Part shown: positions 1 to 45,107 of the stretch, piece after piece
How the letters are laid out: each line of letters begins with the position of its first letter
Numbering within the stretch: the stretch's first letter is position 1
From: an uncultured Lachnospiraceae bacterium
Lineage (GTDB): Bacteria; Bacillota; Clostridia; Lachnospirales; Lachnospiraceae
Assembly: GCA_947591245.1 (NCBI GenBank)
Contig: CANQCY010000013.1
Location: 1-45,107, forward strand
DNA length: 45,107 nucleotides
Direction of reading: 5' to 3'
Notes under the pieces: model-generated
What the model was told of the DNA's origin: nothing
The model's input: the letters and a program-made list of their open reading frames with translations, nothing else
Database searches by the model: none
Made by a program: the position numbers and the translations under genes

Positions 1-1
1 G

Positions 2-1828
2 ACAATATTAGCGGCAGTATTTATAATGGCGTTTTTATCGGCGGCGGCTGTGTTCGGATATGGCGCGGCAAAAGCGCAAGAAGGCGGGGAGGTTTCTCCG
101 GCAGAGGCATTCGGGCAAACGGCGTCCGGCCAGGCGATATCCGGTCAGGCGGTATCCGGTCAGGCGGCGTCCGGACAGGCGATATCCGGACAGGCGGTTA
201 CGGGCGCCGCAGTTACGGAAACGGCGGCGGTGGAGACGGCGCGCGTAGAGACGGATAAGAAAGATATGAAAATTGTCAGCACGGCGTATGGACGCATCAA
301 GGGGAAGAAGACGTCGAAGGCATATGTATGGCTTGGGGTGCCCTATGGAAAAACGAAGCGGTGGCAGGCGCCGGAAGCTCCCGATAAATGGACGAAAACG
401 AAGGCGTGTAAAAAAGGTAAAAGGGGAAAAGGGGACAACTGCCTTTTTCTCAATGTTTACCGTCCGTTGAAGAAGTCGAAAAGAGCGGAAAAAAGGCCGG
501 TTATGGTATTTTTGCACGGCGGCGGCAATGCGGGCGGCACGGCAAACCAGAATTTCGGCAAGTTTGTCAAGGATACGGATGTGATTGTCGTTTCAGTGGA
601 ATTCCGACAGGGCGCGTTTGGATGGTTTACATCAAGGGGGCTTCAACCGGACAACAGTCTCGCAAAAGGCGGCAACTTCGCCATGCTCGATATCAGGCTG
701 GCGCTGAAATGGGTGAAGGCGAATATCGAGGAATTTGGCGGCGATAGCGCCAATGTAACGCTGGCGGGTTTTTCAGCGGGAGCCAGAGACGTTTTAAACT
801 GCATGCTGTCTCCGGTTATGAAGGGGCTATTCCATAAGGCAATCAGCTTCAGCGGCGGTATGACGACCTGCTCCGTGAATCAGGGGCGCAAATGGTCCAA
901 TCGAAAACTGGCGCGGGCGCTTGTTCGCAGGGGGAAATTTTCAAAAACAGAAAAAGCGTTAAAATATGTGAAGCGGATAAGCAAAAAGAAACTGAACCGG
1001 CTGCTGAACAGCCTTACGGATTCAGAGATCAGCCGCATGACCGGCAAAACGGGGCTTCGGCTGACAGATTTCCCGCAATGCTTCCGCGATGGAAGAGTGA
1101 TTCCCAAGGGCGGTTTTGAGCGCGTCGAGTGGGGCGGCTACAACAGGATGCCGATGCTGATCGGAACAAATCAGTCTGAGTTTGCAAATGTTTCCTATAA
1201 GGCGATGAAAAATTTCCTGACGAAATCGCCGAAGAATTTCAAGAACAGGAAGCAGTTTTACAAATTGCTCCGAAAAGCGAAAAAGTATGGAAGCCAGCTT
1301 CAGAGTTCCTTCTATCTGGAAAAAATGGCGTCAAAGTTTTCTATTGATCCTTATCATGCGCCCATTTATGCATATCGGTTCAGCTGGGGTGAAAAAAAAG
1401 ACGTCGTCGGTAAGGATTACGCCAAATACGTTGGGGCAATTCACGGCATGGATGTGGACTTTCTGTTGGGAAGGTATATAAAAGGAAACAAAACGACATC
1501 AAAGGATATTTACAACAAATCGAATGCAAAGGGCAGAAAGGCTCTTGCAGGAAAGATGAGGCAGTACGTCAGCAATTTCCTTTATACGGGAAATCCAAAC
1601 GGGACGGATGCAGATGGAAAAGCCCTGACTTTGTGGAAGAAATGGGGCAAGGCGGGAACAAAGCGTATTATGGCTTTTTCGGCTACGAAGACAAAAGAGA
1701 TAATGAAAATGACGGCGCGTTATATTAACCGTGCGAAGTGTAAACGGAGGATGAAACGGAGTCTCACAAAAAAGGCATATAAGTTATTCCGGAAGCGTAT
1801 ATTAAATGACCGGTTTTTTATGCAATGA
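2..1828 (+). CDS. Secreted type B carboxylesterase, 5' end cut by the window edge
   Basis: Alpha/beta hydrolase of the carboxylesterase type B family, predicted to hydrolyse carboxylic esters outside the cell; the substrate cannot be told. Counting from the ATG at 26, an oxyanion-hole motif HGGGNAGG lies near residue 165, the nucleophile elbow GFSAGA places the catalytic serine at residue 250, GTNQSEF probably holds the acidic residue and GAIHGMD the histidine. A family-typical NCLFLNVY stretch is also present. The hydrophobic signal-peptide core (ILAAVFIMAFLSAAAVF, then an AKA-type cleavage site) is open to the left edge, and the ATG at 26 has no SD and no charged n-region. The true start is therefore probably upstream of the window. 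A linker of SGQA pentapeptides follows the signal peptide. The C-terminus is strongly basic (many Lys/Arg), perhaps for cell-surface retention (inference). Confidence 0.82.
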   Translation, partial: TILAAVFIMAFLSAAAVFGYGAAKAQEGGEVSPAEAFGQTASGQAISGQAVSGQAASGQAISGQAVTGAAVTETAAVETARVETDKKDMKIVSTAYGRIKGKKTSKAYVWLGVPYGKTKRWQAPEAPDKWTKTKACKKGKRGKGDNCLFLNVYRPLKKSKRAEKRPVMVFLHGGGNAGGTANQNFGKFVKDTDVIVVSVEFRQGAFGWFTSRGLQPDNSLAKGGNFAMLDIRLALKWVKANIEEFGGDSANVTLAGFSAGARDVLNCMLSPVMKGLFHKAISFSGGMTTCSVNQGRKWSNRKLARALVRRGKFSKTEKALKYVKRISKKKLNRLLNSLTDSEISRMTGKTGLRLTDFPQCFRDGRVIPKGGFERVEWGGYNRMPMLIGTNQSEFANVSYKAMKNFLTKSPKNFKNRKQFYKLLRKAKKYGSQLQSSFYLEKMASKFSIDPYHAPIYAYRFSWGEKKDVVGKDYAKYVGAIHGMDVDFLLGRYIKGNKTTSKDIYNKSNAKGRKALAGKMRQYVSNFLYTGNPNGTDADGKALTLWKKWGKAGTKRIMAFSATKTKEIMKMTARYINRAKCKRRMKRSLTKKAYKLFRKRILNDRFFMQ

Positions 1829-1919
1829 CGCCGGGGGCGTGAAATGACGGAACAATTCACAGCATCCGCCAGAGTCAGAAGCGGCCGAAATATCATAGTG
1901 CGAAAAATGGAGGAAGGGT

Positions 1920-3407
1920 ATGAAATTAGAAAATATTATCAGGGACATTGAGTGTGAGGCGCTGCACGGGACAAGAGACCGGGAAGTGTCCGATATCGCT
2001 TATGATTCGAGGAAGGTGGTTCCGGGGGGGATGTTTGTCGCCATTGAGGGGACTGTCGCGGATGGGCACGACTATATCGAGGCGGCGATAGAAGCCGGCG
2101 CGGGCGTGATTGTAGCGGAAAAGGAAGTGACGGTCAGCGACGGCGCAGTTACTCTGATCCGGGTTAAAAACGGAAGGAAGGCGCTGAGCCTTATGTCGGC
2201 GGCGTATTTCGGCTATCCGGCGAAAAAGATGGTGACGGTGGGAATTACCGGAACGAAAGGAAAATCTACGGTCGAACATATGGTGAGGGATATTATAGAA
2301 AAATCGGGGAAAAAGTGCGGCATTATCGGTACGGTGGGCGCGTTCATGAACGGAAAGTCTATCGTGACGGAACACACAACGCCCGAATCGTATGACCTCC
2401 AGAAATTGTTTGCTATGATGGTGGACGAGGGCTGCGAATATATGGTGATGGAAGTTTCGTCTCAGGGCATCAAAATGGACCGCGTTGCTGGGATTGAATT
2501 TGATTATGGCGTATTTACGAATATTTCACCGGACCATATCGGCCCCGGCGAGCATGAAAACTTTGAGGAATATCTTGCCTGCAAGGCGGAGCTGTTCCGA
2601 AGATGCAGAACCGGGATCATTAACCGGGACGATGCGCATTATGACGATATTGTGAGAGGCGCATCCTGTGAAATTATTACGTTTGGCATGTCGGAGGAAG
2701 CAGATCTGGCGGCGAAAGACATTCGCCATGTGGTAAATGGCGGCGATCTCTCGATGGAATTTACTGCCGAAGGAATGATCGACGGTAAAATTGTCGTGGG
2801 GCTTCCCGGAAGATTCAATATTTTCAATGCAATGTGCGCCGCTTGTACGGGCGTGGCGCTCGGGATGCCGAAGGACGCCATACTCCATGCTCTGGAAAAT
2901 GTGAAAGTCCGCGGGCGCGTAGAAGTTCTTCCGGTGTCGGATGATTTTTCCGTCCTGATTGATTTTGCCCATAACGGCGTGAGCTCGGAGAGCGTGCTTT
3001 CCACGCTCCGCGAATACAATCCCCACCGGATTATCAGCATTTTCGGATGCGGCGGCAACCGGAGCAAGGTGAGAAGGTATGAGATGGGGGAAGTGATCGG
3101 GCGCTTATCGGAGCTGTCCATACTGACAAGCGACAATCCGCGCCGGGAAGATGTGATGGATATTATAGAAGATATCAAAACGGGGATGGCGAAAAGCGAT
3201 GGAAAATACGTCGTCATTCCGGACCGTGAGGACGCCGTGGCGTACGCCCTTTCGCATGCCGAGAAAGGGGATATGATCGTCCTTCTCGGAAAGGGGCATG
3301 AGGAATATCAGGAAATCAACGGCGTGAAGCATCATTACAGTGAGCGCGAGGCGGTTGTAAAAGGAATGCAAAAAGTTTTCGGAAAAGACTTTAGCTTTTT
3401 GCTATAG
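1920..3407 (+). CDS. murE: MurE-family ligase (UDP-MurNAc-tripeptide synthetase)
   Basis: Cytoplasmic Mur ligase that adds the third stem-peptide residue to UDP-MurNAc-L-Ala-D-Glu using ATP. The 495 residues follow the family's three-domain order: N-terminal UDP-binding domain with DSRKV and GxxFVAIxG, a central ATPase domain with P-loop GITGTKGKST (about residue 109), HTTPES and a lysine in ACKAELF that matches the carbamylated lysine, and a C-terminal domain with DNPR (about residue 403). DNPR is the known signature for meso-diaminopimelate rather than lysine. The P-loop reads GTKGKST rather than the usual GTNGKTT. It starts behind GGAGGAAGG. It lies away from any division/cell-wall cluster, so it may be a second murE copy; that cannot be judged from this window. 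Confidence 0.88.
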   Translation: MKLENIIRDIECEALHGTRDREVSDIAYDSRKVVPGGMFVAIEGTVADGHDYIEAAIEAGAGVIVAEKEVTVSDGAVTLIRVKNGRKALSLMSAAYFGYPAKKMVTVGITGTKGKSTVEHMVRDIIEKSGKKCGIIGTVGAFMNGKSIVTEHTTPESYDLQKLFAMMVDEGCEYMVMEVSSQGIKMDRVAGIEFDYGVFTNISPDHIGPGEHENFEEYLACKAELFRRCRTGIINRDDAHYDDIVRGASCEIITFGMSEEADLAAKDIRHVVNGGDLSMEFTAEGMIDGKIVVGLPGRFNIFNAMCAACTGVALGMPKDAILHALENVKVRGRVEVLPVSDDFSVLIDFAHNGVSSESVLSTLREYNPHRIISIFGCGGNRSKVRRYEMGEVIGRLSELSILTSDNPRREDVMDIIEDIKTGMAKSDGKYVVIPDREDAVAYALSHAEKGDMIVLLGKGHEEYQEINGVKHHYSEREAVVKGMQKVFGKDFSFLL

Positions 3408-3513
3408 CAGCCGATAAAATTAATAGGATATGGATAAAAAGGTATTGCGGCCCAGTAAATTCCTGTAAATTTTCATGGATGAAAAATAGAATATTTGAAA
3501 GGAGTCTGATAAT

Positions 3514-4254
3514 ATGGTAACGCTTAATAGTACGATGGCGGACACGCTGTTTGGAAATTCAACGTCGATCGGCAGCGGAAGTTTTCTCTCTGCTTCAAAT
3601 TTCGGTGATCTCGCGATGATGAGGAGCGGCGTTTACGGCAAGCTGATGAAGTCTTATGTTTCCCAGATCACAGAGGATGCGGATATTTCCGAAACGAGCG
3701 AGGGTAAGAAAACAAACGCGGATGCGTTTAAAAATTCCGTGTCCGAAAAAATGCAGCAGCTCAGAAGTCCGAAAACGGCGGCTGCAGAGTCGGAGAGCAA
3801 TAAAGCGCTTTCCGATATAAAGAGCGCATCAAAGAACCTGGAAACGGCAGCAAATGATCTGATGGAGATAGATTTTGAGACGAGCACAAGGGATGAGGTC
3901 TATGATGCGGTGAAAAAATTTGTGAGCAGCTACAATTCTGTTGTGCAGAGTGCGGCCAAGACGGATAACGTCAGCGTGACAAAGAGCGTGCAGTGGATGA
4001 CGGATGATATGAAAGCGCATGAAAAGATGCTTGCAAAAGTCGGAATTTCAGTTGGAAAAGACGGTACGCTTTCCTTGGATGAAGAGAAATTTAAGGCGGC
4101 AAACCAGAGCGATATTGAATTCGAGCTGGGTAAAAATTCGAGCATCGTCTCGAAAAGCGCTTACCGTGCTACCGGGCTGTACAATTTGGCGGCAAATCAG
4201 ATTTCGTTCGGCTCGGGAAATTCGTTCTATTCGAGCAGCGGCGTGCTGAAGTAA
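3514..4254 (+). CDS. FliD C-terminal-like protein, function unknown
   Basis: 246-residue protein with no signal peptide or membrane segment. Its second half resembles the C-terminal part of flagellar cap protein FliD: a helical stretch around VKKFVSSYNSVVQ (about residue 135) and then a GISVGKDGTLSLDEEKFKAA block (about residues 177-196), which in FliD reads like 'GI..DKDGTLSLDE.KL..AL'. The first half is Ser/Ala-rich and has predicted helices but no family I know. At 246 residues it is far shorter than FliD, and no flagellar gene is nearby. It starts behind GAAAGGAG and ends before a strong hairpin terminator, so it is probably transcribed alone or at the end of the murE transcript. A role in flagella, adhesion or neither is open; the resemblance is seen, the function is not. 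Confidence 0.7.
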   Translation: MVTLNSTMADTLFGNSTSIGSGSFLSASNFGDLAMMRSGVYGKLMKSYVSQITEDADISETSEGKKTNADAFKNSVSEKMQQLRSPKTAAAESESNKALSDIKSASKNLETAANDLMEIDFETSTRDEVYDAVKKFVSSYNSVVQSAAKTDNVSVTKSVQWMTDDMKAHEKMLAKVGISVGKDGTLSLDEEKFKAANQSDIEFELGKNSSIVSKSAYRATGLYNLAANQISFGSGNSFYSSSGVLK

Positions 4255-4291
4255 ACGGATTCCGCCGCATTGATAAGCATATGCGAAAATC

Positions 4292-4329
4292 AAGCACAGG
4301 CGTTATGTTTATAACGCTTGTGCTTATTG
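4292..4329 (+). terminator. Rho-independent terminator after the FliD-like gene
   Basis: Arms at 4292-4306 and 4311-4325 form a 15-bp stem with a single G-U pair around a GTTT loop, followed by an A/T-rich stretch. It sits 37 nt after the stop codon and separates this gene from rsmE. The T-run is short, so termination may be incomplete. Confidence 0.75.
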
Positions 4330-4399
4330 TAATTAGTTATGGAAATGAGCATGCAGGTTCAGGCGAACAGAGCTTGCCATGCGGAAATGAGGAAAAAGC

Positions 4400-5167
4400 A
4401 TGTACCGTTTTTTTGTACCGGCTGAACAGATTTATGGAGAATATGCGGAAATTACAGGCGACGACGTCAATCACATCCGGAATGCGCTTCGGATGGGAAG
4501 AGGGGAAAAGGTGGTTATTTCCGCTGGACGGGGAAGCGACTATTATTGTATAATACGTGACGTTGAGAGCGACCGAATTGTGCTTGATCTTGAGCGTGAG
4601 GAACCGGTCAGGACGGAACTGCCGGTTTCGATTGTATTGTTTCAGTCCCTGCCGAAATCGGACAAGATGGAGCAGATTGTGCAGAAAGCGGTTGAACTGG
4701 GAGTCAGCGAGATTGTGCCGATGCAGACCAGACGCTCGGTTGTCCGCCTGGATGAGAAAAAGGCTGCCAATAAGCTCAAGCGCTGGCAGGCGATCGCAGA
4801 GGCGGCGGCAAAACAGAGCGGGCGGGGGTTTGTACCGAATGTCCATGAAGTCCTGGCGTTTGGCGAAGCGCTCAAATACGCAGAGCGGCTGCAGTACCGC
4901 ATCATTCCTTACGAGCTTTTTAACGATATGAAGTCTACGATGGCGACGGTTGGTAAAGCCTGCAAGGGGAAGTCAATAGGCATTTTTATCGGACCGGAAG
5001 GCGGCTTTGAACGGAGCGAGGCAGAACAGGCGTTGGAAATGGGTGCGGAGCCGGTGTCTCTTGGAAGAAGGATTCTCCGCACGGAGACGGCGGGCCCCGC
5101 TATTTTGTCAGTGCTTATGTTTTGCATCGAGGGAGGAATAGAAGAAAATGGAAGCTTATTTGGATAA
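4400..5167 (+). CDS. rsmE: 16S rRNA (uracil-1498-N3) methyltransferase RsmE
   Basis: SPOUT-class methyltransferase that methylates U1498 in helix 44 of 16S rRNA using S-adenosylmethionine. The length (255 aa) is normal. The N-terminal PUA-like part begins MYRFFVP and contains HIRNALRM; the knotted C-terminal part has the family motifs QSLPKSDKMEQIVQKAVELGV, FIGPEGGF and SLGRRILRTETA. It starts behind GAGGAAAAAGC. Its last 20 nt overlap the start of the cysteine desulfurase, which argues for one transcript and translational coupling. The often adjacent prmA is not upstream here. Confidence 0.95.
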   Translation: MYRFFVPAEQIYGEYAEITGDDVNHIRNALRMGRGEKVVISAGRGSDYYCIIRDVESDRIVLDLEREEPVRTELPVSIVLFQSLPKSDKMEQIVQKAVELGVSEIVPMQTRRSVVRLDEKKAANKLKRWQAIAEAAAKQSGRGFVPNVHEVLAFGEALKYAERLQYRIIPYELFNDMKSTMATVGKACKGKSIGIFIGPEGGFERSEAEQALEMGAEPVSLGRRILRTETAGPAILSVLMFCIEGGIEENGSLFG

Positions 5168-6314
5168 TGCGGCTACCGCAAAAACGTTCGATCAGGTTTG
5201 CAGCGCGATGGAAAAGGTGATGCGCGAAGATTACGGAAATCCGTCTTCGCTTCACAGAAAAGGAATGGAAGCGGAGAGGCATATACGGGAGGCGGCAGAC
5301 GCTATTGCGGCGACGTTGAAATGCGGCCGGAAAAATATTATTTTTACTTCGGGCGGTACAGAGAGCAACAATATGGCGATCATAGGCGGGTGCATGGCGA
5401 AACGCAGAAGCGGAAAGCACATTATCACCACATGCTTTGAGCATGCGTCGGTATACGGGCCGTGCCAGTATCTTGAACAGTTTTTCGGCTATGAGGCGAC
5501 TTATCTGCCGGCGGATCCGATGGGACATGTCGATCCGGAGGATTTGCGGCGGGCGTTACGCGATGACACGGTGCTTGTGTCGGTTATGCTGATAAATAAT
5601 GAAATCGGCTCTGTTTTAGATATTGCCCGTATGGGAAAGATAATAAAAGAAACGGGAAAAGACGTTTTATTTCATGTAGATGCGGTTCAGGCATACGGAA
5701 AATGCAAAATCAATCCGGCGAGGTGGAATGTAGATCTTCTTTCTGCCAGCGGACATAAAATACATGGCCCGAAAGGCGTCGGATTTTTATATGCAGCGGA
5801 CGGAGTGAAATTGCATCCGTTGATTCATGGGGGCGGCCAGCAAAGCGGCAGGCGCTCGGGTACGGAAAATGTTCCCGGCATAGCCGGACTGGGACTGGCG
5901 GCAAAAATGGCGCATGAGGGGCAGGATGAGAAAATCAGCCGCTTGTATTCCCTCAAGGAACATCTGATCGGACGATTGTCGGAAGTTGAGGGCAGCGTTA
6001 TCAATGCCTGCGATCCGGAACGGATACGGGATACGGCTCCCCATATCGTCAGCGTGAGCGTCGGGGGCGTTCGGAGCGAGACGCTTCTTCATGCATTGGA
6101 AGAGCGGGGAGTGTATGTTTCATCCGGCTCCGCTTGTTCCTCCAATCACCCGGGGATCAGTTCTACGCTGCGGGCGATCGGGGTCAAAGAAAGCCTTCTT
6201 GATTCTACGATCCGATTCAGCACGTCGCTTTTTACGACGGAAGAGGAAATCGATTATGCAGTACAGCAGTTGCGTGAAGTATTGCCGGTTCTGCGGCGTT
6301 ATGTAAAACGATAA
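5148..6314 (+). CDS. Cysteine desulfurase (NifS/IscS type) serving ThiI
   Basis: PLP-dependent enzyme that takes sulfur from L-cysteine as a persulfide. The 388 residues begin MEAYLDNAATAK; HVDAVQAYGK is the PLP-binding aspartate region, K204 in SGHKIHGPKG is the expected PLP Schiff-base lysine, and C330 in SSGSACSS is the persulfide cysteine. RSGTENVPGI is also family-typical. The gene overlaps rsmE by 20 nt and ends 16 nt before thiI. In Bacillus a dedicated desulfurase (NifZ) sits beside thiI and supplies it with sulfur; I infer the same job here rather than general Fe-S assembly, because no IscU/SufU gene is adjacent. Confidence 0.93.
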   Translation: MEAYLDNAATAKTFDQVCSAMEKVMREDYGNPSSLHRKGMEAERHIREAADAIAATLKCGRKNIIFTSGGTESNNMAIIGGCMAKRRSGKHIITTCFEHASVYGPCQYLEQFFGYEATYLPADPMGHVDPEDLRRALRDDTVLVSVMLINNEIGSVLDIARMGKIIKETGKDVLFHVDAVQAYGKCKINPARWNVDLLSASGHKIHGPKGVGFLYAADGVKLHPLIHGGGQQSGRRSGTENVPGIAGLGLAAKMAHEGQDEKISRLYSLKEHLIGRLSEVEGSVINACDPERIRDTAPHIVSVSVGGVRSETLLHALEERGVYVSSGSACSSNHPGISSTLRAIGVKESLLDSTIRFSTSLFTTEEEIDYAVQQLREVLPVLRRYVKR

Positions 6315-6330
6315 GAAAGAGAGAAATACG

Positions 6331-7512
6331 ATGGTAAAAGCTTTTTTAATAAAATATTCAGAAATCGGAATTAAGGGAAAGAACCGCTATATTTTCGAGG
6401 ACGCCCTGCGCAGCCGGGTGGCTGAAAAGCTGAAAAAATGCGAGGGGGATTTTCTTGTTGAGCGGGAAAACGGGAGGATCTATGTAGAGGCAAAGGGTGA
6501 ATATGACTACGACGAGGTGATCGGACACCTCACGAAATGTTTTGGCATTGCCCATATATGCCCGGTCGTGCTCGTGGAGGACAAAACATTTGAAAATGTG
6601 TGCAGGGAACTTGTGGCGCATATGAAGGATGAGCTTGGCGACAGGGAATTTACATTTAAGGTATTTGCCAAGAGAAGTGATAAAAGGTATGAAATGACGA
6701 GTCCCGATATATGCCGGGAGGCGGGCGCTTATATTCTTGACCATATGCCGAATGCGGCGGTAGACGTCCATACCCCCGAAGTATCGGTCAATGTGGAGAT
6801 ACGCCGCCGCGCCTGCGTCTATGTAACGAGCATCAAGGGGCCCGGAGGGATGCCGGTGGGAACGAGCGGCAAAGCAATGCTGCTTTTATCCGGCGGGATC
6901 GACAGTCCGGTCGCAGGTTATATGATGGCGAAGCGGGGCGTCCGGCTGGAGGCGGTTTATTTTCATGCGCCGCCCTATACGAGCGACCGGGCAAAACAGA
7001 AAGTCGTTGATTTAGCGGAGACCGTGAGCGCCTACGCCGGGGAAATACGCCTCCATGTCGTCAATTTTACGGATATCCAGATGTATATTTACGATCAGTG
7101 CCCGCACGATGAACTGACTATTATTATGAGGCGGTACATGATGAAGATTGCGGAGCGGATCGCCCGTGAAACAGAATGCATGTCCCTTGTGACAGGGGAG
7201 AGTGTCGGCCAGGTGGCGAGCCAGACGATGCAGAGCCTCGTCGTGACCGATGCAGTCTGCACGATGCCGGTGTTTCGTCCGGTGATCGCATTTGATAAGC
7301 AGGATATCATTGATATTGCAGAAAAAATCAACACGTTTGAGACGTCGATCCTTCCATATGAGGACTGCTGCACGACTTTTGTCGCGAAACATCCGGTGAC
7401 GAAGCCGGAGCTCGATCAAATCGAAAAGTCCGAGCGGAAATTGGAGAACAAGATCGGGGAGATGCTTGAAAAAGCAGTATCCGAGAGAGAGGTCATTGCT
7501 GTCGAAAAGTGA
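6331..7512 (+). CDS. thiI: tRNA 4-thiouridine synthetase ThiI
   Basis: Adenylates U8 of tRNA and replaces its oxygen with sulfur passed from a cysteine desulfurase. The 393 residues contain an N-terminal ferredoxin-like/THUMP region starting MVKAFLIKYSEIGIKGKN and a PP-loop ATPase with LLLSGGIDSPVAGY near residues 182-195. There is no C-terminal rhodanese domain, as in the Bacillus form, so sulfur must be handed over directly by the neighbouring desulfurase. CCTTF near residue 348 is conserved in the family. The SD is AAGAAAGAGAG. No plus-strand terminator is clear after the stop. Confidence 0.95.
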   Translation: MVKAFLIKYSEIGIKGKNRYIFEDALRSRVAEKLKKCEGDFLVERENGRIYVEAKGEYDYDEVIGHLTKCFGIAHICPVVLVEDKTFENVCRELVAHMKDELGDREFTFKVFAKRSDKRYEMTSPDICREAGAYILDHMPNAAVDVHTPEVSVNVEIRRRACVYVTSIKGPGGMPVGTSGKAMLLLSGGIDSPVAGYMMAKRGVRLEAVYFHAPPYTSDRAKQKVVDLAETVSAYAGEIRLHVVNFTDIQMYIYDQCPHDELTIIMRRYMMKIAERIARETECMSLVTGESVGQVASQTMQSLVVTDAVCTMPVFRPVIAFDKQDIIDIAEKINTFETSILPYEDCCTTFVAKHPVTKPELDQIEKSERKLENKIGEMLEKAVSEREVIAVEK

Positions 7513-7521
7513 AAAAGAAAA

Positions 7522-7554
7522 AGGACTGCCCCTTGCTTGCAAGACATACAGTCC
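7522..7554 (-). terminator. Terminator for the minus-strand HPr-like transcript
   Basis: On the minus strand, GGACTG (7554-7549) pairs with CAGTCC (7528-7523) and is followed by TTTTTCTTTTT, the shape of an intrinsic terminator. The 20-nt loop contains a small CTTGCAAG palindrome. It ends the transcript of the HPr-like gene about 110 nt after its stop codon. Confidence 0.65.
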
Positions 7555-7570
7555 CCACATTGTACTTTTT

Positions 7571-7662
7571 GTGCCCCATAAATTAAGCTCCCGGTAGTTT
7601 AAGACGCGTGTTTCCCAGCTGTTTTCCATATGGAATGGAACGCCGGGATCATGTAACGGCAC
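7571..7662 (-). ncRNA. Candidate structured 3' RNA element after the HPr-like gene
   Basis: Between the HPr-like stop codon and its terminator, the minus-strand RNA can fold as a rod. Closing pairs join GGCAC (7658-7662) with GTGCC (7571-7575); the next helix joins CCGGGA (7643-7648) with TCCCGG (7589-7594); a third joins GGAACG (7637-7642) with a bulged GCGTGTTTCC arm (7606-7615). The apical part contains the perfect palindrome TTCCATATGGAA (7624-7635). The nested order of the helices suggests a selected RNA fold: a 3'-UTR element or a small RNA processed from it. I cannot assign it to a known RNA family. Confidence 0.4.
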
Positions 7663-7664
7663 GC

Positions 7665-7898
7665 TTATTTGATGATGAAAGAATCCAGAGCTGCAAGAAT
7701 GTTATCGACGTCATCTTCGCTGTGGATATTCAGATCGATCGGCTTTGACAGGTCAAGGCTGAAAATACCCATTATGGATTTTGCGTCGATTACATACCTG
7801 CCGGACACGAGATCGAATTCAGCATCAAATTTTGTTACTTCGTTAACAAACGCCTTTACTTTGTCAATGGAGTTCAAAGAAATTTTTACTGTTTTCAT
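7665..7898 (-). CDS. HPr-like protein lacking the active-site histidine
   Basis: 77-residue protein with the HPr fold signature: AKSIMGIFSLDL (about residues 43-54) matches the Ser-46 region of phosphotransferase carrier HPr, and spacing to the C-terminus is normal. The segment that should hold His-15 and Arg-17 reads NSIDKVKAF, with Ser and Asp aligned to those positions, so it cannot act as a PEP-dependent phosphocarrier. It could be a regulatory paralogue in the manner of Crh, which also lacks His-15; that is inference. SD AAAGGAGG lies directly upstream and a promoter is visible. It stands alone, divergent from mtaB. Confidence 0.75.
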   Translation of the reverse strand: MKTVKISLNSIDKVKAFVNEVTKFDAEFDLVSGRYVIDAKSIMGIFSLDLSKPIDLNIHSEDDVDNILAALDSFIIK

Positions 7899-7945
7899 AA
7901 TAACGGCCTCCTTTTTTATATTATAGTTTTTACATTACAATTATT

Positions 7946-7974
7946 ATACTATTATGTTATGTATTTTATGTCAA
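7946..7974 (-). promoter_or_regulatory. Promoter of the HPr-like gene
   Basis: On the minus strand a perfect -35 TTGACA (7974-7969) is followed after 17 nt by TAGTAT (7951-7946). A TATAAT lies 3 nt further on, which would give a 20-nt spacer. The surrounding DNA is very AT-rich. Confidence 0.55.
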
Positions 7975-8061
7975 TGGAAAAAATAAACCAGTTGTAAATG
8001 AAAATCAGAGTTTTTTTGTGCAAAATGCCAGCATTGCCGCATGAGGCGAGGGGAGGAAAAA

Positions 8062-9411
8062 ATGAAAGCTGCCTTTTTAACGCTTGGTTGCAAGGTGAAT
8101 TATTATGAAACAGAAAAAATGATTGCGGATTTCAAGAAACGCGGTTTTGAAGTGACGGATTTTGACGACGGCGCAGATGTGTATGTTATCAATACATGCA
8201 CGGTCACCAATATTGCGGACCGAAAATCCAGGAAAATGTTACATCGGGCGAAGAGGCGGAATCCGAGCAGTATCGTGGTAGCGGTCGGGTGCTATGTCGA
8301 GAGCAGCGCGGCAGAAGGGGAAAAGGACGCCGCGATTGATCTGGCATTATTCAATCAGGACAAGAGCGATGTGGCGGAAAAAGTGATTTCGTATCTTGAG
8401 TCGGCGGGAATGGCGGAAAAACACGTCGCAGCGGACGGGAAAGCGGAAAAGGCGGAAGCAAATGCGCCGGGGAGCGCCGATGGGAATGGGGGACGAACGC
8501 GCAGGTATATTAAAGTCCAGGACGGCTGCAATCAGTTCTGCAGTTACTGTACGATTCCATACGTGCGGGGCGGCGGTATATTATCGAGCCGGGAAGAGTA
8601 TCCTATTTTGGAAGAGGTACGGCAGGCGGCGGACATGGGGTACAAAGAGGTCGTCATAACCGGAATCCATCTTTCGTCGTTCGGCGTCCAAAGTACCGCT
8701 TCAAACGGATTTGTACAGCAGAAGGGAGCGCCGCTGGCCGCGCTGCTCCAAAAAATAAACGAGATAGACGGCATTGAGCGGATTCGCATGGGATCGCTGG
8801 AGCCCCGCATTATTTGCGATGAGTTTTTGGACGGGCTGTCAGCGGCGGACAAGCTGTGTCCCCATTTTCACCTGTCGCTGCAGAGCGGATGCGACGAAAC
8901 GCTCCGACGCATGAACCGCCGCTATACAACGGAGGAATACAGGGAGAGCTGCGGCCGGATCCGAAGCCGGTTTGAACATCCGGCGATCACGACGGATGTG
9001 ATCGTGGGATTTCCGGGAGAGACGGAAGAGGAATTTGAGGCAACGAGAAAATTTGTGAACGAGATTGCTCTGGCGGGAATCCATGTATTTCCGTATAGCG
9101 TTCGATACGGCACGAAGGCGGCGCGAATGGACGGACAGATTTCGCCGGAGACGAAGCGCAGGCGGACCGAGCTGCTGATTGCCGACGCGGCGGCGCTGAA
9201 AGCGGCATATGCCGGCTGGTTTGTGGGACGGACGGAAAAGGTATTGTTTGAGGAAGTGAGAGAGTTCGGGGGGCGGCGGTTTCTCACCGGCCACAACGAG
9301 AGATATGTCGTGATCGGAGCGCCGGAGCGCGAGGCGCGGGCGCTTGGATATAGAGAAAACAGCATATGTTCGGTTAGGGTGAAAAAAGAAAATCTGATAG
9401 AAGCTCTTTAA
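8062..9411 (+). CDS. mtaB: tRNA t6A37 methylthiotransferase MtaB
   Basis: Radical SAM enzyme that converts t6A37 to ms2t6A37 in tRNAs reading ANN codons, using two [4Fe-4S] clusters. In the 449 residues, C10 (LGCKVN), C46 (NTCTVTN) and C77 (VGCYVES) of the N-terminal methylthiotransferase domain bind the auxiliary cluster; C156, C160 and C163 (CNQFCSYC) bind the radical SAM cluster; HLSLQSGCDETLRRMNR is typical of this subfamily; a TRAM domain ends the protein. The start at 8062 is chosen over the in-frame ATG at 8041 because GAGGGGAGG ends just before it and the LGCKVN motif then sits at the usual position. It is divergent from the HPr-like gene. Confidence 0.93.
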   Translation: MKAAFLTLGCKVNYYETEKMIADFKKRGFEVTDFDDGADVYVINTCTVTNIADRKSRKMLHRAKRRNPSSIVVAVGCYVESSAAEGEKDAAIDLALFNQDKSDVAEKVISYLESAGMAEKHVAADGKAEKAEANAPGSADGNGGRTRRYIKVQDGCNQFCSYCTIPYVRGGGILSSREEYPILEEVRQAADMGYKEVVITGIHLSSFGVQSTASNGFVQQKGAPLAALLQKINEIDGIERIRMGSLEPRIICDEFLDGLSAADKLCPHFHLSLQSGCDETLRRMNRRYTTEEYRESCGRIRSRFEHPAITTDVIVGFPGETEEEFEATRKFVNEIALAGIHVFPYSVRYGTKAARMDGQISPETKRRRTELLIADAAALKAAYAGWFVGRTEKVLFEEVREFGGRRFLTGHNERYVVIGAPEREARALGYRENSICSVRVKKENLIEAL

Positions 9412-9426
9412 AAGATGAAAAAAAGG

Positions 9427-9455
9427 TTGCGGTTTTGAATTATTTATATTAAAAT
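9427..9455 (+). promoter_or_regulatory. Candidate promoter of the ireB-ruvX operon
   Basis: TTGCGG, 17-nt spacer, TAAAAT, about 46 nt before the ireB start. Four of six bases match consensus in the -35 and five of six in the -10. A start here would begin the long housekeeping operon. Confidence 0.45.
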
Positions 9456-9500
9456 TAAGGTAATTATTTTGAGAGACTGAGAGCAGAAATGGAGATTGAT

Positions 9501-9761
9501 ATGCAGGAATTAAATAATACACAGCTTTTTAAAGTGGATGCGGAAAAGGATTCTGACGTGAGGGACGTTATTGCATTCGTTTATGCGGCGCTGACTGAAA
9601 AGGGGTATAATCCGGTGAATCAGATCGTGGGGTATCTGATGTCGGGCGATCCAACCTATATCACGAGCCATAAGGGAGCAAGAAGCCTCATTATGAGAGT
9701 TGAGCGGGATGAAGTGATCGAACTGTTTTTGAAGGATTATATAAATAATAACCTGAAATAG
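9501..9761 (+). CDS. ireB: IreB family regulatory phosphoprotein (UPF0297)
   Basis: Small cytoplasmic protein of the family whose Enterococcus member IreB is phosphorylated by the PASTA kinase IreK and affects cephalosporin resistance. NNTQLFKV near the N-terminus, with threonines before and after the first glutamine region, and [20 protein letters not shown] in the middle are conserved. The ATG at 9501 (86 aa) is preferred to the ATG at 9489 because GGAG sits 6 nt before it and family members begin close to LNNTQ. It is 19 nt from ruvX, the usual neighbour. Confidence 0.92.
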
Positions 9762-9780
9762 TCCGAGGCGGGAGAAAGGA

Positions 9781-10209
9781 ATGCGAATATTAGGACTCGA
9801 CTACGGTTCTGTGACAGTAGGGGTAGCGGTGAGCGATGAACTGCTCATAACTGCGCAGCCCGTAGAAGTAATAAAGAGAGAAAGAGAAACGAAATTACGT
9901 CGGACTTTGGCGAGGCTGGATGAGCTGATTGCCGAATATGAAGTCGGGAAAATCGTATTAGGGCATCCCAAAAATATGAATAATACGCTGGGAGAGCGGG
10001 TGCGGTTGACGGAACAATTTAAGGAAAAACTGGAAAAAAGGACGGGTTTGGAAGTAGTGTTGCGGGATGAGAGGCTGACTACCGTATCTGCTATGGAGGT
10101 TTTGAAAGAAGGAAAAGTACGTCGTGAAAACCGGAAAAGCTATGTAGATAAGATAGCGGCGACCATTATTTTGCAAGGCTACTTGGATTCCCTGAACGTA
10201 AAATTGTAA
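9781..10209 (+). CDS. ruvX: Holliday junction resolvase-like RuvX (YqgF)
   Basis: RNase H-fold nuclease family; YqgF in E. coli processes the 5' end of pre-16S rRNA, and Holliday-junction cleavage has been reported for some members. The 142 residues have the N-terminal catalytic motif [29 protein letters not shown] in the centre and [10 protein letters not shown] with the second acidic pair. Length is normal. SD GGGAGAAAGG overlaps the gap after ireB. Confidence 0.94.
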
Positions 10210-10231
10210 AAGTAAATAGAGGAGAACGCCC

Positions 10232-10540
10232 ATGGGAAAAAATGGTGAAATTGTGCTTACTGCTGAGGATGGCAGCGAGGAGGCTTTTTTTGTTGTGGAA
10301 AAAGCGGAAATTGCAGGCAGGGAATATTTGCTTGTGACGGATCAGGACCTTGGAGAGGCCGGCGGCACAGGGCAAGCCGGCGGGGAAGAGGCGGAGGCGC
10401 AAGCGCTTATTCTGCGTGTCAATGACGACGATACGGAGAATGAAACGCTTGCTTATGATGTTGTAGAGGATGAAAAAGAACTGATGATATTATCAAAATA
10501 TTTTGAGGAATTGGTAGACGATATTGATCTCTCTATGTGA
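10232..10540 (+). CDS. DUF1292 protein (YrzB-like)
   Basis: 102-residue acidic cytoplasmic protein of the DUF1292 family, commonly found between ruvX and later genes in this operon in Bacillota. The N-terminal half has IVLTAEDGSEEAFFVVE and the C-terminal half YDVVEDEKELMILSKYFEEL. The two are separated by a Gly/Glu/Ala-rich linker (about residues 42-55) that is less conserved in the family. Function is unknown. SD GAGGAGAA. Confidence 0.88.
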   Translation: MGKNGEIVLTAEDGSEEAFFVVEKAEIAGREYLLVTDQDLGEAGGTGQAGGEEAEAQALILRVNDDDTENETLAYDVVEDEKELMILSKYFEELVDDIDLSM

Positions 10541-10591
10541 GAGAATAAAACCAGATATATTAAATCAAGAAAAGAGAGGTGCAACAAGACT

Positions 10592-12265
10592 TTGAGGAAG
10601 AAGACGAAAACAGGAAATGAGAAGGTGCGAATTATACCGTTGGGTGGATTAGAACAGATCGGTATGAATATTACGGCATTTGAGACAGATGACAGTATTG
10701 TCGTAGTGGATTGCGGACTTGCTTTCCCGGAAGACGAAATGCTGGGTGTGGATTTGGTTATTCCGGATATTACGTATTTGAAAGATCACAGGGAAAAGGT
10801 TAAGGGGTTTGTGATTACGCACGGGCACGAGGATCATATCGGCGCATTGCCGTATGTGCTCCAGCAGTTGAATGTGCCGGTATATGCTACCAAGCTTACG
10901 ATGGCGATTATCGAGAATAAGTTGAAGGAACACAATCTGCTCAATCTCGTGCGCCGGAAGGTAGTGACATATGGACAGTATATCAATCTCGGCGATTTTC
11001 GCATTGAGTTTATACGGACGAACCACAGTATTGCCGACTCCGCAGCATTGGCGATTTATACTCCCGCCGGCGTGATCGTACACACAGGGGATTTTAAGGT
11101 GGATTATACGCCCGTATATGGAGACAGTATCGATCTTGCGCGGTTCGGGGAGCTTGGCAAGAAGGGCGTGCTGGCATTGATGGCAGATAGTACAAATGTG
11201 CTCAAACCCGGTTTTACCATGTCGGAAAAAACAGTCGGAGAGACATTTGATACGATATTTTCCGAAAATGAGAAAAGCCGTATTATAGTAGCTACGTTCG
11301 CATCCAATGTGGACCGCGTGCAGCAGATTATCAATTCGGCGCACAAATATGGAAGAAAGGTTATCGTCGAGGGACGCAGCATGGTGAATATTATAGAAAT
11401 TGCTGTGGAGCTCGGGTATATACAGGCGCCGGACAATATTATCATTAGCATTGAAGAAATGAAAAATTATTCGGACGACCAAATCGTGCTTATTACGACG
11501 GGAAGCCAGGGCGAAGCGATGGCGGCGCTCTCGCGGATTGCGGCGTCGATTCACCGGAAGGTTACGATCAAGCCGGGAGATACTGTTATTTTCAGTTCCA
11601 ATCCGATTCCCGGCAATGAAAAGAGCGTGTCGAGAGTAATCAATGAACTTTCTATGAAAGGGGCGAAAGTTATTTTCCAGGACGCCCATGTTTCCGGACA
11701 TGCATGCCAGGAAGAGCTGAAGCTGATTTATTCGCTTGTGAGGCCCCAGTATGCGATACCGGTGCACGGTGAATACCGTCATCTGCTCCGCCACAGCGAG
11801 CTGGCGCAGGAGATGGGGATTCCCAAAGAAAATGTGGTTATTATGAGTTCCGGCAAGGTATTGGAATTGAAACAGGACAGTGCAAAATTCGTGGATGAAG
11901 TTCAGGCGCAGGGCATTATGGTAGACGGACTTGGCGTCGGAGATGTCGGGAATATTGTGCTGCGCGACAGGCAGCATCTTTCTGAAAACGGGCTTCTTGT
12001 CGTTGTACTCACGCTGGAACATGGCTCCAATCAGATTCTGTCGGGACCGGATATTGTATCAAGGGGATTTGTCTATGTAAGAGAGGCGGAGAACCTGATG
12101 GATGAGTGTCTGGAAATCGTTAATATTGCTCTGGATCGTCTGAATGCCCGCGGAGTTACGGACTGGGGAAGAATTAAATCCGAGATCAAGGATTCCCTCA
12201 ACGATTTCCTGTGGAAGAAGACGAAAAGGAATCCGATGATACTTCCAATCATTATGGAAGTGTGA
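10592..12265 (+). CDS. rnj: Ribonuclease J
   Basis: Metallo-beta-lactamase/beta-CASP ribonuclease with endonuclease and 5'-3' exonuclease activity, central to mRNA decay and rRNA maturation in Bacillota. The 557 residues show the zinc motif HGHEDH with H77, H79, D81 and H82, further ligands in SIADSAALAI and HTGDFKVD, and the beta-CASP/C-terminal elements SNPIPGNEKSVSRVI and HVSGHA. It starts with TTG at 10592 behind AAAGAGAGGTG; no ATG lies nearby in frame. It follows the DUF1292 gene after 51 nt. Confidence 0.95.
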   Translation: MRKKTKTGNEKVRIIPLGGLEQIGMNITAFETDDSIVVVDCGLAFPEDEMLGVDLVIPDITYLKDHREKVKGFVITHGHEDHIGALPYVLQQLNVPVYATKLTMAIIENKLKEHNLLNLVRRKVVTYGQYINLGDFRIEFIRTNHSIADSAALAIYTPAGVIVHTGDFKVDYTPVYGDSIDLARFGELGKKGVLALMADSTNVLKPGFTMSEKTVGETFDTIFSENEKSRIIVATFASNVDRVQQIINSAHKYGRKVIVEGRSMVNIIEIAVELGYIQAPDNIIISIEEMKNYSDDQIVLITTGSQGEAMAALSRIAASIHRKVTIKPGDTVIFSSNPIPGNEKSVSRVINELSMKGAKVIFQDAHVSGHACQEELKLIYSLVRPQYAIPVHGEYRHLLRHSELAQEMGIPKENVVIMSSGKVLELKQDSAKFVDEVQAQGIMVDGLGVGDVGNIVLRDRQHLSENGLLVVVLTLEHGSNQILSGPDIVSRGFVYVREAENLMDECLEIVNIALDRLNARGVTDWGRIKSEIKDSLNDFLWKKTKRNPMILPIIMEV

Positions 12266-12354
12266 CTAAAACGGCGGGCGGGATCATGGCGGGGGGCATG
12301 CTTGCACGATGATCTGCCGCGATGGCGGGCCGGCGTTTTCGCCGCGAATTGCTT

Positions 12355-12381
12355 GCGTCGGGAAGAGCGGTTTCCCGACGC
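12355..12381 (+). other. Strong intergenic RNA hairpin between rnj and the mltG-like gene
   Basis: GCGTCGGGAA (12355-12364) and TTCCCGACGC (12372-12381) form a perfect 10-bp stem with a 7-nt loop. A second GC-rich hairpin, GGCG-TTTT-CGCC, lies at about 12332-12343. No T-run follows, so it is not a normal terminator. It could be a processing or stability element in the polycistronic RNA. Confidence 0.5.
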
Positions 12382-12413
12382 ACTGGAACACAGGCAGAAG
12401 GAGGGAAAAGGAA

Positions 12414-12815
12414 ATGGCGGAAAAGAAAGAAAAAGGGAACGCCACCGTGCTGTTTTTCATAAGGGGAATCCTGGTTCTTCTTTTGAACCTGATTTTTTAT
12501 GCCATCGTTATTTTCGGCGCCGCGGAGGCGTGCAAAATATCCTACTCTTTTGCCAATGAAGTGTTTGGGGATGTGATGGCGGAGCCGCCGCCGGGCCAGA
12601 ACCGGACTTTTGTCATTGCGGAAGCGGACGATTCGCTGTCGATTGCTAAAAACCTCGAACGGGACGGCATCGTCCACAACGCGTATTCGTTTTATATCCG
12701 TCTCCGACTGTCCCTAAGCGATAAGAATGTCGTTGTGGCGGGGACGTACGAGCTCAATACGAGTATGACCTACAAAGAAATTCTTGAAAAAATAGTAAAG
12801 GGAGTCAGCGGATGA
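12414..12815 (+). CDS. Truncated MltG/YceG-like membrane protein
   Basis: 133-residue protein with one N-terminal membrane segment (about residues 11-40, FFIRGILVLLLNLIFYAIVIF) and an extracellular domain like the LysM-like first part of endolytic transglycosylase MltG: FVIAEADDSLSIAKNLERDG, then VVAGTYELNTSMTYKEILEKIVKG. The whole catalytic YceG domain, including its glutamate, is absent, and the frame closes cleanly at ATGA with the next gene, so this looks like a short family form and not a frameshift. mltG is the usual gene here in Bacillota. The ATG at 12414 is chosen for AAGGAGGG at 12398-12405. Enzymatic activity is unlikely; a binding or regulatory role in the wall is inference. Confidence 0.8.
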   Translation: MAEKKEKGNATVLFFIRGILVLLLNLIFYAIVIFGAAEACKISYSFANEVFGDVMAEPPPGQNRTFVIAEADDSLSIAKNLERDGIVHNAYSFYIRLRLSLSDKNVVVAGTYELNTSMTYKEILEKIVKGVSG

Positions 12816-13486
12816 ACGACGAGAGGGCAGAGGTGTTTTTTGACGCGCTGCGCATGGAATTACCGGAATATATTAATGAACTGGAAAAAGAGGCGCTTCG
12901 TAACGAGGTGCCTGTTATTCGCAGGGCGACGAGGGATTTGCTGAGATATCTGCTGCGTGTGCATCGCCCCCGCCGGATTCTCGAAGTCGGAACGGCAATC
13001 GGTTATTCCGCGCTGTTTATGAAAGAATGCCTGCCGCCGGACGCCCGTATCGTGACGATTGAAAAGGTGGAAATGCGGCTGAGGGAGGCGGAAAAAAATC
13101 TGGGAAGGTACGATAAAAGCGGGCAGATTCGCCTTGTTAAGGGCGATGCATGCGACGTCTTGAAAGAGATGGCAGAGCGTCAGGAACGCTTTGATTTTAT
13201 TTTTATGGACGCCGCAAAAGGACAATATTTACATTTCCTGCCATATATCATGGAAGTTTTGGAATTGGGCGGGATTCTTGTGTCGGATAATATTTTGCAT
13301 GACTGCGATATTCTGGAATCCCGTTATGCCGTGACGAGGCGGGATCGTACGATTCACGGCAGGATGAGAGAGTATTTATATAGAATTACGCATATGGATG
13401 AGCTGGAAACGATCTGTTTGTCCCTTGGCGACGGAACAGCAGTATCTTATAAGACGGAGGAAAGGCATGAAGCGGAAAAAACCTGA
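12812..13486 (+). CDS. trmR: tRNA 5-hydroxyuridine methyltransferase TrmR (class I O-methyltransferase)
   Basis: SAM-dependent O-methyltransferase. The 224 residues have motif I ILEVGTAIGYSALFM (about residues 55-69), DARIVTIEK and DFIFMDAAKGQY. In Bacillus subtilis the protein at this place (YrrM/TrmR) methylates 5-hydroxyuridine at tRNA position 34 to mo5U, acting after the TrhP hydroxylation proteins encoded next door. The same neighbour is present here, which supports the assignment over a generic catechol O-methyltransferase. Start and the preceding stop overlap as ATGA; its end overlaps trhP by 20 nt. Confidence 0.88.
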   Translation: MNDERAEVFFDALRMELPEYINELEKEALRNEVPVIRRATRDLLRYLLRVHRPRRILEVGTAIGYSALFMKECLPPDARIVTIEKVEMRLREAEKNLGRYDKSGQIRLVKGDACDVLKEMAERQERFDFIFMDAAKGQYLHFLPYIMEVLELGGILVSDNILHDCDILESRYAVTRRDRTIHGRMREYLYRITHMDELETICLSLGDGTAVSYKTEERHEAEKT

Positions 13487-14705
13487 AATACTCGCGCCGG
13501 CGAGCAGCTTGGAAGCGTTAAAGACAGCGGTGCGATTTGGCGCGGATGCGGCGTATATCGGCGGTGAAATGTATGGCTTGCGGGCAAAGGCGAAGAATTT
13601 TTCGGCAGAGGATATGAGAAAAGGAATCTGCTATGCCCATGAACATGGGAAAAAAGTATATGTGACGGCAAATATTACTGCCCACAACCGGGATTTAGAC
13701 GGCGTCAGGCAGTATTTTCATGAATTGAAGGAGCTTAAGCCGGATGCGCTTATTATTTCAGATCCGGGTGTTTTTTCTATTGCGAGGGAGGTTTGCCCGG
13801 AGATTGACGTCCATATCAGCACGCAAAGCAATAATGTAAATTACCTGACGTTTCGTTTCTGGCAGGAGCAGGGGGCGGCACGCATTGTGACGGCCAGGGA
13901 GCTGTCGATCGCTGAGATCGGGGAAATACGGGAAAATATACCGGACGAGCTGGAGATCGAGACATTTGTGCACGGAGCGATGTGCATTTCGTATTCCGGC
14001 AGGTGCCTGTTGAGCAATTATTTTACCGGAAGGGATGCAAATCTCGGTGCGTGTACGCACCCATGCCGGTGGAAATATTATATCATGGAGGAAAAACGAC
14101 CGGGCGAGTTCCTTCCGATAGAAGAAAACGACAGGGGAACATATATATTTAATTCAAAAGATCTGTGCATGATTGAGCATATACCGGAGCTGGTGGAAGC
14201 GGGGATCGACAGCTTTAAGATCGAGGGGCGCATGAAAACGGCTCTTTATGTGGCGGTTGCATCGAGAACGTACCGGCAGGCGGTGGACGATTATTTTGAG
14301 GATCCGGACAAATACAAAAGCCGTATTCCGTACTATCAGGAAGAGATTGCAAAATGCACATACCGGCAGTTTACAACGGGGTTTTTCTTTGGACCGGCGA
14401 ATCGCGAAAGCCAGGTTTATGACCAGAACACGTATGTGAAGGGATGCGTTTATCTCGGTATGATTGAACGCGTCATGCCGGATGGGACGGGCTGGTTTGA
14501 GCAGAAAAACAAGTTTTCTGTTGGCGATCAGGTGGAAATCATGAAACCGTCAGGTGAGAATGTGCGCACAACGGTACTTGCCATGTATGATGAGGCCGGA
14601 ACAGCGATCGAAAGCTGCCCCCATCCTTCTGTGCCGGTGCGGATTCAGATGGAATGCCGGCTGGAACCGTTTGATATCATACGAGGAGAGGGAGAGGCGC
14701 CATGA
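13467..14705 (+). CDS. trhP: U32 family tRNA hydroxylation protein TrhP
   Basis: Peptidase U32-family protein, 412 residues. Despite the family name, TrhP works with prephenate-dependent hydroxylation of U34 in tRNA to ho5U. The U32 signature is clear: ETFVHGAMCISYSGRCLLSNY, with further cysteines in GACTHPCRW and DLCMIEHIPELVEAG that fit an iron-sulfur site. The start at 13467 is preferred over longer in-frame starts because ACGGAGGAAAGG precedes it and the protein then begins KKPEILAPASS, as in the family. It overlaps trmR by 20 nt and birA by 4 nt. Bacillus has two tandem copies; only one is here. Confidence 0.9.
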   Translation: MKRKKPEILAPASSLEALKTAVRFGADAAYIGGEMYGLRAKAKNFSAEDMRKGICYAHEHGKKVYVTANITAHNRDLDGVRQYFHELKELKPDALIISDPGVFSIAREVCPEIDVHISTQSNNVNYLTFRFWQEQGAARIVTARELSIAEIGEIRENIPDELEIETFVHGAMCISYSGRCLLSNYFTGRDANLGACTHPCRWKYYIMEEKRPGEFLPIEENDRGTYIFNSKDLCMIEHIPELVEAGIDSFKIEGRMKTALYVAVASRTYRQAVDDYFEDPDKYKSRIPYYQEEIAKCTYRQFTTGFFFGPANRESQVYDQNTYVKGCVYLGMIERVMPDGTGWFEQKNKFSVGDQVEIMKPSGENVRTTVLAMYDEAGTAIESCPHPSVPVRIQMECRLEPFDIIRGEGEAP

Positions 14706-15682
14706 GTGTGAAAACAGAGCTTCTTTCTATTTTGGAAGCAAACCGGGGAAAGGACTTATCCGGAGAGGAAATGGCAAATGCGATGGGCGTTTCCCGGACG
14801 TCTGTGTGGAAAGCGGTTAAGGCGCTTCGGGAGGAAGGTTACCGAATTGACGCCGTGAACAACCGGGGCTACCGGCTTGAGGAGACGTCGGATATTCTGA
14901 GTGCGGAAGGCATCCGGCTGAAACTGGATAAAAAATATCAGGGCATTCCGATTGAGGTGCATAAGACAGTCGGTTCTACGAACACTGAGCTCAAACGCAG
15001 GTCGCTTGACGGGGGAGAGCATGGTTTTGTTCTGCTTTCCGAAGAGCAGACTCAGGGAAAGGGTCGCCTCGGAAGGAGTTTTTATTCCCCGCCCGGGACA
15101 GGGATTTATATGAGTATTTTGCTGCGTCCGGAGTTTTCGGGTTCCGATACGGTTTTGGTAACAACGGCGGCGGCGGTGGCGGTATGCCGTGCGATCAGCG
15201 GCGTACTTGGATTGGAAACGCAGATTAAATGGGTGAATGATGTATATTGGGGGGAGAAAAAGATCTGCGGTATTTTGACAGAGGCGGTTTCAGATTGTGA
15301 AATCGGCAAGCTTGATTCGGTTATCGTGGGGATTGGGATTAATTACCGCACAGAGGAATTTCCGGAAGAACTGAAAGAACGGGCGGGCAGTGTCGGAGCG
15401 GGAAGCCGCGTTCCGAGAAACTGCGTGGCGGCGGCAGTTCTGAATGAATTTTTCAAAATCTATGGCAATCTGATGGAGCGGGAGTTCATGGATGAATACC
15501 GGGCGCGGTCAAATGTGCTCGGAAGAGAGGTGCAGTTTTTGGAGCGGGGCGTATGGCACACGGCAAAGGCGGTCGATCTCGATGCGGACGGAGGGCTCGT
15601 AGTGGAGTGCGGCAGCGTGGAAGAGGGACGTGTCCGGAGGACGCTGCACACCGGCGAAATTACATTGCGCGTACGGGAGTAA
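14702..15682 (+). CDS. birA: Bifunctional biotin ligase / biotin operon repressor BirA
   Basis: Attaches biotin to carboxyltransferase carrier proteins via biotinyl-AMP and, when bound to this intermediate, represses biotin genes. The 326 residues begin with a winged helix (LSGEEMANAMGVSRTSVWKAV, about residues 17-38) and continue with the ligase domain: GKGRLGR (residues 119-125) is the nucleotide-binding loop, IKWVNDVYW holds the catalytic lysine, and GILTEAV and GIGINY are conserved. The C-terminal SH3-like domain is present. The presence of the DNA-binding domain means it should also be a regulator. It overlaps trhP by 4 nt. Confidence 0.94.
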   Translation: MSVKTELLSILEANRGKDLSGEEMANAMGVSRTSVWKAVKALREEGYRIDAVNNRGYRLEETSDILSAEGIRLKLDKKYQGIPIEVHKTVGSTNTELKRRSLDGGEHGFVLLSEEQTQGKGRLGRSFYSPPGTGIYMSILLRPEFSGSDTVLVTTAAAVAVCRAISGVLGLETQIKWVNDVYWGEKKICGILTEAVSDCEIGKLDSVIVGIGINYRTEEFPEELKERAGSVGAGSRVPRNCVAAAVLNEFFKIYGNLMEREFMDEYRARSNVLGREVQFLERGVWHTAKAVDLDADGGLVVECGSVEEGRVRRTLHTGEITLRVRE

Positions 15683-15725
15683 CATAATCGCATACGCCGC
15701 ATATAATAGATGTGATGAAGTACAT

Positions 15726-16496
15726 ATGGTGATAGTGATGAAAAAAGGTCTTTACTTTCTATGCGTATGTGCGCTCAGTATGGTGATCGGCAGCGAATTC
15801 CAAAAAAATAACGCGCCTTCGGACTGCGTGGAAACCGGTCAGTTTGAGACAGAGAAGAAAGAGCCGAAAAAGACGGCCTACCTTACATTTGACGATGGAC
15901 CGAGCGAGGTCACGCCGGATATTCTGGATACGCTGCAGAAGAAAAATGTGAAAGCGACGTTTTTTCTTGTGGGAAACGAAATCACGCCGGAGAGGGAAAT
16001 GATCGTGAAGCGGGAATTGGAGGAAGGGCATAGTATCGGCGTTCATACTTTTTCTCATAAAGGGAATGAGATGTATTGCAATGAACAGAAATTTTTCGAG
16101 GATTTTGACATGTGTTTTAACCGGATCAAAGAGGTGGCCGGCATTTCCCCGACGCTACACCGGTTTCCATGGGGAAGTAATAACAACTATGCGTGTCCGA
16201 TAGTAGACAAACTGATTCAGAGGCTTAAGGAGAGAAATGTGAAAAGTTTTGACTGGAATGTATCCGGTGAAGATTCTATTGGAGGCAGCGTGCCAAAATC
16301 GGTTATTTATCGGAATATAGCGAAAGACCTTGAAAAGCACGATCAGCCCGTGATTTTGCTGCATGACTCAAATGCGATGAAAAATACGGCAGCGGTGCTG
16401 GGGGAAGTGATCGATCTGATCGCGGATAAGGGCTATTCCTTTGCAACTCTGGATGAGAGAGAAGAGTACATGTTCCCCGCGAGCTGGAGAAAGTGA
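15726..16496 (+). CDS. Secreted polysaccharide deacetylase (NodB homology, CE4)
   Basis: Zinc-dependent deacetylase acting on acetylated amino sugars, probably peptidoglycan or its precursors outside the cell. An N-terminal hydrophobic segment (GLYFLCVCALSMVIG) follows two lysines. CE4 motifs appear in order: TFDDGPS (motif 1 with catalytic and metal Asp), HTFSH (motif 2, metal histidines), RFPWG (motif 3), DWNVSGEDS (motif 4) and ILLHDS (motif 5), so it is likely active. The start is uncertain: ATG 15726 and ATG 15738 are both in frame and neither has a good SD. A TATAAT at 15702-15707 without a clear -35 may be part of its promoter. It is 43 nt after birA. Confidence 0.9.
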   Translation: MVIVMKKGLYFLCVCALSMVIGSEFQKNNAPSDCVETGQFETEKKEPKKTAYLTFDDGPSEVTPDILDTLQKKNVKATFFLVGNEITPEREMIVKRELEEGHSIGVHTFSHKGNEMYCNEQKFFEDFDMCFNRIKEVAGISPTLHRFPWGSNNNYACPIVDKLIQRLKERNVKSFDWNVSGEDSIGGSVPKSVIYRNIAKDLEKHDQPVILLHDSNAMKNTAAVLGEVIDLIADKGYSFATLDEREEYMFPASWRK

Positions 16497-16581
16497 GAAA
16501 TCAAAAATGGATACAAAAAAGTTTGCAAAATTCCATGCATTGCGCAAAAAAAGCGATACAATGCCAAGGGATGCCGGCGTT

Positions 16582-17301
16582 TTATTTTGAGAAGCGATGG
16601 TTTTTACGGTATTCTTTTGGCAGAGTCTGAAAATATGCCTTGAACGCCGAAGCGAACCTGCTTTGGCTTTCATATCCGACCCGCTGTCCGATTTCTGCAA
16701 TACTCAGGTCAGTCTCTGAAAGAAGATTTGCCGCCAGTTCCATGCGGCGCTCCTTGATGTGGGCTGCAATGGAAGTTCCATAGACGGACTTGAATACTTC
16801 TTTCAAAGTAGTGGGATTGATCAGGTACCGCTTGGAAAGGGCGTCAATTGTAATCCGCTGTCCGATATTCTGCATAAGATATTCATGAATGTTACGGATC
16901 GTTTCGATCTGTTCGGACGGATATTCTGTCAATTTATTATTCAAGCAGGCAATTTCCATGACCTCTTCGATCATCTGATGCAGGAGGCGGCTCTGTTCGG
17001 TATCTGCGGCACGGTAATAAACTTCCTTTCCCTCACGGCGGCAGACGATCAGCCCGCTGTTTTTTAGCGGCCTTAAGTGATGGGAAACAGCGGGGCTGGA
17101 CATATTTAACATCGCTGAGATATTCAGCACGCATTCTTCGCAGTGGCACAAAAGCCAGAAGATGCGGATTCTCGTAGTGTCGCCGAGCTGTTTAAATACA
17201 TCGGCCACTGTCTGGAAATCATCTACATGGCTTAATTGTTCCCGAATAAGGACGGTTTCCCGCCCCTCTCCATGATAGTGAGGCAATTTCGCATGATTCA
17301 T
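16582..17301 (-). CDS. ArsR-AraC fusion transcriptional regulator of the metal operon
   Basis: 239-residue regulator with two different DNA-binding domains. Residues about 25-100 are an ArsR/SmtB winged helix (QLGDTTRIRIFWLL, SPAVSHHLRPLKNSGLI, REGKEVYYR). Residues about 130-239 are an AraC-type double HTH (ITIDALSKRYLINPTTLKEVFKSVYG, then LSIAEIGQRVGYESQSRFASAFKAYF). Potential metal ligands are an N-terminal His cluster (H3, H8, H10) and C52, C54 and C57; the classical ArsR CxC pair is not intact because the second position is Leu-59. It is divergent from the metal operon and 202 bp away, so I infer it controls that operon and itself. SD AGGAAAGGAAG. Confidence 0.88.
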   Translation of the reverse strand: MNHAKLPHYHGEGRETVLIREQLSHVDDFQTVADVFKQLGDTTRIRIFWLLCHCEECVLNISAMLNMSSPAVSHHLRPLKNSGLIVCRREGKEVYYRAADTEQSRLLHQMIEEVMEIACLNNKLTEYPSEQIETIRNIHEYLMQNIGQRITIDALSKRYLINPTTLKEVFKSVYGTSIAAHIKERRMELAANLLSETDLSIAEIGQRVGYESQSRFASAFKAYFQTLPKEYRKNHRFSK

Positions 17302-17350
17302 TATGTTCTTCCTTTCCTTTTATGCTTCTCGCGAAGCAGCTGACTCTATT

Positions 17351-17386
17351 TTCGCCCAATCAGAAATACATTTCGCCCATTCGGAA
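17351..17386. promoter_or_regulatory. Direct repeat with 21-bp period, candidate AraC-type operator
   Basis: TTCGCCCAATCAGAA (17351-17365) and TTCGCCCATTCGGAA (17372-17386) agree at 13 of 15 positions and start exactly 21 bp apart, two helical turns, the usual arrangement of AraC-family half-sites. The pair ends 18 bp upstream of the -35 box of the metal operon, a suitable place for an activator. Binding by the neighbouring fusion regulator is inference. Confidence 0.6.
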
Positions 17387-17404
17387 GGGAATCCATTCCG
17401 GGTA

Positions 17405-17433
17405 TTGACTTAGTATTTTATATGTATTATACT
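17405..17433 (+). promoter_or_regulatory. Promoter of the metal operon
   Basis: TTGACT (17405-17410), 17-nt spacer, TATACT (17428-17433): one mismatch to consensus in each box. Transcription would start near 17440, about 64 nt before the HMA gene. Confidence 0.75.
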
Positions 17434-17441
17434 ACAACCAT

Positions 17442-17467
17442 AATGATTAAACAAGTACTTAATTATT
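17442..17467. promoter_or_regulatory. Inverted repeat at the transcription start, candidate ArsR-type operator
   Basis: AATGATTAA (17442-17450) and TTAATTATT (17459-17467) are inverted copies with 8 of 9 bases matching and an 8-bp spacer. The AT-rich dyad just after the -10 box is where ArsR/SmtB repressors normally bind. The N-terminal domain of the adjacent regulator is the obvious candidate ligand (inference). Confidence 0.5.
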
Positions 17468-17503
17468 GAATCAAAAAAATTATTTTTGAGGAGGATTATC
17501 CCT

Positions 17504-17722
17504 ATGAAAAAGACTTACAAGATCGACGTAGATTGCGCCAACTGCGCAAATCTGATGGAGGATGCTGCGCGCAAGACGGATGGCGTGAAGGACGCAACGG
17601 TTAATTTTATGACGCTGAAAATGATTGTCGAGTTTGATGAGGGGCGGGAGCCAAAGACCGTGATGGAGGATGTTCTGAAGGCTTGTAAGAAGGTTGAGCC
17701 TGACTGTGAGATTTTCCTTTGA
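17504..17722 (+). CDS. Small HMA-domain metal-binding protein
   Basis: 72-residue stand-alone heavy-metal-associated domain of the CopZ/CadA-N type. DCANC (residues about 10-14) provides the CxxC metal ligands after the first strand, and the beta-alpha-beta-beta-alpha-beta pattern (VKDATVNFMTLKMIVEF, then VMEDVLKACKKVEPD) is complete. It starts behind GAGGAGG at 17488-17494, so the ATG at 17504 is used. It precedes a P1B ATPase that lacks its own N-terminal HMA domain, so it may act as that pump's detached metal-loading domain or as a chaperone (inference). Confidence 0.9.
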   Translation: MKKTYKIDVDCANCANLMEDAARKTDGVKDATVNFMTLKMIVEFDEGREPKTVMEDVLKACKKVEPDCEIFL

Positions 17723-17781
17723 CCAGGACTGTCTTTATGCTGGAAGGGCAGCCTTAAAATGCGCCGTGCAGTTTAGGGACG

Positions 17782-17802
17782 CCCTTTTTGTTTCAAAAAG
17801 GG
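17782..17802 (+). other. Hairpin touching the ATPase ribosome binding site
   Basis: CCCTTTTTG (17782-17790) and CAAAAAGGG (17794-17802) form a perfect 9-bp stem with a TTT loop; the SD GGAAAGGAGA begins at 17801, inside the stem's end. The structure could lower or tune ATPase translation relative to the HMA protein, or stabilise the upstream mRNA. Confidence 0.5.
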
Positions 17803-17815
17803 AAAGGAGATAACT

Positions 17816-19834
17816 ATGCAGGAAATAATTGTAAATGCGCTGCTCATTGTGGTGATCGCCATGGCAGCCATATTTCTTTTTATTGTCGGAAGGAGTGAAA
17901 ATGGGAGGATGACGAAAAAGCAGAAGAAAATGCTGGTTCGCATTTTGATTTCAGCCGCATTGCTTTTGCTGCTTCAATCTGTATCTGCCGAAACCTTCGA
18001 TCAGCTTGATCATTACCTGTTCCCTTCAGCGGGACGTTTCGCGCGCCTTGTCCTTTATCTGGCCAATTATTTTATTATCGGTTGCGACATTCTGCGAAAA
18101 GCCGTAAAGGGCGTTTTAAACAGGCAGGTGTTTGACGAAAATTTTCTGATGGCAGTCGCTACGATTGGCGCTATGGCGCTTGCCATTTATGAGAATAGCG
18201 ATTATCTGGAGGCAATTGCCGTCATGCTGTTTTATCAGGTTGGCGAATGGTTTCAGGGATATGCTGTGGGAAAAAGCCGTCGGAGTATCAGCGCTCTGAT
18301 GGATATCCGGCCGGATTATGCCAATGTGGAGCGTGATGGCAAATTGGAACAGGTTGATCCTGATGAAGTAGGCGTCGGAAGCGTCATTGTGGTTCGGCCG
18401 GGAGAAAAGGTTCCGATTGACGGTACGATTGTGGAAGGCTCTTCCGCTTTGAATACCAGCGCCCTGACCGGAGAAAGCCTGCCGCGGGAAGCGAAAACCG
18501 GAGATGAGATTATCAGCGGATGCATCAGCCTGACGGGAGTATTAAAGATTCAGACAACAAGGGAATTTGGGGAATCCACGGCGTCCAAAATTCTGGATCT
18601 GGTGGAGAACGCAAGCTCCAGAAAGTCAAAATCCGAGGATTTCATCTCAAAATTTGCAAGGATTTATACGCCCGCGGTATGTTACGGCGCGTTGGCTCTG
18701 GCGATCTTGCCGCCGATCATCCGAATGCTGTTTATGGATCTTCCCGCTGACTGGGGCGTTTGGATTTACCGCGCATTGACATTCCTTGTTATCAGCTGTC
18801 CATGCGCGCTTGTAATCAGCATTCCGTTAAGCTTCTTTGCCGGAATCGGAGGCGCAAGCCGGGAGGGCGTTCTGGTAAAAGGCTCAAATTATCTGGAAAT
18901 CCTCTCTCGGACAAAGTATGTTGTATTTGATAAAACCGGTACTCTGACACAGGGCGTTTTTGAAGTGAATGGAATCCACCACAATGAGATGGATGATAAA
19001 AAGCTGGTCGAGTATGCCGCACTGGCGGAAAGCGCATCTTCCCACCCCATCAGCAAGAGCCTGCAGCGCGCTTACGGAAAAGAGCCGGATCGTACCCGCG
19101 TGAGCGATATTCAGGAAATCAGCGGAAACGGCATCATTGCCAGAGTGGACGGCGTGGAGGTTGCCGCCGGCAACGATAAGCTGATGAAGCGTTTGAATAT
19201 ACCATATATTGGCTGCCATCACGCCGGCACCATTATTCATATGGCAATCAGCGGGGAATATATGGGGCATATTGTAATCTCTGATGTCGTAAAACCGGAT
19301 TCTGAGGCTGCTATTGCCGCCTTAAAAACAGCGGGCGTTGAAAAAACCGTGATGCTGACCGGTGATGCGAAGAAGGCGGCCGATCAGGCGGCGTATTCTC
19401 TCGGCGTTGATGAAGTGTACAGTGAACTGCTCCCCGCAGATAAGGTGTCCAAAGTGGAAGAACTTCTGCGTATGAAGCCTGGCAAAGCAAAGCTGGCTTT
19501 TGTGGGGGATGGAATCAATGATGCGCCGGCGCTGTCCCGCGCGGATATCGGCATCGCCATGGGAGCTATGGGCTCCGACGCGGCTATTGAGGCGGCGGAT
19601 ATTGTGCTGATGGATGATGATCCGATGAAGATTTCAAAAGCGATTAAAATATCAAGAAAATGCTTGAGAATTGTTTATCAGAATATTATAATGGCTCTGG
19701 GGGTTAAGTTTGCCTGCCTGATTTTGGGCGCGATTGGCGTCGCCAATATGTATCTCGCAATTTTTGCAGATGTCGGCGTTATGATACTGGCCGTTTTGAA
19801 TGCGATACGCTGCCTGTTTGTGAAAAAATTATAA
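17816..19834 (+). CDS. P1B-2-type heavy-metal ATPase (Zn/Cd/Pb class)
   Basis: Membrane pump that moves divalent soft metals across the cytoplasmic membrane using ATP, normally outward. The 672 residues have the CPC transmembrane motif (C328-P329-C330), the phosphorylation site DKTGTLTQ with D372, TGES in the actuator domain, an HP dipeptide (SSHPIS), and the hinge GDGINDAPAL. Near the C-terminus a lysine in a membrane helix and then ADVGV fit the P1B-2 (Zn2+/Cd2+/Pb2+) signature and not the copper one. There is no N-terminal HMA domain; the separate HMA gene upstream may replace it. SD AAAGGAGA. A short 48-nt gap leads to feoAB, so the two are likely co-transcribed. Confidence 0.93.
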   Translation: MQEIIVNALLIVVIAMAAIFLFIVGRSENGRMTKKQKKMLVRILISAALLLLLQSVSAETFDQLDHYLFPSAGRFARLVLYLANYFIIGCDILRKAVKGVLNRQVFDENFLMAVATIGAMALAIYENSDYLEAIAVMLFYQVGEWFQGYAVGKSRRSISALMDIRPDYANVERDGKLEQVDPDEVGVGSVIVVRPGEKVPIDGTIVEGSSALNTSALTGESLPREAKTGDEIISGCISLTGVLKIQTTREFGESTASKILDLVENASSRKSKSEDFISKFARIYTPAVCYGALALAILPPIIRMLFMDLPADWGVWIYRALTFLVISCPCALVISIPLSFFAGIGGASREGVLVKGSNYLEILSRTKYVVFDKTGTLTQGVFEVNGIHHNEMDDKKLVEYAALAESASSHPISKSLQRAYGKEPDRTRVSDIQEISGNGIIARVDGVEVAAGNDKLMKRLNIPYIGCHHAGTIIHMAISGEYMGHIVISDVVKPDSEAAIAALKTAGVEKTVMLTGDAKKAADQAAYSLGVDEVYSELLPADKVSKVEELLRMKPGKAKLAFVGDGINDAPALSRADIGIAMGAMGSDAAIEAADIVLMDDDPMKISKAIKISRKCLRIVYQNIIMALGVKFACLILGAIGVANMYLAIFADVGVMILAVLNAIRCLFVKKL

Positions 19835-19882
19835 GATGGGATGGAACATATCCCGGTACGCTGGAGATGAGGTGGAATGTTG

Positions 19883-22264
19883 ATGACAATGGATGAATTA
19901 AAGCCAAAGCAGAGCGCTTATATCCGTTCTGTGGGAGGAGATGGCGCGCTTCGGCATCATTTGCTGGATATGGGGCTGACTCCGCGGACAGAAGTTACGC
20001 TTCAGAAAATCGCTCCTATGGGAGACCCGGTGCAGATCGAACTAAGAGGTTATGAGCTGACGCTGCGGCTGGATGAAGCGCGAAAAATTGAGATTGAGAA
20101 CATACATGCAAAGACGGCAGTCCCCCATATTGAACAGAGGCTGGCAGCGGTAGCGCATCCGGGCGTAGGCGAGCTTGGAAGGGCGGAAAGTTATCGTGCT
20201 CATAAAGCGGGCAAGAAGATTCCGAAAGGCGAAAAGCTTACGTTTGCATTGGCGGGCAACCAAAACTGTGGAAAAACAACTTTGTTTAACCAGCTGACGG
20301 GCGCCAATCAGCATGTCGGAAATTTTCCGGGCGTGACGGTGGACTGTAAAGACGGGACAATCCGTAATCATCCGGAGGCTTCCGTAACAGATCTGCCCGG
20401 AATCTATTCCCTTTCTCCTTATTCCAGCGAGGAAATTGTAACAAGGGATTTTTTGATGGATTCGCATCCAAATGGAATTATCAATATCATTGACGCTACC
20501 AACATGGAGCGGAATCTGTATCTTACCATGCAGATTATGGAACTCGGAATCCCTATGGTTCTTGCGCTTAATATGATGGATGAGGTCAGGGCAAACGGAG
20601 GCTCTGTGAGGGTAAATGAATTGGAAGAAATTCTCGGCATTCCTGTTGTTCCGATTTCAGCGGCTAAAAATGAAGGAATCGAAGAACTCATTGACCATGC
20701 AATCCATGTGGCAAGGCACAGGGAACTCCCCGGAAGGGTTGATTTTTGCCCGGCAAGCAGCGGTGAAGACGATCCTGTGGGCGCGGTCCATCGATGTATT
20801 CATGCGGCAATACACACTTTGGAATTTGATGCAAGGGAAAAAGGGCTGCCTGTTCGTTTTGCGGCGACAAAACTTGTGGAAAACGATCATTTGATTGCAG
20901 AAAAGCTATGCCTTGCCCCCGAAAAACAAACGGCGTTTGAACATCTCGTATCTGTTATGGAAAAGGAAACAGGGCTTGACCGGGAGGCTGCACTGGCAGA
21001 CATGCGATTCTCATTTATAGAATCCCTGTGTGAAAAAACCGTGGTGCGTCCTCATGAAAGCAGAGAGCATAAACGGAGTATGGCGATAGATCGTATTTTG
21101 ACCGGTAAATATACAGCGATTCCATGTTTTATCGGTATTATGGCGTTTATATTCGCTATGACGTTCAGTTTTGCCGGCGCGCTGCTTTCCGATTTAATGA
21201 CCATGGGGGTAGATGCGGCGATCGCATTGCTGGATCAGCTGCTTGCGGCGGTCGAGATCAATCCGGTGATTCACTCCCTTGTGATTGATGGTATTTGCAG
21301 TGGAGTGGGAAGCGTGCTGAGCTTCCTGCCAACTATTGTGACATTGTTTTTCTTTCTGTCTATTTTAGAAGATACGGGGTATATGGCAAGGGTTGCTTTT
21401 GTCATGGACAGACTGTTGCGGAAAATTGGACTTTCCGGCAGGAGCGTTGTTCCCATGCTGATTGGTTTTGGCTGCTCTGTTCCTGCCATTATGTCAACCA
21501 GAACGCTTTCCAGCGAACGCGACCGTAAGATGACGATTCTGCTCACGCCCTTTATGAGCTGTACGGCGAAACTGCCTATTTATTCTATGATGGTCAGCGC
21601 GTTTTTTTCAAGGAAATACCAAGCGCTTGTTATGATTGGATTATACGTCCTTGGAATTGTATGCGCCATTTTGTACGCATTGATTTTGAAAAAGACAAAG
21701 TACCACGGAGAGCCGGTTCCGTTTGTCATGGAACTTCCTAATTACCGGCTTCCATCATCAAAAAGCGTGCTGCAGCTTATTTTTGAAAAAGCGAAAGGAT
21801 TTGTCAGAAAAGCATTTACAATTATATTTGCGGCGTCCATTGTAATCTGGTTTTTGCAGACCTTTGATATCCGCTTTAATATTGCAGCTTCATCAGAGGA
21901 AAGTTTGCTGGCAATGTTAGGAGGTCTTGCAGCCCCGGTATTTGTCCCGTTGGGATTTGGGGATTGGAGGATTTCTACGGCGCTGATTACCGGGTTTACG
22001 GCAAAAGAGAATGTGGTATCCACTCTTACCGTGCTGTTAGGCGGAGATGTGTCTTTGCTGGGAACATTATTTACGCCGTTTACCGCAGTTGTATTTTTGG
22101 CGTTTACATTGCTTTATACGCCATGCGTGGCGGCGGTTGCAACAGTAAAGCGCGAAATGGGCGGCGTAAAGGCGGCGTTTTGCGCCGTAATCGTTCAGTG
22201 TGTAATTGCATGGATCGTTGCTTTTTTCATCCATGCAATAGGAATGGCTGCCGGATTGGCATAG
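19883..22264 (+). CDS. feoB: Fused FeoA-FeoB ferrous iron transporter
   Basis: Fe2+ uptake protein with FeoA and FeoB in one chain, 793 residues. The N-terminal SH3-like FeoA domain spans about residues 1-75 (MDELKPKQSAYIRSV, LDMGLTPRTEV). A linker leads to the G domain with G1 GNQNCGKT, G3 DLPG and G4 NMMD, then about eight or more membrane segments with the two Gate regions around GFGCSVPAIMSTRTL and AKENVVSTLTVLLGG. The ATG at 19883 has GAGGTGG 7 nt upstream; the ATG at 19877 is too close to that SD. Co-location with a Zn/Cd-type pump and an HMA protein is unusual for feo genes. Confidence 0.94.
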   Translation: MTMDELKPKQSAYIRSVGGDGALRHHLLDMGLTPRTEVTLQKIAPMGDPVQIELRGYELTLRLDEARKIEIENIHAKTAVPHIEQRLAAVAHPGVGELGRAESYRAHKAGKKIPKGEKLTFALAGNQNCGKTTLFNQLTGANQHVGNFPGVTVDCKDGTIRNHPEASVTDLPGIYSLSPYSSEEIVTRDFLMDSHPNGIINIIDATNMERNLYLTMQIMELGIPMVLALNMMDEVRANGGSVRVNELEEILGIPVVPISAAKNEGIEELIDHAIHVARHRELPGRVDFCPASSGEDDPVGAVHRCIHAAIHTLEFDAREKGLPVRFAATKLVENDHLIAEKLCLAPEKQTAFEHLVSVMEKETGLDREAALADMRFSFIESLCEKTVVRPHESREHKRSMAIDRILTGKYTAIPCFIGIMAFIFAMTFSFAGALLSDLMTMGVDAAIALLDQLLAAVEINPVIHSLVIDGICSGVGSVLSFLPTIVTLFFFLSILEDTGYMARVAFVMDRLLRKIGLSGRSVVPMLIGFGCSVPAIMSTRTLSSERDRKMTILLTPFMSCTAKLPIYSMMVSAFFSRKYQALVMIGLYVLGIVCAILYALILKKTKYHGEPVPFVMELPNYRLPSSKSVLQLIFEKAKGFVRKAFTIIFAASIVIWFLQTFDIRFNIAASSEESLLAMLGGLAAPVFVPLGFGDWRISTALITGFTAKENVVSTLTVLLGGDVSLLGTLFTPFTAVVFLAFTLLYTPCVAAVATVKREMGGVKAAFCAVIVQCVIAWIVAFFIHAIGMAAGLA

Positions 22265-22278
22265 AGGGGGGATTGTTG

Positions 22279-22410
22279 ATGAATATTGCGAGCATTCTGG
22301 CACTCTGTATTGTGGCTGTGTTGCTGATATTAGCCATTATTTGTTCCCGTAAAAACAAAGAGGGCGAATGCGGCGGCAACTGTGCTGAATGCAAGCTGTG
22401 CAGGAAATAG
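22279..22410 (+). CDS. FeoB-associated Cys-rich membrane protein
   Basis: 43-residue protein with one N-terminal membrane helix (IASILALCIVAVLLILAIIC) and a cytoplasmic Cys-rich tail, CGGNCAECKLC. This is the layout of the FeoB-associated Cys-rich family found after feoB in many Clostridia, perhaps the counterpart of FeoC. SD GAGGGGGG. It is 14 nt after feoB and ends the operon; the next gene is convergent after 20 nt, with no obvious terminator between. Confidence 0.88.
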   Translation: MNIASILALCIVAVLLILAIICSRKNKEGECGGNCAECKLCRK

Positions 22411-22430
22411 TGCAACAGGCCGCCATTTTC

Positions 22431-25079
22431 CTATGCGAGGTACTCTTTCATGATCTGGTACAGTTTTTCTATCTGGAACGGCTTTGCGAGGTGGTCGTTC
22501 ATGCCGGCGTCAATCGCCGCAATCTTATCCTCCTCGAATGCGTTCGCCGTCATCGCTACAATCGGGATTTCGGCAAGGGCGGGATCGCTCAGCTTCCGTA
22601 TCTCGCGGGTGGCCTGGTAGCCGTCCATGACCGGCATCATAACATCCATCAGCACAAGCCCTATATCTCCCGCGCTGTTTTTCACCGCGTCCACAGCCTC
22701 CTGCCCATTGGACGCCGTCTCTACGACCAGCCCCGCCTCTTCCAGTATCGCGACCGCGATCTCGCGGTTTATCTCGATATCGTCGACAAGAAGCACTTTT
22801 TGGCCCGTGAACTGCTCCGGGACGATCTCCTGTGTCTGCAGCGCGGAATCGCCGTCGCCAGCACTCTGCAAAACACTGTAAAGCTCGGACAAAAACAGCG
22901 GCTTTGCGCAAAACGCCGTCACTCCCGCTTCTCTTGCTTCCGTTTCAATATCCGTCCAATCATAAGCCGTCAGTATGATGATGGTCGCCGATTCGCCGAC
23001 CTCCTGGCGGATCCTCCGGACGACTTCGATGCCGTTCATATCAGGCATGAGCCAGTCGATGATATATACCTGGAACGGCTCGTTCTGCTGGGCCGCATAT
23101 TTTGCGCGGTAAACCGCCTCTTTGCCGGACGTCGTCCATTCCGGCATAAGGCCGACGATGCGCAGCATTTTTTCGACGCTCGTGCAGCTGTCCATGTTGT
23201 CGTCGGCAATCAGCGCGCGGAAGCCCTCGATGCTTTTGATGACCGTGATTTTCTGCTCATTTCCGCTCACCCCAAAGCGGACGGACACGGTAAATTCCGA
23301 CCCTTCTCCGGGCTTGCTTTTTACGTCTATCGTGCCGTTCATCATGTCCACGATATTTTTTGTTATCGCCATCCCGAGGCCCGTCCCCTGGATGCCGCTG
23401 ACGGTCGAATTTTCTTCCCTGGTGAACGGTTCAAATATTTTCTTGATAAACTCCTCATTCATGCCGATGCCGGTATCGCGCACGATAAACTGATAGTCGG
23501 CATACCCCTCCGGCGCATTCGGCTTTTCCGCCACGCACAGCGCGACCGTCCCTCCGGGGGGCGTGAATTTGACCGCATTCGACATGATGTTGATCAGCAC
23601 CTGATTTAAACGCAGTTTGTCGCAGATAATATTTTCGTGTTCCACATCTACCGTGTCGATATAAAAATTCAGGCGCTTGGCCTTGACGTCGGACTGGAGG
23701 ATATTCCTCAAGTCGTGCATAATTGTCGAAAGCGAACACTCTTTTTCTTCTATCTTGACTTTTCCGCTCTCTATGCGGCTCATATCAAGAACGTCGTTGA
23801 TGAGGGACAGGAGATGCTCGCTGGAAACCATGATTTTTGAAAGATAGTTCTTGACGGATTCCTTATCGTCAATGTGCGTGGCGGCAAGGGAAGTAAACCC
23901 TATGATCGCATTCATGGGCGTCCGTATGTCGTGGGACATATTGTTTAAAAATGCGGTCTTGGCGTGGTTGGCGCGCTGTGAAACGATATAGGCCTGCTCC
24001 GCCTCGTACTTCGCCTGTTCCAGCTGCTTATTCATCTGCCGGAGCCTTTCCCCCTCCCTGTGTTCCGCCTTCAGAAGCCATCTCGTATGCACTGTCTTCA
24101 ACATGAACAGCATGATGACCAAGATGGCGACTAGGAAAAATACCGCTGTCACGCCGACTGTCCTGAGTACGGAATTGACGACCGCGACCGTCCCCTGCGC
24201 CACTTCCTCGGCGGGATTGATATACATGACGACCCAGTCGTTATCCTTCATTTTATTCATCGCATAGAAGCACTCCGTCCCCTTTATGCTGACATGGGAT
24301 AGGATCTGGCCTTCTTCCAGCTTATCCAGCTGTTCGTCAAAATTCCCGCCAGCCTCTTGTACAGCCTCCCTCATGGCGTTGAATACATTGTATCCCGGCA
24401 CGAGGTTTTTGTGTTTTGTCTCATCCACATAAAGTTTTGAGCCGTCCCTGCTGAGGATGTATGTACTGTTATTTCCGTTGTATGTGGGGCTCCTGAAAAT
24501 AGCTCCTATCGTCTCCATGCCCGCGCTGACCCCGACAAAGCAGATTTCTTTGCCTGTATTGGAAATTTCTATGGGCGCATCCAGCCGGTATACGAATACG
24601 ATGTCATTTTCGACATTCAGCGCATTGTATTTGATAAAGCTTATGCGCTCCGTACAGTTTACCAAAGGCGCGGTGTCGCTTATGATCCCGCTGTCCCCGT
24701 TCGGCGTGTACATCCTCCCGTCCTCGTCGATCACGGCCGGCATGGACTCATCCTCCCGGTAATGCCCGTATTCCTCTTCTTTTTTTAAGAACGCTATTAA
24801 TTCCTCTGATGTGCGCGGCGTCGCATCGTCCAGGCGCCTGTTCACTTCGATGGCTTCATTCCAGTACTTTAAAAGCTCCTCTTCCGTGCCGCCAAAAATT
24901 TGGGCGGTAATTTCTGAGAGCTGGCTGGTCCGTTCTTTATACACCATGTCATTTAGCGATGCATGTAATTCTCTTATGATAAAAATTCCACTGACTGCAG
25001 CGATAACAGCCGCAGCGGCGGCAATCAATAATATTATGTGATATTTTTTTCCTATATGGATTTTCTTCATTTTACTCAT
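22431..25079 (-). CDS. Hybrid sensor histidine kinase with two receiver domains
   Basis: 882-residue membrane kinase. One membrane helix at about residues 14-36 and another at 305-328 frame an extracellular sensor domain of about 270 residues, Cache-like in appearance. Then follow a short coiled coil, the HisKA domain with H383 in MSHDIRTPMNA, the ATPase domain (N box NAVKFTPPGG, DTGIGM, GTGLGM), a first receiver (acidic pair in IADDN, phospho-acceptor D675, Lys-726) and a second receiver (VDDIEINR, D812, Lys in AKPF). No output regulator or Hpt domain is encoded nearby. Its start overlaps the solute-binding lipoprotein gene by 8 nt, so the two are translationally coupled and probably sense the same ligand (inference). 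Confidence 0.93.
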   Translation of the reverse strand: MSKMKKIHIGKKYHIILLIAAAAAVIAAVSGIFIIRELHASLNDMVYKERTSQLSEITAQIFGGTEEELLKYWNEAIEVNRRLDDATPRTSEELIAFLKKEEEYGHYREDESMPAVIDEDGRMYTPNGDSGIISDTAPLVNCTERISFIKYNALNVENDIVFVYRLDAPIEISNTGKEICFVGVSAGMETIGAIFRSPTYNGNNSTYILSRDGSKLYVDETKHKNLVPGYNVFNAMREAVQEAGGNFDEQLDKLEEGQILSHVSIKGTECFYAMNKMKDNDWVVMYINPAEEVAQGTVAVVNSVLRTVGVTAVFFLVAILVIMLFMLKTVHTRWLLKAEHREGERLRQMNKQLEQAKYEAEQAYIVSQRANHAKTAFLNNMSHDIRTPMNAIIGFTSLAATHIDDKESVKNYLSKIMVSSEHLLSLINDVLDMSRIESGKVKIEEKECSLSTIMHDLRNILQSDVKAKRLNFYIDTVDVEHENIICDKLRLNQVLINIMSNAVKFTPPGGTVALCVAEKPNAPEGYADYQFIVRDTGIGMNEEFIKKIFEPFTREENSTVSGIQGTGLGMAITKNIVDMMNGTIDVKSKPGEGSEFTVSVRFGVSGNEQKITVIKSIEGFRALIADDNMDSCTSVEKMLRIVGLMPEWTTSGKEAVYRAKYAAQQNEPFQVYIIDWLMPDMNGIEVVRRIRQEVGESATIIILTAYDWTDIETEAREAGVTAFCAKPLFLSELYSVLQSAGDGDSALQTQEIVPEQFTGQKVLLVDDIEINREIAVAILEEAGLVVETASNGQEAVDAVKNSAGDIGLVLMDVMMPVMDGYQATREIRKLSDPALAEIPIVAMTANAFEEDKIAAIDAGMNDHLAKPFQIEKLYQIMKEYLA

Positions 25080-26877
25080 TCCATTTCAATAGTTCCTCTG
25101 TCATCGCCGGGTTGCCATTTTTGTTAAAGAAATCTCTGAACGCCTGTAATCCCTGAATGCCGCTGTCCTGAATGTTCCCTTCGGTACGGAGTTCTTCATC
25201 GGCGCCGCACACCACTGCCTTATATTCAGCTTCATCCGACAATTCGTTCCCGCCTTTCACAAAGAGCTCGTAGGGAAATACCGCCGACTTTCCATCGTTC
25301 TCGATTTTATAGCCCTTTTTGGCATATTCCTTGATGCGGCTGCCCTTGAGGGACACCGTCATGATATTGCCGTTCCAGCCGGTGGGCATAATAGACACAA
25401 CCCTATCCTCAGTAAGGGGAAGGGGCATGATATATCCGCTTATGCCGTCGCCGTTTTGTATGCCGCAGTTATCAACCGCCTTATTCAAAGATATGAGCGC
25501 GCAGTCGGCGCCAGCCGCCTCGCCGAATACTTTGCCGACAAGTTGCGCCGCCTCTTTTTGGCTGTATTTCCTGTCAACTTCTGATAATACGTTTTCCCCG
25601 TTCGCAAGCCACTCATCGCGGAGCTGATCCATCGTGTCCAGGACTTCTTCTTTCGTGTATTCCCCATTCATATAGTCAAGCAGATTTTCCCCGGCCCGTG
25701 CCAGGATTCCCTCCCATCCGGTATAGAGGAGCGGAGCCGTATGCCCGCCTTTCATATCTTCGATACAGGACGCATACGGGCTGGAAGGGTCGACCTCCCA
25801 CTCGCGCAGGGAGGAAATATACGTCGTATTGGCGTTATAAAATGAATTTTGCCCTTCCTCGGTAGACAGCACCTCCATCACATGGAGCGCGTCCTCCAGC
25901 TTCTGCTCGTTTCCTTTTTCCGTCAGCTTTTTGCTGATCCCAAAATTTTTCGACTGCATGGTAATGTACATATTTTGGGAACCGTCTCGGGAAAGATACG
26001 GCATCGGCGCGTAGACGTCGCCCGTGCCGTCCTCGTTCTGCGTCCATCGGTCTACCCCGCCTATCGCAAAGGCGGTATTCCCCTCCGAAAATATTTCAAA
26101 TGACGATTTGCCGTCGAGCGAGTCGCTTCCCTCAAGCAGCCCGAAATCAAGCCATTCCTGCATATAGTCCATGGCCTCGCCAAAGCCTTCTGCCGCATCG
26201 GCTTTCCCGCTGAGGAAATCTTTCTGCCACTGAACGCCCTTTATGGACGAGAGGCCGATGGTATCGGCAAGGTTGCAGACGTACTGGAATCCCTGTCCCG
26301 CATTAAACGTATTGGTAACGGCGAGCCGCACGCCCTTCTTTTTGATTTTTGGGGCAAGCGCTTTCAATTCCTCAAAACTTTCGGGCGCTTTCCACCCATA
26401 TTTATCAAACAGCGTTTTATTGTAGGCACAGGAATAGACCGCATATTTTGACGGAAGCAGGTAAAGGCCTCCGTCAAGTTCCTGCTGTGACAGAAGCGTC
26501 GGGTCATAATTATCGGTAAAAGCATACGTCGACAGATCCATCAGGTTGGCTTTCATTTCATCGGGATAATTCAGCCACGCAAGGGTAGTATTATAAATAT
26601 CCGGCATATCTCCCGTGATCATTTGGTCGCAGGTAAAGCGGGACCAGTTTTTGCCGTTATACGGGATGACCTCTAATCTAACCTCAGGATATTTCTCGCT
26701 CACAGCTGATTTCAGCATGTCGATGTCCGAGTTGGCGAGTATGGTCAGCGGCTCGTGTTCCTGGCCGGCGTCCGCGCCCGAACCGGCGGTTCCCGCGTCC
26801 TTTGTGCCGCAGCCGCAGACAGCTGCTGCGGTTAGCAAGACGGTAACGGCATATTTGATATATTTCATACGTTTCAT
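25072..26877 (-). CDS. Solute-binding lipoprotein with C-terminal 5'-nucleotidase-C-like domain
   Basis: 601-residue lipoprotein. The signal sequence ends in a lipobox with C23 (AVCGCG). Residues about 35-425 look like an ABC extracellular solute-binding protein of the sugar-binding family 1 (LTILANSDIDMLKSAV, YNKTLFDKYGWKAPESFEEL, NTAFAIGG). The last ~169 residues, from about 433, are not part of that family: ADCALISLNKAV, IMPLPLTEDRVVSIMPTGW and VSLKGSRIKEYAKKGY resemble the C-terminal substrate domain of 5'-nucleotidases (PF02872). No ABC permease genes are adjacent; the partner is the overlapping hybrid kinase. I infer a sensory, not transport, role. SD AAAGGAGA. Confidence 0.83.
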   Translation of the reverse strand: MKRMKYIKYAVTVLLTAAAVCGCGTKDAGTAGSGADAGQEHEPLTILANSDIDMLKSAVSEKYPEVRLEVIPYNGKNWSRFTCDQMITGDMPDIYNTTLAWLNYPDEMKANLMDLSTYAFTDNYDPTLLSQQELDGGLYLLPSKYAVYSCAYNKTLFDKYGWKAPESFEELKALAPKIKKKGVRLAVTNTFNAGQGFQYVCNLADTIGLSSIKGVQWQKDFLSGKADAAEGFGEAMDYMQEWLDFGLLEGSDSLDGKSSFEIFSEGNTAFAIGGVDRWTQNEDGTGDVYAPMPYLSRDGSQNMYITMQSKNFGISKKLTEKGNEQKLEDALHVMEVLSTEEGQNSFYNANTTYISSLREWEVDPSSPYASCIEDMKGGHTAPLLYTGWEGILARAGENLLDYMNGEYTKEEVLDTMDQLRDEWLANGENVLSEVDRKYSQKEAAQLVGKVFGEAAGADCALISLNKAVDNCGIQNGDGISGYIMPLPLTEDRVVSIMPTGWNGNIMTVSLKGSRIKEYAKKGYKIENDGKSAVFPYELFVKGGNELSDEAEYKAVVCGADEELRTEGNIQDSGIQGLQAFRDFFNKNGNPAMTEELLKWNE

Positions 26878-26919
26878 GTTTGTGATCTCCTTTGCTTACA
26901 CACATCTTCTATCAAGTAC

Positions 26920-26955
26920 ACTATACCCAAAAGTCCGGCCATTGTCAACACAATG
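26920..26955 (-). promoter_or_regulatory. Promoter and overlapping palindrome of the lipoprotein-kinase operon
   Basis: On the minus strand TTGACA (26948-26943), 17-nt spacer, TATAGT (26925-26920). A palindrome CATTGT-4-ACAATG covers 26940-26955 and straddles the -35 box, so a bound regulator would block the polymerase. Confidence 0.65.
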
Positions 26956-26981
26956 TCATTCTCCGTTTTCCCTTTGCGCCT

Positions 26982-27878
26982 TTATTTCTTTGCCTTCCGG
27001 TAGCCGGCGTCCCGCGCTTCCTGTTCTGAGCGGAACACGACCAAGTTATCCGAATCCGCCATCCCTTCATAATAAGCCTGTCCGGGGCAATGATAGATCT
27101 TCGACCTTTTGTTCCCCCGGATTTCGGTCTCCGTCTTCTCCGACTCAATTTCGCCCGCGCCGGACAAGCTGCCCTCCTTGCTCTCCCCGGTCGCATAATC
27201 AATCTGAATCCCCGGCTGCACATTGTAGACGAAGACATTGAAGCGGACGCCCTTTCCCTCATCTTCCACCGAATAAGCCTCCATCTGCACTCCTGACGCC
27301 AAAAGATTCTGTCCTTCAAAAACGGGCGTCACCCGGTAAAGCACATGGTTTCCGGTCTCCCTCACATAATCTGCAGCCATATTTTCAAAGGGAAGCATCC
27401 CGTCGACGTTCATAGAGCGGGTGCCTGTAATCAGATTTCTCTCATTCGCATTTTCCCCGGCCAGCTGATAGCCAATCAGATGGCAGCGGTTATACAGGTA
27501 TTTTCCATCCACGCAGTCATACTTCACGATCTGCCATCCGGAAGGCTTTACCTTGCCTATCGCGCCGCGCTCCTCCGTCGGCATCAGATCCCGTCCGATA
27601 TTTGCGCAGGCGGCGCCGCACCTTCCCAAAGAATCCAGCTCGCTATACCGCTCATACGACTCCGCCGTTTTATCTTTCTCCGTAAACGCCGGCTCGTTCC
27701 CATTTATTTCCACATATGGCTGCCCGGAATACGCCGGAACCGCCTGCATGGAAATCGTTCTTTTTTCGCCGTCCGGCGAACTTGGGCCAAAAAAATCCGC
27801 TTGCCCGCAAGAAGTAAAAAGAATGCAAAATACTGCCGCGCACAAAAAGAGAAGGTTTCGCACTGCTGTTTTTTTCAT
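26982..27878 (-). CDS. DNA/RNA non-specific endonuclease lipoprotein
   Basis: 298-residue secreted nuclease of the beta-beta-alpha-metal type. The signal sequence ends in a lipobox with C24 (FTSCG). The active-site region reads YNRCHLIGYQLAG (H133) followed by NERNLITGTRSMNVDGMLPFEN, as in streptococcal Spd/EndA-like DNases; the usual DRGH is NRCH here. The last ~45 residues (KIYHCPGQAYY ... LVVFRSEQEARDAGYR) resemble the Ada-type zinc-binding tail seen after some secreted nucleases. Likely role: digestion of extracellular DNA for nutrition or of foreign DNA (inference). SD AGAGGAGGAG; it follows ybaK after 22 nt in the same direction. Confidence 0.87.
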   Translation of the reverse strand: MKKTAVRNLLFLCAAVFCILFTSCGQADFFGPSSPDGEKRTISMQAVPAYSGQPYVEINGNEPAFTEKDKTAESYERYSELDSLGRCGAACANIGRDLMPTEERGAIGKVKPSGWQIVKYDCVDGKYLYNRCHLIGYQLAGENANERNLITGTRSMNVDGMLPFENMAADYVRETGNHVLYRVTPVFEGQNLLASGVQMEAYSVEDEGKGVRFNVFVYNVQPGIQIDYATGESKEGSLSGAGEIESEKTETEIRGNKRSKIYHCPGQAYYEGMADSDNLVVFRSEQEARDAGYRKAKK

Positions 27879-27900
27879 AAAATCACGTTCTCCTCCTCTG

Positions 27901-28371
27901 TCACTCCACGACGTCCGCCAGCTCGTACCGGACCGCTTTCTTTAAATCCTCCGGCGACACTTCGACCTGATAGCCCACTTTGCCGGCGCTGAACAGTATC
28001 GTGTCAAACTGCGCCGCCGTCTCGTGAACCGTCGTCCGGAAATATTTTTTCATGCCAATCGGCGAGCAGCCGCCGTGAACGTACCCCGTCAGCGGAAACA
28101 GCTCCTTTTGCGGAACCATATGCACCGACTTTTCCCCCACCGCTTTCGCCGCCTTTTTTAAGTCCAGCTCGCACGCCACCGGAATCACAAAGACGTAATT
28201 GGCTCCGCTCTTTCCCTCCGTCACGAGCGTTTTAAACACCCGCGCCGGATCTTCGCCGAGGATAGCGGCCGCCTCTTTGCCGCTGACCGCTCCGCCCTGT
28301 CCGTATTGATGGCTCCGGTATGGCGCTTTTTTCTGTTCCAGAATCCGCATTACATTTGTTTTCTCTGACAT
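27901..28371 (-). CDS. ybaK: Cys-tRNA(Pro)/Cys-tRNA(Cys) deacylase YbaK
   Basis: Trans-editing enzyme that removes cysteine wrongly loaded on tRNA-Pro. The 156 residues match YbaK/EbsC: AARVFKTL-like motif ARVFKTLVTEG with the conserved lysine near residue 47, VIPVACELDLKKAAKA, and GYVHGGCSPIGMKK. Length is normal. SD GAGGGGAAAGG. It is encoded between a Lar-like gene and the nuclease on the same strand, 37 and 22 nt away. Confidence 0.93.
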   Translation of the reverse strand: MSEKTNVMRILEQKKAPYRSHQYGQGGAVSGKEAAAILGEDPARVFKTLVTEGKSGANYVFVIPVACELDLKKAAKAVGEKSVHMVPQKELFPLTGYVHGGCSPIGMKKYFRTTVHETAAQFDTILFSAGKVGYQVEVSPEDLKKAVRYELADVVE

Positions 28372-28408
28372 GTTCCTTTCCCCTCAAACTGATGTCGGCG
28401 GCGCGCCC

Positions 28409-28639
28409 TCATTCGCCAGGGCCGAACGCGATCACCTTGCCCGTATTCCACAGTTCCGCTGCCCGCCGGCACGCCTCCCGCCGCTCATCCTCTGCGCGGA
28501 AATCAATACGCACCGTCTCGCTCCCGCAATCCATGCACATCACATAATAACTGCTGCCGCACTCTTCCTCAAGCAGCCCCGCCCCGCCGCAGATCGGGCA
28601 GTCCTGCAGTTCCAATTCATCCAAATGCTCCATCCTCAT
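28409..28639 (-). CDS. Lar-like zinc-ribbon protein
   Basis: 76-residue protein with two CxxC pairs (CPICGG near residue 14 and CMDCGSE near residue 35) followed by a helix and AAELWNT. This is the arrangement of the Lar family (restriction alleviation protein, often in phages) and of small zinc ribbons related to it. There are no phage or restriction genes nearby, so the family name should not be read as function. It overlaps the MATE gene as ATGA and has GGAGAAGG upstream; a second in-frame ATG two codons later is possible. Confidence 0.72.
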   Translation of the reverse strand: MRMEHLDELELQDCPICGGAGLLEEECGSSYYVMCMDCGSETVRIDFRAEDERREACRRAAELWNTGKVIAFGPGE

Positions 28640-30006
28640 CCTTCTCCTCTCTGTTCTGCCATATCGGCAATCTCCCTCTTCAATCTATGCATCAGGGGCA
28701 CCGCCAAAAACAGGGTAAGCACATCCGCCACCGCCTGAACCGCCGCGATCCCGCCCGCTCCCCATATCCATTCCATCGGATAAACCAAGGGCAAAAAACA
28801 TGTCCCTTGCCTGGACGTTGACAGAATCAGCGCGCCTTTCGCCTTGCCAAGGCCCGCGCACAGCATATTGACGACCGCCACCCATCCCTGTATAGGCAAG
28901 GCGAGCGACTGCAAGCGTATGCACAGCATCCCTGTCGCGAGCATATTTTGGTTCTCCCCCGCAAAAATGATAATAAGGTTTTTTGAAAAGATCCATATCA
29001 GGAGGCCCATGACCGCCGACCCGACCACAGCCGTCAGCGCGGAAAAACGGTAGCTGCCCATCACCCTGTCGTACCGCTTTGCCCCCCAATTGTACCCGGC
29101 GACCGGCTGGAACCCTGTCCCGAACCCGAGTATGATGCTCAGCGGAAACATCATGATCTTGGTCGATACGCCGATGCCCGCAAGCACGGAATCCGATATG
29201 CCTCCGGCTATATTATTGAGAAGGATCGCGGAAACCACAGCAAGGCCGGAGCGGAACATCGACGACGACCCCACGGTCATGATCTCAAGTATAATATTCC
29301 TCCTGAACCTGAAATTCCGGATGGAAAGATGCAGAAGGCTCTTTTTTGCAAGGTAGGGAAAAAGGAGGATCACAAAGCTGACCGCCTTGGAGATCGCTGT
29401 CGCCGCCGAAGCGCCGGCCACTCCCATCCCGAAGCTGAAGATAAACAGAGGATCAAGAAAACAATTTAAAATGCCTCCGATCCCCATCCCGATCATAGAA
29501 AGCATGGCGCTTCCCTCCGCCCGGAGGCATTGGTTCATCACGAAGTTGGCAGCCATCAGCGGCGCCACCAAAAGAACGTATTCCGCGTACTGTATGGAAT
29601 AGCTCTCACAGGTATCCGTGGCGCCCAGAAGCCGGACCATCGGCGCCTTAAACATAAGCCCCAGCGCCATAATCACGCCGCCGAAACACATGGCGAGGAA
29701 AAACGACGTAGAGAGCACATGGCTCGCCCTCTCTTTATTTCCCGCGCCCAGAAGCCTCGACACAAAACTCGCCGCGCCGACCGCAAGCATCGACCCCGCC
29801 ATCATAATAAACTGATCCAGCGAGGCGTTGACGCTCACCGCCGCCGTCGCGCTTTCCCCGAGCGAGCTCACAAAAAAGGTATCCGCCAGATTGTAAATCG
29901 TCGTTATGATGAAGGAGATAATCGACGGCAGCGCCATTTTTGTAATGACCTTCGGCAAGGGCTCCGTCAGCATCATATCCGCACGTGAAGTTTCTTTTTT
30001 CGACAT
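28636..30006 (-). CDS. MATE family efflux transporter
   Basis: Sodium- or proton-driven multidrug/organic cation exporter, 456 residues with about 12 membrane segments in two related halves. The N-terminal half opens LPKVITKMALPSIISFIITTIYNLADTFFV, the MATE consensus in shorter form, and the second half contains GFGTGFQPVAGYNWGAKRYD. Length is normal. It is first in a minus-strand run (MATE, Lar-like, ybaK, nuclease). SD GGGGGTG. Substrate cannot be told. Confidence 0.93.
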   Translation of the reverse strand: MSKKETSRADMMLTEPLPKVITKMALPSIISFIITTIYNLADTFFVSSLGESATAAVSVNASLDQFIMMAGSMLAVGAASFVSRLLGAGNKERASHVLSTSFFLAMCFGGVIMALGLMFKAPMVRLLGATDTCESYSIQYAEYVLLVAPLMAANFVMNQCLRAEGSAMLSMIGMGIGGILNCFLDPLFIFSFGMGVAGASAATAISKAVSFVILLFPYLAKKSLLHLSIRNFRFRRNIILEIMTVGSSSMFRSGLAVVSAILLNNIAGGISDSVLAGIGVSTKIMMFPLSIILGFGTGFQPVAGYNWGAKRYDRVMGSYRFSALTAVVGSAVMGLLIWIFSKNLIIIFAGENQNMLATGMLCIRLQSLALPIQGWVAVVNMLCAGLGKAKGALILSTSRQGTCFLPLVYPMEWIWGAGGIAAVQAVADVLTLFLAVPLMHRLKREIADMAEQRGEG

Positions 30007-30060
30007 ACTGCACCCCCTGTAAGAATAAGCGTTTTAACAAGAAAGCAGGTTCATGCAGCG

Positions 30061-30090
30061 ATCCGGCGCAGCAAACCGGCGCGGCCGGAT
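30061..30090 (-). other. Leader hairpin upstream of the MATE gene
   Basis: ATCCGGC (30061-30067) and GCCGGAT (30084-30090) pair in the roughly 130-nt untranslated leader of the MATE mRNA; an internal GCCGG/CCGGC alternative also exists. No T-run follows. Possible attenuation or stability element; I could not match it to a riboswitch class. Confidence 0.35.
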
Positions 30091-30140
30091 TAACGACTCG
30101 TTCTGCAAATTTCCTTGCTTTACATTTTATCTTCTCCTCT

Positions 30141-30169
30141 ATATTACTACATAGGCGATTATTTTACAA
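30141..30169 (-). promoter_or_regulatory. Promoter of the MATE run
   Basis: On the minus strand TTGTAA (30169-30164), 17-nt spacer, TAATAT (30146-30141), followed by the ~130-nt leader. It is back to back with the plus-strand esterase promoter. Confidence 0.55.
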
Positions 30170-30197
30170 TCCATAAAATCTTTGGAGGAAAATGAGT

Positions 30198-30226
30198 TTG
30201 CATACGCCGGCGGCATGTGCTATAAT
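30198..30226 (+). promoter_or_regulatory. Promoter of the secreted esterase
   Basis: TTGCAT (30198-30203), 17-nt spacer, perfect TATAAT (30221-30226), about 34 nt before the ATG at 30260. AGATGGAGG-type SD lies at about 30241. Confidence 0.75.
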
Positions 30227-30259
30227 AGAGGAAAATAATTAAGATGGAGGCTGGAAAGC

Positions 30260-32389
30260 ATGTTTCGGAAAATTGTGAAAGGAATTGCGGCGGCTGTGTG
30301 TGTCGCTGTGCTGGCATGTGCGGGCGAGGCGTCGGCAGCAATGAGAAAAGAAGTGATCTCAAGCAATAAATCCCTTCCGTCGGATGGCCAGTTCAATGTA
30401 ATCGCGGAACCGTTTGACTGGGGAAAAGACATCACGAGGCTTATGCTGAAACCGGGTGGCGAGGTGGCGTCGTCGGATCTCAATGCGGAAGATTTTAAAG
30501 TAAATGCAAAGCATTACAGCGAGCAGGCGTATAAGGATGATTATAACGGAGCGAGGAAGGTTACGGATGCGTATCCGGTTGACGCCGAGGGAAACAGGCT
30601 TGACCAAGGCGAGTACATCATAGTCGAGCTGGAATACGGCAGCGGCGTGGCGGCAGGACACACGGGTTCGTATAATTATGCCAATTACTATACTCCGCTT
30701 ACGCCTACCTATACGTTAGAATGGCAGGGTGAATCGTTTGAACAGAATGAGGTGGTAAATCTTCTCTGCGATGAGTTTGTGTTAGACAGATATACGGACG
30801 GAGGCATTGAAGATGAGAATTATAATTTCTGTGATTATGCGCTGTATTCTCCGGAAAAGACGGCGGGCAAAAAACCGCTTATTATATTCTTCCACGGCAT
30901 GGGCGAGGGAGGATCAAGGGACCTTAAAAACCAGGGCGTTCAGATGTATGCGTACCCGGAGGCAAACTTTGCGGATGAAAGCATACAGAATATTATGGGC
31001 GGCGGGGCATATGTTCTTCTTCCGCAGTCTCCCGACCGGTGGCCGACCGATGGCTTTACAGAAGAGTCGCGCTATCTTGATGTAGTGAACAGCTTGATTG
31101 ATTCCGTGATTGAGAACAATCCGGAGATCGATACGAACCGCATCTATGTGGGAGGCCTTTCTATGGGCGGTTATATGGCAAGCCGTGTTATTCTCAGCAG
31201 ACCGGATAAATATGCGGCGGCATTCCTTTGCGCACAGGCGTATGCCATGACGGAAGAGGACGCGTTGAAGCTTAAGGATCTTCCGGTGTGGGTGAGCTGT
31301 AGCGAGGCGGACGGCACGTGCGCAATGGATCCATATACATACGCATCGTATGTAAAGCTTGTCAATGCGGGAAATACGGATGCAAAATGTGCGGTAATGG
31401 AATCCAATGAACAGGATCCAAAGAGCAGATTCCGTTTTTATGACAATTCGGCCTCCGCAGAAGATTTCAAATTATATTACGCAGAGCAGGAGCATGAGAA
31501 TGCTGTTACCGGGCAATTTGTGTGGGACAATGTTGCGTATGCGGGGCATAACGGAGGATGGGTAGGCGTATTTGCTAACGGAGAATATTATGAAAATGAG
31601 GCGGGCGACAGGGTGACGATAATGGAATGGCTCGCATCGAAGCACCGTTATACCGGATTGGAAATTGACGCGTCAGGTGTAAAGAAAACATATACGGCGG
31701 GCGAGCCGTTTACGAGCAGCGGGCTTGTAGTAAATGCCGTAGACCGCTCGGGAGCTAAAACTGCTGTGACCGGCTACACGGTATCAGAGGCAGACACATC
31801 CCAAGCAGGAACGATTAAAGTGACTGTTTCATATCTTGGGATGAGCGCGTCGTATGACATTCAGGTAAATGCAGCCGCTTCACCCCAAATGCCGGCGCCG
31901 GCGCAGACTGCGGAGCCGCAAAAAGATATAATAGAGGCGGCGGCTTCTGTCACATTGTCATCTTCCTCCGTTACCCTTTTCAAAAAGGGGAAGGCTGTTG
32001 TAAAAGCGACAGTTTCCGGTTCAAATGAAGCTGTCTTATGGAGTTCTTCGAATAACAGCGTTGCCACCGTAAAGGATGGCGTCATAACAGCGAAAAAAGC
32101 GGGGAAGGCCGTCATCAGGGCGTCGGCAGGCGGGGCGGAGGCATCGTGCAGTGTAACAGTTAAGAATCCGACGTTTAAGGTAAATAAGACGCGCCTTGTT
32201 GTGAAAAAAGGGAAGAAAGCGAAAATCAAAGTAACTGTATCGCCGAAAAATGCTGTGAAATATAAGGCATCTTCCAAAGCGGTAAAAGTCACGTCTTCTG
32301 GGGTGGTCAAAGGAGTTAAAAAAGGAAATGCAACGATTACCATCACATATATGGGGATGAAACGGACTGTGAAGGTCAGGGTAAAATAA
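30260..32389 (+). CDS. Secreted esterase with Ig-like domains
   Basis: 709-residue exported protein with a signal peptide (GIAAAVCVAVLACAGEASA). Residues about 190-460 are an alpha/beta hydrolase of the PHB depolymerase/LpqC-like esterase type: FFHGMGEGG supplies the oxyanion region and GGLSMGGYMA the nucleophile S301; HNGGW is the likely histidine region. Then comes a Big_3-like domain (YTAGEPFTSSGLVV ... MSASYDIQV, about 475-535), a Pro/Ala linker, and two Big_2-like domains; the final one is very Lys-rich (TRLVVKKGKKAKIKV). No sortase motif. Likely acts on a polymer or glycan ester outside the cell; substrate unknown. Confidence 0.85.
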   Translation: MFRKIVKGIAAAVCVAVLACAGEASAAMRKEVISSNKSLPSDGQFNVIAEPFDWGKDITRLMLKPGGEVASSDLNAEDFKVNAKHYSEQAYKDDYNGARKVTDAYPVDAEGNRLDQGEYIIVELEYGSGVAAGHTGSYNYANYYTPLTPTYTLEWQGESFEQNEVVNLLCDEFVLDRYTDGGIEDENYNFCDYALYSPEKTAGKKPLIIFFHGMGEGGSRDLKNQGVQMYAYPEANFADESIQNIMGGGAYVLLPQSPDRWPTDGFTEESRYLDVVNSLIDSVIENNPEIDTNRIYVGGLSMGGYMASRVILSRPDKYAAAFLCAQAYAMTEEDALKLKDLPVWVSCSEADGTCAMDPYTYASYVKLVNAGNTDAKCAVMESNEQDPKSRFRFYDNSASAEDFKLYYAEQEHENAVTGQFVWDNVAYAGHNGGWVGVFANGEYYENEAGDRVTIMEWLASKHRYTGLEIDASGVKKTYTAGEPFTSSGLVVNAVDRSGAKTAVTGYTVSEADTSQAGTIKVTVSYLGMSASYDIQVNAAASPQMPAPAQTAEPQKDIIEAAASVTLSSSSVTLFKKGKAVVKATVSGSNEAVLWSSSNNSVATVKDGVITAKKAGKAVIRASAGGAEASCSVTVKNPTFKVNKTRLVVKKGKKAKIKVTVSPKNAVKYKASSKAVKVTSSGVVKGVKKGNATITITYMGMKRTVKVRVK

Positions 32390-32505
32390 AGATACTGCCT
32401 TTTTCGCCTGAATTGTTATATAATGCAGGGAAGATAGCGCAAGACGCATTCCTATGGTGATGGAATAAAAGAGCTCATTTTGGGATTTGAAAAGAGGTGA
32501 GAAAT

Positions 32506-33339
32506 ATGGAGATTAACAGCGTAAAGGCCATGGAAGGCGCATCAGGCGGCCAGGGCGCAAAGATCCAGCCGGTCGATTCTGTCAGCAAAAATATTCAAAA
32601 TGAGATTTCTAATGTACAGCGTAAAAGACAGGAGCTTTCGTCAAACGAGGATCTTTCGGTTGAAGATAGGCTGAAAAAACGTCAGGAAATGCAGCGGGAA
32701 ATCAGCCGGTTGAATACGCAGCTGAGGCAGCGGCAGGCAGAAATGCGCCGGGAGAAGCAGAAGGACTTATTGTCGGAAGAGATGAAGAAGGATTTTGACA
32801 AGACGAAAGAGGCAGAGGCAAAAAAGGTGGAAACCAAAGAAGCTGAGGAAGCCAAAGAAACCGAAAAAGCTGAAAGAGAAACAAAAGAGGAAAAAGGAAA
32901 AGAAACAGAAAAAGAGAAAAAAAGCGCCGATATTTCCGAAATGGGAATGAAGGAAGCAGCGGCAGCGGATTTTGCTCTGCAGCAGGCCAGAAGCCGGAGA
33001 AACGTCATATCCGATATGGAGAATGGCATTGAGATTCTGAAGGGCGAGATCAGGCAGGATGAAGCAAGAGGTGAAAATGCGGAGGGAAAAAAGGAGGCTC
33101 TGAAGAAACAGGAAGAGAAGGTGCAGAAAGCGTCGGCGTCTCAATTTTCTGTTTTGGGCAATACGTATAAGGTGATCGTGGATGCAACTCGCGCGAATGC
33201 AGATGGATCAAAGGAAACCGCCCGAAGGAATGTAAAAAGCGGCAGTGATTCGGATGCCCTTATTAAATCCACAAATTTTGCAAAGGAAAAGAACCAGTCG
33301 CCACAGCCGTTCTATACATCATTTACTCTCTATGGTTAA
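32506..33339 (+). CDS. Charged coiled-coil protein of unknown function
   Basis: 277-residue hydrophilic protein with no signal peptide or membrane helix. Residues about 25-90 and 155-215 are strongly predicted coiled coil by eye (heptad-like RLKKRQEMQREISRLNTQL). Between them, about 100-145 is an almost pure Glu/Lys/Ala tract. The start at 32506 (MEINSVKAMEG) is chosen for AAAGAGGTGAG just upstream. I do not recognise a family. The short N-terminal MEINSV and DSVSKNIQNEI stretches look like cytoplasmic scaffold proteins found near motility genes in Lachnospiraceae, but that memory is weak. It ends 26 nt before a strong terminator. Confidence 0.75.
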   Translation: MEINSVKAMEGASGGQGAKIQPVDSVSKNIQNEISNVQRKRQELSSNEDLSVEDRLKKRQEMQREISRLNTQLRQRQAEMRREKQKDLLSEEMKKDFDKTKEAEAKKVETKEAEEAKETEKAERETKEEKGKETEKEKKSADISEMGMKEAAAADFALQQARSRRNVISDMENGIEILKGEIRQDEARGENAEGKKEALKKQEEKVQKASASQFSVLGNTYKVIVDATRANADGSKETARRNVKSGSDSDALIKSTNFAKEKNQSPQPFYTSFTLYG

Positions 33340-33364
33340 GGGGCGGTTTGAGGGAAGAGAAACA

Positions 33365-33400
33365 CAAAAGCGGCAGATGCGCTTAGGCCTGCCGCTTTTG
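33365..33400. terminator. Bidirectional terminator
   Basis: CAAAAGCGGCAG (33365-33376) and CTGCCGCTTTTG (33389-33400) form a perfect 12-bp stem with a 12-nt loop. The arms give T-tracts on both strands (TTTTGTT to the right, TTTTGTGTTT to the left), so it can end both the coiled-coil gene and the opposing lipoprotein gene. Confidence 0.85.
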
Positions 33401-33542
33401 TTATGGACTTTATCCTGTTGGCTGCGAGTGGAGCGCTATAATAAAACCGTAACGTAAACGCCAAATCATCCGCATGGTCTGAATCTGCATCTTATGAGAT
33501 GCATTTGCCCGACACGGACGAAACTCCACTCGGCGGACTCCA

Positions 33543-34151
33543 TTATTTTAAAGAATAGGTAACGGTCGTCTCACCGAGGGTAAACGTTAATTTAAGGTCT
33601 TTTTTCGCCTTGGCGATTTTTTTCGGAACGTCAAAGACAAGGATGCCGTTTTTGGTTTTAAGCGGCTCTATTTTTTTCGCAGCCAGATCCTTGTCATAAG
33701 CAAGAAGCTGTGTCGGGGTGTAGTTGTATTCATCCTTATACAGCAATTTTGCGATGACCATTGTATCTTTTAGACCGGCTATCGGCAGGAATTCCGCTTC
33801 ATCTTTACCGTTATTGCGGACGCTCATATCTGCAACGATAAAGGAATTTCCCTTGCTTGGTTCAAAATAGCGGTAATTTCCGTTCTTGATCTTTTTTGGT
33901 GAAGATATTTTTTTAGCGCATATTTTCCAGTCGCCGAGCGATGTTTTCTTTCCGAGTTTCAATTCAGCCGCTTCCGGAGCCGCCGTGCTCTCTGCCGCCG
34001 CATCATCTGCGGCCGCTGCGGTCGCCGCGGGCGCCGCGCTGGATACGGAAGGGTCTGATGCGGAAGAACCCCCGGTCGTCGGCGATGCGGAAGCGCAGCC
34101 TGTCATGAGAAGCGCTGTGCATGTTAAAAGTAATAGTGCCTGTTTTTTCAT
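33543..34151 (-). CDS. Predicted lipoprotein with DUF4352-like domain
   Basis: 202-residue lipoprotein: signal ALLLLTCTALLMTGCAS with the lipobox cysteine at about residue 19, a low-complexity Ala/Ser/Pro spacer to about residue 65, then a beta-rich domain of about 130 residues. The pattern FIVADMSVRNNGKDEAEF resembles the DUF4352/telokin-like immunoglobulin fold of surface lipoproteins ('vdvtvkNngkepv'). Function unknown. The ATG at 34151 is chosen because AGGAGG precedes it and it begins the signal peptide; the frame is open further upstream but without SD. It has its own promoter. Confidence 0.8.
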   Translation of the reverse strand: MKKQALLLLTCTALLMTGCASASPTTGGSSASDPSVSSAAPAATAAAADDAAAESTAAPEAAELKLGKKTSLGDWKICAKKISSPKKIKNGNYRYFEPSKGNSFIVADMSVRNNGKDEAEFLPIAGLKDTMVIAKLLYKDEYNYTPTQLLAYDKDLAAKKIEPLKTKNGILVFDVPKKIAKAKKDLKLTFTLGETTVTYSLK

Positions 34152-34221
34152 TTTATAGTCCTCCTCGTTTAATATGTAGCGCTCAAAAATTTTCAAAGTA
34201 GATTTGAACAGCAATATTGTA

Positions 34222-34250
34222 AGTATAGCACGTTTTTTGTTTGAAAACAA
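34222..34250 (-). promoter_or_regulatory. Promoter of the lipoprotein gene
   Basis: On the minus strand TTGTTT (34250-34245), 17-nt spacer, TATACT (34227-34222), 71 nt before the start codon. Confidence 0.6.
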
Positions 34251-34336
34251 GAGGATTTTATTTGAGCTTCCCCATCGATTGGAAAAAGCAAAGAGCACAG
34301 GCCAAATCCGATCATTTATTGCCGCATCCCGCACTG

Positions 34337-35362
34337 TCAGCGCTGTACGCGTCCGGAGGCGTCCCCGCCGGCGAGCTTCATGACTTCATCCACGGATACC
34401 TGATTGAAATCGCCTTCAATGCTGTGCTTGAGACAGCTGGCTGCCACGGCGAACTCGATTGCCTGCTGGGGAGCCATATCCTGAAGGCAGGCATAAATTA
34501 ATCCTCCTCCAAAGGAATCGCCTCCGCCGACGCGGTCAACGATATGCATCAGATATTGCTTGGAAAAATAGCAGTCTGTTCCATCATAGAGCATTGCCGC
34601 CCATTTATTGTCGTTGGCTGAAATGGATGTGCGCAGGGTGATCGCCACCTTGCTGAAGCCAAAGCGGTCTGCCAGCTGTTTGGCTACATCCCGGTAACCC
34701 TCGTGATTCAGCTGCCCGGAGACAACATCCGTTCCGGCCGCCTTTATGCCGAATACGTCGTTTGCATCTTCTTCATTGGAGATGCATACGTCTACATATT
34801 CGCACAGTTTACCCATTACTTCGCCCGCTTTTTCCTTTGACCACAATTTATTTCTGTAATTTAAGTCGCAGCTCACGGTAACGCCCTTTTTCTTCGCCGT
34901 CCGGCATGCATCCAGACAGATGTCGGCTACGTTGTCGCCGAGGGCGGGCGTGATTCCCGTGAAATGGAACCAGTCGGTTCCTTCCAGAATTTTATCCCAG
35001 TCAAAATCTTCCTTAGATGCGGTCGCAATTGAGGAAGCGGCTCGGTCGTAGATCACTTTTGAAGGTCTCTGGCTGGCGCCTTTCTCCAGGAAGTAGATCC
35101 CGACGCGGTCGCCGCCGCGAACGATTTGTGATGTATCCACGCCGAACCGGCGCAGCGAATTGATTCCCGCTTGTCCGATTTCATGGGCGGGAAGCTTCGT
35201 GACAAATCCGGCATCCAGTCCGTAGTTTGCCAGCGATACGGCTACGTTTGCCTCTCCGCCGCCGTATGTGGCGCCATAAGATTCTGCCTGAACGAATCGA
35301 TAATATCCCTCCGGAGCAAGGCGGAGCATGATTTCACCGAAAGTAATAACTTTTTTTGTCAT
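34337..35362 (-). CDS. kdgK: PfkB-family sugar kinase, 2-keto-3-deoxygluconate kinase type
   Basis: Cytoplasmic kinase that phosphorylates 2-dehydro-3-deoxy-D-gluconate (KDG) in hexuronate/pectin breakdown; this is the closest subfamily by motif. The 341 residues have the PfkB signatures: GEIMLRL at the N-terminus, GGGEANVAVSLANYG, and VDRVGGGDSFGGGL with the catalytic aspartate. CDLNYRNKLWS and NEEDANDVFG are typical of KDG kinases. The ATG at 35362 is used because GGAGGAAAAA precedes it. No KDPG aldolase, uronate isomerase or transporter is adjacent, so substrate remains an inference. Confidence 0.87.
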   Translation of the reverse strand: MTKKVITFGEIMLRLAPEGYYRFVQAESYGATYGGGEANVAVSLANYGLDAGFVTKLPAHEIGQAGINSLRRFGVDTSQIVRGGDRVGIYFLEKGASQRPSKVIYDRAASSIATASKEDFDWDKILEGTDWFHFTGITPALGDNVADICLDACRTAKKKGVTVSCDLNYRNKLWSKEKAGEVMGKLCEYVDVCISNEEDANDVFGIKAAGTDVVSGQLNHEGYRDVAKQLADRFGFSKVAITLRTSISANDNKWAAMLYDGTDCYFSKQYLMHIVDRVGGGDSFGGGLIYACLQDMAPQQAIEFAVAASCLKHSIEGDFNQVSVDEVMKLAGGDASGRVQR

Positions 35363-35376
35363 TTTTTCCTCCATTC

Positions 35377-35392
35377 TGCCGCGTGAGCGGCA
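35377..35392 (-). other. Hairpin just upstream of the kdgK ribosome binding site
   Basis: TGCCGC (35377-35382) and GCGGCA (35387-35392) form a perfect 6-bp GC-rich stem with a 4-nt loop, ending 4 nt before the SD. It may influence ribosome access or protect the short leader. Confidence 0.4.
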
Positions 35393-35418
35393 CGCATATG
35401 CATGTAGTATTACTTTTG

Positions 35419-35447
35419 ATTATAGATTTCGGTTTATAGTATGTCAA
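35419..35447 (-). promoter_or_regulatory. Perfect consensus promoter of kdgK
   Basis: On the minus strand TTGACA (35447-35442), 17-nt spacer, TATAAT (35424-35419): all 12 bases match the housekeeping consensus with ideal spacing. Such strength usually implies control by a repressor or by message structure. Confidence 0.85.
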
Positions 35448-35540
35448 GGATTTGAAAAAAATTTTCGCTGATTATATGCCGGAGATATCGTGATTGCGCA
35501 GTTTGTCCCAAATACGACTGAAAAAACCGAAATTTGATTG

Positions 35541-35569
35541 TTTACAGAAGCCCAAAATCGTGTTACAGT
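35541..35569 (+). promoter_or_regulatory. Promoter of the large surface protein gene
   Basis: TTTACA (35541-35546), 17-nt spacer, TACAGT (35564-35569), 64 nt before the TTG start at 35633. Confidence 0.5.
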
Positions 35570-35632
35570 AGATACACCCGGGGAAAATAATGTAAACTGA
35601 TGAGTTTGTTTTTTGGGTTAGGAGTGATTACT

Positions 35633-38600
35633 TTGAAAAAATTTAGACGAAGAATTTTATGTTTCATGCTTGTGCTCGCGATGTTTGGCACAGGGCTTCC
35701 GCTTATGGAAGTAACGGAATCAAAAGCAGCTGTTGCACTGACGGATTATGGAGGATATGGGCCGGTTTCCCAGGCGCTCAATGTCAATTTTGACACGTCT
35801 GCGATCCGGCGGTCCGGAGACATCGGAAATATCAAATGGGGAATTGATGCGAACGGCGTATTTGCTTTTTATCATTCGGATGCCACGCCGGACAAAGCGA
35901 TTACCAATGCTACGGGAATGCCGTCGTTTTATTTGGCGTCCGAGGTATTGTGGCGGGACTATGTGTCTGAGATCAAGTATGTGACCATGGCAAATCTGGA
36001 CAGTTATGTTCTGATAAGGGATATGAGTTATTATTTTCGTGACTGTACAAATCTTAAATATGTCATCATGCTTCCGGCTGCCGCCAATATGATGAAATAT
36101 ACGTTTGCCAATTGTACAAGTCTGGTGGGACTGAGCTGCGCCATGCCGGAGGCGTCCAATATAACGGGCTGTTTTTCCGGATGCAAATCCCTGAGCAGGG
36201 ACGTGGTTTTCCTGAACAATCCGACAGCGTGCACATATGCGTTTGACAATACGATCTGCAGAGCGCTCGTGAGATCGGAGTATTATAATGAGCAAAGCGA
36301 TCTGGCGACGAAAAGCGGGTGCAACGATTACTGCAAGATGGGATCGTGCCACCTGACCTTGTACGGACTTTCACGTACAGCCGGGGAACTTACGGAAGAG
36401 TGCCGGTCGGATGCATATGTGTCGTCAATCCGCTATGGACAGAAATTGTCGGATGCGGAAGTCGGAAGTACAGGAGGACTGCGTCTGGCATACAAGCGCT
36501 ACGGACAGTCTTATCAGGAGAGCGTCTATATTCCGGCTTTGATAACCGGCGTTAAGCAGTCAAACAGAGAGTGGAGTGCCGTTTTGAGAACCGGCGAGTA
36601 TACAGATTGTCTGGATATTTTAATGACCCCCAGAATAAGCGGCCTGGGAACAATACAGCCCTCTGTATTTTATGGCTCGAAGTTCAAAAAACTGACGGTA
36701 GAGCGGTGCCCGCTCAGCGAGTGCAACATTGTTTTTGCTGACAAATCCTATGTGCATAATGGAAGCGCAATAATACCGGCGGTGTCGTTGTACAATCCGT
36801 ACAACGGTGAAAAATTGACAGAGGGTACGGATTATACCGTCGTTTGCAGCAACAATATCAATGCGGGCACAGCGACGGTGACTTTTACGGGAAAAGGGCA
36901 GTATTCCGGCACGGCTGTAAGAACGTACGAAATAAGCAAGGGCAGTATGGCAGGGAAAGTTGCGGCGACCGGATATAAAGGCGTTTATGATGGAAAGGCA
37001 CACGGGATTTCGGTGACGGCGCCGTCCGGAGCAGTGGTGCGGTATGGCCTGTCGCTGACAAGCTGCAATCAAACGACGCCTTTGACGTTCGATTCGGTAG
37101 GAAGCCATAAGGTGTATTTTAAAGTGACTAAGGATAATTATATTGCTTATGGGGATTCCAGAACCGTGGAGATCACACCTGCCGATATGACAGTGAGTGC
37201 GGCAGGATATAGCGGGGTATACGATAAATGTGCGCATGGCATATCGGTTCGTGTAAGCAATCCGCCGTCTGGGGCAGAAATCCGGTACGGAACATCGAGC
37301 GGCACGTATAATCTCAGTCAGAGTCCGGCCTATGTGAACGCGGGAAGTTATACGGTGTACTATCAGGTGACAGCGCCGAATTACAAGACATATACGGGAA
37401 GCGCAGTCGTTACGAATACGCGGAAGGATATCGCAACGTGCAGCATTTCCGATGTTAGCGGGGGCAAATATAATGCGCAGCCGCATACGCCGTCGGTCTC
37501 CGTTTCGGATGGCGGCACGGCGCTGGTAAAAGGCACGGATTATACAGTTACATACAGTAATAATGTCAATGCGGGAACCGCATCGGTTACCATTGAGGGA
37601 AAAGGCAATTATACGGGAAATGCGGTGAAAACTTTTTCGATTGCGAAAGGCGATATGTCGGTCAGCGCTTCCGGTTATAGCGGAACGTATGACAGATCGG
37701 CCCACGGCATAACCGTTCGTGTTGATAAGCCGTCAAGCGGAGCGGTTGTAATGTATGGAATGGCAAATGGGACATATGACCTGAGCAATTGCCCCAAATT
37801 TTCGGATGCGGGAAGCTATACGGTATATTATCGGGTAACGGCGCCCAATTATACAACGTACACGGGAGCGGGCACGGTAAAAATCAGCGGCAAAAATATT
37901 TCCGCCTGCAATGTGAGCGGCATTCGCGACGGGGTATATAATGGAAATGCGCATACGCCGGAGGTATCCGTTTCCGACGGTAATGTCCTGCTTGCGAAAG
38001 GAACGGATTATACGGTTGCATACAGCAACAATATCGATGCGGGAACTGCCACGGTGACAATTATGGGAAAGGGCAATTATACGGGAAGTGCAGTGAAAAC
38101 GTTTTCAATTGCTAAGGCGGAAATGGCGGTTAGTGCGGCAGGGTACAGCGGAACGTATGACAAGTCCCGCCATGGGGTTTCGGTACGGGTAAGCAAACCG
38201 TCAGCCGGAGCCGTGATCCGATACGGAACATCAGCCGGAGCATATGGGCTGACGGCAAGCCCGACGTATGAAAATGTGGGAAACTATACGGTGTATTATC
38301 AGGTGACAGCGCCAAATTATAATACGTATACCGACAGTGCAACCGTTAATATTTGTGCGAAAAATATCGGCGACTGTGTGATGGAAACGATCGCAGATGA
38401 AACTTACGACGGCAGGGAACACACCCCGCTGCCGGTTATTGCGGATGGGGCAAAACTATTGGCAAAGGATGTGGATTACACGGTTTCATACAGCAGTAAT
38501 ACGAATGCCGGGACAGCAGAGGCGGTAGTGGCGGGAAAAGGAAATTATACGGGGAGCGTCACAAAATCATTTCTCATTCATCCGCTAACGGTAGAGGATG

Positions 38601-40471
38601 TGCAGTTGTGGCAGGATGAGTTTGAATATAATGGGAATCCGCACCGACCTGAGGCGCAGGGCTATAAGGCGAGCGATTATGCGGTTGATTATCATGAAAA
38701 TACAGATGCGGGTACGGCGAGAGCAGTATTTTCTTTTCAGGGAAATTATACCGGAACAGTGACAAAGGAATTTGTGATACATCCGAAAGCGGTAACAGAG
38801 GAAATCATTTTCCCTGAGGCGTCGGAGATCACATATAGTCCGGGAATTGCCGTTTCACAGTCTGCGCTAAGCGCAGTCGAAAACGAGTACGGAAGTTTTC
38901 GCTGGGAAGATCCAGAGCAGATGGCTGTAGTAAATAATGACGGATATGCGGTTCGGTTTACTCCGAACGATAATAAAAATTATGACTGGAAAGAAGTAGA
39001 CGGCTGGAATGAGACGGAGAAAGCGGTGATTCGGAAAATACCGCTTACCGTAAAAAAGGCGTCCGGCGAACTTCCCGCAATTACTGCGTCATGTCTGGCG
39101 GAAGGCGAGCAATTGAAGGAGTCACAGCTTGCATGGGAAGGCGAGGCAGGCGATTTGTCGTGGTCTGACCCGGATATGCGCGTTTCAACAGAGGTTTCTG
39201 CTTATTTGCTGGATTTTATTCCGAAAGACAACGATAATTATGACTGGGCAAGCGTTGGTGAGTGGGATGAAATAAATCAAGCGTATAAAGTTCCCTGCGA
39301 TTTGACAGTAATCGCAAATCCGGATGCGTCGTGCTTAAAAGAAGGGGATCGTCTGGCTTCCTCCGTACTCACTTCAAAACAGGCAGGAGCTGTGTACGAG
39401 TGGGAAACTCCGGATCTTGTCGTGGTGAAGTCGGAGGCGTCTGTAAATGCGTATCCCGCGATTTATCGTTACCGCGGGGAGACGCTGGTTCGGATGGTGC
39501 CGGTATTGATCTGGAAGGAGCCGGCGCAGACGGTTAAACCGTTAGAGACAGAAAAACCAGTGGAGACAGAAAAGCCGGTGCAGACGGTTAAACCAGTGGA
39601 GACAGCGAAACCAGCAGAGACAGTAAAGCCGGTGCAGACGGGAAAGCCGGCGCAGACGGTTAAACCGATAGAGACAGTAAAACCAGTGGAGACAGCGAAA
39701 CCAGTAAAGACGAAAGAGCCGGTGCAGACGGTTAAACCGTCAGAGACAGTAAAGCCAGTGGAGACAGCGAAACCAGCAGAGACAGTAAAGCCAGTGGAGA
39801 CAGTAAAACCAGTGGAGACAGAAAAGCCGGCGCAGACGGTTAAACCGTCAGAGACAGAAAAGCCAGTGGAGACAGCGAAACCAGTGGAGACAGTAAAGCC
39901 AGTGGAGACAGTAAAACCAGTGGAGACAGAAAAGCCGGCGCAGACGGTTAAACCGTCAGAGACAGTAAAACCAGTGGAGACAGCAAAGCCAGTGGAGACA
40001 GTAAAACCAGTGGAGACGGAAGAACCAAGAGAGACGCACACGCCATTTTATCCTGAGGCAACGCAAGTTCCGAATCCCATAGATTCGATTTACGAAGGGA
40101 TGGAACAAAATGCACCAAATGCGTATGAGATTGTGAATCAGTATATTAAAGCTAAAATGCTGTCAGGGGATGTGGCGAAAGACGCTGCGAATGCCCGGAG
40201 CGTCAATTCTATTCGTTCTGTCACGTCAAGCATTAAAACAAAATGGCTGAAAAAACGCAATACGACAATACGTTTGAAAAAGGGTACTAAGCTGCGGCTG
40301 CGGATAAAAGGGGTTTCTAAAAAGAGAAAACTCAAATGGCGGTCAACGCGAAAAAGTATTGTTTCTGTCAATAAAAAGGGGATAATTACGGTCAAAAAGA
40401 AGGGGACGGCAAAAATTACCGTACGTGTTGGGAAAAAGAGGTATGCATGCAGGATAAAAGTCAGAAAATAA
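35633..40471 (+). CDS. Giant repeat-rich surface protein (DUF285, MBG-like, Pro/Thr/Glu/Lys tract, Big_2)
   Basis: 1612-residue secreted protein. It starts with TTG at 35633 behind AGGAG (35620-35624); the ATG at 35600 has no SD and would precede the charged n-region KKFRRR. A signal peptide (ILCFMLVLAMFGTGLPL) follows. Order: a BspA-like DUF285 region (about residues 125-210; MSYYFRDCTNLKYV, GCFSGCKSL), alternating MBG-like domains of two types (about 365-1050; KGTDYTVTYSNN ... GKGNYTG and VSASGYSGTYD ... YYRVTAPNY), three weaker repeats with a W-E-D-P/YDW theme (about 1055-1290), a 28-fold PxxTxK hexapeptide tract (about 1297-1464), a spacer, and a very basic Big_2-like end (LKKGTKLRLRIKGV). 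No LPXTG motif. Probably an adhesin or surface scaffold (inference). Confidence 0.87.
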   Translation: MKKFRRRILCFMLVLAMFGTGLPLMEVTESKAAVALTDYGGYGPVSQALNVNFDTSAIRRSGDIGNIKWGIDANGVFAFYHSDATPDKAITNATGMPSFYLASEVLWRDYVSEIKYVTMANLDSYVLIRDMSYYFRDCTNLKYVIMLPAAANMMKYTFANCTSLVGLSCAMPEASNITGCFSGCKSLSRDVVFLNNPTACTYAFDNTICRALVRSEYYNEQSDLATKSGCNDYCKMGSCHLTLYGLSRTAGELTEECRSDAYVSSIRYGQKLSDAEVGSTGGLRLAYKRYGQSYQESVYIPALITGVKQSNREWSAVLRTGEYTDCLDILMTPRISGLGTIQPSVFYGSKFKKLTVERCPLSECNIVFADKSYVHNGSAIIPAVSLYNPYNGEKLTEGTDYTVVCSNNINAGTATVTFTGKGQYSGTAVRTYEISKGSMAGKVAATGYKGVYDGKAHGISVTAPSGAVVRYGLSLTSCNQTTPLTFDSVGSHKVYFKVTKDNYIAYGDSRTVEITPADMTVSAAGYSGVYDKCAHGISVRVSNPPSGAEIRYGTSSGTYNLSQSPAYVNAGSYTVYYQVTAPNYKTYTGSAVVTNTRKDIATCSISDVSGGKYNAQPHTPSVSVSDGGTALVKGTDYTVTYSNNVNAGTASVTIEGKGNYTGNAVKTFSIAKGDMSVSASGYSGTYDRSAHGITVRVDKPSSGAVVMYGMANGTYDLSNCPKFSDAGSYTVYYRVTAPNYTTYTGAGTVKISGKNISACNVSGIRDGVYNGNAHTPEVSVSDGNVLLAKGTDYTVAYSNNIDAGTATVTIMGKGNYTGSAVKTFSIAKAEMAVSAAGYSGTYDKSRHGVSVRVSKPSAGAVIRYGTSAGAYGLTASPTYENVGNYTVYYQVTAPNYNTYTDSATVNICAKNIGDCVMETIADETYDGREHTPLPVIADGAKLLAKDVDYTVSYSSNTNAGTAEAVVAGKGNYTGSVTKSFLIHPLTVEDVQLWQDEFEYNGNPHRPEAQGYKASDYAVDYHENTDAGTARAVFSFQGNYTGTVTKEFVIHPKAVTEEIIFPEASEITYSPGIAVSQSALSAVENEYGSFRWEDPEQMAVVNNDGYAVRFTPNDNKNYDWKEVDGWNETEKAVIRKIPLTVKKASGELPAITASCLAEGEQLKESQLAWEGEAGDLSWSDPDMRVSTEVSAYLLDFIPKDNDNYDWASVGEWDEINQAYKVPCDLTVIANPDASCLKEGDRLASSVLTSKQAGAVYEWETPDLVVVKSEASVNAYPAIYRYRGETLVRMVPVLIWKEPAQTVKPLETEKPVETEKPVQTVKPVETAKPAETVKPVQTGKPAQTVKPIETVKPVETAKPVKTKEPVQTVKPSETVKPVETAKPAETVKPVETVKPVETEKPAQTVKPSETEKPVETAKPVETVKPVETVKPVETEKPAQTVKPSETVKPVETAKPVETVKPVETEEPRETHTPFYPEATQVPNPIDSIYEGMEQNAPNAYEIVNQYIKAKMLSGDVAKDAANARSVNSIRSVTSSIKTKWLKKRNTTIRLKKGTKLRLRIKGVSKKRKLKWRSTRKSIVSVNKKGIITVKKKGTAKITVRVGKKRYACRIKVRK
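37180..38580 (+). repeat. Three tandem 468-bp (156-aa) coding repeats
   Basis: The same point of the unit (AGCGG before the GTATACGAT/GTATGAC stretch) recurs at 37211, 37679 and 38147, exactly 468 bp apart each time. Each unit joins one GYSG...VYYQVTAPNY domain with one KGTDYTV...GKGNYTG domain. The third copy's second half is more diverged. Confidence 0.85.
39521..40042 (+). repeat. 18-bp tandem repeat tract with 108-bp higher-order period
   Basis: Twenty-eight in-frame 18-bp units encode PxxTxK hexapeptides (PVETVK, PVETEK, PAQTVK, PSETVK and others), with a degenerate 29th unit. Six-unit blocks recur: the GAAAAGCCGG start at 39821 is repeated at 39929, 108 bp later. Copy-number change would alter length without shifting the frame. 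The tract probably spans the cell wall. Confidence 0.9.
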
Positions 40472-40482
40472 TGTGGTTATAG

Positions 40483-40511
40483 TTGTTGTATCGAGGAAAA
40501 TATGTTACACT
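40483..40511 (+). promoter_or_regulatory. Promoter of hflX-folA
   Basis: TTGTTG (40483-40488), 17-nt spacer, TACACT (40506-40511), 56 nt before the hflX start. Confidence 0.55.
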
Positions 40512-40566
40512 AGTGTAGCAATATTATGTTTGGCAAATGGCAGATACTTGTAGAAATGAGGGATAT

Positions 40567-41859
40567 ATGGCAGCATTATTTGAAACGGATGAAATTCAGG
40601 AGAGGGTAATTCTTGTTGCGGTTGATCTTGATGATGGCACGGATGTAACAGCATCGCTGGATGAATTGGAGGAATTAGCAAAAACAGCGGGCGCTGTGGC
40701 TGTCGGGAGAATGGTGCAGAATCGCAATGGCATTCAGCCGGGAACGTATATCGGAAAAGGAAAGTTGGAGGAATTGAGGCGGCTGATTCAGGATACGTCG
40801 GCGGACACAGTGGTGTGTGACGATGAGCTTTCTCCGGCACAGCTTGCAAATCTTCAGGAGGCTCTGCAGTGCAAGGTGATCGATCGGACTGTGATGATTT
40901 TGGATATTTTTGCCTCACATGCCAGTACGAGCGAAGGAAAGCTGCAGGTGGAACTTGCCCAGCTCAGATACCGCGCAACAAGGCTGACCGGACTCGGAAC
41001 ATCGTTGTCGAGAATCGGCGGAGGCGCTGCGGGAAGCAGCGGAGGAATCGGAACAAAGGGACCCGGTGAGAAAAAACTGGAGATGGACCGGCGACTGATC
41101 AGGGATCGGATTTCAGCGCTAAACCGACAGCTTAAAAGCCTTGTTGCGACAAGAGAAACGATGAGGAAACAGCGCCGGGGCAACGCTGCTCGTGTAGTGG
41201 CGATCGTAGGTTATACAAATGCGGGCAAGTCAACGTTGTTAAATTCACTTACGCAGGCAGAGGTGTTGGAAGAGGATAAATTATTTGCTACCCTTGACCC
41301 GACGACGAGAAGTTATGAAATGGAAAATGGACAGAATGTTCTTTTTACGGATACGGTCGGGTTTATCAATAAGCTTCCACACCAATTAATACAGTCATTT
41401 CGCAGTACGCTGGAAGAAGCAAAATATGCAGATATGATTATGCATGTCGTGGACTGTTCGGATAAGAATTTTGAAATGCATATGGACGTTGTGTATGACA
41501 CGTTGAAAAGTCTGGGGATTCAGGACAAGCCGGTACTTACCGTGTTTAATAAAATAGATTTGTGCGAGAACGACACGAACGCACATGTCTTTAAGGATGA
41601 ACAGAGTCAGGATACGGTAAAAATATCGGCGAAGTACAAAACCGGTTTTGATGAGCTTTTGAGTAAAACCGAGCAAATTTTAAACGAGGGATTTGTGCGG
41701 ATCGAGAAAACATTTTCTTATGATGATGCAGGTAAGATACAGCTTATCCGCAAATATGGAAATTTGGAAGTGGAAGAATACAGGGAGGACGGTATTTTTA
41801 TCAAAGCAGCAATACTGTCAGAGTATGTGGGGAAGGTCATGGGTGACGGCAAGGCATGA
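40567..41859 (+). CDS. hflX: Ribosome-associated GTPase HflX
   Basis: GTPase that binds the 50S subunit and splits or rescues stalled and hibernating 70S ribosomes under stress. The 430 residues show the N-terminal HflX domain (GRMVQNRNGIQPGTYIGKGKLEEL), the Gly-rich helical linker GGGAAGSSGGIGTKGPGE, and the G domain with G1 GYTNAGKS, G3 DTVGFI and G4 NKID. The ATG at 40567 is chosen over 40537 because GAGGG precedes it and MAALFETD is then the N-terminus. It overlaps folA by 4 nt (ATGA). Confidence 0.95.
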   Translation: MAALFETDEIQERVILVAVDLDDGTDVTASLDELEELAKTAGAVAVGRMVQNRNGIQPGTYIGKGKLEELRRLIQDTSADTVVCDDELSPAQLANLQEALQCKVIDRTVMILDIFASHASTSEGKLQVELAQLRYRATRLTGLGTSLSRIGGGAAGSSGGIGTKGPGEKKLEMDRRLIRDRISALNRQLKSLVATRETMRKQRRGNAARVVAIVGYTNAGKSTLLNSLTQAEVLEEDKLFATLDPTTRSYEMENGQNVLFTDTVGFINKLPHQLIQSFRSTLEEAKYADMIMHVVDCSDKNFEMHMDVVYDTLKSLGIQDKPVLTVFNKIDLCENDTNAHVFKDEQSQDTVKISAKYKTGFDELLSKTEQILNEGFVRIEKTFSYDDAGKIQLIRKYGNLEVEEYREDGIFIKAAILSEYVGKVMGDGKA

Positions 41860-42389
41860 AAAAAATCATAATGCTGGCAGCAGTTGACCGGCGCTGGGGA
41901 ATCGGACGCCGGAACAGATTATTGTTTCATATAAAAGAAGATATGGAGTATTTTCGCAATAAGACGATTCACAATATCGTAGTGATGGGGCGCAGGACAT
42001 TTGAGAGCCTGCCGGGAAGAAGGCCGCTGCCAAATAGGACAAATATCGTCCTTTCAAGACAAAAAGAGCTTTCCAGCCGATATGGGGCGGGAGAGAGCGG
42101 ACTGATTTTTATGGAATCATGCGAAGAAGCGCTTGAATATGCAGAAAATGCACAGCAATCTGTTTTTATTATTGGCGGCGGGGAAATCTATCGGGAATTT
42201 TTGGATGAAGCGTCAGAGGCATATATAACAAAAGTGGACGCGGTGAGAGAGGCGGATACATTTTTTCCCGATTTGGATAAACTGCCGGAGTGGAAAGTTA
42301 TCTCAAAAAGCGGAAAAGGGAGAGAGACGGGATGTCCGGAGTACGAGTTTTGGCATTATTGCAAAAGCGGAAAAATGAGCGTGACTTAA
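41856..42389 (+). CDS. folA: Dihydrofolate reductase
   Basis: Reduces dihydrofolate to tetrahydrofolate with NADPH. The 177 residues contain AAVDRRWGIGRRN, the catalytic acid D29 in KEDMEYF (equivalent to Asp-27 of E. coli), GRRTFESLPGRRPLP, and FIIGGGEIYREFL. The usual Pro-Trp before the active site (Trp-22 in E. coli) is Leu-Phe (L23-F24) here, a feature that may affect the substrate loop. It is coupled to hflX by ATGA, and its last 4 nt overlap the 3' end of the convergent subtilase gene. No thyA is adjacent. Confidence 0.93.
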   Translation: MKKIIMLAAVDRRWGIGRRNRLLFHIKEDMEYFRNKTIHNIVVMGRRTFESLPGRRPLPNRTNIVLSRQKELSSRYGAGESGLIFMESCEEALEYAENAQQSVFIIGGGEIYREFLDEASEAYITKVDAVREADTFFPDLDKLPEWKVISKSGKGRETGCPEYEFWHYCKSGKMSVT

Positions 42390-44113
42390 GGAAGGCTGTT
42401 TTTCAGACATAGAGCGCCCCATCCGATATCCGGACTGGGATAGTTTTGTACTGCGGGAAGATGGCGGGCTCCCTTTTGCAAATAGGCTTTCACTTTTTGA
42501 CCGTAAAGATAGGGATCGTATCCTTGTACAATACCATATTCCATAAGAAGGGCAGCGCTCCCTGTAACAAAGGGGGTTGCCATTGATGTACCGGTGTTTT
42601 GGGTATAACCGCCGCCCGGCGCAGCGCTGAGAATGTTGACGCCGGGGGCGGCAATATCCGGTTTTGGCAGGGAAAGTCCGGTAAAACCCTGTCCGGAGAA
42701 GGACGCCAGACTGTCAGTGTTGCTGTCATACGCGGCTACCGTGATAGGGTTTAAAGCTGTGGAGGGGATAGTGAGGGTCGTTTCGGGCGTGGGCACAAGA
42801 AAACGGGTGGACGGGTTTATCGCGTTACCGGAGGGCAGCCACATGTCAAAATGTCCGTTTATGATTTTGATCGGAGTAAGCTGCAGTTTCCAGATGCCGT
42901 TTTGAATGAAAGATTTCCCGGGCAACGGAAGCATTTCCAGATAGATTTCCTGAGAAACGCTGTAGGGCGAAGGCTCGCCGAAATACCAGAGGAGCTGCGT
43001 GCCGTCGAGCACATCCTTATATGTTCCGGCTGATTGTTTCGTTAAAATGATGTTGGAGCCGGAGGGCGCTGTCAGCCGGATCTGGAAAGTGTCGACAAAG
43101 TTTTTCCACAGCTGCAGGTTTAAGGACGATTCATTTTCAGAAACTGCCAATTCAATTTGCATTGGTTTTCCAGCGCTGAGATTTCCTGACGTATGTCTGC
43201 CTTTATTCCCTTCGTTTCCGCTCCCGATAGCGATGGTAGTGCGTCCGAGATTCGAGAGATTGTCTATAAATGTCTCTAAAAGAGAGCTTCCATCGTGGCT
43301 GCCATAACTGTTGCCGAAACTGATATTGAGAGCGAGCGGCATGTTTAAGCTTACCGCTTTTTGGACGCAGTAGTTCATGCCGAGCATGAGCTCGGTTGTT
43401 CTGGGAAAGCTTTCGGGAAAAGCATTGCCCAGTTTGACGATCAGCAGGTCGCTTGCGGGGGCGACCCCTCTTTGTTCGCCCTTGCTGGCACGCCCGTTTC
43501 CGGCTGCGATACCGGCGACATGCGTACCATGTCCGGAAAGATCCCTGCTTGGGAAGGAACGGTCGTTTTCAGACAGGGCGAGATTGATTTCCTCTCTCGT
43601 GAAGATTTTGCCGCGGTTATAGAAGCTTGCGCCATTTGTGCCGCTGTCCTCATCGGGAATAGTCTGATCCCAGAGTTCAATAATTCTTGTTGTTCCGTCC
43701 TCGTTGCGGAAATCAGGATGAAAGATATCAATGCCGCTGTCTACAATACCAACGAGAACGCCTTTTCCCGTCAGGGAGGAGGGTGGGTTTTGGACAGGGT
43801 TGATGCAGGATGCAGCCCGTGCTTCGTATAGTGATAATACAAGATTTTTTGGCTTTTCGATGTATTCGATTTCCGGCATCTGCGACAAGGCGTCGATTGC
43901 CGTCTCAGGAATAGATATAATGGCGTACCCGCCATAAAGGGGCAGGAACGAAACATATTCCGGCAGAGAGGGCTCTCCGGAATATTTTATAATGAGTTCC
44001 CAGCGTTTGGTCAGAGGATCATAACCAACATTTAGATTTTCGCTTTTTTCACGCTGATTTTCCGTGCTGGATAATGATAACTCCAACATATTTTCCAATT
44101 TTTGATCTGCCAT
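42386..44113 (-). CDS. Csp-like subtilisin family (S8) serine protease
   Basis: 575-residue subtilase without signal peptide. An N-terminal ~100-residue region resembles the Csp prodomain. The catalytic triad is intact: D125 in VDSGID, H195 in SGHGTHVAG and S510 in GTSMATPFV. Between His and Ser lies a ~130-residue beta-rich insertion (QIELAVSENESSLNLQLW), which matches the jelly-roll insertion known from clostridial Csp germination proteases. The stretch DFRNEDGTTRIIELWDQT is also Csp-typical. It is 41 nt downstream of sigK, which fits a spore role, but related S8 proteases also occur as vegetative paralogues in this group. SD CAGGAGG. Confidence 0.88.
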   Translation of the reverse strand: MADQKLENMLELSLSSTENQREKSENLNVGYDPLTKRWELIIKYSGEPSLPEYVSFLPLYGGYAIISIPETAIDALSQMPEIEYIEKPKNLVLSLYEARAASCINPVQNPPSSLTGKGVLVGIVDSGIDIFHPDFRNEDGTTRIIELWDQTIPDEDSGTNGASFYNRGKIFTREEINLALSENDRSFPSRDLSGHGTHVAGIAAGNGRASKGEQRGVAPASDLLIVKLGNAFPESFPRTTELMLGMNYCVQKAVSLNMPLALNISFGNSYGSHDGSSLLETFIDNLSNLGRTTIAIGSGNEGNKGRHTSGNLSAGKPMQIELAVSENESSLNLQLWKNFVDTFQIRLTAPSGSNIILTKQSAGTYKDVLDGTQLLWYFGEPSPYSVSQEIYLEMLPLPGKSFIQNGIWKLQLTPIKIINGHFDMWLPSGNAINPSTRFLVPTPETTLTIPSTALNPITVAAYDSNTDSLASFSGQGFTGLSLPKPDIAAPGVNILSAAPGGGYTQNTGTSMATPFVTGSAALLMEYGIVQGYDPYLYGQKVKAYLQKGARHLPAVQNYPSPDIGWGALCLKNSLP

Positions 44114-44145
44114 GCTGCCTCCTGAAAAATAGTTTATATGTTATG

Positions 44146-44178
44146 ATGTCAGGCTCAAAGGCATTTTGAACCTGACAT
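44146..44178 (-). terminator. Long hairpin covering the sigK stop codon, terminator or attenuator
   Basis: Arms 44146-44159 and 44165-44178 form a 14-bp stem (one G-U on the minus strand) around a 5-nt loop. The sigK stop codon (44157-44155) lies in the downstream arm. On the minus strand an A/T-rich stretch ending in TTTTT follows after about 25 nt, so termination is likely partial and would set the ratio of sigK to the protease. Confidence 0.55.
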
Positions 44179-44841
44179 TATGCTATTGCCGGATATTTCA
44201 TTTTCATACGCTCTGCGGAGCTTTTCCAACGCTTTTTTTTCGATGCGGCTCACATAGCTTCTGCTGATGCCGTACATCTGGGCGATTTCGCGCTGCGTGA
44301 TTTCGTTTTTTTCATTAGCATGCCGATTCCTCGGCAGTCCGTACCGAAGGCGGATAATTTCTTTTTCGCGGTCCGTCAGCGCAGTTTCGATGTAGTTATA
44401 TAGCTTTTTGACATTTTCTTCTGTCTCCATGCGTTCCGCTACATCTTCATCCGTTGTTTCAAGCAGATCCAGAAGGTTAATGCTGTTTCCCTCCCCATCG
44501 TCTTTATTGATCGGTTCATAGAGATAGATTTCTTTTGCCTGCTTTTTTGCGCTCCGGAAGGTCATGAGGAGTTCATTGTCGATACACCTTGACGCATAGG
44601 TGGCGAGTCGGACTCCTTTGCCCTGTTTATAGCTGTCGATTGCTTTGATCAGGCCGATCGTGCCGATGGAAATGAGATCCTCCTGGTTGTAGTCGCTATT
44701 GCTATATTTTTTTACCAGGTATGCAACCAGTCGCAGATTCCGCTCGATGAGAATTCGTCTGGCTTCCATGTCGCCATTTTCCAAGCGGCGTATGTATTCC
44801 ATCTCTTCTTTTGCAGTAAGAGGTTTGGGAAATGATTGCAA
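44155..44841 (-). CDS. sigK: Sporulation sigma factor, SigK type
   Basis: Sigma-70 family factor of the mother-cell SigK group. The 228 residues show region 2 (RRILIERNLRLVAYLVKKYSN, DLISIGTIGLIKAIDSY, GVRLATYASRCIDNELL) and region 4 (LTDREKEIIRLRYGL, TQREIAQMYGISRSYVSRIEKKALEKL). The start is placed at TTG 44841 because GAGGTG lies 6 nt upstream and the length then matches the family; the frame remains open to TTG 44988, but that extension shows no sigma-factor similarity and no SD. The gene is intact, with no skin-type interruption visible. Confidence 0.88.
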   Translation of the reverse strand: MQSFPKPLTAKEEMEYIRRLENGDMEARRILIERNLRLVAYLVKKYSNSDYNQEDLISIGTIGLIKAIDSYKQGKGVRLATYASRCIDNELLMTFRSAKKQAKEIYLYEPINKDDGEGNSINLLDLLETTDEDVAERMETEENVKKLYNYIETALTDREKEIIRLRYGLPRNRHANEKNEITQREIAQMYGISRSYVSRIEKKALEKLRRAYENEISGNSIMSGSKCL

Positions 44842-45008
44842 GGACGACACCTCAGAAACATACGTTAATCCTAGTTTATGAGATTTGATGTCCAATAGTG
44901 CCTGGCAAAGTTTGAAAAATACAGGTTCAAGTTTGTGCGCATATGCTCTGATTTGTAATATGATGGCGCGATCAATAAATGCAAACAAAAAGATTTAGGG
45001 AAAAGGTA

Positions 45009-45037
45009 TTGTGCCTATTGATAAAATAAGGTATGAT
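45009..45037 (+). promoter_or_regulatory. Candidate promoter pointing out of the right edge
   Basis: TTGTGC (45009-45014), 17-nt spacer, TATGAT (45032-45037). A TGGGG-7-CCCCA hairpin lies at 45040-45056, just at the predicted start of transcription. The gene it serves is beyond the window. Confidence 0.4.
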
Positions 45038-45107
45038 GTTGGGGTCAAAAGCCCCACTATAGTACCTTGAAAAGTTCATGTATTTTGTAGTAAATACAAG
45101 ACTAAAT

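What the first reader, a model, noticed from the sequence alone, without database searches (positions are those of the whole stretch)
17302..17503. One fused ArsR-AraC regulator facing two different operator types in its own intergenic region
The 239-aa regulator at 16582-17301 joins an ArsR winged helix to an AraC double HTH. The DNA between it and the metal operon carries both matching site types: a direct repeat with exactly 21-bp period 18 bp upstream of the -35 (AraC-activator geometry) and an AT-rich inverted repeat at the start site (ArsR-repressor geometry). This suggests a single protein that represses through one domain and activates through the other, with metal binding switching between them. 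The repeats and promoter are seen; the two-mode switch is inference.
Basis: partly seen in the sequence, partly recalled or inferred. Interest (0 to 1): 0.72.

Follow-up and report, generated by a model that had tools for sequence, protein, structure and literature searches.

The report
Fused metal repressor-activator with two operators
A bacterial regulator that joins a metal-sensing repressor head to an activator-type DNA-binding tail faces one matching DNA site for each half in front of a metal-pump operon, and related genomes tend to keep or lose each site together with the matching half, so it looks like one protein doing a job that relatives split between two.

Summary
The 239-aa regulator is an ArsR winged helix joined to an AraC double HTH. 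Its shared promoter region holds a 21-bp-period direct repeat 18 bp above the -35 and an ArsR-type 12-2-12 inverted repeat at the start site. Relatives give a natural experiment. Where a divergent HMA start was recognised, the repeat pair beats all 100 shuffles in 31 of 31 loci with separate arsR and araC genes, in 57 of 67 fused loci, and in 0 of 17 loci with arsR alone. The inverted repeat occurs in all three classes. So the direct repeat tracks the AraC domain and the inverted repeat tracks ArsR. The closest relative (L107) has separate arsR and araC genes; the window's fusion looks like an in-frame loss of araC's sensor half. Fused genes are not one clade (AU test), so such fusions probably recurred. 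Seven paper searches found no ArsR-AraC fusion. Most likely: ArsR represses at the start site until metal binds, and AraC domains on the repeat activate. Two-site binding is well supported by sequence; the switch is untested.

The parts
16582..17301 (-). Fused regulator, 239 aa: ArsR/SmtB winged helix (about residues 26-119), short linker (about 120-127), AraC/XylS double HTH (about 128-235)
   Evidence: ORF list; Pfam HTH_5 and HTH_18; NCBIfam metalloregulator NF033788 84.9 bits against cut-off 55; AlphaFold2 pLDDT 87, pTM 0.52, low confidence at the linker
17350..17386 (+). AraC-type direct repeat: copies 17350-17365 and 17371-17386, period 21 bp
   Evidence: 0 of 3000 shuffles at period 21; conserved with split and fused araC, absent with arsR alone
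17405..17433 (+). Promoter of the metal operon, TTGACT-17-TATACT
   Evidence: aligned in relatives
17426..17454 (-). Candidate promoter of the regulator gene, TTGTTT (17454-17449) - 17 bp - TATAAT (17431-17426), face to face with the operon promoter; its -35 lies inside the inverted repeat
   Evidence: read from the sequence; TATAAT at this exact offset with TTG at the -35 in 44 of 72 fused, 22 of 31 split, 2 of 19 arsR-only loci. Its -35 matches only 3 of 6, so the scanner did not list it
17442..17467 (.). ArsR-type 12-2-12 imperfect inverted repeat (operator) just downstream of the operon's -10
   Evidence: 9 of 12 pairs; consensus over 65 fused loci holds CGATTAAACAAGTGCTTAATCG, over 19 arsR-only loci AACAATTAAACAATTGCTTAATTGTT
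17504..17722 (+). Small HMA metal-binding protein, 72 aa, first gene of the operon
   Evidence: Pfam HMA
17816..19834 (+). P1B-type heavy-metal ATPase (zinc/cadmium-type by profile), 672 aa
   Evidence: HMA and ATPase both divergent in 51 of 54 fused loci with at least 5.2 kb on that side
19877..22264 (+). FeoA-FeoB fusion, 795 aa; probably a lineage-specific neighbour, not a conserved part of the module
   Evidence: tblastn hit of 250 aa or more in 1 of 155 related loci, L107; 59 of these loci have at least 5.2 kb on the operon side

Best explanation
One protein carries two DNA-binding modules that use two different sites in the same promoter. Shown by sequence: the two domains, the two sites, their fixed geometry, and that each site tends to be kept or lost with its own domain. 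Inferred: without excess metal the ArsR domain, as a dimer, sits on the 12-2-12 repeat just downstream of the operon's -10 and over the -35 of the regulator's own candidate promoter, and represses both. When metal (zinc/cadmium-like is most likely) binds the conserved Cys/His set, the ArsR domain lets go of this repeat. The AraC domains, paired through the ArsR dimer, hold the direct repeat at about -61 and -82 and help RNA polymerase start the HMA-ATPase operon. The direct repeat also lies in the regulator's own leader, so AraC binding there would limit the regulator's own synthesis. In close relatives the same circuit is run by two proteins, ArsR and a full AraC with its own sensor half; the window's single chain arose by in-frame loss of that sensor.
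For: Both domains are clear. In intergenic regions with a recognised divergent HMA start, the 21-bp repeat pair beats all 100 shuffles in 31 of 31 split and 57 of 67 fused loci and in 0 of 17 arsR-only loci (Mann-Whitney p 1e-10, not corrected for relatedness); of the 13 periods tried, 21 gives by far the best mean fit (7.7 mismatches, next best 11.3 at period 20). Searched within 112 to 36 nt before the inverted-repeat core, the first copy starts 92-96 nt before it in 69 of 71 fused and 30 of 31 split loci, so the geometry is the same whether or not the halves are joined. arsR-only relatives L164 and L165 keep the promoter and the inverted repeat, while the direct repeat is eroded in L164 and gone in L165; their genomes (100% and 99% complete) hold no close relative of this AraC (best three hits 33-35% identity, over its DNA-binding end). 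H8, H10, C52, H53, C57, H108, E112 and C119, nearly invariant in all three classes, argue that the ArsR half still senses metal. Between window and L107 both halves look under purifying selection (dN/dS about 0.09 for ArsR and 0.07 for the AraC domain; this branch includes time before the fusion). Median distance from regulator start codon to the first repeat copy is 24 nt in 97 loci, so in many loci the regulator's transcript must start inside or beyond the repeat.
Against: No binding or expression data exist. The operon promoter is already close to consensus (10 of 12 matches), and promoters with AraC are not clearly weaker than those with arsR alone (mean 9.75 fused and 9.90 split against 9.79), so a need for activation is not evident from the promoter. 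Consensus TTGACA is commoner in arsR-only loci (8 of 19, against 8 of 72 fused and 2 of 31 split), which fits activator dependence but may have other causes. Ten of 67 fused loci have repeats that do not beat all shuffles; L121 shows none. Correction for relatedness is limited by short alignments: only 2 independent contrasts on supported branches; in most of 200 pairings both go the expected way, in a few one does not differ, none goes against; sign test p 0.5. The AU test rejects a single arsR-only clade (p 2e-7, 70-row thinned tree).
Confidence: 0.7

Rival explanations
1. Both sites are bound by the fused protein, but the AraC half does not activate the operon. It only limits the regulator's own gene, or helps repression by bridging the two sites, so the protein is a pure repressor with two footholds.
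For: The direct repeat lies close to the regulator's start codon (median 24 nt in 97 loci). The operon promoter is near consensus. The distance between the two sites is nearly constant.
Against: The repeat lies at a fixed short distance upstream of the operon's -35, as expected for an upstream activator. The same spacing is kept in split loci where nothing ties the two proteins together, so the spacing is set by the promoter and not by a bridge.
Confidence: 0.2
2. In the fused protein one of the two domains no longer contacts DNA and serves only as a dimer or sensor module; the unused site is a leftover of the split ancestor.
For: The window's fusion is recent (L107, 92% identical over the two halves, is still split), so an unused site might not have decayed yet.
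Against: Both sites persist across diverged fused lineages (57 of 67 beat all shuffles for the repeat; 72 of 81 have the inverted-repeat core). Where araC is missing next to arsR the repeat is gone (0 of 17). Both halves look under purifying selection.
Confidence: 0.07
3. The direct repeat belongs to some other AraC-family protein of the genome and its match with the fused regulator is accidental.
For: Genomes of this family carry many AraC proteins (14 and 23 hits in the two genomes searched).
Against: The repeat is present with this araC (fused or next door) and absent in the arsR-only loci; in the two such genomes that I searched, other AraC proteins remain. The motif has no other perfect copy in the window's genome.
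Confidence: 0.04
4. The window's fusion is an assembly artefact of a draft genome.
For: The window's genome is a draft of 55 contigs, 85% complete, and the nearest relative L107 is split.
Against: The join is exactly in frame. Eighty other fused loci were found, including L073, L075 and L077, whose titles read as isolate genomes.
Confidence: 0.04

Closest known systems
ArsR/SmtB metal-sensing repressors, in particular ZiaR-ziaA (Synechocystis), a repressor transcribed divergently from its target ziaA
   Same: Winged-helix family; [quoted passage not shown] divergent regulator (geometry of zia as stated in passages of PMC8790569; that ziaA is a P-type ATPase gene is recalled).
   Different: Here an AraC DNA-binding domain is joined to the C-terminus and a second, different operator lies upstream of the -35.
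AraC/XylS activators (AraC, MarA, RamA; solved relatives 2k9s, 1bl0, 7bef/7beg)
   Same: Double-HTH domain; two direct-repeat sites 21 bp apart upstream of the -35 (that AraC itself uses direct-repeat sites 21 bp apart is recalled; the paper search for it returned nothing).
   Different: The usual N-terminal sensor/dimer domain is replaced by an ArsR repressor domain that has its own operator.
Split arsR-araC pairs of related Firmicutes (L107, L116, L119 and others; found here)
   Same: Same divergent HMA-ATPase operon, same two operators in the same positions; the two halves of L107 are 92% identical to the window's.
   Different: Two proteins; AraC keeps a sensor half of about 200 residues, without a Pfam match in the three scanned.
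MerR-type metal regulators
   Same: One protein that both represses and activates a metal operon (recalled).
   Different: MerR does it from one site by twisting the DNA (recalled); here there are two domains and two sites. No sequence relation was tested.

Membership tests
ArsR/SmtB metalloregulators | Winged-helix ArsR domain | tested here: met
   Pfam HTH_5 41.3 bits (cut-off 22), NCBIfam NF033788 84.9 bits (cut-off 55); CzrA and SmtB among solved relatives
ArsR/SmtB metalloregulators | 12-2-12 inverted-repeat operator near the start site | tested here: met
   9 of 12 pairs in the window; conserved. Definition from passages of PMC8790569
ArsR/SmtB metalloregulators | Conserved metal ligands | tested here: inconclusive
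   H8, H10, C52, H53, C57, H108, E112, C119 nearly invariant over 153 rows (81 fused, 36 split, 36 arsR-only). The set resembles CadC-like sites by recall only; D100, which lines up with a zinc ligand of CzrA by my reading, is less conserved (57 of 81 fused)
ArsR/SmtB metalloregulators | Metal-driven release from DNA | not testable with these tools
   needs binding assays
AraC/XylS regulators | C-terminal double HTH | tested here: met
   HTH_18 81.3 bits (cut-off 33.6); fold matches MarA, AraC, YesN domains
AraC/XylS regulators | Direct-repeat binding sites about two turns apart upstream of the promoter | tested here: met
   sites present and conserved with the domain; binding itself not tested
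AraC/XylS regulators | N-terminal sensor/dimerisation half of the AraC type | tested here: not met
   absent from the window's protein; in the 36 split relatives the N-terminal parts form one BLASTP-connected group
AraC/XylS regulators | Activation of transcription | not testable with these tools
   needs a reporter assay

The most novel reading that the evidence does not exclude
A repressor-plus-activator pair has repeatedly been turned into a single chain by cutting out the activator's own sensor, while the two-operator promoter stayed the same. In the fused form the metal-sensing repressor domain becomes the activator's dimeriser and sensor, so one metal-binding event both lifts repression at one site and leaves activation at the other.
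Probability: 0.55. Interest if true: 0.8.

Novelty: new variant of a known kind. Interest (0 to 1): 0.7.

Why it matters
A regulator with two unlike DNA-binding domains raises the question of which site each domain reads. Here nature supplies the controls: relatives with both halves separate, both halves joined, or one half missing, and the two operators follow the halves. This allows a direct test of how a two-protein promoter logic becomes one protein, and whether a metal repressor domain can replace an activator's sensor. It also gives a pair of predicted DNA motifs for this metal-pump operon in Lachnospiraceae and Oscillospiraceae.

Tried and rejected
Iron as the signal because of FeoAB: dropped, since FeoAB was found in 1 of 155 related loci (L107), although only 59 have at least 5.2 kb on the operon side. 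A regulon of several operons: no second perfect copy of either motif in the window's genome (the repeat pattern with 3 mismatches gives 247 hits against 171 for the reversed control and is uninformative). A clearly weaker core promoter as a sign of activator dependence: not seen in total matches. A relatedness-corrected pair test: too few supported contrasts. A second AU test (window and L044 as one clade) did not finish and is not used. Naming the split AraC sensor by Pfam: three proteins scanned at E up to 1; all matches lie at the HTH end. The two papers that searches listed were looked into by passages; the passages shown (AraC in 1 place in each) do not describe such a fusion. PMC8790569 was seen by passages only.

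Rows dropped: of 156 loci classed (81 fused, 36 split, 36 arsR-only, 3 unclear), one search uses the 117 with a recognised HMA start upstream (67, 31, 17, 2). One of the 17 (L173) has no divergent HMA gene by tblastn, so a stricter count is 0 of 16. Eighteen duplicate, refetched or unrelated loci were skipped. The operator core was found in 31 of 36 split loci; L038, L041, L125, L134 and L152 were not within 6 mismatches. One search scored the repeat in 71 of 72 fused, 31 of 31 split and 14 of 19 arsR-only loci that have the core; six regions (one fused, five arsR-only) were too short. The first tree used 81 fused and 22 split rows, before the later fetches.

Full report
What is there. The window's regulator (16582-17301, minus strand, 239 aa) joins an ArsR/SmtB winged helix to an AraC/XylS double HTH. 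A predicted structure gives two domains, with low confidence at the linker (block means 70 and 65 for residues 111-130) and no fixed relative position (pLDDT 87, pTM 0.52). Each domain matches solved structures of its own family (YesN/MarA/AraC; CzrA/SmtB), and by title none of the 50 matches at E 0.001 or better pairs an ArsR with an AraC domain. The gene is divergent from a small HMA protein and a P1B heavy-metal ATPase, followed by a FeoAB fusion.

The two sites. The direct repeat (17350-17365 and 17371-17386, period 21 bp) ends 18 bp before TTGACT-17-TATACT. At period 21 none of 3000 shuffles reaches it. With a start site assumed about 7 nt after the -10, its copies centre near -61 and -82, an upstream-activator position (recalled). 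The inverted repeat at 17442-17467 is a 12-2-12 imperfect palindrome with 9 of 12 pairs. Alone it would not beat chance (85 of 300 shuffles hold as good an inverted repeat), but it is conserved. The literature gives 12-2-12 repeats as the ArsR/SmtB operator and describes one between the -10 and the start codon of ziaA, under a divergent regulator (passages of PMC8790569 seen).

Relatives. In the nearest relative found, L107 (Bacterium D16-36), arsR and araC are two adjacent genes, and araC has an N-terminal half of about 200 residues that the window lacks. Aligned DNA shows both halves and their flanks conserved with that stretch absent from the window, in frame. The N-terminal parts of the 36 split AraC proteins form one connected group (BLASTP, E 1e-3), so the split form with a sensor is the likelier ancestor and fusion means loss of the sensor. 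On a tree of 81 fused and 22 split rows the label changes at least 8 times on the best tree, and at least 4 changes are forced by well-supported branches; a single fused clade is rejected (AU p 3e-69, quick tree). L044, fused and placed among split relatives, keeps a tail of the sensor that the window does not, which points to a separate event.

The natural experiment. I classed 156 loci as fused (81), split (36), arsR-only (36) or unclear (3). In the 117 with a recognised HMA start upstream, the repeat pair at period 21 beats all 100 shuffles in 31 of 31 split, 57 of 67 fused, 0 of 17 arsR-only and 0 of 2 unclear loci; median mismatches 7, 7, 17 and 18.5, the last two at the shuffled level. 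Of the 10 fused exceptions, 4 are matched by at most 5 of 100 shuffles, 5 by 9 to 22, and L121 by 86. The first copy starts 92-96 nt before the inverted-repeat core in 69 of 71 fused and 30 of 31 split loci. In L164 and L165, close ArsR relatives without araC next door, promoter and inverted repeat align with the split relatives while the direct repeat is eroded or gone, and their near-complete genomes hold no close copy of this AraC. The AU test rejects one clade for the arsR-only rows (p 2e-7; 70 rows, fused rows thinned, 113 columns), but only two contrasts lie on supported branches, so the strength of the association corrected for relatedness is moderate.

Autoregulation. In 97 loci the first repeat copy lies a median of 24 nt from the regulator's start codon, so in many of them the regulator's own promoter must overlap or lie beyond the repeat. 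A candidate on the minus strand, TTGTTT-17-TATAAT, overlaps the operon's -10 and has its -35 inside the inverted repeat; its TATAAT and TTG are kept at the exact offset in 44 of 72 fused and 22 of 31 split loci and in 2 of 19 arsR-only loci. If it is the promoter, one ArsR site would control both directions.

How it most likely works. ArsR dimers hold the inverted repeat and shut both promoters; metal binding to a conserved His/Cys set (H8, H10, C52, H53, C57, H108, E112, C119) frees the site; AraC domains on the direct repeat, paired by the ArsR dimer, assist RNA polymerase. The metal is probably zinc or cadmium-like, from the ATPase profile and the cysteines; this is inference. The sites and their owners are supported by comparison; repression, activation and the metal switch are not shown.

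Limits. No assay data. Promoter quality does not clearly speak for activation. The fused class is over-sampled. FeoAB was found in only 1 of 155 relatives, most of which have short flanks on that side. The literature check covers open full-text papers only (ten searches).

Noticed in passing
L019 and L058, linker between the two halves (residues after C119): Some fused proteins have His/Cys-rich linkers, which could be an added metal site gained at the junction.
   Followed up: no
L108, L111, L115, L117, L120, L123, upstream regions: In these fused loci an ArsR-like repeat seems to lie between -35 and -10, and a third AraC-like half-site seems to overlap or abut the -35 in some (by eye).
   Followed up: no
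window 19877-22264 and about 22279-22410: FeoA-FeoB fusion followed by a 43-aa membrane-like peptide with a Cys-rich tail (read within an ORF), downstream of the metal ATPase; FeoAB also in L107, in no other of the 155 loci.
   Followed up: partly
L100 upstream of the regulator: The control region is masked (run of N) and could not be read; the locus is not in the counts.
   Followed up: no
L167 (G124:C29) and G124 contigs C45, C47: One genome carries several ArsR relatives of this family on different contigs; in L167 an arsR without adjacent araC lies about 10 kb from an araC and an HMA-ATPase operon.
   Followed up: no
Split AraC proteins, e.g. L107:6411-7316: Their N-terminal sensor half of about 200 residues has no Pfam match in the three proteins scanned, yet links all 36 split relatives by BLASTP; its ligand is unknown.
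   Followed up: partly
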